Below are positions 1 through 38,427 of a DNA stretch of 38,427 nucleotides, piece after piece (positions within the stretch are counted from its first letter, which is position 1; each line of letters starts with the position of its first letter). The notes under the pieces were generated by a model. The model was not told where the DNA came from and did not search any database. It saw only the letters and a program-made list of their open reading frames with translations. The stretch is from positions 1 through 38,427 of the forward strand of contig JAUSJX010000122.1 in NCBI GenBank assembly GCA_030647435.1. The letters run 5' to 3'. The stretch comes from Candidatus Rokuibacteriota bacterium (lineage in GTDB: Bacteria > Methylomirabilota > Methylomirabilia > Rokubacteriales > CSP1-6). Position numbers and translations under genes: made by a program.

Positions 1-53
1 ACCTGGGTGGCGAGCGTGCGCACCCGGGCCGGAACGACGGCGGCATTGGCCAT
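1..53 (-). CDS. Start of an unidentified leftward gene (partial)
   Basis: An ATG on the minus strand at 53 opens a frame that runs off the window edge. Only 17 complete codons are visible (MANAAVVPARVRTLATQV), too few to assign a family. A strong ribosome binding site (AAGGAGG) sits six to seven bases upstream of the ATG, which supports the start. The leader just upstream holds a 12-bp palindrome that could be an operator. The gene is divergent from the RidA-like gene at 221. Confidence 0.6.
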   Translation of the reverse strand, partial: MANAAVVPARVRTLATQ

Positions 54-63
54 AGCACCCTCC

Positions 64-84
64 TTACGGCCATTACGGCCGTAA
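64..84. promoter_or_regulatory. Palindrome in the leader of the leftward gene
   Basis: TTACGGCCGTAA at 73-84 is a perfect 12-bp palindrome. TTACGGCC is repeated directly at 64-71, so 64-71 and 77-84 also form an inverted repeat with a 5-base loop. It lies between the ribosome binding site of the leftward gene and its likely promoter area, where two overlapping TATGGT runs occur around 89-100. A repressor operator is the natural reading, but no regulator gene is adjacent. Confidence 0.45.
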
Positions 85-203
85 GACAACCATACCATAC
101 CGCTGCCCATCCGTATGTCTCACCCTGGTGTCGTGCACCCCTGGGCGCGCCGCTGGTTGACGGGGCGCGCCGCTGCCGCCTACACTCGCAGGAGGCTCCG
201 TCC

Positions 204-224
204 ATGATCGAGTTCGTCCCATGA
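204..224 (+). other. Six-codon leader ORF overlapping the RidA-like start
   Basis: A first ATG at 204 lies eight bases after a GGAGG at 191-195 and reads MIEFVP before TGA at 222-224. That stop overlaps the ATG of the RidA-like gene (ATGA at 221-224). The 12 bases from the first ATG are repeated with one change at the second ATG, so the gene start looks duplicated 17 bases apart and out of frame. The ribosome binding site is placed for the first ATG; the second would be reached by coupling or reinitiation. Confidence 0.5.
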
Positions 225-613
225 TCGAATTCTTCGACCCGACCGATGCTCCAGCCCCGGGCGCGTTCTCGCGCGCGACGCGCGCGGCGGGGCTCGTCTT
301 CGTCTCGGGCACGGGCGCGGGCAACGATATCGGCGGCGCCCCGCGCGAGGGGACGGCCGCCCAGCAGACGCGCTGGGCGCTGGAAAATGTCGCGGCGATC
401 CTGCGGGCCGCCGGCTCCTCGCTCGACCGCGTGGTGCAGGTGACGCTCCTGATCCAGGACCCGGCCGACTACCACGAGATCAACGCCGAGTACGTGACGC
501 ACTTTCCGAAGGGGCTGCCGGCGCGGCACACGGCGCGCTTCGGCGTGCCCACCGCGGCCAAGGTCGCGTTCGCCTGCATCGCGCTCGGGCCCGACGCGGC
601 GCAGGCCCCCTGA
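221..613 (+). CDS. RidA/YjgF/UK114 family protein
   Basis: This 130-residue protein has the length and layout of the RidA family, small trimers whose best known members hydrolyse reactive enamine/imine intermediates from PLP enzymes. The N-terminal AGLVFVSGTGA strand, the mid-protein NVAAILRAAGSSLDRVVQVT helix-strand and the PAR motif (Arg102, matching E. coli RidA Arg105) are present. The glutamate that usually sits in the last strand (Glu120 of RidA, in VEIECIA) is missing: the strand here reads VAFACIA. Enamine deaminase activity is therefore doubtful and another RidA subgroup is more likely. It is the first gene of a rightward cluster, 11 bases before the acyl-CoA dehydrogenase. The start at 221 keeps the full N-terminal strand. 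Confidence 0.85.
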   Translation: MIEFFDPTDAPAPGAFSRATRAAGLVFVSGTGAGNDIGGAPREGTAAQQTRWALENVAAILRAAGSSLDRVVQVTLLIQDPADYHEINAEYVTHFPKGLPARHTARFGVPTAAKVAFACIALGPDAAQAP

Positions 614-624
614 AGCGCGCGATC

Positions 625-1824
625 GTGACGCGCGCGACGGTGGACCCCCACGCCCTGCCACCCGACATCGCCGCGCTTCGTGACCGCCTCGGCGCCTTCC
701 TCGAGGGAGAGCTCCTGCCCGCGGAACGGCGGGAGGGCGTCGTCGACGAGGCGCAGGCGAGCCCCGCGCTCACGCGCTTTGCGCGGACGCGCTCGGCCGA
801 GCTCGGCTTCTACCGGCTGGCGCAGCCGGTCGAGCTGGGCGGGGGAGGGCTCGGGCCCGTGGGAGTGGCCGCGCTCCACGAGGAGATCGCGCGCTCCCAG
901 TGCGCGCTGGGCGGACTCGTCCTCGGCGGCGACGGCGGGCTCCTGCGCATGGCGTCGGGCGCGCAGCGTGAGCGCTTCCTCCTGCCCGTGCTGCGCGGCG
1001 AGCTCACGACAGCGCTGGCCTTCACCGACGCCCGCGAGGGACCGCGCACCACGGCCGTGGGGCGGGGCGAGATGTTCGTCGTCTCGGGCGTCAAGTCCTT
1101 CGTCACCGGCGGCCCGCAGGCCGACCTGCTCCTGGCGGTGGCGAAGGTGACGGACAATCCCGGCGGCAAGACGGGGACGGCCGTCTTCGTCGTGAGGCGC
1201 GACGCGCCGGGCGTCACGCTCGCGAGCGAGATTCGCACGCTCGACGGCGGCCTCCACGGCGAGTTCGAGCTGGTGAACGTCGAGGTGCCTGCCGCCGACG
1301 TGCTCGGAGAGATCGGCCAGGGGCTGCCGAAGGCGCTCGAGAGCATCACGGCGCTGCGTCTTCGCGCCGCGGCCGCCGCCTGCGGCACCGCCCGGTGGAC
1401 GCTCGAGTACGCGCTCCGCCAGGCGCGCCGCCCCCACAGAACCGGCGTGCCGCTCGGCGAGCGCGAGCAGGTCCAGGCCATGCTCGGCCAGAGCGCCATG
1501 GACCTCTTCGCCGCGCGCGGCGCGCTGTACGCCGCCGCGCGCGCGGCGGAAGCCGGCGATGCCGAGACGGAGGTCGCCATGGCCAAGGCTGTCGCCACGG
1601 AGGCCGTCGCCCGCATCGTGGACCGCGCGATCCAACTCGTAGGCGGCGCGGCCGTCGTCGAAGGGCATCCGCTGGCGCGCCTCTACCGCCGCATCCGCGC
1701 CTGGCGCATCGCCGAGGGCACGACCGAGATCCTGCGGCTCACCGTCGCGCGCCGGCTGCTTGCCGCCGACCCCGCACCCCCCCAGCCGGTACCCCAAGGA
1801 GACTCATCCGATGCGCCCCAATAA
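625..1824 (+). CDS. Acyl-CoA dehydrogenase family protein
   Basis: The 399-residue protein matches the three-part acyl-CoA dehydrogenase fold: an N-terminal helical domain, a central beta domain (FTDAREGP at 133-140, in the place of the FAD-contacting segment) and a C-terminal helical bundle. AEGTTEILR near 363-371 carries the usual catalytic base, Glu364. Such flavoproteins oxidise acyl-CoA esters to enoyl-CoA and pass electrons to ETF. The start is a GTG at 625. The last codons overlap the aldolase gene by 14 bases, so the two are probably translated together. The substrate cannot be read from the sequence; a branched or modified short acyl-CoA fits the neighbours (CaiB, aldolase). Confidence 0.88.
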   Translation: MTRATVDPHALPPDIAALRDRLGAFLEGELLPAERREGVVDEAQASPALTRFARTRSAELGFYRLAQPVELGGGGLGPVGVAALHEEIARSQCALGGLVLGGDGGLLRMASGAQRERFLLPVLRGELTTALAFTDAREGPRTTAVGRGEMFVVSGVKSFVTGGPQADLLLAVAKVTDNPGGKTGTAVFVVRRDAPGVTLASEIRTLDGGLHGEFELVNVEVPAADVLGEIGQGLPKALESITALRLRAAAAACGTARWTLEYALRQARRPHRTGVPLGEREQVQAMLGQSAMDLFAARGALYAAARAAEAGDAETEVAMAKAVATEAVARIVDRAIQLVGGAAVVEGHPLARLYRRIRAWRIAEGTTEILRLTVARRLLAADPAPPQPVPQGDSSDAPQ

Positions 1825-2605
1825 GCTCCGCGAGCTGCTTCGCGCCGGGCAGCCGACCCTCGGCACCCACATTCATTCGGCCTGGCCCGCCACCATCGAG
1901 CTGGCCGGACACTCCGGCATGTTCGACTACATCGAGTTCGCCGGCGAGTACGCGCCCTACGACCTCTTCGCGCTCGAGAACCTGGCCCGCGCGGTAGACA
2001 TCTTCCCCCACATGTCGGCCATGATGAAGATCGAGCAGCAGCCGCGCACATACGTGGCCGTCCGCGCCATCGGCTCGGGGATCCAGAACGTGCTGTTCGC
2101 CGATCCACGCACGCCGGCCGACGTCGCCGAGTGCGTGCGGGCGGTACGGGCCGAGGCGCCGGGGCACGGCGGCATCCACGGCGTCGGGATGCGGCGAGAC
2201 GTCGGCTACGTGGTGGACGTGGGCTCACCGGCCTTCGTCCAGGCTCTCGACGACGCCGTGGTCGCCATCATGATCGAGAAGGCGTCGGCTGTGGACGATC
2301 TGGAGGCCTTGCTCGCGGTCAAGGGCGTGGACATGGTCCAGTTCGGGCCGGCGGACTATTCCATGAGCGTGGGGCTGGCGGGGCAGTGGGAGCACCCGAA
2401 GGTGGTGGAGGCCGAGCGCCGTATGATCAGGACCTCGCTCGCTCTCGGCATCGCCCCGCGGGTCGAGATCAGCCGCCCCGACCAGGCCAAGCCCTACCTC
2501 GACCTGGGCGTCCGCCACTTCTGCATGGGCTGGGACGTCGAGATCCTCTTCGAGTGGTTCAAGCGCGAAGGAGAGACCATGCGCAACATTCTGGGGGGCC
2601 GCTAG
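1811..2605 (+). CDS. HpcH/HpaI aldolase/citrate lyase family protein
   Basis: This 264-residue TIM-barrel protein resembles class II 2-oxo-acid aldolases of the HpcH/HpaI family. The metal-binding glutamate (IMIEK, Glu156) and aspartate (GPADYS, Asp182) are in place. The catalytic histidine of HpaI (His45 in DGEHAPN) is Tyr47 here (AGEYAPYD), and HpaI Arg70 aligns with Lys73 (MMKIE), so the reaction may differ from pyruvate aldol cleavage. The ATG at 1811 has AAGGAG just upstream and overlaps the preceding gene. The alcohol dehydrogenase begins two bases after its stop, which suggests the two handle related hydroxy or oxo acids. Confidence 0.85.
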   Translation: MRPNKLRELLRAGQPTLGTHIHSAWPATIELAGHSGMFDYIEFAGEYAPYDLFALENLARAVDIFPHMSAMMKIEQQPRTYVAVRAIGSGIQNVLFADPRTPADVAECVRAVRAEAPGHGGIHGVGMRRDVGYVVDVGSPAFVQALDDAVVAIMIEKASAVDDLEALLAVKGVDMVQFGPADYSMSVGLAGQWEHPKVVEAERRMIRTSLALGIAPRVEISRPDQAKPYLDLGVRHFCMGWDVEILFEWFKREGETMRNILGGR

Positions 2606-2607
2606 CC

Positions 2608-3621
2608 ATGCGCGCGTCGTTCTACGAGGGCGCGGGGCGCTTCCGCACGGGTTCGGCGGCCGTACCCGCGGCGGGGGCCGGTGAGGCGCTGCTCAAGGTC
2701 AGGCGCGTCGGCATCTGCGGCACGGACCTGCACATCTTCCAGGGACACCTCGATCACCGCGTGCCCAAGGGCGGCATCATCGGTCACGAGACCCTCGCCG
2801 AGGTCGTGGAGGCGCCGCCCGGCGGCGGCTTCGCCAAGGGCGACCGCGTCGTCGTCGAGCCGCTCCGCGTCTGCAACGCCTGCCGCGCGTGCCGCATGGG
2901 CGCGACCTGGCTCTGCTACAAGCTCAAGGTGCTGGGTGTCGAGATGCCGGGCGGCATGCAGGAGTACTGGGTGGTGCCGACCGGGTGCCTCATCAAGGTG
3001 CCGGCCGCGCTGCCGGACGACCACGCCGCCGTGGTGGAGCCTCTCGCGATCGCGGTCCACGCCGTCACGCGCGCGAACGTGAAGCGGGACGACGCCGTCC
3101 TCGTCTTCGGCGGCGGGCCGATCGGCGCCCTGATCGCTTTGGTCTGCCGCCACCGCGGCGCCCGCGTCATCGTCTCGGAGGTCAACCCGTACCGCGTCGC
3201 GCTCCTCGAGGGCCTCGGCCTCGAGGTCGTCGGGCCCGGCGTGGACGTGGTCAAGTTCGCCAACGATTGGACGGGTGGCGACGGCGTGGACGTCGCCTTC
3301 GAGGTGACGGGGAATGCCGCCGCGGTCAGGCTGATGACGGACGCGGTGCGCGTCTGGGGCACCATCAGCGTGGTGGCCATCCACGCCGAGCCCATGGCGG
3401 TCAAGCTCTACCCGATGTTCGCCCGCGAGCTCACGATGCAGGGCACCCGACTCTACGCGCGCGCCGACTGGGAGGAAGCGATCCGCCTGGCGACATCGGG
3501 AGCCGTCCCCGTGGGGCCGCTGGTCAGCCACAAGATTCCGCTCGAAGGGCTCCAGGAAGGCATGGAACAGGCGCTCCGCGGCGGTCCCGTGATGAAGGTG
3601 CTGGTGGACCTGACCATCTGA
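2608..3621 (+). CDS. Zinc-dependent alcohol dehydrogenase (MDR family)
   Basis: The 337-residue protein is a medium-chain dehydrogenase/reductase of the threonine/sorbitol dehydrogenase type. Visible are the catalytic zinc residues Cys37 (GICGTD) and His60-Glu61 (IGHE), Glu144 (VVEPLA, a zinc-site glutamate in polyol dehydrogenases) and the structural zinc cysteines 89, 92, 95 and 103. The Rossmann motif VFGGGPIGA begins at 167 and an acidic residue (Glu191) ends the second strand, favouring NAD over NADP. It would oxidise a secondary alcohol or hydroxy acid. The ATG at 2608 is two bases after the aldolase stop; the longer frame upstream is a shadow of that gene. Confidence 0.9.
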   Translation: MRASFYEGAGRFRTGSAAVPAAGAGEALLKVRRVGICGTDLHIFQGHLDHRVPKGGIIGHETLAEVVEAPPGGGFAKGDRVVVEPLRVCNACRACRMGATWLCYKLKVLGVEMPGGMQEYWVVPTGCLIKVPAALPDDHAAVVEPLAIAVHAVTRANVKRDDAVLVFGGGPIGALIALVCRHRGARVIVSEVNPYRVALLEGLGLEVVGPGVDVVKFANDWTGGDGVDVAFEVTGNAAAVRLMTDAVRVWGTISVVAIHAEPMAVKLYPMFARELTMQGTRLYARADWEEAIRLATSGAVPVGPLVSHKIPLEGLQEGMEQALRGGPVMKVLVDLTI

Positions 3622-3675
3622 ACCGGGAGCGCGCTCGCGGTTGAGCGGCCCGGCCGTCTGGAGTAGACTCCCGCC

Positions 3676-4584
3676 ATGCCGACAGCGAAGGTCAACGGGG
3701 TCAGCCTCTTCTACGAGGAGGTGGGCGAGGGGACGCCGCTCGTCTTCGTCCACGAGTTCGCGGGCGAGGCGCGGAGCTGGCACCTCCAGGTGCGCTTCTT
3801 CGCCCGCCGCTACCGCACCATCGCCTACAACGCGCGCGGTTACCCGCCGTCCGACGTGCCCGAGGACCCCAAGGCGTATTCCCAGGACCAGGCCGCGGAC
3901 GACATCCGCGGCCTGCTCGACGCCCTCGGGATCCGGAAGGCGCACATCTGCGGGCTCAGCATGGGAGGCTACGCGACGCTTCACTTCGGGCTCCGCTATC
4001 CCGAGCGCGCGCTGTCTTTGGTGGTCGCTGGCGCGGGCTACGGCAGCGTGCCCGGCGAGCGCGAGAAATTCCGCCGGGACGTCGAGGAGACGGCGCGGCG
4101 CTTCGAGCGGGATGGCATGAAGGCGGTGGCCGAGTTCTACACGAAGGGCCCGACGCGCGTGCAGTTCAGAGACAAGGATCCCGCGGGCTGGCAGGAGTTC
4201 TACGACATGTTCTGCGCGCAGTCGGCGAAAGGCCACGCGCTCACCATGCGCGGCGTGCAGATGTCACGGCCGTCCGTCTACGAGCTCGAGGCCGGGATGG
4301 AGCGCATGACCGTGCCGACGCTCATCGTGACGGGCGACGAGGACGAGCCCTGCCTCGAGCCCGCGATCTTCATGAAGCGCAAGATCAGTTCCTCCGGCCT
4401 CGTGGTCATGCCCAAGGCCGGGCACACCGTCAACCTCGAGGACCCCGACGCGTTCAACCGGGCCGTCCTCGATTTCCTGACGGCGGTGGACGCCTCGCGC
4501 TGGCCGCTGCGCAATCCGGCTTCGGTCAGCGCCTCGGCCATCCTGCCGCCCGAACCCGCGAGACAAGGAGCGCCGTCACGATGA
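3676..4584 (+). CDS. Alpha/beta hydrolase
   Basis: A 302-residue alpha/beta hydrolase fold protein. The nucleophile elbow GLSMGG places Ser95 as catalytic; a likely acid lies in TGDED and the histidine in AGHTVN. The oxyanion-hole segment is HEFAG, where HG is usual. Family members hydrolyse esters, lactones or C-C bonds (enol-lactone hydrolase and meta-cleavage hydrolase types), and the exact substrate is unknown. The C-terminal tail of about 30 residues after the last helix is rich in Ala, Pro and Ser and looks unstructured. The stop overlaps the CoA-transferase ATG (ATGA at 4581-4584). Confidence 0.87.
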   Translation: MPTAKVNGVSLFYEEVGEGTPLVFVHEFAGEARSWHLQVRFFARRYRTIAYNARGYPPSDVPEDPKAYSQDQAADDIRGLLDALGIRKAHICGLSMGGYATLHFGLRYPERALSLVVAGAGYGSVPGEREKFRRDVEETARRFERDGMKAVAEFYTKGPTRVQFRDKDPAGWQEFYDMFCAQSAKGHALTMRGVQMSRPSVYELEAGMERMTVPTLIVTGDEDEPCLEPAIFMKRKISSSGLVVMPKAGHTVNLEDPDAFNRAVLDFLTAVDASRWPLRNPASVSASAILPPEPARQGAPSR

Positions 4585-5747
4585 GCCTGCCCCTCGAGCC
4601 CTACACCGTCATCGACCTCACCCGCGCCCGGTCCGGGCCCACCTGCGTGCGCCAGCTGGCCGACATGGGCGCCCACGTGATCCAGATCTCGGCCCGCGAG
4701 GACACCGAGGGCGACTTCGTCCGGCGCGGCTTCGACTCGCTGAACCTCCACCGCAACAAGCGCTCGCTGACGCTCGACCTCAAGTCGCCGCGCGGGATCG
4801 ACATCATCAAGCGCCTCGTCGCCAAGGCCGACGTGATCGTCGAGAACTTTCGCCCCGACGTCAAGCGCCGGCTCGGCATCGACTACGAGTCGCTGTCGAA
4901 GCTGAACCCGCGCCTCATCTACGGCAGCATCTCGGGCTTCGGCCAGACGGGCCCGTACCGCGACCGGCCCGGCTACGACCAGATCGCGCAGGGTATGGGC
5001 GGGCTCATGTCGGTGACGGGACTGCCGGGGCAGGGGCCGGTGCGCGTCGGTATCCCCGTCGCGGACCTGACGGCCGGGATCTTCCTGGCCCAGGGCATCC
5101 TCGGGGCGCTCATCGAGCGCGAGCGCTCGGGCAAGGGGCAGTGGGTGCACACCTCCCTGCTCGAGGCCATGGTCACCATGCTCGACTTCCAGGCCGCGCG
5201 CTGGCTCATCGACGGCGCTATCCCGCCACAGGCCGGTAACGACCACCCGACGGGCATCCCGACCGGCGTGTTCAAGACGTCGGACGGACACATCAACATC
5301 GCCGCCTCGGGCCAGCAGATGTTCCGCCGCCTCTGCGAGGCCCTCGGCACCGAGCCGCTGCTGGAGGACCCGCGCTTCAAGACGGCGTCCGAGCGCTCGA
5401 AGAACAGGAAGGCGCTGACGGTCGAGCTCGAGAAGGCGACGTCCCGCAAGACCGGCGCCGAGCTGGTTACACTGCTGAACGTCAAGGGGGTGCCCTCGGG
5501 TCCGATCCTCAACATCAAGGAGACCTTCGAGAACGAGCAGGTCCAGCACCTGGGGCTCGCGGTGCCCGTCAAGCACCACGCGCTGGGCGAGATGCGTCTC
5601 CAGCGGCCGCCCGTCACGCTGTCGCGCACGCCGGCCTCCGTGCGCACGGCGGCCCCTGACATCGGCGAGCACACCGACGAGATCCTGGGTGAGCTCGGCT
5701 TCTCCGCCGAGGACATCGCCGGGCTCCGCCGGGACAAGGTGGTGTAG
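4581..5747 (+). CDS. CaiB/BaiF family (class III) CoA-transferase
   Basis: The 388-residue protein has the marks of family III CoA-transferases: an N-terminal region with YTVIDLTRA, VENFRPD at 87-93, the glycine-rich SGFGQTGPY at 118-126 and the catalytic aspartate (Asp162 in VADLTAG). These enzymes move CoA between carboxylic acids through an aspartyl-CoA intermediate and form interlocked dimers. It overlaps the hydrolase by four bases and lies five bases before a DinB-like gene. In this cluster it could activate the acid that the acyl-CoA dehydrogenase then oxidises; that link is an inference from gene order. Confidence 0.92.
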   Translation: MSLPLEPYTVIDLTRARSGPTCVRQLADMGAHVIQISAREDTEGDFVRRGFDSLNLHRNKRSLTLDLKSPRGIDIIKRLVAKADVIVENFRPDVKRRLGIDYESLSKLNPRLIYGSISGFGQTGPYRDRPGYDQIAQGMGGLMSVTGLPGQGPVRVGIPVADLTAGIFLAQGILGALIERERSGKGQWVHTSLLEAMVTMLDFQAARWLIDGAIPPQAGNDHPTGIPTGVFKTSDGHINIAASGQQMFRRLCEALGTEPLLEDPRFKTASERSKNRKALTVELEKATSRKTGAELVTLLNVKGVPSGPILNIKETFENEQVQHLGLAVPVKHHALGEMRLQRPPVTLSRTPASVRTAAPDIGEHTDEILGELGFSAEDIAGLRRDKVV

Positions 5748-5751
5748 GGCG

Positions 5752-6270
5752 ATGGCCGAGCATTTTTCCCCGGCCGAGATCGCCGACCTGCTCGAGAGCG
5801 CCGCCGCCGCCATCCACGCGGAGGTCGAGGCGCTGCCGAAGGCGGTCCACGTCTGGCATCCGGAGCCCGACGAGTGGTCGATCAACGAGATCATCGGACA
5901 CCTGATCGAGGCCGAGCGCCGTGGCTTCGCGGGGCGGATCAAGATTCTCCTCGCCTCGAAGGATCCCCAGCTCGAAGGGTGGGACCAGAACGAGGTCGCG
6001 CGGGGACGCCGCGACGACATGAAGGCGGCGGCCAAGCTCGTGGCGGAGCTCGAGCGGATGCGCGGCGAGAGCGTGACGATCGTGCGCGGGCTCAAGCCCG
6101 GCGAGCTCACGCGCGGCGGCCAGCACCCCAAGGTGGGCTGGCTGCGCGTGGAAGATCTCCTGCAGGAGTGGGTCCACCACGACCGGAACCACATCAAGCA
6201 GATCCTCTCCAACGTGCAGGCCTGGGCCTGGCCGCACATGGGGAACGCGCAGAAGTTCGTGGGCGAGTAA
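5752..6270 (+). CDS. DinB-like metal-binding four-helix protein
   Basis: A 172-residue protein of the DinB/YfiT superfamily. The three histidines that bind a metal in this fold are visible: His50 (IIGHLIEAE) and His143/His147 in VHHDRNHIKQ. EWSINEIIGHL is the characteristic start of the second helix. Biochemical roles differ widely in the family (thiol-dependent transferases, hydrolases), so none is assigned. It follows the CoA-transferase by four bases and ends the catabolic cluster. The window has a second, only distantly similar DinB-like gene at 15348. Confidence 0.82.
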   Translation: MAEHFSPAEIADLLESAAAAIHAEVEALPKAVHVWHPEPDEWSINEIIGHLIEAERRGFAGRIKILLASKDPQLEGWDQNEVARGRRDDMKAAAKLVAELERMRGESVTIVRGLKPGELTRGGQHPKVGWLRVEDLLQEWVHHDRNHIKQILSNVQAWAWPHMGNAQKFVGE

Positions 6271-6290
6271 GCGCCCAAGCCGCCGACGGC

Positions 6291-6316
6291 CAGGCAGGCC
6301 CAGGCAGGCCCAGGCA
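6291..6316 (+). repeat. Short tandem repeat, CAGGCAGGCC unit
   Basis: The 10-base unit CAGGCAGGCC occurs twice and is followed by a partial third copy (CAGGCA). It lies in the 62-base gap between the DinB-like and CBS genes, ending just before the ribosome binding site AAGGAG of the CBS gene. Probably slippage without function. Confidence 0.7.
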
Positions 6317-6332
6317 AGTAAGGAGCAAGACG

Positions 6333-6866
6333 ATGCACGAGCTCGACGCCGACGACGATTATTCCAGCAGCGGCGATCCCGAAGACCGCTCCATCGGCCC
6401 GGCCGTCTTCAACGACACCGTCGGCGTTCTGGCCCCCGCGGAGCCGGTGTGCCTGCGTGAGACCGCGACCGTCACCGAGGCCGCCCACCGTATGCTCCAG
6501 GCGCGCCAGGCAGCCGCGCTGATCGTGGACGCGGGGGGCAAGCTGACGGGCATCTTCACCGAGCGCGACCTGCTGACGCGCGTCATCGGGCGCGGGCTCG
6601 ACCCCAAGGGCACGGCGCTCTCAGCCGTGATGACGCCGGACCCCGAGGTGCTGTCGCTCCGCGACCGCGTCGCCTACGCCGTACACTGCATGAGCGTGGC
6701 GGGCTACAGGACCGTGCCGCTGGTGGACGCCGACCGCAGGCCCGTCGGCATCGTGACGGTGAGCGACGTCATCCGCTGGCTGGCCAACCTCTTCCCGACC
6801 ACCGTGCTCAACCTGCCGCCGGGAGGCGACACGCTCAAGCGTCCCGGCCAGCTCGACTCCGGCTAG
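6333..6866 (+). CDS. CBS domain pair protein
   Basis: A 177-residue protein made almost wholly of two CBS domains (about residues 31-88 and 95-155) after an acidic 25-residue N-terminus (ELDADDDYSSS). GIFTERDLLTRVI and GIVTVSDVIRWLA are the two typical helix starts. Stand-alone CBS pairs bind adenosine nucleotides and act as energy or redox sensors; the partner is unknown. AAGGAG lies nine bases before the ATG at 6333. The last codons enter the intergenic repeat: the TAG stop lies in the first bases shared by both copies. The gene converges on the LLM gene that ends at 7035. Confidence 0.85.
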   Translation: MHELDADDDYSSSGDPEDRSIGPAVFNDTVGVLAPAEPVCLRETATVTEAAHRMLQARQAAALIVDAGGKLTGIFTERDLLTRVIGRGLDPKGTALSAVMTPDPEVLSLRDRVAYAVHCMSVAGYRTVPLVDADRRPVGIVTVSDVIRWLANLFPTTVLNLPPGGDTLKRPGQLDSG

Positions 6867-7000
6867 CAGGGCGCCGATAAGGGCCCATCTGCTTCGTTGG
6901 CGCCCTCGGCCGCACGCTCAACGTAGGGAGGCTACGCCTCGCGTGCTGCCTTCGGGCGCCGCCTCGCATCTGGACCCTTCTCGGCACCCTGCGCCGTCGG
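6862..7000 (+). repeat. Structured dispersed repeat, copy 1
   Basis: This stretch matches, with few changes, the reverse complement of 24099-24239. The core 6873-6985 is about 93 percent identical between copies by hand alignment. It begins with GCTAGC, which includes the TAG stop of the CBS gene, then CGCCGATAAGGGCCC, and the core ends CCCTTCTCGGC; the core ends form an imperfect terminal inverted repeat (GCCGATAAGGG against GCCGAGAAGGG). The whole core can fold into one long imperfect hairpin with stems GCGCCC/GGGCGC, GCACGC/GCGTGC and CGTAG/CTACG around a GGAGG loop. It fills the gap between the convergent CBS and LLM genes, so it may also end transcription from both sides. No coding capacity. 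Confidence 0.85.
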
Positions 7001-7034
7001 CCGCCGCCTCTCAGCTGGCCTTTTCAGCCGCCTG

Positions 7035-8054
7035 CTAGTTCATCTCCTTGACGAGGGCCTGGAGGCGCGGGTCGTCGAGGGAGGGCTGGAAGGCGGGGTA
7101 GAGCTGGGTGCGGTCACAGATCCCGTCGTAGCGCTCGCGAAGGCGCGCGCCGAGCGTCTTCCAGGTCGCCGTCACCGCGAAGTGGTCGAGCGTCTCGTCG
7201 CTGATCAGATCCGCCATGCCATCCCAGTCGCCCTCGAGGCTCTTGGCGTGGAGCTGCGGCACCAGATGGTCGAGGCCGTGCACCGCGAGCACCGCCTGGT
7301 AGGTGCGCGTCGAGGCGTAGAAGGCGATCTGCTGCTTCACGGCGCGCCTGCTTCGCTCGAGCTCGTCCGCGTCGTCCCCCACCACCACCATCGTCGAAGC
7401 GCGGAAGGTGAAGTCCTTGCGCGGGCGCCCGGACTTGCCGAGCCCGACTTCCACGGCCGGACGGATGACCTCGCGCAGGTACTTCGGGCTGTGGAAGGAA
7501 TGGACGTGGAGCCCGTCGCAGATCTCGCCGGCCATCTGGGCCATGTACGGGTTGACGGCCGCGATGTAGATCGGGATCCGCGGATGCTCGATAGGCCCCG
7601 GGTTGAAGAAGGGCGTCATGAGGTCGAAGCGGTAGGACTGCCCGCGGAAGTCGAGCGGCGCGCCCGTCTGCCAAGAGGCCCAGATCGCGCGCAGCGCCAG
7701 CACCACCTCGCGCAGGCGGGGGCCCGGCGGCTCCCACGCGACTGAGAAGCGCCGAAGGTTGTGCGCCTTCACCTGGGTGCCTAAGCCGAGGACGAAGCGG
7801 CCGCCCGAGGCCTTCTGGAGATCCCAGGCGGTGTGGGCGAGGATCATCGGGCTTCTCGGGAAGGCGACGGCGATGGCCGTGCCCAGCTGGATGCGCGTGG
7901 TGTTGGCGGCTGCGACCGCCAGCGGCAGGAAGGGGTCGTGCTTGGTCTCGGCCGACCAGAGCGCGCCCACGCCGAGCTCCTCAGCCTGCCGCGCGTATGC
8001 GGGAATCTCGCGGAGGTCGAACGTCATGAAGCCGAGATCGAGCTTCACGGGCAT
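7035..8054 (-). CDS. LLM-class (luciferase-like) oxidoreductase
   Basis: A 339-residue TIM-barrel flavin enzyme of the bacterial luciferase-like superfamily, whose members use FMN or F420. Typical segments are LGFMTFD at the N-terminus, LGVGALWSAETKHDPFLPLA, TRIQLGTAIAVAFPRSP and GRFVLGLGTQVKAH. F420 use is often annotated for this subgroup but cannot be confirmed here. The gene follows the ThDP enzyme by 42 bases on the same strand and the two are probably cotranscribed. The ATG at 8054 has only a weak ribosome binding site. It converges on the CBS gene, with repeat copy 1 between them. Confidence 0.88.
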   Translation of the reverse strand: MPVKLDLGFMTFDLREIPAYARQAEELGVGALWSAETKHDPFLPLAVAAANTTRIQLGTAIAVAFPRSPMILAHTAWDLQKASGGRFVLGLGTQVKAHNLRRFSVAWEPPGPRLREVVLALRAIWASWQTGAPLDFRGQSYRFDLMTPFFNPGPIEHPRIPIYIAAVNPYMAQMAGEICDGLHVHSFHSPKYLREVIRPAVEVGLGKSGRPRKDFTFRASTMVVVGDDADELERSRRAVKQQIAFYASTRTYQAVLAVHGLDHLVPQLHAKSLEGDWDGMADLISDETLDHFAVTATWKTLGARLRERYDGICDRTQLYPAFQPSLDDPRLQALVKEMN

Positions 8055-8096
8055 GGGGACCTCGGGGTCACCTCGGGGAGGTCGCCTCGGGTCGCC

Positions 8097-9737
8097 TCAG
8101 TACTTGTGGATCGAGAACTCGATCTCCTTCTCCGTGATGAACTCGAGGAGCACGGGAATGCCCTCCTCGGTCTTCTTCATGCCGCGCTGGATCGCCGCCA
8201 CGATGTCGCCGGGCTCGGTGACGCGCTCGCCGTAGCCGCCGAAGGCCTTGGCCATGTCGGCGTAGTTGCCCGAGATGTCCGTGCTGCGGAATTTCTCGGT
8301 GGCTGTCTTCATGATGGGCAGCTCGATCGCCATGGAGAAGTTGTTGAGGAGGATCGAGAGGATCGGGATGCGCTCGCGCACCGCCGTCTCGAAGTCCATG
8401 CCCGTGAAGCCGATGGCCGCGTCTCCCCACACGTTGATGCAGAGCTTGTCCGGATGCGCGAGCTTGGCGCCCATGGCCAAGCCCAGGCCGTAGCCCAGCT
8501 GCGTCGTCTTGCCCCATCCGATGTAGGTCAGGGGCTCGGTCGATACCCAGAAGGGCGAGATCTGGTCCCGCGGGCTGCCCGCGTCGTGGGTGATGATGGT
8601 CCGCGCCGCGTCCACCGTGTGCAGGAGGTCCCAGATCACGCGGTAGGGCGACAGCGGCTTGGCGCTCGACGTGAGCTTGGGCATCCACTGCGCCATCCAC
8701 TCGGTCTTGATCCGCTTGATCTCGGCGGCCACGGCCTGTCCCCGGCCGCGCGGCTTGCCTTTAAGGCGGTCTTTCACCTCGTGGAGGAGCGCGTCGAGCG
8801 TCAGGCCGGCGTCGCCCACCAGGGCGTGATCGACCGGCACGTCCTTGTTGATGTCGGCTGAGTCCAGCGTCGCGTGGATGATGACTTTGCCCTTGGGCAT
8901 GGCGACGCCGTAGTTCGTCGTCGAGAAGCTGCAGCCGATGCCGAAGATCACGTCGGCGTTTTTCAGGAACTCGTGCAGCTGCCTGGACACCGACCTGCCG
9001 CCCGAGCCGAGCGACAGCGGGTGGTTCTCCGGGAAGGCGCTCTTACCCTGGAGACTCGTGGTCACCGGCGCCTCGAGTAGCTCGGCCAGCTGGCGCAGCT
9101 GGCTCCACGCCTGGGCATAGTGCACGCCCTGGCCCGCGTAGATGACCGGCCGCTCGGCCGCCACCAGCGCCGCCGCGACCGTGGCCACCGCCTGCGGATC
9201 GGGGCCGAAGCGCATGCGCGGCGCGGCGACGTAGTTGAGAGGCTCGGGCACCTCTTCCTGGAAGACGTCGACCGGGATCTCGATCATGACCGGGCGCGGG
9301 CGGCCGTTCTTGACCTGGGTGAAGGCGCGCCGGAGCGCGTCCGGCACGGCGTCGGCCATCGTCACCTGCTCGATCCACTTGGTGACGTGCCGGTAGTTGA
9401 TGAAGGAGTTGAAGTTCGGCGGGATGTTGGTGAGGCGCCGCGGGTAGCCGCCCGGTAGCACGACGATCGGCACGGAGTCGCCGTAGGCCTGCGCCACGCC
9501 GCCGAAGGCGTTCTCGGACCCGGGCCCGTGCTGCATCGTAAAGACGCCGATCCTCTGCCCCGAGGTGACGCGGCTCACGGCATCGGCCATGTGCAGGCCC
9601 GTGCGCTCCTGGCGCACGATGATGGTGCGGATGTCGGCCTGGGCGGCGGCCTCGATGATGGGGTTGACGGGATAGCCGATGAGGAACTTGACGCCTTCAC
9701 GCTTCAGGATCTCCGCGACAGCCGCGACCGCCTTCAT
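8097..9737 (-). CDS. Thiamine diphosphate-dependent enzyme, acetolactate synthase-like
   Basis: The 546-residue protein has the three domains of the acetolactate synthase/benzoylformate decarboxylase superfamily. The N-terminal PYR domain holds the catalytic glutamate (Glu44 in VRQERTG) and MQHGPGSENAF; the central domain follows; the C-terminal PP domain has the ThDP/Mg motif as WGDAAIGF (437-444) with Asn465-Asn466 27 residues on. GDA replaces the usual GDG. True acetolactate synthase is unlikely given divergence and lack of a small subunit; the family also holds oxalyl-CoA decarboxylase, sulfoacetaldehyde acetyltransferase and others. AAAGGAG precedes the ATG at 9737. The longer open frame upstream is a shadow of the acyl-CoA synthetase. 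Confidence 0.85.
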   Translation of the reverse strand: MKAVAAVAEILKREGVKFLIGYPVNPIIEAAAQADIRTIIVRQERTGLHMADAVSRVTSGQRIGVFTMQHGPGSENAFGGVAQAYGDSVPIVVLPGGYPRRLTNIPPNFNSFINYRHVTKWIEQVTMADAVPDALRRAFTQVKNGRPRPVMIEIPVDVFQEEVPEPLNYVAAPRMRFGPDPQAVATVAAALVAAERPVIYAGQGVHYAQAWSQLRQLAELLEAPVTTSLQGKSAFPENHPLSLGSGGRSVSRQLHEFLKNADVIFGIGCSFSTTNYGVAMPKGKVIIHATLDSADINKDVPVDHALVGDAGLTLDALLHEVKDRLKGKPRGRGQAVAAEIKRIKTEWMAQWMPKLTSSAKPLSPYRVIWDLLHTVDAARTIITHDAGSPRDQISPFWVSTEPLTYIGWGKTTQLGYGLGLAMGAKLAHPDKLCINVWGDAAIGFTGMDFETAVRERIPILSILLNNFSMAIELPIMKTATEKFRSTDISGNYADMAKAFGGYGERVTEPGDIVAAIQRGMKKTEEGIPVLLEFITEKEIEFSIHKY

Positions 9738-9809
9738 GAGCGCTCTCCTTTGAGATTGGGGGGGCGTGGTGAGGACGCCGGCCATGCTACCATGTCGCCG
9801 CCTGTTCCC

Positions 9810-9832
9810 CCCTCTCCCTTCCAGGGAGAGGG
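9810..9832. terminator. Hairpin in a divergent intergenic gap
   Basis: CCCTCTCCC and GGGAGAGGG form a perfect 9-bp stem around TTCCA. It sits between the divergent ThDP enzyme and acyl-CoA synthetase genes, so a terminator role is not obvious; there is no T run. Similar pyrimidine-rich CCCTCTCCC hairpins are common intergenic repeats in many bacteria. A related half-motif (CCCTCACCCTGCCCTCTCCC) is seen near 38290. Confidence 0.5.
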
Positions 9833-9914
9833 TCGATGTTCGAGCTGAACACCGGCCGGGGCCGAAGGCCCAGGTCGGCGTGAGGCGAGGGCTGAAACGA
9901 ATGAGGGTGATCAC

Positions 9915-11855
9915 ATGAGCGACTCCGAGATCATCTGGCGGCCGAGCCCCGAGCGCATTGAGCGCGCGCGCCTGACGAAGTTCATGCGCGCCCACGGGCT
10001 CGCCTCGCTGGACGCGCTCCAGCGGCGGAGCGTGGGCGACCCCGAGTGGTACTGGGACGCCGTCTCGAAGGACCTGGGCTTCCGCTGGATGAAGGCCTAC
10101 ACCCGCGTGCTCGACACCTCGCGCGGGATCGCCTGGCCGCGCTGGTTCGAGGGCGGCCTCCTGAATCTCTCCGACAACTGCGTGGACCGCCACGTGGACG
10201 CCGGCCGCGGCGGGCAGCCCGCCATCGTCTGGGAGGCGGAAGACGGCGAGGTCCGCACGTGGACCTACCGGGAGCTGTCGCGCGACGTCAACCGCCTGGC
10301 CAATGTCCTCACACGGCTCGGCGTCGTGGCGGGGGATTCCGTGGGGCTGTTCCTTCCGATGTCCGCCGAGGCGGCCATCGCGATCATGGCCATCTGCCGG
10401 ATCGGCGCCATCTACTCGCCCTCGTTCTCCGGCTACGGCGCCCAGGCGGTCGCGGCGCGCCTCCAGGACTGCGACGCCAGGGTGCTGATCACCGCCGACG
10501 GTTTCCCGCGCCGCGGTCAGACGGTCAAGATGAAGGAGGTCGCCGACGAGGCCGCGACCCTCAGCTCCTCGGTTAAGCACCTGCTCGTCCTCAAGCGCCT
10601 CGGCCGTGACGTGCCGTGGACGCCGGGCCGCGACGTCTGGTGGCATGAGGCCGTTGAAAGAGAATCTGACGAGTGTCCGGCGCTGCCGGTGGACGCCGAC
10701 AGACCCTGCTGCATCACCTACACGTCGGGGACGACGGGCAAGCCCAAGGGCGTGGTGCTGACCCAGGGCGGGCTCCAGATGAAGATCGGCCACGACGCGG
10801 CCTACTTCTTCGACCTCGGTGCAGACGACCGCTTCTTCTGGCTCACCGACATGGGCTGGGTCATGGGCACGATCCTCATCCTGGGCGGGCTGACCAACGG
10901 CGCGACGCTGGTCCTCTTCGAAGGCACGCCCGACTATCCCAAGCCGGACAGGCTCTGGGCCGTGGCCGAGCGGCACCAGGTCACGGTCATGGGCCTGTCG
11001 CCGACGGCGGTGCGCGCGCTCATGCCCCACGGCACCGAGTGGCCGCGCGCCCATGATCTTTCGCGGCTTCGCATCTTCGGCTCGACCGGCGAGCCGTGGA
11101 ATCCCGAGCCCTACCGCTGGGTCTTCGAGCACGTCGGGGGCGGCACGGTGCCCATCATCAACTACTCCGGCGGCACGGAGATCTCGGGCGGCATCCTGAC
11201 GTCATTCCCGATCGCGCCCATCAAGCCCTGCTCCTTCAATGGTCCCTGCCCGGGCATCGCCGCCGATGTCTTCGGCGAGGACGGCAGGCCCGTCCGAGGG
11301 CAGGTGGGCGAGCTCGTCATCACCAAGCCCTTTCCCGGCATGACCGCGGGCTTCTGGAAGGACCCCGCCCGCTACATCGAGACCTACTGGTCGCGCTGGC
11401 CGAATGTCTGGGTGCACGGCGACTGGGCCTACATAGATGAGGACGGCTTCTGGTTCGTCACGGGCCGCTCCGACGACACCCTGAAGATCGCCGGGAAACG
11501 AGTCGGCCCGGCTGAGCTCGAGTCGGTGCTCGTGAGCCATCCGTCGGTGACTGAAGCCGCAGCGGTTGGCGTGCCCCACGAGGTCAAGGGCGAGGCCGTG
11601 GTGTGCTTCGCGGTGCTGCGTCCGGGCACGCAGTGGAGCGAGGAGCTCCGCGCGGAGCTCTCGGATCTCATCGCCCGCCAGATGGGTAAGGCGCTCAAGC
11701 CCGAGCGCGTGCTGTTCGCCGCGGAGCTGCCGAAGACTCGCAGCGCCAAGATCATGCGCCGCGTGATCCGCGCCACCCATCTCGGCAATGACCCCGGCGA
11801 TCTCTCGTCGCTCGATAACCCGGGCGGGATCAAGGCCATCGCCGAGGCCAAGTAG
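9915..11855 (+). CDS. Acyl-CoA synthetase (AMP-forming, acetyl/acetoacetyl-CoA synthetase-like)
   Basis: A 646-residue adenylate-forming enzyme. The P-loop-like motif YTSGTTGKPKG lies at 269-279, the ATP/acyl motif NYSGGTEISGG follows, then the hinge region HGDWAYIDEDGFWFVTGRSDD, and the C-terminal catalytic lysine is Lys612 in KTRSAKI. The 90-residue N-terminal extension is like acetyl- and acetoacetyl-CoA synthetases rather than fatty acyl ligases. It converts a carboxylic acid, CoA and ATP to the thioester, probably a short or branched acid. It starts the rightward run that continues with the Dpp-type permeases 20 bases later, so the acid may come in through that transporter or be released from its substrate. 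Confidence 0.9.
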   Translation: MSDSEIIWRPSPERIERARLTKFMRAHGLASLDALQRRSVGDPEWYWDAVSKDLGFRWMKAYTRVLDTSRGIAWPRWFEGGLLNLSDNCVDRHVDAGRGGQPAIVWEAEDGEVRTWTYRELSRDVNRLANVLTRLGVVAGDSVGLFLPMSAEAAIAIMAICRIGAIYSPSFSGYGAQAVAARLQDCDARVLITADGFPRRGQTVKMKEVADEAATLSSSVKHLLVLKRLGRDVPWTPGRDVWWHEAVERESDECPALPVDADRPCCITYTSGTTGKPKGVVLTQGGLQMKIGHDAAYFFDLGADDRFFWLTDMGWVMGTILILGGLTNGATLVLFEGTPDYPKPDRLWAVAERHQVTVMGLSPTAVRALMPHGTEWPRAHDLSRLRIFGSTGEPWNPEPYRWVFEHVGGGTVPIINYSGGTEISGGILTSFPIAPIKPCSFNGPCPGIAADVFGEDGRPVRGQVGELVITKPFPGMTAGFWKDPARYIETYWSRWPNVWVHGDWAYIDEDGFWFVTGRSDDTLKIAGKRVGPAELESVLVSHPSVTEAAAVGVPHEVKGEAVVCFAVLRPGTQWSEELRAELSDLIARQMGKALKPERVLFAAELPKTRSAKIMRRVIRATHLGNDPGDLSSLDNPGGIKAIAEAK

Positions 11856-11875
11856 GACGCAGACCGGCTCACCGC

Positions 11876-12838
11876 ATGAGCACCTACATCATCCGCCGGA
11901 TCCTTCTCTTCATTCCCGCCCTGGTCGGGGCGTCCATGCTGATCTTTGTCCTGATGCGGCTGGTCCCTGGGGACATCGCCGAGATCCTCGTGTACCAGGC
12001 GGGCTCCGAGACGAGCGGCGTCCAGCAGAAGCAGATCCAGCAGATCCGCGACGAGCTGGGCTTGAACCAGCCGGTGATGGTCCAGTATCTCTCGTGGATG
12101 GGCGGCGCCGTGCGCGGCGACTTCGGGAAGTCCTATGCGCAGCGCCGGCCGGTCTGGGACATCCTGCGCGAGCGTTTCCCGCGCTCGATGGAGCTGGCGA
12201 TCCTCACGCTCGCCATTGCGCTGATCTGGGCCATCCCCCTCGGCGTGGTCTCCGCCGTCCACCAGAACGGCCCCCTCGACTACCTCGCGCGCATCGCGAG
12301 CCTGAGCGGTTTGAGCGTGCCGCTCTTCGTCACGGGGGCGCTGATCCTGTACGGGCTCGTCCGCGTCTTCCACTGGATCCCGCCGCTCGAGTTCGTGGCC
12401 TTTACCGAGGACCCGGTGGAGAACCTCAAGCAGCTGATCTGGCCGGCGCTGGCGCAGGCGTACTACATCAGCGCGCCCATCACGCGGCTCACGCGCTCGC
12501 AGATGCTGGAGGTGATCCGCCAGGACTACGTGCGCACGGCGCGCGCCAAGGGTCTGGCGGAGCGCGCGGTGGTCTATCGCCACGCCCTCAGGAACTCGCT
12601 CCTGCCCGTGGTGACCTTCGTCGGCTGGTGGGGCGGCCGGCTTTTGGGTGGGCTCGTCATCATGGAGATCATCTTCGTCGTGCCGGGGATGGGGACGGCG
12701 CTCGTCCAGGCGGTGAGTCAGCGCGACTACCCGACCGTCCAGGCCATGGTCTTCGTCATGGCCGTGGTCTTCCTGGTCGTGAACCTCGTGGTGGATTTGC
12801 TCTACGTCTGGCTCGACCCGCGGATCCACTATGCGTGA
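11876..12838 (+). CDS. ABC transporter permease, DppB/OppB type
   Basis: A 320-residue inner-membrane permease of the peptide/nickel transporter class with six predicted membrane segments. The N-terminus (TYIIRRILLFIPALVGASMLIF) and DIAEILVYQAG followed by a periplasmic loop are typical of DppB. The cytoplasmic EAA loop that docks the ATPase (DYVRTARAKGLAE) is intact. It overlaps the next permease gene by eight bases. ATPase genes are not in the neighbourhood. Confidence 0.92.
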   Translation: MSTYIIRRILLFIPALVGASMLIFVLMRLVPGDIAEILVYQAGSETSGVQQKQIQQIRDELGLNQPVMVQYLSWMGGAVRGDFGKSYAQRRPVWDILRERFPRSMELAILTLAIALIWAIPLGVVSAVHQNGPLDYLARIASLSGLSVPLFVTGALILYGLVRVFHWIPPLEFVAFTEDPVENLKQLIWPALAQAYYISAPITRLTRSQMLEVIRQDYVRTARAKGLAERAVVYRHALRNSLLPVVTFVGWWGGRLLGGLVIMEIIFVVPGMGTALVQAVSQRDYPTVQAMVFVMAVVFLVVNLVVDLLYVWLDPRIHYA

Positions 12839-13679
12839 GGCGATGGCAGCGCTCGGCCACCTCCTCCGCCGCCAGCCGCTGGGCGCCGTGGGCGGGCTCA
12901 TCGTCCTTGCTCTGATCGCGGTCGCCGTGCTGGCGCCGCGGCTGGCGCCGCATGGCCCGAAGGAAGCGACCTTCGCCCCGTACCTGCCGCCGAGCGCGGA
13001 GTTCCCCATGGGCACCGATCAGATCGGGCGCGACGTGCTGAGCCGCGTGGTGTGGGGCGCGCGGCTGTCCCTCTATGTTGGTCTCGTGTCCGTCGTCTTC
13101 GGCATCACGGCGGGCTCGCTCTGGGGCGCCGTCACCGCCTTCCTCGGCGGCGCCGCGGATACGGGCAGCCAGCGCGTCGTGGATAGCGTGATGGCCCTGC
13201 CGCCCATCATCCTGGCGCTCGCGCTGATGGCGGCGCTCGGCCAGACGGTGAACAATGTCATCATCGCGCTCATCGTCCTGCTGACGCCCACGGCGGCCCG
13301 GACCATCCGTTCCATCGCCCTCGGCATCGTCGTCTCGCCGTACATGGAGTCGGCGCGCGCGCTCGGGGCCACGAACTGGCGCATCATCTCCCGTCACCTC
13401 ATCCCCAACTGCATGGCCGGCTATATCGTCCTCGTCACGACCAATGTCTCCTACGCCATCGTGGTGGAAGCCTCGCTGAGCTTCATCGGGGCGGGAGCGC
13501 CGCCGGACGAGCCCTCGTGGGGCGGCATGCTGACGGCCGGAATCCAGGCGCTCGAGACGGCGCCCTGGATGGTATTCTTTCCCGGACTGGCGATCAGCCT
13601 GGCGGTGTTCGGGTTGAATCTCTTTGGAGACTCGATTCGCGATGTCACCGACCCGCGCCTGCGCGGGGGCCTCGGTTAG
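12831..13679 (+). CDS. ABC transporter permease, DppC/OppC type
   Basis: A 282-residue partner permease. MGTDQIGRDVLSRVVWGAR (60-78) is the hallmark of the DppC N-terminal periplasmic segment, and ESARALGATNWRIISRHL (173-190) is the EAA loop. The C-terminus (LFGDSIRDVTDPRLRG) is also typical. It overlaps the DppB-like gene by eight bases and is followed, after 41 bases, by the binding protein. The order permease-permease-binding protein is reversed relative to the common dppABCDF order. Confidence 0.92.
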   Translation: MREAMAALGHLLRRQPLGAVGGLIVLALIAVAVLAPRLAPHGPKEATFAPYLPPSAEFPMGTDQIGRDVLSRVVWGARLSLYVGLVSVVFGITAGSLWGAVTAFLGGAADTGSQRVVDSVMALPPIILALALMAALGQTVNNVIIALIVLLTPTAARTIRSIALGIVVSPYMESARALGATNWRIISRHLIPNCMAGYIVLVTTNVSYAIVVEASLSFIGAGAPPDEPSWGGMLTAGIQALETAPWMVFFPGLAISLAVFGLNLFGDSIRDVTDPRLRGGLG

Positions 13680-13720
13680 TAACGACGCAAAGGAGCTCGA
13701 TCCCAAAAGGAGCCCGGTAA

Positions 13721-15322
13721 ATGACGACCTCGAAGACTCTCCGCCTCTTGGCTTCCCTCGCGCTGATCGCCGCGCTCGCCGCGCCCGCTGCCCAGGCGCA
13801 GGACAAGCCGCGTCCCGGCGGCATCCTCACGTGGTTCGACTACGGCGATCCGGGCCGCCTCGACGTCCATGCCGAATCGCCCCTGGTTGTCCAGCAGGCG
13901 ACGGCGGGCGTCTACAGCGGGCTCCTGCACTATGAGCCGGACGATCCCGCCAAGATAGCCGGCGACCTGGCCGAGCGCTGGACGGTCTCACCCGACGGGA
14001 AGACGTACACGTTTTACCTCCGAAAGGGCGTCACGTGGCACGACGGCCAGCCCTTCAGCGCGGCCGACGTCAAGGCCTCGTTCGACCGCATCCTCAGCAA
14101 GGACTTCCAGAGCCCCAAGTGCGGGGCCTCGCTCAAGCCCATGGTGGCCGCGGTCGAGATGGTCGACGCGAATACCGTCCAGTTCAGGCTCAAGTTCCCG
14201 GCCGCCCCGTTCCTGCCGTCGCTGGCCTCGGCCTGGTGCCGCGTCGCCGCGAAGCACATCCTGGCGAAATACGGCGACCTCAACCAGCCGGAGGCGCAGA
14301 TCGGCACGGGGCCCTTCAAGTTCAAGAAGTACGAGCGCGGCAGCGTGATCGAGTGGGAGAAGAACCCGAACTACTTCATCCCGGGCCTGCCGTATGTGGA
14401 CGGCGTCAAGCAGTTCATCCTCGTGGGCGGGCCGACCCAGCTCGCGGCCGCGAAAGCCGGCAAGATCATGCTCTGGGATGCCTGGCCGCCCATGCGCAAG
14501 ACGCAGGCCGACGAGCTCGGCCGGGCCCGGCAGGACGTGGACATCTACCAGGCGTCCATCAACACGATCTTTCTCATCTACCTGAACTCGCAGAAGCCGC
14601 CCTTCAACAACCCGGACCTGCGCCGCGCCGTCAACCTCGCCCTCGATCGACAGGAGATGGTCGCCAAGGCTCTCGAAGGCGCGGGCGTGCCCTGCGGCAT
14701 CCTCGATCCGAAGCTGTCCGGCGACTTCGCCCTACCGCTCGAGGAGGTCAACAAGATCCCGGGCTGCCGCCAGCCGAAGGACGGAGACATCGCCGAGGCC
14801 AAGAAGCTCGTCGAGAAGCACTACCCGAACGGCGTGGACATCGAGGTCGCGGTGCGCTCCGTGGGCAACTACGTCGACCGGGCCCAGCTCGTCATCGCCC
14901 AGCTTCGCAAGGCCGGTATCCGCGGGACGCTCAAGACGCACGAGAGCGCGGCCGGCTACGCCGCCTGGGGTAAGGGCGACTTCACGCTCATCGCCACCCA
15001 GGACCGGGCCATGGACGTCAATGACCCCTCGGGCGTCTTTCACATCGCCTACACGACCGAGGGCGGGAGCAACTACGGCCGCATGTCCGATCCCAAGATC
15101 GACGAGCTGGCCGACCGGGCTCTCCGAGAGTCGAACAAGGACAAGCGCAAGCAGGCCTACTGGGAGCTCCAGCGCTACATCCTCACGCGCGGTGACACCG
15201 CCACGGTGGCCGTGGCGTGGGTCGAGGGGTGGTTCTTCAAGGATAAGCGCGTGCAGAACTACAAGCCTGGGCTCACCGTCTACGACAACAACACGTTCAT
15301 GAGGGTGTGGATCAGCCCGTAG
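13721..15322 (+). CDS. ABC transporter substrate-binding protein, family 5 (DppA type)
   Basis: A 533-residue periplasmic binding protein. It opens with a Sec signal peptide (LRLLASLALIAALAAPAAQA, cleaved near residue 27). The family-5 signature is visible as VTWHDGQPFSAADVKASFDRIL, and GTGPFKFKKYERGSVIEWEKN is the second conserved block. Family members bind peptides, nickel complexes or oligosaccharides; the ligand is not readable. AAGGAG lies upstream of the ATG at 13721. It belongs with the two permeases before it. Confidence 0.92.
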   Translation: MTTSKTLRLLASLALIAALAAPAAQAQDKPRPGGILTWFDYGDPGRLDVHAESPLVVQQATAGVYSGLLHYEPDDPAKIAGDLAERWTVSPDGKTYTFYLRKGVTWHDGQPFSAADVKASFDRILSKDFQSPKCGASLKPMVAAVEMVDANTVQFRLKFPAAPFLPSLASAWCRVAAKHILAKYGDLNQPEAQIGTGPFKFKKYERGSVIEWEKNPNYFIPGLPYVDGVKQFILVGGPTQLAAAKAGKIMLWDAWPPMRKTQADELGRARQDVDIYQASINTIFLIYLNSQKPPFNNPDLRRAVNLALDRQEMVAKALEGAGVPCGILDPKLSGDFALPLEEVNKIPGCRQPKDGDIAEAKKLVEKHYPNGVDIEVAVRSVGNYVDRAQLVIAQLRKAGIRGTLKTHESAAGYAAWGKGDFTLIATQDRAMDVNDPSGVFHIAYTTEGGSNYGRMSDPKIDELADRALRESNKDKRKQAYWELQRYILTRGDTATVAVAWVEGWFFKDKRVQNYKPGLTVYDNNTFMRVWISP

Positions 15323-15347
15323 CCGGACGGCTCCAGGAGCAGGAGCG

Positions 15348-15929
15348 ATGGACGCCGTCGGCTTCTTCCTGGCCCGCTACGGAGAGGTCCACAAGGGGCT
15401 GGTGGACGGCCTCTTCGGAAGCCTCTCCGAGGCGCAGCTGCGCGCGCGGCCGCATTCCGGCGTCAACACCGTCGCGTGGCTCCTGTGGCACTCGGCGCGC
15501 ATCGAGGACGTTGCGCTCAACCGCTTCCTCTCCGACCGGCCCCAGGTGCTGGGGGAATGGCTCGAGCGCCTCGCGGTGCGGCGCCGCGACGTCGGCACCG
15601 GCATGAGCGACGCCGAGGTGGACGAGCTCTCCGCGCGCATCAACCTCAACGCGCTGCGCGGCTACTGGGAGGCGGTGACTGCTCGGACGCTCGCGACGGT
15701 CGAGACGCTCCGCGGCTCCGACCTCGAGGCGCAGGTAGCGGCCGAGCGCGTCAGGAGCATCGTCCTCTCCGAGGGCGTGGTCGCCCCCGGCGCCGAGTGG
15801 CTCACGGATTTTTGGGCGGGAGGCCGGAGCCGCGCCTGGGTCCTCGCCCAGACCGCTCTTCTCCACCCGTACGGTCACTACTTCGAGGCGCGTGTCGCGG
15901 CCGGGCTTTGGGGGACGCGCAGCCCCTGA
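15348..15929 (+). CDS. DinB-like protein
   Basis: A 193-residue four-helix protein of the DinB superfamily. Likely metal ligands are His48 (LLWHSARIED) and His173/His177 (HPYGHYFEA). It is distinct from the DinB-like protein at 5752 (different spacing, no close identity). A ribosome binding site (GGAG) lies six bases upstream of the ATG. It follows the binding-protein gene by 25 bases and may be cotranscribed, with no obvious functional tie. After its stop the same frame stays open for another 32 codons (see 15954-16028). Confidence 0.8.
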   Translation: MDAVGFFLARYGEVHKGLVDGLFGSLSEAQLRARPHSGVNTVAWLLWHSARIEDVALNRFLSDRPQVLGEWLERLAVRRRDVGTGMSDAEVDELSARINLNALRGYWEAVTARTLATVETLRGSDLEAQVAAERVRSIVLSEGVVAPGAEWLTDFWAGGRSRAWVLAQTALLHPYGHYFEARVAAGLWGTRSP

Positions 15930-15953
15930 GCGGCCGGGCCTAGGGGTGTCGAT

Positions 15954-16028
15954 GTAACTCCTGGTGAGTTCAACCTCTCCTGGCGGGAACACTTCAGCGG
16001 CATCAAGACTTTCTTCGAGCTGCTGTAG
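15954..16028 (+). pseudogene. Possible coding remnant before the AbiE island
   Basis: The 173-base gap between the DinB-like and AbiEii genes contains a 24-codon stretch whose translation looks protein-like (GEFNLSWREHFSGIKTFFEL, then Leu and TAG). It has no start codon or ribosome binding site of its own and is in the same frame as the DinB-like gene, beyond its stop. It could be the tail of a gene cut off when the island arrived, or chance. The family was not recognised. The rest of the gap shows nothing further. Confidence 0.2.
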
Positions 16029-16102
16029 GATTCAGGCAACGTCACCTTGACGCCGATGAGTGAAGTGGCTCAGAGGGCGAAGTGCGAAGGTCTTCTGCGA
16101 AT

Positions 16103-16963
16103 TTACCGGGTACGTCTCGTTCGCGTTGTTGGCAGAAGCGCTGACCGCTTGAGCTCTCGCTGAACGGTCCGGAACACCCGCTCGAACTCAGGGAGGTTTA
16201 GGACTTGGGCGGCTAGCCTCTGTTCCCAGGATTGTCTTAGCCGGACTTCCTTGGCGTCCAATTCATGTCCTAGTAGTGGGCCTCGTGCCTTGAAAGTCAG
16301 CTTTTGGGTGAGTGCTTCTCTCAAACGCCCCAGATCGACGTGGCCTCCGTCTACGAGAAACCATAAATCGTGGAGGTCTCGGGGCTCATTTCGCACAGGG
16401 TCGGTCAAGGCCATGATTTTCTCGGTTGCGATTTCGTCAAGTGAGTAGACCTTAACCCGTGCTTGTGGTAGATCATCGTATTCCGGATAGGGCAGTACCA
16501 ATCCGTCCGCTAGAGGGAAAACCACGAGCTCGCGAATAGTGATGTCAACCTTGATCTCGTCTGGACCGCCGGCTCGGGGTATAGGTCCGCGGAAACTAAT
16601 ATAGAAAGTAAAACTGTTCTGATGCACTTGGAGATCTTGACCAGCGAAACCGAAAGAAACGCCGCTCAGGCGCTGAGTGTCCGCAAAGCTGTCCTCGAGA
16701 CCCTTCCGAATCTCCTCGAAGGGTATACTTGGGTCAACAAGCGAAAAATCCAGATCCTCTGAAAAGCGGTAATCCAAGAAGTAGCAGCGCTTGAGCGCTG
16801 TCCCTCCCTTGAAGGCTAACAGGTTCCGGAGGCGGTTCCGAGAGAGCCCGACAAGACACCAGGCAATGCAGTAGTCGCGCTCAAGAATTCGCTCTTGGAC
16901 CCGACGCCCGTCCGCGCCCGCCAGTCTGTTTCCCAGCTGGGCCAATCTGCGCTGCGAAATCAT
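16103..16963 (-). CDS. abiEii: Type IV toxin AbiEii, nucleotidyltransferase
   Basis: A 286-residue nucleotidyltransferase-fold toxin. The motifs of the family are present: the glycine motif KGGTALKR (52-59), the metal-binding SEDLDFS (68-74, Asp70/Asp72), a lysine-rich KVYSLDEIATEKI (171-183) and RDLHDLW (195-201). AbiEii-type toxins add nucleotides to tRNA or other RNA and halt growth on phage infection; the partner AbiEi acts as antitoxin and repressor. It starts four bases after the antitoxin stop, as usual for this operon. Base composition here is clearly less GC-rich than the flanks, pointing to transfer. Confidence 0.93.
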   Translation of the reverse strand: MISQRRLAQLGNRLAGADGRRVQERILERDYCIAWCLVGLSRNRLRNLLAFKGGTALKRCYFLDYRFSEDLDFSLVDPSIPFEEIRKGLEDSFADTQRLSGVSFGFAGQDLQVHQNSFTFYISFRGPIPRAGGPDEIKVDITIRELVVFPLADGLVLPYPEYDDLPQARVKVYSLDEIATEKIMALTDPVRNEPRDLHDLWFLVDGGHVDLGRLREALTQKLTFKARGPLLGHELDAKEVRLRQSWEQRLAAQVLNLPEFERVFRTVQRELKRSALLPTTRTRRTR

Positions 16964-16967
16964 CGAT

Positions 16968-17840
16968 CTATGTCGCCACGGCAGCCTGTAACTCTTTGGG
17001 AGTTAGATTCAATCGAAGTCGCCATCGTCGTTGAAATTTGCCAGCGGATGGCAGGCTGGGGTCCAGGAGCACATAGGTATTGGTCAATCTGCGGCGGAGA
17101 CGGTCAATCTCGATCGGTGCAGAGAGTTGCCAAAGCTCTAGAAGGAAACCAAGACGGCGAACAACAGCGCCGATGTCCAGCCGAAGGGCATACTCCACGA
17201 GACGTTTCAGATCCACCTCGTCTCGTCGCATCCAAAGGCCCTTGGCAACTTCCAGTATGCCTCCGCAATAATCTGGATCCTTGAGCCCATCAATCACGGT
17301 GCGCTCAATGTCACTAGTGACCACTGAATGAGTGGGGTCGGCCCAATGACTGGTCGTACCGAAGAACCGGGACTTGGAGATCCTTGGGAAGCGAAAGTCG
17401 ATACCTGCGATCTGTTGTCGAGGAATGGTTCGGAGAGTAGTGACGTATATGGTGTGTTGGGGTTGGGTCAGCATCTTATGAATGTCCATTGCGGTCGCAT
17501 GAGATAGGTAGTAGTGGCGTCCTCCGGCAAGCTCATGAGCGACGGCGTAAGGATTGCCGATGAACTGGCGTACATGGCCAAATTCGAACGGGACGAGGAC
17601 AAATAGTCCCGGTTTGAGCCTTGTCGCTATCCCGCGGCCTACTAGCTTGGCCATGAAGCTACGGGCGGGGCCAGGTTTGAGTCGTGAAATTGTTCGGACG
17701 TCTCGGATCGAGAAGATGGATCGATTACGCTCAGTAAGCTCAGCAACGAGATGGGATGCCTTGGGGCCAAGGGTCTTAAAGGTGCGCTGACTTGCAGGTT
17801 TGCCCTTTGCGGGTCCTAGAGATTGATAGGTCCGTTTCAT
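16968..17840 (-). CDS. abiEi: Type IV antitoxin/repressor AbiEi
   Basis: A 290-residue two-domain protein: an N-terminal winged helix (about residues 25-90, SIRDVRTISRLKPGPARSFM) and a C-terminal antitoxin domain with YYLSHATAM (110-118), HTIYVTTLR, and IERTVIDGLKDPDYCGG (178-194), ending with QRRWRLRLN. AbiEi proteins counter AbiEii without binding it and repress their own operon through paired inverted repeats. The matching pair of palindromes lies 41-121 bases upstream. An AT-rich TATATT hexamer at 17847-17852 is six bases before the ATG, so the transcript may be leaderless. The gene is divergent from a second AbiEi-like gene. Confidence 0.92.
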   Translation of the reverse strand: MKRTYQSLGPAKGKPASQRTFKTLGPKASHLVAELTERNRSIFSIRDVRTISRLKPGPARSFMAKLVGRGIATRLKPGLFVLVPFEFGHVRQFIGNPYAVAHELAGGRHYYLSHATAMDIHKMLTQPQHTIYVTTLRTIPRQQIAGIDFRFPRISKSRFFGTTSHWADPTHSVVTSDIERTVIDGLKDPDYCGGILEVAKGLWMRRDEVDLKRLVEYALRLDIGAVVRRLGFLLELWQLSAPIEIDRLRRRLTNTYVLLDPSLPSAGKFQRRWRLRLNLTPKELQAAVAT

Positions 17841-17880
17841 GTTACTAATATAACAGATGTGATAGTTGGATGTACTATAA

Positions 17881-17897
17881 GTACCCTGTGGGGGTAC
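17881..17897. promoter_or_regulatory. Operator-like palindrome O1 of the abiE operon
   Basis: GTACCC-TGTGG-GGGTAC: six-base arms and a five-base spacer, extended by ATA/TAT one base further out. It lies 41-57 bases upstream of the abiEi ATG, over the likely -35 region. O2 repeats the same arms 64 bases away. Confidence 0.75.
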
Positions 17898-17944
17898 GTA
17901 TGCTAGTAGCCGAGGTCATAGTGGTTATACTGGAATCTCAGTTA

Positions 17945-17961
17945 GTACCCTGGTGGGGTAC
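17945..17961. promoter_or_regulatory. Operator-like palindrome O2 of the abiE operon
   Basis: GTACCC-TGGTG-GGGTAC, with eight-base arms if the flanking TA is counted (TAGTACCC/GGGTACTA). Same arms and spacing as O1. Paired inverted repeats bound cooperatively by AbiEi are known from a streptococcal system, which is why these are assigned to AbiEi. They could also serve the divergent AbiEi-like gene. Confidence 0.75.
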
Positions 17962-17991
17962 TATATGAGTTCAGAGTATCACACCAGAAGC

Positions 17992-18065
17992 TAGATCACG
18001 GGCCTCCGGCGCCTTTTGGGAAGGTATATATACCGACCCAAAAGGCGCCGGAGGCCCGTGATCTA
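17992..18065. repeat. 74-bp near-perfect palindrome between the divergent abiEi genes
   Basis: Two 29-base arms (17992-18020 and 18037-18065) are exact reverse complements; the 16-base centre itself contains the 12-base palindrome GGTATATATACC. The arms begin TAGATCACGGGCC and end CTTTTGGG. It ends 21 bases before the ATG of the rightward AbiEi-like gene and would form a very stable hairpin in that leader. The arms stop abruptly, and the sequence outside them is not symmetrical. Terminator, cruciform, small non-autonomous element or recombination site are all possible. Confidence 0.9.
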
Positions 18066-18086
18066 CGCCCTCAGTCATTGCCACAC

Positions 18087-18965
18087 ATGAGCTGCTCACA
18101 GGCTAGTTCTTTGCGAGTCCAGATGGCGGCGTACTTCAGCCGCGCGAATACGCGTGTCCTGCGTCCCAAACAGCTCACTAGCCTTCTCCAGGAGAACAGA
18201 CGGACGTGGCCCTTGCCGGCCCAGCTTTCCGATCGGGGCGTCATTGGCGCGATCCTACAGTCGACGGATCTCAAGGAGGTTACGCTCCACGCCGAGAATG
18301 ACTATCGGGATGTTCGGCGCTACGTCTGGGGACGTGTCTCCGAGTACGAACTCGCCCTATCTCTTAGGCCGGAGTCCTACTTGTCTCACGCGACCGCCAT
18401 GTTCCTGCATGGCCTTACTGACCGGCGCCCAAAGACGATATACGTCAACCAGGAGCAGAGCGCGAAGCCTAGACGAGAAGCAGTACTGACCCAAGAAGCC
18501 ATCACGAGGGCGTTCGCGGCAACACAGCGCCAATCGAAATATTCTTTTCGACACAACGACACTCGAATCGTCGTCGTCAGCGGTAAGAACTCGAAGCGAT
18601 TTGAGGTTGCCCTGCTATCGACCCAGGAAGGTGAAGATCTTCCCGCGACCGGTCTTGAGCGAACACTGATCGATATTACTGTGCGCCCAACCTATGCCGG
18701 CGGAGTTCGCAATGTCATGCGAGCGTTCGAGCTGGCCAAAGGACGCCTGTCGGGTCCCAAGTTACTAAAGACCTTGCTGCGCCTCGATCATACCTACCCA
18801 TATCACCAACCATTGGGATTCTACCTGGAGCGAGCCGGTTACCCGGCGAGGGAAGTCTCGCCACTTCGGAGCAAGGGTTTTAGTTTTGACTTCTATGCAT
18901 CGCATGGTCTCAAGGATCCTGCGTATGATCGCCGCTGGCGTCTGTACTACCCCCGAGAGGTCTAA
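18087..18965 (+). CDS. Second AbiEi-like protein without a toxin gene
   Basis: A 292-residue protein that shares the antitoxin-domain landmarks of the AbiEi next door: YLSHATAM (98-105), PKTIYV (115-120), ERTLIDITVRPTYAGG (191-206) and a closing DRRWRLYYP. The N-terminal part differs more but has the size of a winged helix. No AbiEii-like gene follows: the next rightward bases to 19130 hold no gene. It may be an orphan antitoxin, a regulator, or the partner of an unrelated toxin elsewhere. A start at 18123 (MAAYFSRAN) is also possible; neither start has a good ribosome binding site. Confidence 0.8.
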   Translation: MSCSQASSLRVQMAAYFSRANTRVLRPKQLTSLLQENRRTWPLPAQLSDRGVIGAILQSTDLKEVTLHAENDYRDVRRYVWGRVSEYELALSLRPESYLSHATAMFLHGLTDRRPKTIYVNQEQSAKPRREAVLTQEAITRAFAATQRQSKYSFRHNDTRIVVVSGKNSKRFEVALLSTQEGEDLPATGLERTLIDITVRPTYAGGVRNVMRAFELAKGRLSGPKLLKTLLRLDHTYPYHQPLGFYLERAGYPAREVSPLRSKGFSFDFYASHGLKDPAYDRRWRLYYPREV

Positions 18966-19111
18966 GGTGCGGGCCGCTAGTTGTTCGCAGCGAGCTTCTT
19001 CTTTCTCTTGAGAGTCCCAAGCAATCTCCATGGTATGTAAAAGTCCCCGGAAGCAAGGCATTTCCCATCATTGACTTCAGGAGGCAGGTACCGCTATGAA
19101 CGTCACATCTC

Positions 19112-19129
19112 CTGACCCATCGGGGTCAG
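19112..19129. terminator. Hairpin after the LLM gene
   Basis: CTGACCC and GGGTCAG form a seven-base stem with an ATCG loop, immediately after the leftward LLM stop at 19130. There is no T run, so it is only a weak terminator candidate. The rest of the 18966-19129 gap shows no gene. Confidence 0.35.
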
Positions 19130-20041
19130 CTACAGGTTGGGGAGCTCCCGGCGCACGTCGGCGAGGCGGGCGAGGGAGCCGAGGACCTTGGGGTGGTTGT
19201 CGGTGAGGTGGCGGACGATGATGTCGGTGTAGCCGAGTGGCTCGAGGGCGCGGAACTTCTCCACGACCTGCTCCACCGAGCCCCAGCAGAGCGCCTTCGG
19301 GTCGAAGCCGCGATACCCCGCCTTGACCATCGCGTGGCCCACCGCGTCCGCCTCGGCCGCAGACTCGCCGACGTAGATGTCCCGCCTGATCGCCACCGCG
19401 GTCGGCTTCTTGCCGTACTTGGCGCAGCCATCCAGGTACCAGGCCGCCTGTTCGCGCGCCTGGTCGATGGTGAGGCCGGGCGAGGCGAGCCAGCCGTCGG
19501 CGATGCGCGCCGCGCGGTCGATGGAGACCCGCGCGCTGGCGCCGATCCAGTACTCGACGGGCTCGACGGGGCGCGGCGCCACGCGCGCGTTCTCGACGAC
19601 GAAGCGGCCCTGCGATGACACGGTCTCGTCCGCGAGGAGCTTCTTTACGAGGGCGAAGGACTCTTCGAAGGCCGAGGGGCGCTGCTTGATGTCGGCGCCC
19701 ATCGCGAGAAACTGCGCCTCGTCGGCGCCGAGCCCGCACTGGAAGATGAAGCGGCCGCGCGCGATGGCGGCCAGCGTGCCGACCTGCTCGGCAACCAGCA
19801 CGGGATTCCAGAGCGGCAGGAGGAAGAGGCAGCCCGCGGGCTTTTCGTCCCACTCGGCGAGGAGCCGCCCGAGCATGGGCACGTTTTGGTAATAGGGCTT
19901 GGGGACGGCGTGGTGATCGCCAAGGAAGAGCGAGTCGAGGCCCGCGCGGCGCGCGGCCTGAGCCCGCTCGATCATCCAGCGCGCGCCTTCGCGCGGGTCC
20001 GCGACGTCGTGGTGGTTCGTCAGCGAGATGCCGACGCTCAT
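19130..20041 (-). CDS. LLM-class (luciferase-like) oxidoreductase
   Basis: A 303-residue flavin-type TIM barrel of the LLM superfamily, different in subgroup from the one at 7035. Segments seen: GISLTNHH at the N-terminus, AGLDSLFLGDHHAVP, NVPMLGRLLAEWD and GRFIFQCGLGADEAQF. The substrate and the choice of FMN or F420 are unknown. The ATG at 20041 gives the standard family N-terminus; the open frame continues upstream into the MFS gene, and a second ATG five codons earlier is possible. It is last in a leftward run with the MFS transporter 16 bases upstream. Confidence 0.87.
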   Translation of the reverse strand: MSVGISLTNHHDVADPREGARWMIERAQAARRAGLDSLFLGDHHAVPKPYYQNVPMLGRLLAEWDEKPAGCLFLLPLWNPVLVAEQVGTLAAIARGRFIFQCGLGADEAQFLAMGADIKQRPSAFEESFALVKKLLADETVSSQGRFVVENARVAPRPVEPVEYWIGASARVSIDRAARIADGWLASPGLTIDQAREQAAWYLDGCAKYGKKPTAVAIRRDIYVGESAAEADAVGHAMVKAGYRGFDPKALCWGSVEQVVEKFRALEPLGYTDIIVRHLTDNHPKVLGSLARLADVRRELPNL

Positions 20042-20057
20042 CGCACGATCTCCCATG

Positions 20058-21140
20058 TCAGAGGACCAGCAGGAGGCCGAGGGCCGCCAGGAGACCCATG
20101 CCGCCGCCGAAATAGAACGGCGACGCGGGGCCGAGCCATGTCCAGAGCGCGCCCGCGATGAGGGAGGCGGGGAAGAGGCCGATCCCCACCAGGGTTCCGT
20201 GCAGGCCCATGGCCGTGGCACGAAGCTCGCGGGGCGCGAGGTCGGTCACGAGCGCCTTTTCGACTCCGTCGGTGAAGCCGCTGTAGAGACCGTAGAGCGC
20301 GAAGAGCGCCCAGATCAGCCACGAATGCCCGAGACCGTCCAGGAGGGCGAAGCCCAGGTAGACGAGCCCGTAGAAGAGATAGCCCGCCACGAGGAGCGCC
20401 TTGCGGCCGATGCGGTCCGACAGGCGGCCGACCGGATAGGACGACAGCGCGTAGCTCACGTTGTAGGCGCCGTAGAGGAGGATGGCGGCCGCGGCGCTCA
20501 TGCCCAGGTCCTGGGCCCGAAGCAGGAGGAAGGCGTTGGACGAATTGCCGAGAGTGAAGAGGAGCGTGATCAGCAGGAAGAGCCGAAGGCGTCCCGGCAG
20601 CGCGCTCCAGCTGAGTCGAGGTGGGGTGACACGCGGCCCCTCGTGCCTGGGCTCGCGCACGGCCAGGAGCATCAGGAGACCAGCCGCGGCGGGGAGGAGG
20701 GCCCAGAGGAAGACGCGCGTGTACTCGCCCGGCATGCGGGTGAAGAACCAGTACCCGAGCGCCACTCCGACGACCGCGCCCCAGGTGTCGAGCGTCCGGT
20801 GGAGGCCGAAGGCGCTGCCGCGCTTCTCGGGGTGCGCGCTGTCGGCGATCAGCGCGTCGCGCGGCGCCGTGCGTATCCCCTTGCCGAGCCGGTCCACGAC
20901 CCGCGCCGCCAGCACCATGCCCCAGCCCGCGGCCAGCGCCAGCAGCAGCTTGCCTATCGCGCCCGCGCCGTAGCCGGCCATGGTGAGGCCTTTGCGCCTT
21001 CCGATCAGGTCGGAGATGAAGCCCGAAAAGACTTTGAGGAGGCTCGCCACGCTCTCGGCCAGGCCTTCGATAAGCCCCAGCACGGCCGGGCTCGCGCCGA
21101 GCGCGGCCGTGAGAAAGAAGGGCACGAGCGGGTAGACCAT
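20058..21140 (-). CDS. MFS transporter
   Basis: A 360-residue major facilitator with about eleven to twelve membrane segments. The loop motif DLIGRRKG (between segments 2 and 3) and its second-half twin RLSDRIGRKA are clear. RLGKGIRTAPRDALIADS is typical of one MFS group often annotated as multidrug or sugar efflux. The first ATG (21140) leaves segment 1 short: codons upstream read RNIVLLGLTSFLTDISSE, the family's usual N-terminus, but contain no ATG, GTG or TTG; an ATC at 21197 would overlap the stop of the upstream gene. So the true start is uncertain. Leftward operon between the molybdenum hydroxylase and LLM genes. Confidence 0.85.
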   Translation of the reverse strand: MVYPLVPFFLTAALGASPAVLGLIEGLAESVASLLKVFSGFISDLIGRRKGLTMAGYGAGAIGKLLLALAAGWGMVLAARVVDRLGKGIRTAPRDALIADSAHPEKRGSAFGLHRTLDTWGAVVGVALGYWFFTRMPGEYTRVFLWALLPAAAGLLMLLAVREPRHEGPRVTPPRLSWSALPGRLRLFLLITLLFTLGNSSNAFLLLRAQDLGMSAAAAILLYGAYNVSYALSSYPVGRLSDRIGRKALLVAGYLFYGLVYLGFALLDGLGHSWLIWALFALYGLYSGFTDGVEKALVTDLAPRELRATAMGLHGTLVGIGLFPASLIAGALWTWLGPASPFYFGGGMGLLAALGLLLVL

Positions 21141-21189
21141 CTCGCTCGAGATGTCGGTGAGGAAGGAGGTCAGCCCGAGGAGGACGATG

Positions 21190-23472
21190 TTACGGATTGG
21201 CGCCTTCTCCGACCGCGCGGCGCACGGCCTCGCTCGTGATGGGCAGCTCGGTGAAGCGGTGTCCTGTCGCGTCCCTGACCGCGTTGGCGATGGCGGCGGG
21301 CGCGCCGACCACGGGCGGCTCGCCGACTCCCTTCGCGCCGAAGGGGCCCAGCTCTGACGGCACCTCCACGAGCACGGCGCGCACCGCGGCGACGGTCTCG
21401 CTCGCCGGCATGGCGTAGTCCATGAACGTTGCCGAGAGCAGCTGGCCGTGCGCGTCGTACGGCATCCGCTCGAGGAGGGCCCACCCGACCCCCTGGGCGG
21501 CGGCGCCCTGAATCTGGCCTTCGATGGCCGCGGGGTTGAGCGCGCGCCCTACGTCCTGGACCACGACCTGGTCGAGCACTCGCACGTGGCCGGTCTCCAT
21601 ATCCACCTCGACCTCGGCCAGATGTGCCGCGAAGGCGGGCGAGCGCGCGATGGTCGCCGTCGAGCCACGCCCGTACACGGGCTCGTACTTGCCCGCGAAC
21701 TGCATCGACGCCTTGGCGAGCGCGGCGATGGGCACGGCTTTGGCCGGCGCGCCCCGGACCTGGATCGCCCGGTCGACCAGCTCTAGGTCCTCCACCGCCG
21801 CCTCGAGGTGACGCGCGGCGATGGCGAAGAGCTGCTGCCTCGCGTCGCGCGCGGCCTTCTCGACGGCCGCGCCGACGGTGTAGGTGATCTTGCTCCCGCC
21901 GCTCGAGCCGGCGTACGGCGCGGCCTCGGTGTCGGCGTTGACCACCCGGATGAGTCCCGTGTGAAGCCCGAAGGCCTCCGAGGCGATCTGCGCGAAGGCC
22001 GTGTTGGTACCGCTCATGTCCACCGTGCCCACGATGATGGACAGCGTGCCGTCGCGCTCGAGGCGGCAGACCGCGTTGGCCGGCTCGATGCCGCCCATCC
22101 AGCCGCCGATTGCGACCCCGACGCCACGCCTCAGCCGGGCATCGGATCCCGCGGACGCCTTCCGACGGTCGCGCTCCTCCTTGAGCCGCTCGAGGCAGGG
22201 GCGGAGCCCGATGCGCGGCCACTTGTTGCCGTTGGCCATGAGATCGCCCTCGGCCGACGCGTTGAGGAGCCTCAGGTCGAGCGGGTCCATGCCGAGCGCG
22301 CGGGCCATCTCGTCCATCTGGGATTCCAGCGCGAAGGCCGCCTGGACGGCGCCGGGAGCGCGGTAGGCGCCGTTGCCCGTCTTGTGGGTCAGCACCTCGT
22401 AGCCGCGGATGTCCATGTGGGGCAGGCGGTAGCAGCCGCCGAGCATCAAGCAGGCGATGCCGAGCGGCGCGCCCGCATAGGCGCCGGCGTCGAAGATGAC
22501 CCGCGCCTGAAGGGCGGTCAGCCTGCCGTCCTTGGCGATGCCGGTCTTGAGCTCGAAGACGCTCGCGGGCGCGGGCGTCGTCGTCAGGAACTCCTCGGTG
22601 CGCGAGAGCACGAGGGAGACCGGGCGCCTGAGGGCGAGCGCCAACGCGGCGGCGAGAGGCTCGAGGAGGACGAACTTGCCGCCGAAGCCGCCGCCGAGCG
22701 GCGTCGCGACGATGCGCACTTGGTGCTCGGGCAGGCCCAGGGCCTCGGCGACTTCCGAGCGCGTGTAGAAGAGCGCCTGGGTGGTCGTCCACACGGTGAC
22801 GTTGCCGAGCGCGTCCACCTGCGCCACGGCCGCGCGCGGCTCGAGGTAGCCCTGGTGGACGACGCTCGTGCGGTAGGTGCGCTCGATCACGACGTCCGCC
22901 TCGGCGAAGCCCTTGGCGACGTCGCCGCGCGTGAAGTGCTGGGTGCTCGCGATGTTGGGCCCGAGCGCTTCCGTGAGCGCCGCGCCGCCGCCGGCCGCGC
23001 CGTGCTGGCCCAGTAGGGCGTCATCGTCCTGGCCGCCAAGCTCGCTCACGAGCGGGGCGTCGGGCCGCATGGCCTCGAGCGCGTCGACCGCGGCGGGCAG
23101 GATCTCGTACTCGATCTCGACCAGCGCCGCGGCGTCCTCGGCGACGGCCTCGCTCTCGGCCACGACCGCGACCACGGGGTGCCCCACAAAGCGGACGGTG
23201 TCGAGCGCCAGAGGGCAGCGGTTGCGGTCTGACGGATCCTGCTTGGCGAGCGGCAGGTCGCGCCCGGTGAAGACCCCGACCACGCCGGGCAGGGCCCTGG
23301 CGGCGTGCGCGTTCACCTTGAGGATGCGCGCGTGGGCGTGGTGCGAGAGCACGAGGCGGGCGTGCAGCGCGCCCGCCTGAACGAGGTCCGCGGCGAAGCG
23401 CGTGAGGCCCGCCGCCTTCTCGCCGCCGTCCACGCGCGGGAGGGACTGGCCGATGCTGGACACAGGGGGCAT
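21190..23472 (-). CDS. Molybdopterin-binding large subunit, xanthine dehydrogenase/CO dehydrogenase family
   Basis: A 760-residue molybdenum hydroxylase large subunit. The molybdopterin contact motif GGGFGGK (260-266), GAYRAPG (368-374) and the catalytic glutamate Glu718 in GAKGVGEPP are all in place. These subunits hydroxylate N-heterocycles, aldehydes or CO and normally work with an FAD subunit and a [2Fe-2S] subunit. Neither is present near it: the flanking genes are an aldo/keto reductase and an MFS transporter. AYRAPG without the Cys loop of CoxL argues against CO oxidation. ATG at 23472 follows the preceding stop by three bases. Confidence 0.9.
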   Translation of the reverse strand: MPPVSSIGQSLPRVDGGEKAAGLTRFAADLVQAGALHARLVLSHHAHARILKVNAHAARALPGVVGVFTGRDLPLAKQDPSDRNRCPLALDTVRFVGHPVVAVVAESEAVAEDAAALVEIEYEILPAAVDALEAMRPDAPLVSELGGQDDDALLGQHGAAGGGAALTEALGPNIASTQHFTRGDVAKGFAEADVVIERTYRTSVVHQGYLEPRAAVAQVDALGNVTVWTTTQALFYTRSEVAEALGLPEHQVRIVATPLGGGFGGKFVLLEPLAAALALALRRPVSLVLSRTEEFLTTTPAPASVFELKTGIAKDGRLTALQARVIFDAGAYAGAPLGIACLMLGGCYRLPHMDIRGYEVLTHKTGNGAYRAPGAVQAAFALESQMDEMARALGMDPLDLRLLNASAEGDLMANGNKWPRIGLRPCLERLKEERDRRKASAGSDARLRRGVGVAIGGWMGGIEPANAVCRLERDGTLSIIVGTVDMSGTNTAFAQIASEAFGLHTGLIRVVNADTEAAPYAGSSGGSKITYTVGAAVEKAARDARQQLFAIAARHLEAAVEDLELVDRAIQVRGAPAKAVPIAALAKASMQFAGKYEPVYGRGSTATIARSPAFAAHLAEVEVDMETGHVRVLDQVVVQDVGRALNPAAIEGQIQGAAAQGVGWALLERMPYDAHGQLLSATFMDYAMPASETVAAVRAVLVEVPSELGPFGAKGVGEPPVVGAPAAIANAVRDATGHRFTELPITSEAVRRAVGEGANP

Positions 23473-23475
23473 GGT

Positions 23476-24042
23476 CTATCTCCGGTGCTCGGCGTCGATG
23501 GCCGAGAGATCTTCAGGGGTGAGCGTGAAGTCGAGCGCGCCCGCGTTCTCTCGGACGTGCTCGGGGCGCGTCGCCTTCGGGATGGCGAAGAGCGCCGGGC
23601 GATGGGTGAGGAAGTTGAGCGCGACCTGGCGCGGCGTCTTGCCCGATGCGCAGAGGGCTACCAAGGCGCGCATGGTGTCCTCGATGGGGTGCTGCCCGCT
23701 CCACCAGTGCAAGAGGTAGAGATCCACGTGGTCGGTACGCAGGCGCTTGAGCGAGCGCTCGCAGGCATCGAGCGTCCCCTTGTAGGACGCGTTCGAGGGC
23801 AGGACCTTGGTGGCGATGAAAACGCGGTCGCGCTGCCCCGCCACCGCTTCGGCGACGATCTCCTCGGCTTGGCCGTCGGCGTACATCTCGGCCGTGTCGA
23901 TGTGGCTCAGGCCCAGCTCGATGCCGAGCCGGAGCGCGGCGATCTCGTCCTTTTTCAGGCGCCGGTCCTCGCCCATGTGCCAGGTGCCCTGGCCGATGAC
24001 GCTGACAGGGACGCCGGTGGGCCCGAACGGGCGGGTGAGCAC
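23476..24042 (-). CDS. Aldo/keto reductase with a large internal deletion
   Basis: The start (RPFGPTGVPVSVIGQGTW) and end (KTPRQVALNFLTHRP, IPKATRPEHVRENAGALDF) match a common aldo/keto reductase, and the catalytic tetrad Asp49, Tyr54, Lys79 and His112 is there. The protein is only 188 residues, while relatives run to about 270. At residues 126-135 MRALVALC runs straight into ASGKTPRQ; the stretch holding barrel strands after the histidine is gone, with the frame kept. It may be a non-functional remnant or a shortened protein. GTG at 24042 gives the usual N-terminus; GTG at 24057 is an alternative. First gene of the leftward run. Confidence 0.8.
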   Translation of the reverse strand: MLTRPFGPTGVPVSVIGQGTWHMGEDRRLKKDEIAALRLGIELGLSHIDTAEMYADGQAEEIVAEAVAGQRDRVFIATKVLPSNASYKGTLDACERSLKRLRTDHVDLYLLHWWSGQHPIEDTMRALVALCASGKTPRQVALNFLTHRPALFAIPKATRPEHVRENAGALDFTLTPEDLSAIDAEHRR

Positions 24043-24098
24043 GCCGGCAGTGTACACCGCGCGTCGAAATGCGAGCAGCCGGCTCAGCGACGCGCTGT

Positions 24099-24239
24099 CC
24101 TACGGACGTAGGCCGGCGAGAAGGGTCCAGATGCGAGGCGGCGCCCGAAGAGCCGCACGCGAGGCGTAGTCCTTCTACGTTGAACGTGCGGCCGAGGGCG
24201 CCAACGAAGCAGATGGGCCCTTATCGGCGGCCGGCTAGC
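24099..24239 (-). repeat. Structured dispersed repeat, copy 2
   Basis: The reverse complement of this stretch repeats copy 1 (6862-7000). It starts with the same GCTAGC, containing the TAG stop of the leftward membrane-protein gene, and then the same six-base spacing to GCCGATAAGGG. The hairpin stem tip reads CGTAG-AAGGA-CTACG (copy 1: CGTAG-GGAGG-CTACG), so the loop has changed and the stem has not. The far end carries a perfect CCTACG-TC-CGTAGG hairpin that is only imperfect in copy 1. It fills the gap between the membrane-protein gene and the aldo/keto reductase start. Confidence 0.85.
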
Positions 24240-24885
24240 GGGGGCCGGTGCGCCAGCCGAGCCAGCCAACGGCTGACACCAGACCGATCAGCACTGCTGA
24301 CGTGCCGATCGTCGACAGCTCGGACATCCACTTGATCGTGGTGCTGCTGAGGCCCGCGAAGGCGAGCCCGATCACGGGGAGCACCGGCGCGCCGCAGCCC
24401 ATTACGGTGCAGCCGCCCGTGGAGAGCCCGAAGATGCCGCCCAGCGCCCCCAGCACGCCGCCCGATCCTCCGGCCCTGCGTCCCCACGGGGCGACGGGGA
24501 GAGCCGCGCGGCGCTGCATCCAGAGCGCGAAGTACGCCGCGACGAGGAAGGACATGAAGGCGAAGCGCGCGAGATCGGCCGTCGTCACCGCGAAGCCCCA
24601 CTCGATGCCAAACGAGCCGTCCGAAGAGAACCAGAAGAGCGCCAGGCCCCACGCCTTGGTGAGGCGCTCCCCGAGCGACCCGGGCCCGGACGCGAGGTAG
24701 TCGGGCAGGGAGGGCAGCCAGGGGTTGATGGTGAAGGCGGTGACGGGCTTGCGGGCGACGGTGAGGACGAGGGGCGGGACCACGATGTCGAGGGCGAAGA
24801 CGCCGAGGGCGACCGCGAGGAACAGCCACGGCCGTGATCTCACGGCGGCCCCGATGCCGCGAAGGGATCGCTTGATGGCGCTCAT
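24235..24885 (-). CDS. Membrane protein of unknown function
   Basis: A 216-residue protein with about five hydrophobic segments (for example LFLAVALGVFALDIVVPPLV near the start). A striking segment in the last third reads GGCTVMGCGAPVLPVIGLAF, with two cysteines four residues apart in a glycine-rich membrane stretch, followed by SSTTIKWMSELSTIGTSAVL. This could bind a metal or a thiol, but no family was recognised. The ATG at 24885 is preferred over a GTG at 24906. It is divergent from the Liv operon, 183 bases apart, and its stop codon lies inside repeat copy 2. Confidence 0.75.
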   Translation of the reverse strand: MSAIKRSLRGIGAAVRSRPWLFLAVALGVFALDIVVPPLVLTVARKPVTAFTINPWLPSLPDYLASGPGSLGERLTKAWGLALFWFSSDGSFGIEWGFAVTTADLARFAFMSFLVAAYFALWMQRRAALPVAPWGRRAGGSGGVLGALGGIFGLSTGGCTVMGCGAPVLPVIGLAFAGLSSTTIKWMSELSTIGTSAVLIGLVSAVGWLGWRTGPR

Positions 24886-24984
24886 GTCCGCATGGCCTTC
24901 GAGCACGATTATAGGCGCTCTTGCCCGGGGACGCGAGGCTCTGACGCATCGCGACGAGAACGAGCCGCCGTTCGAGCTTACTCC

Positions 24985-25012
24985 TTGACTTCCACCGAGC
25001 CCCGGCTAATAT
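24985..25012 (+). promoter_or_regulatory. Sigma-70-like promoter of the Liv operon
   Basis: TTGACT, 16 bases, TAATAT; predicted start near 25019, about 50 bases before the ATG at 25069. The position in front of the binding-protein gene and the good match to both boxes support it. Confidence 0.6.
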
Positions 25013-25068
25013 CCCCTTACCCCACCACTGGCCTCGAAACTGTCCACCCAATGAAGGAGGGACGCCTT

Positions 25069-26448
25069 ATGGCCCCAGAAGTTTCCCGTCGTGACTTCCT
25101 GAGTTCTCTCGGCGTAACGGTCGGCGCCGCGGCGACCGCGGCCGGCCTGCCGCTGGTCGGCGGCCCGGCTCTCATCAGCCGCGCCGAAGCCCAGCCGAAG
25201 GGCAACATCCCCGACACGCCGTACAAGATCGGCCACATGACCTACTTCACGGGCGCCGCCGCCGTGCTTGGAGAGCCCTCGTACAAGGGGCACATCCTCG
25301 CGGCCGAGGAGATCAACGCCCAGGGCGGCCTGCTCGGCAAGCGCAAGATCGAGACCTTCAAGGCCGACGAAGCGGCCGGCACCGACGCCAACGTGAAGGA
25401 AATGCGCCGGATGAAGCTCTCGGAGAAAATCGACCTCTTCACCGGGGTCATCTCGAGCGGCAACACGCCGGCGCTCGGGCCCGTGGCCGAGGAGCTCAAG
25501 CTGCTGACGATCTTCGTGGACGGCTGCACCGACTTCCTCTTCGACAAGGTCGTGCCGAACCCGCACTACATCTTCCGCATCACCAACATGCAGTCGGCCG
25601 ACGGCGTGACTTGCGGGGTCGCCACGGCGATGACCTGGCCCAAGACCCGCCGCGTCGCCCACATCCACCCCGACTACACCTACGGGCGCAACGCCTTCGC
25701 GCACTTCAACATCGTGATGAAGAAGATGGTTCCCGGCGCCCAGGTCGTGTCCGAGGGCTGGCCCAAGCTCGGGACCACGGACTTCACCTCCCACATCACC
25801 AAGGCGATCGCGGCAAAGCCAGACCTGCTGGTCTCCTCGGTGTGGGGCGGCGACTACGTGGCCATGTACAAGCAGGCCCTGCGCTACGACATGTTCAAGA
25901 AGATGAAGTTTGCCTCGACGATCGCCTTCGGCGTGGCGCCCCACGCGATCGGCAAGGACCACCCGGAAGGCGCCATCGCGGGCGTCCACTCCAACTACTA
26001 CTTCAACTACCCGCCGCAGGACCGCTGGCCGGCCAACACGTCGTTCGTGAAGAAGTACTTCGAGCGGTGGAAGGAGTATCCGAACTTCCAGTCGGAAGGC
26101 GCATATACGACGCTCATGCTCCTGAAGCAGACGGTCGAGAAGGCCAACAAGCTGACGGGCGGCTGGCCCGACGACCAGGCCATCATCAGCGAGCTCGAAG
26201 GGGCGTCCATCTCCGGCCCGGCGGGTTACCTGCACATCCGGCCGGACAACCACCAGGGCTACAAGGACGCCATGACCGGCTTCAGCGTGAACTCGCCGGA
26301 CTATCCGTTCCAGATCCTCGATCCGAACAAGATCATCACCATCCCCATCCGCAACATCACGGCGCCTCCGGGGTGGCCGGCGCCGAGCGGTGAGGAGACT
26401 CGCACCTACACCTGGATCGACAAGACCTGGCCCCAGGTCAAGGTCTAG
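25069..26448 (+). CDS. ABC transporter substrate-binding protein, Liv/urea type, Tat-exported
   Basis: A 459-residue binding protein of the branched-chain amino acid/amide (type I periplasmic) class. It opens with a Tat signal (SRRDFLSS at 6-13, hydrophobic stretch, cleavage near AEA-QPKG), so it is probably exported folded. The domain starts with YKIGHMTYFTGAAAVLGEPS and LAAEEINAQGGLLG, typical of the family. Ligand unknown: amides, urea, amino acids and aromatic acids are all bound by relatives. The ATG at 25069 follows AAGGAGG by eight bases. A strong terminator follows the stop, which would let the binding protein be made in excess over the permeases. Confidence 0.92.
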   Translation: MAPEVSRRDFLSSLGVTVGAAATAAGLPLVGGPALISRAEAQPKGNIPDTPYKIGHMTYFTGAAAVLGEPSYKGHILAAEEINAQGGLLGKRKIETFKADEAAGTDANVKEMRRMKLSEKIDLFTGVISSGNTPALGPVAEELKLLTIFVDGCTDFLFDKVVPNPHYIFRITNMQSADGVTCGVATAMTWPKTRRVAHIHPDYTYGRNAFAHFNIVMKKMVPGAQVVSEGWPKLGTTDFTSHITKAIAAKPDLLVSSVWGGDYVAMYKQALRYDMFKKMKFASTIAFGVAPHAIGKDHPEGAIAGVHSNYYFNYPPQDRWPANTSFVKKYFERWKEYPNFQSEGAYTTLMLLKQTVEKANKLTGGWPDDQAIISELEGASISGPAGYLHIRPDNHQGYKDAMTGFSVNSPDYPFQILDPNKIITIPIRNITAPPGWPAPSGEETRTYTWIDKTWPQVKV

Positions 26449-26467
26449 CGCCTCGGCTCACGGGTTC

Positions 26468-26503
26468 GGGGGAGGGGGGCGCGAACTGCCCCCCTCCCCC
26501 TTT
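26468..26503 (+). terminator. Rho-independent-type terminator after the binding-protein gene
   Basis: A perfect 13-base stem (GGGGGAGGGGGGC with GCCCCCCTCCCCC) and loop GCGAACT, then TTT. It lies 19 bases after the stop of the binding-protein gene and just before the next start at 26513, so it probably weakens rather than stops downstream expression. The T run is short. Confidence 0.75.
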
Positions 26504-26512
26504 CTCACGTTC

Positions 26513-28840
26513 ATGAGGCGTCCGGGGTTCCGTCGATGGGCGCGCAGGGTGCGCGCGCTCATCCTGCTTGTCTTCTGCCTGCTCTGGGCCGCTCCCTCCG
26601 GGGCCGGTCACGAGTTGCCCTTCTATCCGTCCTACTACCCTCAGGAGATCCGTATCCAGACCCTGCCGCCGGCCGCGGCGGTGCCTTTGCTCAAGAACGC
26701 CGGGCTCCATGCCTATGTCGGTGCCGACCCCTTCGTGGGCGGCCGCGCCCCAGCCGACCTCAAGCCCGTCGAGTCGCTGGGCGGCTACGTGGTCATGACC
26801 TTCAATCCGGGCTCGCAGGCGGCGGCGAACCGCGAGAGCCGGTGCGCAGCGGCTCGCCGGATCGCCAAGAGCCTCGGCCAAGCGCCGGGCCTCTACGTCC
26901 CGCATCCGTATCCCGTCACGCCGTATGACATGGACTACCTGGAGCACTTCGATCTGGCCCAGTCAGCGAAGCAGGCCTACGCTTCCGTACCGGCCGGATC
27001 GGGCGCTGCGCTCCTCGTCCAGGCCAAAGGTCCACTGGCCGAGCGGCTCGTAAAGGCCCCGGCCAGGGGCGGCAAGTGGGACGCCACGATCGAGGAGGTC
27101 GACGTTAAAGGCCTGCTCGCTTCCCACGGCCTGAACCTGGACGGCTGGCTCGGCCCACCGTGGCTCAAGGAGGGCTGGTTCCACGCCCATCTGCTCGCGG
27201 CCGGCGCCGTCAGCGACGCCGCGGATCGTCAGGCAGCGGAGGGGCTCTACCGTCGCCTCTCTTCCGGCGCCTTTGACAGCCCCACCGCGCGGATCGAGCT
27301 CGAGCGCCAGCTGGTGTCGCGACTGGCGGCGGGCTGCGAGCGGGTGGTCTTGGGCTACACGATCCGCCGCGAGTACTTCAACGCGGAGTTCTCTCAGGGC
27401 GTGGAGAACATCGCCTGGGATTCTCAGACCGGGTTCAACTCCGCCATCTTCCTCCGCACCGTCAAGCTCAAGGATTTCCCGTGGAACGGTTGGCTCAGAT
27501 TGGGAATCGCGAGCCGGCCCGCCGCCGCGTGGAATCCGATCGGGGGCTTCTCCGATCCGGCGGGGCGGCTGCTGTGGGCGGCCGTGGGCGATCCGGCCCT
27601 GATCCCGGAACCCTACGGCTCCGGATGGCTGGCCAACCGCGTGACTGCCGCGGCGGTCACTCGGCCGCCCTCCTCTCCAACCGTGTCCGAGATCGAGCTG
27701 CCGGAAGACGCCCTGATCCCGGAGCCCGGCACCGGGCTCTTCAGTGACGCGGGGAAGGGCAAGAACGCGCGGGCCCGCATCACATACCGCCTCGTGGCCT
27801 CCGCCTTCCACGACGGGACGCGCATGACCCCGGCGGACGCCGTCTACGCGTACAGCTTCGCCTACCGCTGGGGCTCGCGCGCGGGCGGGCGGGCCGCGGC
27901 CGACCCCGCCGTGGAGGGAGCGACAGCGCCGCTCCGCCAGGCCCTCGTCGGGTTCCGCGTGATCAAGGTGGACGCCGAGGTCCGGAAGTTCAGCGACAAC
28001 ACGTTCACCTACATCGTTCCGGTCATCGACGTCTACGTCAGCGGCGGCGCCCTCGACAACGAAGCCCTGGCTGCCCTCGCGCCTCCATGGAGTGCCTTGC
28101 CCTGGCCCGTGCTGGCGCTGATGGACGAGGCCGTCAAGCGGGGCCTCGCCGCCTTTTCACCGGGCGAGGCGAAGCGGCGCGGCGTGCCGTGGCTCGACCT
28201 GGCGCGGGATGCGAAGACGAAGGAGGCGCTGGCCGCGCTGGTGGAGACGTTCGCGGCCCAGGCTTACATCCCGCCCGCGCTCAAGCGACTCGTCACGGCG
28301 GACGAAGCCCAGACACGCTGGGCCTCGCTCAAGGGCTTTTACGCCAAGCGCGGCCACTTCCTCGTCACCAACGGGCCCTACGCGCTCGAGAAGTGGACGG
28401 AGCGCGAGGTAGTCTTAGCGGCGTTTCGCGACTTCACCAACCCGAAGGGGGTCGGCACCTACGATCGCTTCGCGCTCCCGAGCCGGGCTTTCGTCGCCCG
28501 GCTTACCGCCCGCGGCGACCGCCTGGAGATCGTCCCCGAGATCGAACGCGTCGAGAAGTTCCTGCGGGACTACCGCGTCGTGAGGGGGCCGCTGGGCAAG
28601 CCGGTCTCCGAGGAGGACCGCGCGGACGTGCCCGTCTGCCGCTACGTCATTGTCGGCGCCGACGGCGCGGTGGCGGACGCCGGCCTGTCGCGCGACCGGG
28701 ACGGCGCCCGGCTCGTGGTCAATCTCAAGGGCCGGCTCAAGCCGGGCGCATACACCGCCCTGGTGGCGCTGGCCCTGCGCGACAACTGGGTCAACGCCGA
28801 GGTGGCGGTGACGCAGTTTCGGGTTGAACCGGGCCCCTGA
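26513..28840 (+). CDS. Secreted 775-residue protein with a family-5 binding-protein-like half
   Basis: The protein starts with a signal peptide (RALILLVFCLLWAAPSGAG). Residues about 35-400 are not recognised. From about 425 it resembles family-5 solute-binding proteins: FHDGTRMTPADAVYAYSF at 432-449 (the family's HDG...AxDV block) and VTNGPYALEKWTEREVV at 618-634 (the family's GPY block). The last 75 residues (RYVIVGADGAVADAG to the end) look like a beta sandwich. It sits inside a Liv operon, between the binding protein and the LivH gene, where no such protein is expected. It may be an accessory capture protein or a second ligand receptor. The ATG at 26513 is 12 bases after the terminator hairpin. 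Confidence 0.75.
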   Translation: MRRPGFRRWARRVRALILLVFCLLWAAPSGAGHELPFYPSYYPQEIRIQTLPPAAAVPLLKNAGLHAYVGADPFVGGRAPADLKPVESLGGYVVMTFNPGSQAAANRESRCAAARRIAKSLGQAPGLYVPHPYPVTPYDMDYLEHFDLAQSAKQAYASVPAGSGAALLVQAKGPLAERLVKAPARGGKWDATIEEVDVKGLLASHGLNLDGWLGPPWLKEGWFHAHLLAAGAVSDAADRQAAEGLYRRLSSGAFDSPTARIELERQLVSRLAAGCERVVLGYTIRREYFNAEFSQGVENIAWDSQTGFNSAIFLRTVKLKDFPWNGWLRLGIASRPAAAWNPIGGFSDPAGRLLWAAVGDPALIPEPYGSGWLANRVTAAAVTRPPSSPTVSEIELPEDALIPEPGTGLFSDAGKGKNARARITYRLVASAFHDGTRMTPADAVYAYSFAYRWGSRAGGRAAADPAVEGATAPLRQALVGFRVIKVDAEVRKFSDNTFTYIVPVIDVYVSGGALDNEALAALAPPWSALPWPVLALMDEAVKRGLAAFSPGEAKRRGVPWLDLARDAKTKEALAALVETFAAQAYIPPALKRLVTADEAQTRWASLKGFYAKRGHFLVTNGPYALEKWTEREVVLAAFRDFTNPKGVGTYDRFALPSRAFVARLTARGDRLEIVPEIERVEKFLRDYRVVRGPLGKPVSEEDRADVPVCRYVIVGADGAVADAGLSRDRDGARLVVNLKGRLKPGAYTALVALALRDNWVNAEVAVTQFRVEPGP

Positions 28841-28862
28841 GTTAGGGCAAGGTATCGGGGCC

Positions 28863-29741
28863 ATGGACACGCTCCTGATCCACATCCTCAACTCGCTCCT
28901 CTATGCGGCGGTGCTCTTCCTCATCGCCGGCGGGCTCAGCCTCATCTACGGTGTCATGCGGATCGTCAACCTGGCCCACGGCAACCTCTATGCCTTCGGG
29001 GCCTTCGTGGCGGCCTGGACGGTGGGGCTGCTCGTGGACGGCGCGACGCCGACGCCGCTCCTCTACCTCGTGCTGCTCGCCGGGCCCCTGGGGGCGGCCG
29101 CCCTGGGCGCGGTGCTGGAGCCGACCCTGCTCCGGCCGCTCTACAAGCGTCCCGAGGAGTACCAGCTGCTGATCACGTTCGGGCTGCTCTTGATCCTCGA
29201 GGACCTGATACGGCTCATCTGGGGTCCATACCCGCTGTCCGTCAGCGCGCTCTTCGAGGGCATGGGGAGCCTCAACATCGGTGAGTCCATCTACCCGACG
29301 TACAACCTGGCCGTCATCGTCGTCGGCGGCCTCGCGGCGGCGGGTCTCTGGGCCTTCATCTACCGCACGCAGTTCGGCGTCGTCCTGCGGGCGACCTCGC
29401 AGAACATGCGCATGGCGCAGGCCATGGGGGTCAACGTCAACCGCGTCTACGTCCAGGCCTTCACGCTGGGCTGCTTCATGGCGGGTCTCGGCGGCGCCAT
29501 CGTCGTGCCGCAGCAGGGCGCCGTGCTCGGCATGGGCGTGGACGCGCTGATCCTGGCGTTCGTCGTCGTGGTCATCGGCGGCCTCGGGAGCCTCGAGGGT
29601 GCCCTGGTCGGAGCGCTGATGGTGGGCGTGGTCCGGGAGCTCGGCATCACTTTCTTTCCGGAGGTCGAGCTGGCGGTGCTCTACCTGATGGCGGCCGTGG
29701 TGCTGCTCATCCGACCCGCCGGACTGTTCGGGCGCGCATGA
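28863..29741 (+). CDS. livH: Branched-chain amino acid type ABC permease LivH
   Basis: A 292-residue permease with about eight membrane segments. LSLIYGVMRIVNLAHGNLYAFGAF near the start and VVIGGLGSLEGALVGAL near the end are the family's best known blocks. It partners LivM in a Liv-type importer. The ATG at 28863 is 22 bases after the preceding stop; its end overlaps livM by four bases (ATGA). Confidence 0.93.
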   Translation: MDTLLIHILNSLLYAAVLFLIAGGLSLIYGVMRIVNLAHGNLYAFGAFVAAWTVGLLVDGATPTPLLYLVLLAGPLGAAALGAVLEPTLLRPLYKRPEEYQLLITFGLLLILEDLIRLIWGPYPLSVSALFEGMGSLNIGESIYPTYNLAVIVVGGLAAAGLWAFIYRTQFGVVLRATSQNMRMAQAMGVNVNRVYVQAFTLGCFMAGLGGAIVVPQQGAVLGMGVDALILAFVVVVIGGLGSLEGALVGALMVGVVRELGITFFPEVELAVLYLMAAVVLLIRPAGLFGRA

Positions 29742-30739
29742 GCCCCGTGCCCGCCGAGACCCGGCGCCTGCTCGTTCCCGCCGGGCCCATCGTTCTCGTG
29801 CTCGCGATCCTGCCCTGGGTAGTCGAGCCGTACCAGACCGTGCTGCTCTCCTACGGCCTGGTCTTCGCCATCGCGGCGCTGGGCTTCAACCTCTTGCTGG
29901 GCTACACGGGCCTCCTCTCCTTCGGGCACTCGGCATACTTTGGCGTGGGCGCCTACGCCGTCGCCTTCGCCGTGAAGTACCTGAAGGTCGGCTCGATGGA
30001 GCTGTTGCTCCTTGCCGGCATCCTCGCGTCAGCCCTTGTGGCGGCGATCTTCGGTCTGGTCTGCGTGCGCTACACGCGGATCTTCTTCGGCATCCTCACG
30101 CTGGCCCTGTCCCAGGTGCTGTGGAGCCTGGCCTTCAAGTTCTTCTGGGTGACGGGCGGGACCGACGGCCTGCGCGTCCCCACGCCCACGCTGCTCGGCG
30201 TGTCCATGGGCGCCGGGCAGGACAAGATGGCCTTCCTGGCGCATCGGTACTACTACTACGTCCTCGTGGTCTTCGTGGCCGCCACGGCGGTCATGTGGGT
30301 GATCGTGCATTCGCCGTTCGGCAAGGCGCTGCAGGCCATCCGCGACAACGAGACCCGCGCCGAGTTCGTCGGCGTGCAGGTCTGGCACTACCGCTGGATC
30401 GCCTTCCTGATCTCCGGAGTGTTCACGGGGCTGGCCGGGGCGCTCTGGGTGCCGCTCAACGGGCTCACGACGCCCGACATCCTGTACTGGCAATTCTCGG
30501 GCGAGATCGTCTTCTTCACCGTGCTGGGGGGCTTCAAGACCTTCGCCGGGCCCATCGTGGGCGCGGTGGTCTTCAACTACCTCAAGACCTTCGCCGTCGG
30601 GTACACCGTCTACTGGCAGATGTTCCTGGGCGTCGTGCTGGTGACACTCGTGCTGGCGCTGCCGACGGGCATCATGGGCATGGTGGCGCGGCTCGCCCAG
30701 AAGTGGAGCCAGAAGTGGAAGAGGGCACCCGCGCCGTGA
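29738..30739 (+). CDS. livM: Branched-chain amino acid type ABC permease LivM
   Basis: A 333-residue permease with eight to ten membrane segments. AALGFNLLLGYTGLLSFGHSAYFGVGAYA and the EFVGVQVWHYRWIAF segment are typical of LivM; the ATPase contact GKALQAIRDNETRAE is intact. It overlaps livH by four bases at the front and livG by four at the end (GTGA). Confidence 0.93.
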   Translation: MSPVPAETRRLLVPAGPIVLVLAILPWVVEPYQTVLLSYGLVFAIAALGFNLLLGYTGLLSFGHSAYFGVGAYAVAFAVKYLKVGSMELLLLAGILASALVAAIFGLVCVRYTRIFFGILTLALSQVLWSLAFKFFWVTGGTDGLRVPTPTLLGVSMGAGQDKMAFLAHRYYYYVLVVFVAATAVMWVIVHSPFGKALQAIRDNETRAEFVGVQVWHYRWIAFLISGVFTGLAGALWVPLNGLTTPDILYWQFSGEIVFFTVLGGFKTFAGPIVGAVVFNYLKTFAVGYTVYWQMFLGVVLVTLVLALPTGIMGMVARLAQKWSQKWKRAPAP

Positions 30740-31491
30740 GCCTGCTCAAGACGACCCAGCTCACCAAGTACTTCGGCGAGACGCACGCCGTGGATCACGT
30801 GGACTTCACCGTGACGGAAGGAGAGGTGCTGGCCCTCATCGGCTCCAACGGGGCGGGGAAGACCACCCTGATCAACCTGATCAGCGGGCTCATCCCCGTG
30901 GATTCCGGCGCCATCGTGTTCCAGGGGGCCGACATCACCCACGACTCCATCCACGAGAAGATCGCCCGGGGGATCGCGCGGAGCTTCCAGCTCGTCAACC
31001 TCTTCGACCAGCTGAGCACGCTCGACAACCTGGCGCTGGCCATCTTCTCGCGGGACGGCAAGACCCGGAAGCTGTTTACGCTGTCGGACGCGGACCGGGC
31101 CGTCCGGGACGAGGCCGTGGCCGTGCTCCAGCAGTTCGGCCTGGCGGGCAAGGCCGGCATGGTGGCGGGCGGGCTCAGCCAGGGCGAGCGCAAGCTCCTG
31201 GACGTGGCCGTCGCCTACGCGCTCAAGCCCAAGCTCCTCTTCCTCGACGAGCCCACCAGCGGCGTCAGCACCCGCGAGAAGGCGCCGATCATGGACATCA
31301 TCACGCAGGTGGTGCGGGCGGGGGGGATCACGGCCGTTATCGTCGAGCACGACATGGACGTGGTGTTCAAGTATTGCCCCAGGATCGTCGCCATGCACCA
31401 GGGCACGATCCTGGCCGACGGCACCCCGGACGAGATCCGGAACAACGAGCAGGTCACGGCCAATCTCCTGGGGACCCAGCGCCATGCTTGA
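30736..31491 (+). CDS. livG: Liv-type ABC transporter ATPase LivG
   Basis: A 251-residue ATPase. Walker A GSNGAGKT (36-43), signature LSQGERK (147-153), Walker B LLFLDEP (167-173) and the switch histidine His205 (VEHD) are all present. LivG proteins form a heterodimer with LivF to power LivHM. The start is GTG at 30736, overlapping the livM stop; the frame is open far upstream, but only this start gives the standard N-terminus. Confidence 0.93.
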   Translation: MSLLKTTQLTKYFGETHAVDHVDFTVTEGEVLALIGSNGAGKTTLINLISGLIPVDSGAIVFQGADITHDSIHEKIARGIARSFQLVNLFDQLSTLDNLALAIFSRDGKTRKLFTLSDADRAVRDEAVAVLQQFGLAGKAGMVAGGLSQGERKLLDVAVAYALKPKLLFLDEPTSGVSTREKAPIMDIITQVVRAGGITAVIVEHDMDVVFKYCPRIVAMHQGTILADGTPDEIRNNEQVTANLLGTQRHA

Positions 31492-32203
31492 GCTCGAGCG
31501 GATCAACACCTTCCGCGGCCCCGCCCACGTCCTCAACAGCGTCTCGCTGAAGGTTGGGGACGCCGAGTCGGTCGTCCTGGTGGGGCGCAACGGCGCAGGC
31601 AAGACCACGACCATCGACAGCATCATGGGACTGCTACCGATCCGCAGCGGCACGGTCACGTTCAACGGGAAGGACATCACCCGGCTGCCCACTCACGTCC
31701 GGGCGCTGGCGGGGATCGGCTACGCGCCGGAGGACGCCGGGATCTTCCCGGATCTGACCGTCGCCGAGAACTTCGTGATCAGCCAGTCGCTTGCCCGCTC
31801 GGCCGGCAAGGCCGTGGCCACCGCGGGCGACAGCGGGATCGACGAGCGCGTGCTCACGCTGTTCCCGGAGGTGCGCGCGTTCACCCAGCGGCGCGGGCTG
31901 TTCCTCTCGGGCGGCGAGAAGAAGATGGTCGCCATCGCCCGCGCCATGACCCTCAGCCCCTCCATCCTGCTGCTGGACGAGCCCTTCGAGGGACTGGCGC
32001 CCGTGGTGGTGACCCGGTTCATCGAGGCCGTGACGCAGATCAAGGCCATGGGCGTCTCGCTGCTCATCGCGGAGTCGAACCTGATGACCGCGTCCCGGGT
32101 GGCCGACAGGCTCTACGCGATCGACCGGGGCGAGATCATCTTCGAGGGTCCCCCGGCCCGCGCGTTCGACAACCAGGAGGTCATGAAGACCATCCGCGGC
32201 TGA
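31484..32203 (+). CDS. livF: Liv-type ABC transporter ATPase LivF
   Basis: A 239-residue ATPase with Walker A GRNGAGKT (34-41), signature LSGGEKK (141-147) and Walker B ILLLDEPFEGLAP (161-173); the FEGLAP ending is the usual mark of LivF against LivG. It overlaps livG by eight bases and ends the operon. Confidence 0.93.
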   Translation: MLELERINTFRGPAHVLNSVSLKVGDAESVVLVGRNGAGKTTTIDSIMGLLPIRSGTVTFNGKDITRLPTHVRALAGIGYAPEDAGIFPDLTVAENFVISQSLARSAGKAVATAGDSGIDERVLTLFPEVRAFTQRRGLFLSGGEKKMVAIARAMTLSPSILLLDEPFEGLAPVVVTRFIEAVTQIKAMGVSLLIAESNLMTASRVADRLYAIDRGEIIFEGPPARAFDNQEVMKTIRG

Positions 32204-32242
32204 GTCGACCCCGGGCGGATAGGTGGCCGGGGCCGCGCCGTG

Positions 32243-32378
32243 ATGCCTCAGAAGTTGGTGTTGCCGAACGGCGGGCGAGAAGCTGGCCGAGATGAAGGCC
32301 ATAGGCATCGAGTACCGCCCGGACTGGGCGGCGAAAGCCAAGTGGGGCCTCCTCGTCTGTGAGAAGGCCGGCCCATGA
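32243..32378 (+). pseudogene. Frameshifted gene remnant after livF
   Basis: Between livF and the haem O synthase gene the translation from the ATG at 32243 (MPQKLVLPNGG) appears to continue in another frame as EKLAEMKAIGIEYRPDWAA and KAKWGLLVCEKAGP, ending at TGA 32376-32378. The change of frame falls near 32272. Both pieces look protein-like, but the family was not recognised and no ribosome binding site is seen. Nothing else was found in 32204-32488. Confidence 0.35.
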
Positions 32379-32488
32379 GCGAGAACGGGCTTTGCTCGGA
32401 AGATCTGCCGTGGGTGGAGCCTCGCACTCAGGCTGCAGGTTCGAGAATGACCCGGTCGCCGTGTGCGCTCATGTCGCCTCTCATCCCG

Positions 32489-33352
32489 CTACCGGCGCAG
32501 CCCCACGTCCAGCACCACGCCGAGGAAGAGGAGCACCAGGAAGAGATTCGAGGCGTGGAAGCTGGCGAGCGCCAGACGCCGGTCGGCCGGCCGGCGCGCG
32601 AGGCGGAGGTTCTGGCCCAGCAGGATTCCCCCCGCCGCTAGGACGACGAGCACGTAGGGCCAGCCGAGGAGACCCAGGACGAACGGCAGGAGGCTCGAGG
32701 CCAGGAGCGCCACGGTATTCGCCACGATGCTCCGCACCGTCCGGCTCTCGCCCTTGACCGCGGGCAGCATGGGGATCCCCGCCTCGGCGTAGTCCCTCTT
32801 GTAGGCGATGGCGAGCGGCCAGAAGTGGGACGGGCTCCAGAAGAAGAGCACGGCCGCGAAGATCAGCGGCGGTGAGCAGAGCTCGGGCCGCGCGAGCGCC
32901 CCGCCCGCCAGGACGGCGAAGGACCCGGCCAAGCCGCCGATCACGACGTTGAGCCATGAGCGACGCTTGAGCCAGATCGTATAGATGACCACGTAGGTGA
33001 AGGCGCCCAGGAAGAGGTGCAGTGCCACGAGCCGGTTCAGCTTCCAGAGGGCGAGGCTGAGCGCCAACGCGACCGCGGCGAGGCCGAGCGCGACCACATG
33101 CCAGCCGTGGCGGATCCTCCCGGACGGCAGTGGCCGCCGCGCGGAGCGGGCCATGCGGGCGTCCAGATCGCGGTCGAGGAAGTGGTTGAGCGCTCCGGCG
33201 CCCCCTGCCGCCATGACGGTCGCCAGGAAGAGGATGCCCATCGCGGAGAGCGACAGCCCAGCCGGGGCGGTGGCCACGTAGCCCAGCAGGGCGGCCATTC
33301 CGATGAAGCTGCCGATCCGGAGCTTCAGAGATTCCACGTAGGCCGCGATCAC
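32489..33352 (-). CDS. ctaB: Haem O synthase (protohaem IX farnesyltransferase)
   Basis: A 287-residue membrane prenyltransferase of the UbiA superfamily, which attaches farnesyl to haem b on the way to the haem a or o of terminal oxidases. The first aspartate-rich motif NHFLDRDLDARM (56-67), followed by RPLPSG, and the second YKRDYAEAGIPMLP (184-197) are diagnostic. Start: GTG at 33352 gives the normal length; the open frame continues upstream without family similarity. It ends the leftward oxidase operon. The haem A synthase that would follow it in the pathway is not in the window. Confidence 0.9.
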   Translation of the reverse strand: MIAAYVESLKLRIGSFIGMAALLGYVATAPAGLSLSAMGILFLATVMAAGGAGALNHFLDRDLDARMARSARRPLPSGRIRHGWHVVALGLAAVALALSLALWKLNRLVALHLFLGAFTYVVIYTIWLKRRSWLNVVIGGLAGSFAVLAGGALARPELCSPPLIFAAVLFFWSPSHFWPLAIAYKRDYAEAGIPMLPAVKGESRTVRSIVANTVALLASSLLPFVLGLLGWPYVLVVLAAGGILLGQNLRLARRPADRRLALASFHASNLFLVLLFLGVVLDVGLRR

Positions 33353-33383
33353 GACGGGGCACTCGCGGGACGCGGGCCGGCCA

Positions 33384-33803
33384 TCAGAAGAGCCGGTAGA
33401 GCATGAGGTAGATCGCCACTCCCGTGACCGACACGTAGAGGCCGGTCGGGACGGTCCACCGCGCGAACCGCGCGTGCTGCTTGAAGCGTGCGCGGGCGGC
33501 ACAGTAGAGCGTCATCGGAACGAGCACGACCAGCGCCGCCGCCAGCACCGTGTGGGAGCCCAGGATGAGGAAGTAGAGCGTCCGGACGAGCCCTTGCCCC
33601 GTGAACCGGACGTGTCCGAACACCGAGTGGTAGACGAGGTAGCTCAGCAGGAACAGCCCCGAGGCGCCGGCCGCCCCCAGCATGGAGAGCCGGTGCGCGA
33701 TGGCGCGACGGCGCCGGATGCACACCCAGCCCAGCACGATGAGCAGGGCGCTGATCGCGTTGAGGCAGGCGTTGACCGCCGGCAGCACCGAGAGCGTGCT
33801 CAC
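33384..33803 (-). CDS. DUF420 membrane protein (CtaM/YozB-like), oxidase assembly
   Basis: A 139-residue protein with four membrane segments. Histidines at 37 (AIAHRLSM), 59 (YLVYHSV), 84 (LGSHTVLA) and 110 (FKQHARFARW) are the conserved set of DUF420. Relatives in Bacillus and Staphylococcus (YozB/CtaM) are needed for cytochrome oxidase maturation; a haem or copper role is proposed. The start is GTG at 33803. It lies between the subunit IV gene and ctaB, which fits an assembly factor. Confidence 0.87.
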   Translation of the reverse strand: MSTLSVLPAVNACLNAISALLIVLGWVCIRRRRAIAHRLSMLGAAGASGLFLLSYLVYHSVFGHVRFTGQGLVRTLYFLILGSHTVLAAALVVLVPMTLYCAARARFKQHARFARWTVPTGLYVSVTGVAIYLMLYRLF

Positions 33804-33843
33804 CGGGCCGTCCTCCGCACCCGCCGAGCCGCGGCACGCCCGC

Positions 33844-34122
33844 TCAATGATGGAAGCTGAAGTCGGGCAGGAGCGTCAGCGCCAGGATCGCCACGAGGGC
33901 CACAGGGATGAGGGCGATCGCGTAGATCACCCAGGGCTCGAGCTTCAGGTGCATGTAGTGGAGCGCCACCAGCAGTGCCTTGGCCGCCGCGGTCGCGAAG
34001 ATCGCCGTCACGGCGAGCGCCCGCGCGCCGGGGAGGAAGCTCGCCGCCACGCCGGCGGCCATCAGCAACACCAGCCACACCCAGATCGCGACGTAGTTGC
34101 TCCGGGGCGCATGGGTCGTCAT
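33844..34122 (-). CDS. Cytochrome c oxidase subunit IV (prokaryotic COX4 type)
   Basis: A 92-residue protein with three membrane segments. AAAKALLVALHYMHLK (45-60) is the conserved core of this subunit family, with two histidines. It stabilises the CuB site region in some oxidases. It is 11 bases downstream of the subunit III gene. Confidence 0.87.
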   Translation of the reverse strand: MTTHAPRSNYVAIWVWLVLLMAAGVAASFLPGARALAVTAIFATAAAKALLVALHYMHLKLEPWVIYAIALIPVALVAILALTLLPDFSFHH

Positions 34123-34133
34123 CGTCACCTCCG

Positions 34134-34703
34134 TCAGGCCAGGTACAGGAGCGGAAAGAGGAAGATCCAGACGATGTCCACGAAGTGCCAGTAGAGTCCG
34201 GCCACCTCGATGCGGTGGGGGCGCAGCCGGCGCCACTCGGTTGTCACCAGGAGGACGACGTTGACCACGATCCCGCCCAGGACGTGGAGCGCATGGAGCC
34301 CTGTCATCGCGTAGTAGAAGGACCAGAACGTTCCCGTCCACGGCGCGTACCCGGCCCGGAGCTCTCCGGTGTACTCGACCGCTTTGAAGCCGAGGAAGGC
34401 GCACCCCAGAAGGATCGTCAGCCCGAGGAACCGCCGGAGGGCGGCCTCGTCCCCGCGCTCGGTGGCGGCCAGCGCCAGCACGATGGTGAGGCTGCTGGTC
34501 AGGAGGATGAGGGTGTTGACGATCCCGATCGTCACGTTGAGGTGGCGCGCGGCCTCGGCCCACCCGGTGGCGCCCAGGCGGAAGACGACGAAGCTCGCGA
34601 TGAATCCGCCGAACATCATGATCTCGGAGGCCAGGAACCACCAGATGCCGACCTTGGCCGGGGTGAGACCATAGAAGGGCTGCTCTTGGACCTGGATCGC
34701 CAT
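34134..34703 (-). CDS. Cytochrome c oxidase subunit III
   Basis: A 189-residue subunit III of the short type with five membrane segments (mitochondrial forms have seven). [20 protein letters not shown] includes the conserved membrane glutamate; the end [20 protein letters not shown] is diagnostic. It does not carry redox centres but supports the D-pathway. It follows subunit I by 12 bases. Confidence 0.92.
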
Positions 34704-34715
34704 ACGGAGGTCCTC

Positions 34716-36434
34716 TCAGGCGCCCGTCGCCAGCGGCCGGCGCTGGGGCAGCCAATCCTGGCTCTCGCCGGGAACGCTGTACTCGTAGGGTCCGCGCTCG
34801 ACCACCGGCAGCGCCTCACCCCAGTTGAGGTGCGGCGGGGGCGAGGCCACCGACCACTCGAGCGTGCTCGCCTGCCAGGGGTTGGCCGGCGCCGGCGCCC
34901 CCGCCACGAGGCTCCGGACCACGTTGACCACGAAGGGGATCTGCGCGGCCAGCAGCAGGAAGGACGCGACGGTCGCCCACTCGTTGATCCACTGGTGCGG
35001 TTTGAGCATCTCGAACGGCCGCGGGTCGGCGGTGCGCCGGGTCATGCCGGCCAGCCCGATGTTGTGCATCAGGAAGAAGGTCAGGTTGAAGAAGACGACC
35101 GTGAGCCAGAAGTGTAGCCGGCCCAGGGGCCCGGAGAGCATCCGGCCGAACATCTTCGGGAACCAGTAGTAGAACCCGGCGAAGGCGCCGAAGACCGTCG
35201 AGCTGAAGAGCGTGTAGTGGAAGTGGGCCACCACGAAGTACGTGCCGCGGAGGTAGATGTCGACGGGCGCGGAGCCGTTGAAGATCCCGGTGAGCCCGCC
35301 GAACACGAACATGGCGATGAAACCCAGCGCGAAGAGCATCGGGGTCTCGAAGCTGATGGAGCCCCGCCAGAGCGTGGCGATCATGGCGAACAGCACCCAC
35401 GCCACCGGCACCGAGATCAGGATGGTGCTGATGCTGAAGGGCATGGCCAGGCGCGGGTCCATGCCGCTCACGAACATGTGGTGCGCCCAGACCATGAAGC
35501 TGAGCCCGACCACCCCGCCCGTGGCCCAGAGGATCCAGCGGTAGCCGAAGATCGGCTTGCGGGAGAAGACCGGGAGCACCTCGCACACGAACCCCACCGG
35601 CGGCAGCAACAGCACGTAGACCTCGGGGTGGCCGAAGAACCAGAACAGGTGCTGCCAGAGTAGCGGATCGCCGCCGCTCCCGGGGACGTAGAAGCGGGTG
35701 CCGATCAGGCGGTCCAGCAGGAGCATCACGGCGCCGGCGATCAGCGGGCCCACGGAGAGCAGGAAGATGAGCGCGGCGGCGAGCTGGTGCCAGACGGCGA
35801 GCGGCATGCGCATAAGCGTCATCCCCGGCGCCCGGAGCGTGAGGGCCGTCGTGAGGAAGTTGACCCCACCCATGAGGAAGGCGGCGAACTCGAGCGCGTG
35901 GGCCAGGAGCCAGAGGGTCAACCCCCAGTTGGACCCCGTGTACTCCACCTTGCCCGACAGCGGTGGGTAGCCGGTCCAGCCTGCCGAGGCGGCGCCGCCC
36001 GGGACGAAGAATGAGACCAGCAGCACCAGCGAGGCCAGCCCGAAGACCCAGATCGAGAGCATGTTCAGCCGCGGAAACGCCATGTCCCGCGCCCCGATCA
36101 TGAGCGGGATGAGGAAGTTGCCGAAGGCTCCGAGCCCGATCGGCATGGCCACGAAGAAGACCATGATGGTCCCGTGCATCGTGACCAGCACGTTGTAGGC
36201 GGCGGGCCCGACCACCCCCCAGCCCGGCACGTCGCTGCCGGGCCAGGCGAGCTGCCAGCGCATCACCCCCGACAGGAAGCCGCCTATCACCGTCCAGAAG
36301 AGGCCCCAGGCCAGATACTGCTTGGCGATGGTCTTGTGGTCCGTGGAGAAGACCCAGGTGCGCCAGAAGCCGAGCCCGGCGTCGTGGGTCTCCAGATGTC
36401 TGGTGTCCGCCTCGGTGGGCAGGAGATCCTTCAT
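34716..36434 (-). CDS. Cytochrome c oxidase subunit I, K-pathway residues missing
   Basis: The 572-residue catalytic subunit of an A-type haem-copper oxidase. Haem a ligands His87 (TMHG) and His406, haem a3 ligand His404 (AHFHY), CuB ligands His269, His318 and His319 and the His-Tyr cross-link tyrosine Tyr273 (GHPEVY) are in place. The D-pathway residues are there: Asn106, Asp117 (ARDMAF), Asn124 and Glu271. The K-pathway is not: in SVPVAWVLF, Val344 and Val347 take the places of Thr351 and Lys354 (Paracoccus numbering), and Cys284 that of Ser291. The subunit reduces O2 to water at the membrane. It overlaps the subunit II gene by four bases. Confidence 0.93.
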   Translation of the reverse strand: MKDLLPTEADTRHLETHDAGLGFWRTWVFSTDHKTIAKQYLAWGLFWTVIGGFLSGVMRWQLAWPGSDVPGWGVVGPAAYNVLVTMHGTIMVFFVAMPIGLGAFGNFLIPLMIGARDMAFPRLNMLSIWVFGLASLVLLVSFFVPGGAASAGWTGYPPLSGKVEYTGSNWGLTLWLLAHALEFAAFLMGGVNFLTTALTLRAPGMTLMRMPLAVWHQLAAALIFLLSVGPLIAGAVMLLLDRLIGTRFYVPGSGGDPLLWQHLFWFFGHPEVYVLLLPPVGFVCEVLPVFSRKPIFGYRWILWATGGVVGLSFMVWAHHMFVSGMDPRLAMPFSISTILISVPVAWVLFAMIATLWRGSISFETPMLFALGFIAMFVFGGLTGIFNGSAPVDIYLRGTYFVVAHFHYTLFSSTVFGAFAGFYYWFPKMFGRMLSGPLGRLHFWLTVVFFNLTFFLMHNIGLAGMTRRTADPRPFEMLKPHQWINEWATVASFLLLAAQIPFVVNVVRSLVAGAPAPANPWQASTLEWSVASPPPHLNWGEALPVVERGPYEYSVPGESQDWLPQRRPLATGA

Positions 36435-37138
36435 CGCGGCCTCCGTGAGTCAGCCGTCGTGGCGGCCGGCCATTGCTGCTTCACCCAGGCCTCGTACTCC
36501 TCCGGCGGGTGTACGTAGAGCGACCCGTTCATCATCGAGTGGCCGATCCCACACAGCTCGGCGCAGGGCAACTCGTACCGGCCCGGCTTGGTTGCCTCGA
36601 ACCAGCCGCCCGTCAGCCGCCCCGGCACCATGTCTTGCTTGAAGCGAAGGTTGGGGGCGAAGAAGCTGTGCACCACGTCCCCGGACTTGAGGACCAGGCG
36701 AACGGGCCGGCCGACGGGGACGTGGATCTCGTTGTTGAACTGCCGATCGTCCCCGGTCCCGAACTTCCCGTCCGGGCCCGGGTAGACCACCTCCCAGAAA
36801 AACTGACGGCCCGTGACCTGGATGGTCAGCTCGGCCGGCGGGAACTGGCCCTTGACCTTGGCCCAGGCCGGCGCCCCCCGCCAGTCGATCCACAGATCCA
36901 GCGCCAGGATCACGGCGCACGGGATTAGGATCCACGCCGCCTGGCGGAGGGGCTCACCCGTGATGTAGAAGGCGCGGCGCCCCTGCCGGCGCCGGTAAAG
37001 AACGAGGAACACACCGAACGTCCCGAGCGTGATGACGAACCACACCAGCCCGACCCAGTAGATCAGCGCGAAGACCGAGTCCACGTCGCCGCCGTACGTC
37101 GAGACGTTCTCCGGGAACCACCGCATCCAGTTCACCAT
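36431..37138 (-). CDS. Cytochrome c oxidase subunit II
   Basis: A 235-residue subunit with two N-terminal membrane segments and a periplasmic cupredoxin domain. The CuA site is complete: His157 (VVHSFF), Cys192, Glu194, Cys196, His200 and Met203 (CAELCGIGHSMM). YPGPDGKFGTGDD is a loop insert seen in some bacterial homologues. There is no fused cytochrome c domain, so this is aa3-type rather than caa3-type. It takes electrons from a soluble or membrane cytochrome c not coded here. The ATG at 37138 overlaps the regulator gene by seven bases. Confidence 0.93.
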   Translation of the reverse strand: MVNWMRWFPENVSTYGGDVDSVFALIYWVGLVWFVITLGTFGVFLVLYRRRQGRRAFYITGEPLRQAAWILIPCAVILALDLWIDWRGAPAWAKVKGQFPPAELTIQVTGRQFFWEVVYPGPDGKFGTGDDRQFNNEIHVPVGRPVRLVLKSGDVVHSFFAPNLRFKQDMVPGRLTGGWFEATKPGRYELPCAELCGIGHSMMNGSLYVHPPEEYEAWVKQQWPAATTADSRRPR

Positions 37139-37575
37139 GAGTGGTCACCTCGTGTGGCGGCGGCAGGGGTCGGCGCCGCACCCGCAAGCTCGCCGATGGA
37201 AACAGCATCGAGCTCGCGCATCAGGAGTGCCTGAACGCGAGCCCAGACCGGATGCACCGGGCAGGTGCGGTCGCGCGGGCAGAGACCCCGACGGATCAGG
37301 CACCGGTTGAGGTAGATCGGCCCTTCGACGGCCTCGATGACCCGCCTGAGGGTGACCGCTGCCGGCCGCGCGAGCAGCGAGACGCCGCCGGACATCCCTC
37401 GCCGCGTGCGGACGAGGCCGGCCCGGGCAAGATCCTGGATCACCTTGCGCAGGTAGGGGCGGGGAACGCCGGTGCGGCGGCCGAGGTCGGTCGTCCGCAC
37501 GCTGGCATCGGCTGGGCGGCCGGCCAAGTCCACCATGACTCTCACTGCGTAGTCGCCTCTGAGCGTTAGCTGCAT
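37132..37575 (-). CDS. Rrf2-family iron-sulfur transcriptional regulator
   Basis: A 147-residue Rrf2 regulator: winged helix (MQLTLRGDYAVRVMVDLA; TTDLGRRTGVPRPYLRKVI) and a cluster loop with Cys92, Cys99 and Cys105, then His108 (TCPVHP). The three cysteines and C-x2-H match the ligand set of IscR, except that the first spacing is one residue longer. It could sense NO, O2 or cluster supply. As first gene of the oxidase operon, overlapping subunit II by seven bases, it most likely controls its own operon. The ATG at 37575 is the family start; the frame continues upstream without similarity. Confidence 0.9.
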   Translation of the reverse strand: MQLTLRGDYAVRVMVDLAGRPADASVRTTDLGRRTGVPRPYLRKVIQDLARAGLVRTRRGMSGGVSLLARPAAVTLRRVIEAVEGPIYLNRCLIRRGLCPRDRTCPVHPVWARVQALLMRELDAVSIGELAGAAPTPAAATRGDHSW

Positions 37576-37620
37576 CAAAATGGACCTTCTCGATCCCCTT
37601 TGTCCGCAACGATCGCGCGC

Positions 37621-37638
37621 TTGTGCTTCTGAGCACAA
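37621..37638. promoter_or_regulatory. Candidate operator of the oxidase operon
   Basis: TTGTGCT-TCTG-AGCACAA, perfect seven-base arms, 46-63 bases upstream of the Rrf2 start. The position suits an operator for autoregulation by the Rrf2 protein, though a CRP/FNR-type site is an alternative. Confidence 0.5.
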
Positions 37639-37809
37639 TCCGGCGAATGCTTCATTTTTCTGGTGCATCGACACCAGACAGGCGCTTGCCGGGACCCGGT
37701 GTTCCTCAGGGCAGGTCAGTTCTTCCATGGCGGAAGGCCTTGCTCGGCGTGCTCGAGGCCACCAGCCTTGCCCCGGCGGCCCCCGACTGCCCACGGGCTC
37801 TCGTGACTG

Positions 37810-37856
37810 AGCGGACAGATCACTTGTCAAGACCCAGCGGACATTTCACTTGTCAA
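37810..37856 (+). repeat. Two 21-base direct repeats, 26-base period
   Basis: AGCGGACA followed by two variable bases and TCACTTGTCAA occurs at 37810-37830 and 37836-37856 (19 of 21 bases alike). Repeated end sequences of this kind are found at the tips of some insertion sequences (IS21 type), so this may be an IS end left after deletion. No transposase gene is present. Confidence 0.65.
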
Positions 37857-37876
37857 CAACAAGGGCGATCGCGCGC

Positions 37877-37905
37877 TTGACAACGGCGCCCCGCCCCGCT
37901 AGAAA
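37877..37905 (+). promoter_or_regulatory. Sigma-70-like promoter before the CFA-domain gene
   Basis: A consensus TTGACA, a 17-base spacer and TAGAAA. Transcription would start near 37912, giving a leader of about ten bases that begins within the ribosome binding site GGAGGG. Confidence 0.7.
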
Positions 37906-37921
37906 GGCCCCGGAGGGACCC

Positions 37922-38269
37922 ATGATCGCGCGATTTCTCCCAAGCCCGACCCCGGCTCGCGCGGCTGCCATCCTGCGGGAGGTCTTTGGCCGTATCCAGG
38001 CGCCGGTGGCCTTCAGGCTGTGGGACGGCAGCGAGGTGCGGCTGGCCGGCGACAAGCCCCTCTGCGCCGTGGTCATCAAGTCAGCGGAGACCTTCCTGCA
38101 CCTGATCCTGCACCCGAAGCCCTACGACTTCGCCCTCGCCTACGTGAACAGCGCCGTCGATTTCGAGGGCGATATCTTCGCGATCATGCCCGTCGCGTTC
38201 GAAGTCGAGGAGCTCCGCGTCCCGCTGTTCCTGAAGCTCCGGCTCCTGCTCTCGCTGTGGAAGGGCTGA
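37922..38269 (+). CDS. Stand-alone N-terminal domain of cyclopropane-fatty-acid synthase
   Basis: A 115-residue protein that matches only the lipid-binding N-terminal part of CFA synthase-type methyltransferases (PVAFRLWDGSEVRLAGDKP; YDFALAYVNSAVDFEGDIF, where GEAYxDGxxxxEGDL is usual). The methyltransferase domain with the SAM motif is absent; the frame stops at TGA 38267 and no continuation is seen to the window end. It may be a truncated gene or a free-standing domain that works with a separate methyltransferase beyond the window. It has its own good promoter and ribosome binding site. Confidence 0.75.
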   Translation: MIARFLPSPTPARAAAILREVFGRIQAPVAFRLWDGSEVRLAGDKPLCAVVIKSAETFLHLILHPKPYDFALAYVNSAVDFEGDIFAIMPVAFEVEELRVPLFLKLRLLLSLWKG

Positions 38270-38317
38270 GCGTGACACGATCAGCGCCCCCTCACCCTGC
38301 CCTCTCCCCCTTGTATC

Positions 38318-38427
38318 ATGCAGACACCGGCCAAGAAGACTGGCCGGGTGAAGGTGGGCGGGAGCCCGTTTCCCCCTCGGTCGACCGAGACCGTCCCGGA
38401 GCTTGGGGCCCCGTCCGCCGCTTCACG
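38318..38427 (+). CDS. Possible start of a further gene (partial, weak)
   Basis: An ATG at 38318 opens a frame (MQTPAKKTGRVKVGGS...) to the window edge. There is no clear ribosome binding site, and a CCCTCTCCC intergenic motif lies just upstream. Product not recognised; may be chance. Confidence 0.25.
   Translation, partial: MQTPAKKTGRVKVGGSPFPPRSTETVPELGAPSAAS

Follow-up and report, generated by a model that had tools for sequence, protein, structure and literature searches.

The window analysed here (38,427 nucleotides of DNA from a Candidatus Rokuibacteriota bacterium) carries an ordinary AbiE toxin–antitoxin (TA) operon, divergent from which lies a gene for a second AbiEi-family protein, designated P3, that has no toxin of its own. 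Judged from sequence comparisons, P3 would be a modular third component, i.e. a toxin-less AbiEi-family regulator that has its control region in common with diverse TA operons, a proposal that we consider to have roughly an even chance of holding.

The operon occupies positions 16103–17840 of the minus strand. Its AbiEii toxin gene (16103–16963, 286 aa) encodes a DUF1814 nucleotidyltransferase that falls clearly within its family (PF08843, E=1.7e-36, 126.8 bits against a cut-off of 22.5; PADLOC AbiEii, 4e-70), and the abiEi gene for the antitoxin/regulator (16968–17840, 290 aa) lies 4 nt upstream in the same operon and encodes an AbiEi-family antitoxin of the AbiE type IV TA kind (PADLOC AbiEi, 3e-75), with a Pfam AbiEi_1 match of only 17.9 bits, under the cut-off of that model. 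Orthologous pairs, 54–59% identical, are present in five relatives from the same phylum. P3 (292 aa) is read from the plus strand, from an ATG at 18087 to 18965, across an intergenic region of 246 bp shared with abiEi, and belongs to the AbiEi family by its PF09407 (AbiEi_1, the AbiEi C-terminal domain) score of 32.3 bits against the curated cut-off of 22.2. It does not form an AbiE pair of its own, the sole AbiEii adjoining the other AbiEi, and a six-frame scan of 1.5 kb downstream of P3 revealed neither an AbiEii nor a remnant of one, by which the possibility of a deleted AbiEii was rejected. The arrangement given in a preliminary description made from the DNA letters, namely an AbiEi-like protein that lacks its own toxin and faces a complete AbiE operon head-to-head, is thereby borne out for all three open reading frames. 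The window contains no Rfam RNAs and no tRNAs.

The three genes and the regulatory intergenic region between them are the only contents of a 3.2-kb cassette (15930–19150) that is delimited by comparison with congeners. In one of these (G003, locus L151) the DNA matches the window at approximately 90% over 13828–15929 and again over 19151–20621, with 26 nt between the two blocks, and in a second (G002, locus L148) the match is broken at 15929/19141. The cassette has a GC content of 55.0%, compared to 69.1% in the remaining window; the genome as a whole, at 5.79 Mb, is that of a GC-rich, large-genome lineage. The simplest reading of this comparison is that the three genes were gained or lost as a single unit.

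The similarity between AbiEi and P3 goes beyond chance, since the two are 28% identical across 196 aa (E=5e-9 for a single comparison). The motifs YLSHATAM, P-x-Y-x-GG and RRWRL occur in both, as had been described, whereas the middle motif ERTLID, also said to be common to them, is found in P3 alone, the cognate AbiEi having ERTVID in its place. Structure prediction, proposed earlier for both proteins, was informative for P3, whose AlphaFold2 model from 69 homologues (mean pLDDT 95.7) has a winged-helix N-terminal domain and an AbiEi-type C-terminal fold; the model of the canonical AbiEi, built from 8 sequences, was only moderate (pLDDT 68.6) and was set aside. The closest solved fold to the P3 model is that of Rv2827c (1zel_B, Z 13.9, 245 residues), and the AbiEi of S. 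agalactiae is also matched (6y8q_A, Z 11.9, 189 residues). These solved relatives of the model, together with the domain matches, identify P3 as an AbiEi-family protein with an N-terminal part of DNA-binding type.

As to how the two divergent promoters are controlled, the preliminary description had placed both regulators around shared operators. The distribution of the sites speaks against this: AbiEi and P3 each have their own predicted operator class, which leaves shared operators unsupported. On the abiEi side there are two copies of GTACCC-N5-GGGTAC, one proximal to abiEi (17881–17897) and the other at a spacing of 64 bp (17945–17961). Two-copy equivalents (consensus GTGCCC-N5-GGGCAC, spacing 73–74) precede abiEi in L012, L013, L015 and L092; P3 is absent from three of these four, and the GTACCC pair is therefore assigned to AbiEi; sites of the GTGCCC type had no match in L011 and L083 and were present in one copy only in L014. 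The inverted-repeat pair characteristic of AbiE promoter regions is thus present and recurs in relatives, its binding by AbiEi being predicted.

On the P3 side lies a palindrome (17992–18065) with 37-nt arms and 2 mismatches, the longest arms of all those found, which folds as single-stranded DNA at −45 kcal/mol (z −14.9) and which had gone unmentioned in the preliminary description. Its conserved core, GGTATATATACC (18023–18034), occurs nowhere else in the 5.79-Mb genome, and the palindrome belongs to a class centred on GTATATATAC, one to four of which precede P3-family genes, typically at about 35 and 90–150 bp ahead of their start codon. The core ATATATAC is found upstream of 75 of 99 P3-family genes, against 4.5 expected, and the palindromes precede P3 in every gene layout. 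That they go with AbiEii or with the canonical AbiEi was rejected, since they are absent upstream of all 66 convergent AbiEii genes and of all five canonical abiEi genes without P3 (L011–L015). An intrinsic terminator was likewise rejected, the palindrome having no T-run match. Because paired P3 palindromes have similar spacing in convergent loci without a divergent operon, the pairs may serve P3 alone.

Relatives of P3 were gathered by plasmid and genome searches and fall into three layouts. In most members P3 lies tail-to-tail with an AbiEii, the 3′ ends often overlapping; on several Gram-positive plasmids it lies head-to-head with an AbiEii next to which no other antitoxin is annotated (L140–L145); and in the third, solo layout it has no AbiEii of its own. 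The search for the same head-to-head arrangement elsewhere, which had been proposed as a check, recovered the exact gene order of the window in an Acidobacteriaceae MAG (L083, with just 193 bp of sequence downstream of P3) and an Omnitrophota MAG (L092), neither of whose P3s is a sister of the one in the window, that of L092 being separated from it by a branch supported at 98/96.

The same principle extends to other toxin operons and spans several bacterial phyla, a divergent toxin operon lying directly opposite P3 in 14 of the 17 solo loci that could be assessed. The partner is AbiEi–AbiEii in the window, L083 and L092; another AbiEi-like protein with a nucleotidyltransferase in L138, L101 (DUF6577), L104 and L105 (both DUF6088); a 430-aa protein with NTP_transf_8 in L035 and L036; a 354-aa protein with a nucleotidyltransferase-like protein in L061; HipB–HipA in L075 and L081; HipB–HipS–HipT in L062; and HipA alone in L067. 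No such operon faces P3 in the remaining three (L077, L121, L087), and P3 can therefore exist without one. Of the convergent P3 loci, 62 have 1.5 kb or more of upstream sequence, and among these a gene of this kind occurs within 3.2 kb in three and directly opposite in one; in an independent Pfam scan of the nearest upstream genes of convergent loci, AbiEi domains were present in two, the rest being unrelated genes. By Fisher's exact test, 14/17 differs from 1/62 at 8e-12 and from 3/62 at 3e-10, values to be read with the provisos that the set of toxin families counted was drawn up once the solo loci had been seen, and that the solo loci are partly related and thus not all phylogenetically independent. 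Clustering of toxin genes in defence islands could explain part of this association.

The solo state has arisen more than once, since mapping it on a tree of 87 P3s requires 10 changes, of which well-supported branches force at least 4, making it polyphyletic. The dN/dS ratios of the only two solo pairs that are close enough for comparison (0.17 for L035/L036 and 0.14 for L075/L081) are similar to those of convergent P3 pairs (about 0.06–0.14), indicating that toxin-less P3 is maintained under purifying selection rather than decaying, broken copies nevertheless existing.

In the proposed model, P3, combining a winged helix with an AbiEi C-terminal domain, would have lost its own AbiEii partner and been kept back-to-back with another toxin operon. 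It would bind its own palindrome and thereby repress itself; in members with a readable promoter (e.g. L056, L103, L120) the palindrome spans the −10 box of the P3 gene as well as its start point. Bound at 31 bp from the nearest (distal) AbiEi site, P3 could then also set the expression of the toxin operon, through occupation or remodelling of the region that both share, and it is from this arrangement that we infer an effect on the neighbouring toxin. Coupling at the level of transcription is likelier than direct neutralisation of the toxin because the neighbours, which include nucleotidyltransferases and HipA kinases, differ chemically.

The main rival to this model is that solo P3 is an orphan antitoxin, which neutralises convergent-type AbiEii toxins arriving on incoming plasmids (anti-addiction) and has come to lie beside toxin operons through the co-travel of defence and stability genes. 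Plasmids commonly carry P3-family genes next to an AbiEii, orphan antitoxins have been discussed for plasmid leading regions (PMC11541004), and the purifying selection on solo P3 is compatible with such a function; the head-to-head position, however, is not predicted by it, and the contrast between the solo and the convergent loci (14/17 against 1–3/62) makes this explanation rather unlikely, if a serious one. P3 could also be a second direct antitoxin of the adjacent toxin, in a two-key neutralisation of AbiEii. Its AbiEi C-terminal domain and AbiEi/Rv2827c fold are in keeping with that, as are the Gram-positive plasmid loci, in which the P3-family gene is the only antitoxin candidate beside the head-to-head AbiEii. 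In the window, however, AbiEii is already served by an AbiEi of its own subfamily, and members of the P3 family also face HipA kinases and NTP_transf_8 proteins, all of which one protein is unlikely to neutralise, so that two-key neutralisation is quite improbable.

A chance adjoining of two separately transferred genes, with P3 as a relic, is very unlikely. P3 is rare, occurring in 4 of 396 genomes of one phylum in a wider sampling, and a decayed solo copy is known in the frameshifted P3 of L067, but this reading is largely contradicted by the single clean cassette with its empty site in a congener, by the repeated independent occurrence of the layout and by the intactness of both the P3 open reading frame and its 74-bp palindrome. 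The purifying selection on solo P3s likewise makes juxtaposition followed by decay unlikely, and the absence or decay of the second gene at related loci, which the preliminary description had named as grounds for abandoning its proposal, was not what was found, the L067 decay being isolated. A role for P3 as decoy or phage sensor, in competition with AbiEi at the two GTACCC sites (O1/O2), is scarcely credible, for although the two proteins have a common architecture, that of AbiEi, and a common intergenic region, sites of this type are present in relatives without P3, P3-family genes have a different operator class, and no phage-related evidence was found, P3 having no match in phage records and a single one, in the convergent layout, in viral contigs.

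Within the third-component reading, the palindromes raise the question of what P3 recognises. Over 171 sites from 81 loci the core GTATATATAC is fixed and base usage in the arms is near uniform from about position 8 outwards, yet the left and right arms pair at 80–96% over positions 6–14 (91–96% at 8–13, 80% at 14), against 26–32% in a shuffled control. Arm identity is 0.97 within each palindrome, 0.28 between loci and on average 0.42 between copies of one locus (0.35 without the Gram-positive head-to-head plasmids), and close relatives show matched changes in both arms (L035/L036, L075/L081, L047/L048). An RNA hairpin was rejected as the explanation, since the mismatches (20 GT/TG and 26 AC/CA of 128, about the chance level) show no excess of G–U on either strand, and since the −10 box lies inside the left arm in the loci with a readable promoter, so that the full hairpin would stay untranscribed.

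A reader of fixed sequence has no need of such arms, which suggests that either a protein reads the structure of the DNA or a mutational process, e.g. template switching, keeps the palindromes perfect. It may tentatively be suggested, at clearly less than an even chance, that P3-type AbiEi proteins read a DNA structure, i.e. an extruded cruciform or hairpin with a TATATATA tip, rather than the arm sequence, and have been attached repeatedly to unrelated toxin operons. The AT-rich core would presumably be easily extruded, and promoters of this kind could be switches that sense topology or single-strandedness, e.g. when supercoiling changes, a phage takes over or single-stranded DNA enters the cell. 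In a betaproteobacterial branch and in the Gram-positive plasmids the arms are conserved, which leaves room for sequence reading in some lineages.

If the third-component model is true, a toxin-less AbiEi-family partner would be a reusable plug-in controller for chemically unrelated toxin loci, and a common role may then extend to many AbiEi-like genes that now carry a hypothetical or orphan annotation. The structure-reading version would be the more novel of the two, and the sequence-free, self-complementary predicted operators at about 80 loci offer a direct test of structure versus sequence reading by a bacterial regulator. In the open-access literature searched, no description was found of an AbiE system in which a toxin-less partner of the AbiEi family is divergently encoded, in agreement with the earlier remark that none so built is known to have been described, nor of the GTATATATAC palindrome class.

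Type IV TA loci are treated as two-gene, single-operon systems. In AbiE itself, a bicistronic abiEi–abiEii operon encodes a DUF1814 toxin and a two-domain antitoxin/repressor and has two inverted repeats ahead of it (Dy et al. 2014, PMC3985639); the operon of the window has the same bicistronic genes and toxin family and likewise a repeat pair, and differs in the third, divergent AbiEi-family gene without its own toxin. The AbiEi-type antitoxin Rv2827c of M. tuberculosis, the nearest solved fold to P3, has its toxin Rv2826c/MenT4 downstream and binds 23-bp sequence repeats (PMC7319586); several inverted repeats precede the gene in both cases, but P3 lacks a toxin, and what is conserved in its palindromes is the self-complementarity, not the arm sequence. 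With the convergent AbiEi–AbiEii pairs (e.g. L029–L034), P3 has family membership (36–47% identity) and the class of upstream palindrome in common, whereas the tail-to-tail AbiEii with overlapping 3′ ends found there is missing after the P3 of the window. HipBST and other three-component TA systems resemble the present locus in having an extra protein, and a HipBST-like operon itself stands opposite P3 in L062. The known extra components of such systems are co-operonic, whereas P3 is encoded by a separate divergent gene and belongs, except in AbiE loci, to a different family from its neighbours.

Two close relatives among the comparison loci, L047 and L048, encode P3 proteins (the family of the window's divergent, toxin-less AbiEi-like protein) that are 85% identical, and the palindromes upstream of P3 have CCCAGGTATA in common. 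Because the arms beyond this segment differ largely yet remain perfect, the comparison of sequences suggests a fast coupled change of the arms. Within a betaproteobacterial branch (L031, L096, L111-L118), the P3-upstream palindromes, TGCTATGCAGCGTT and similar, have a different centre, and their arms are conserved.

Opposite P3 genes without an AbiEii of their own lies, in two loci (L035:140-1961; L036:4141-6298), a gene for a 430-aa protein, followed with an 11-nt overlap by that of an NTP_transf_8 nucleotidyltransferase; the former protein, checked in its L036 copy, has no match in Pfam or PADLOC, and the two together look like an undescribed TA-type pair. Another such pair is possibly formed by the 354-aa and 301-aa proteins of L061 (3741-5716), neither matched in Pfam or PADLOC, the latter NTase-like by eye. 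The genome carrying L061 (G095), where P3 is intact, also holds a frameshifted P3, split into two overlapping ORFs (L067:5830-6868; also L135), with a HipA gene opposite.

On Gram-positive plasmids (L140-L145), a P3-family protein annotated as hypothetical is encoded head-to-head with AbiEii, with two or three near-identical palindromes between the genes. Tail-to-tail AbiEi-AbiEii pairs form a large family (L029-L034, most of L043-L120), in which palindromes occur on the antitoxin side only and the 3' ends often overlap, a non-operon arrangement.
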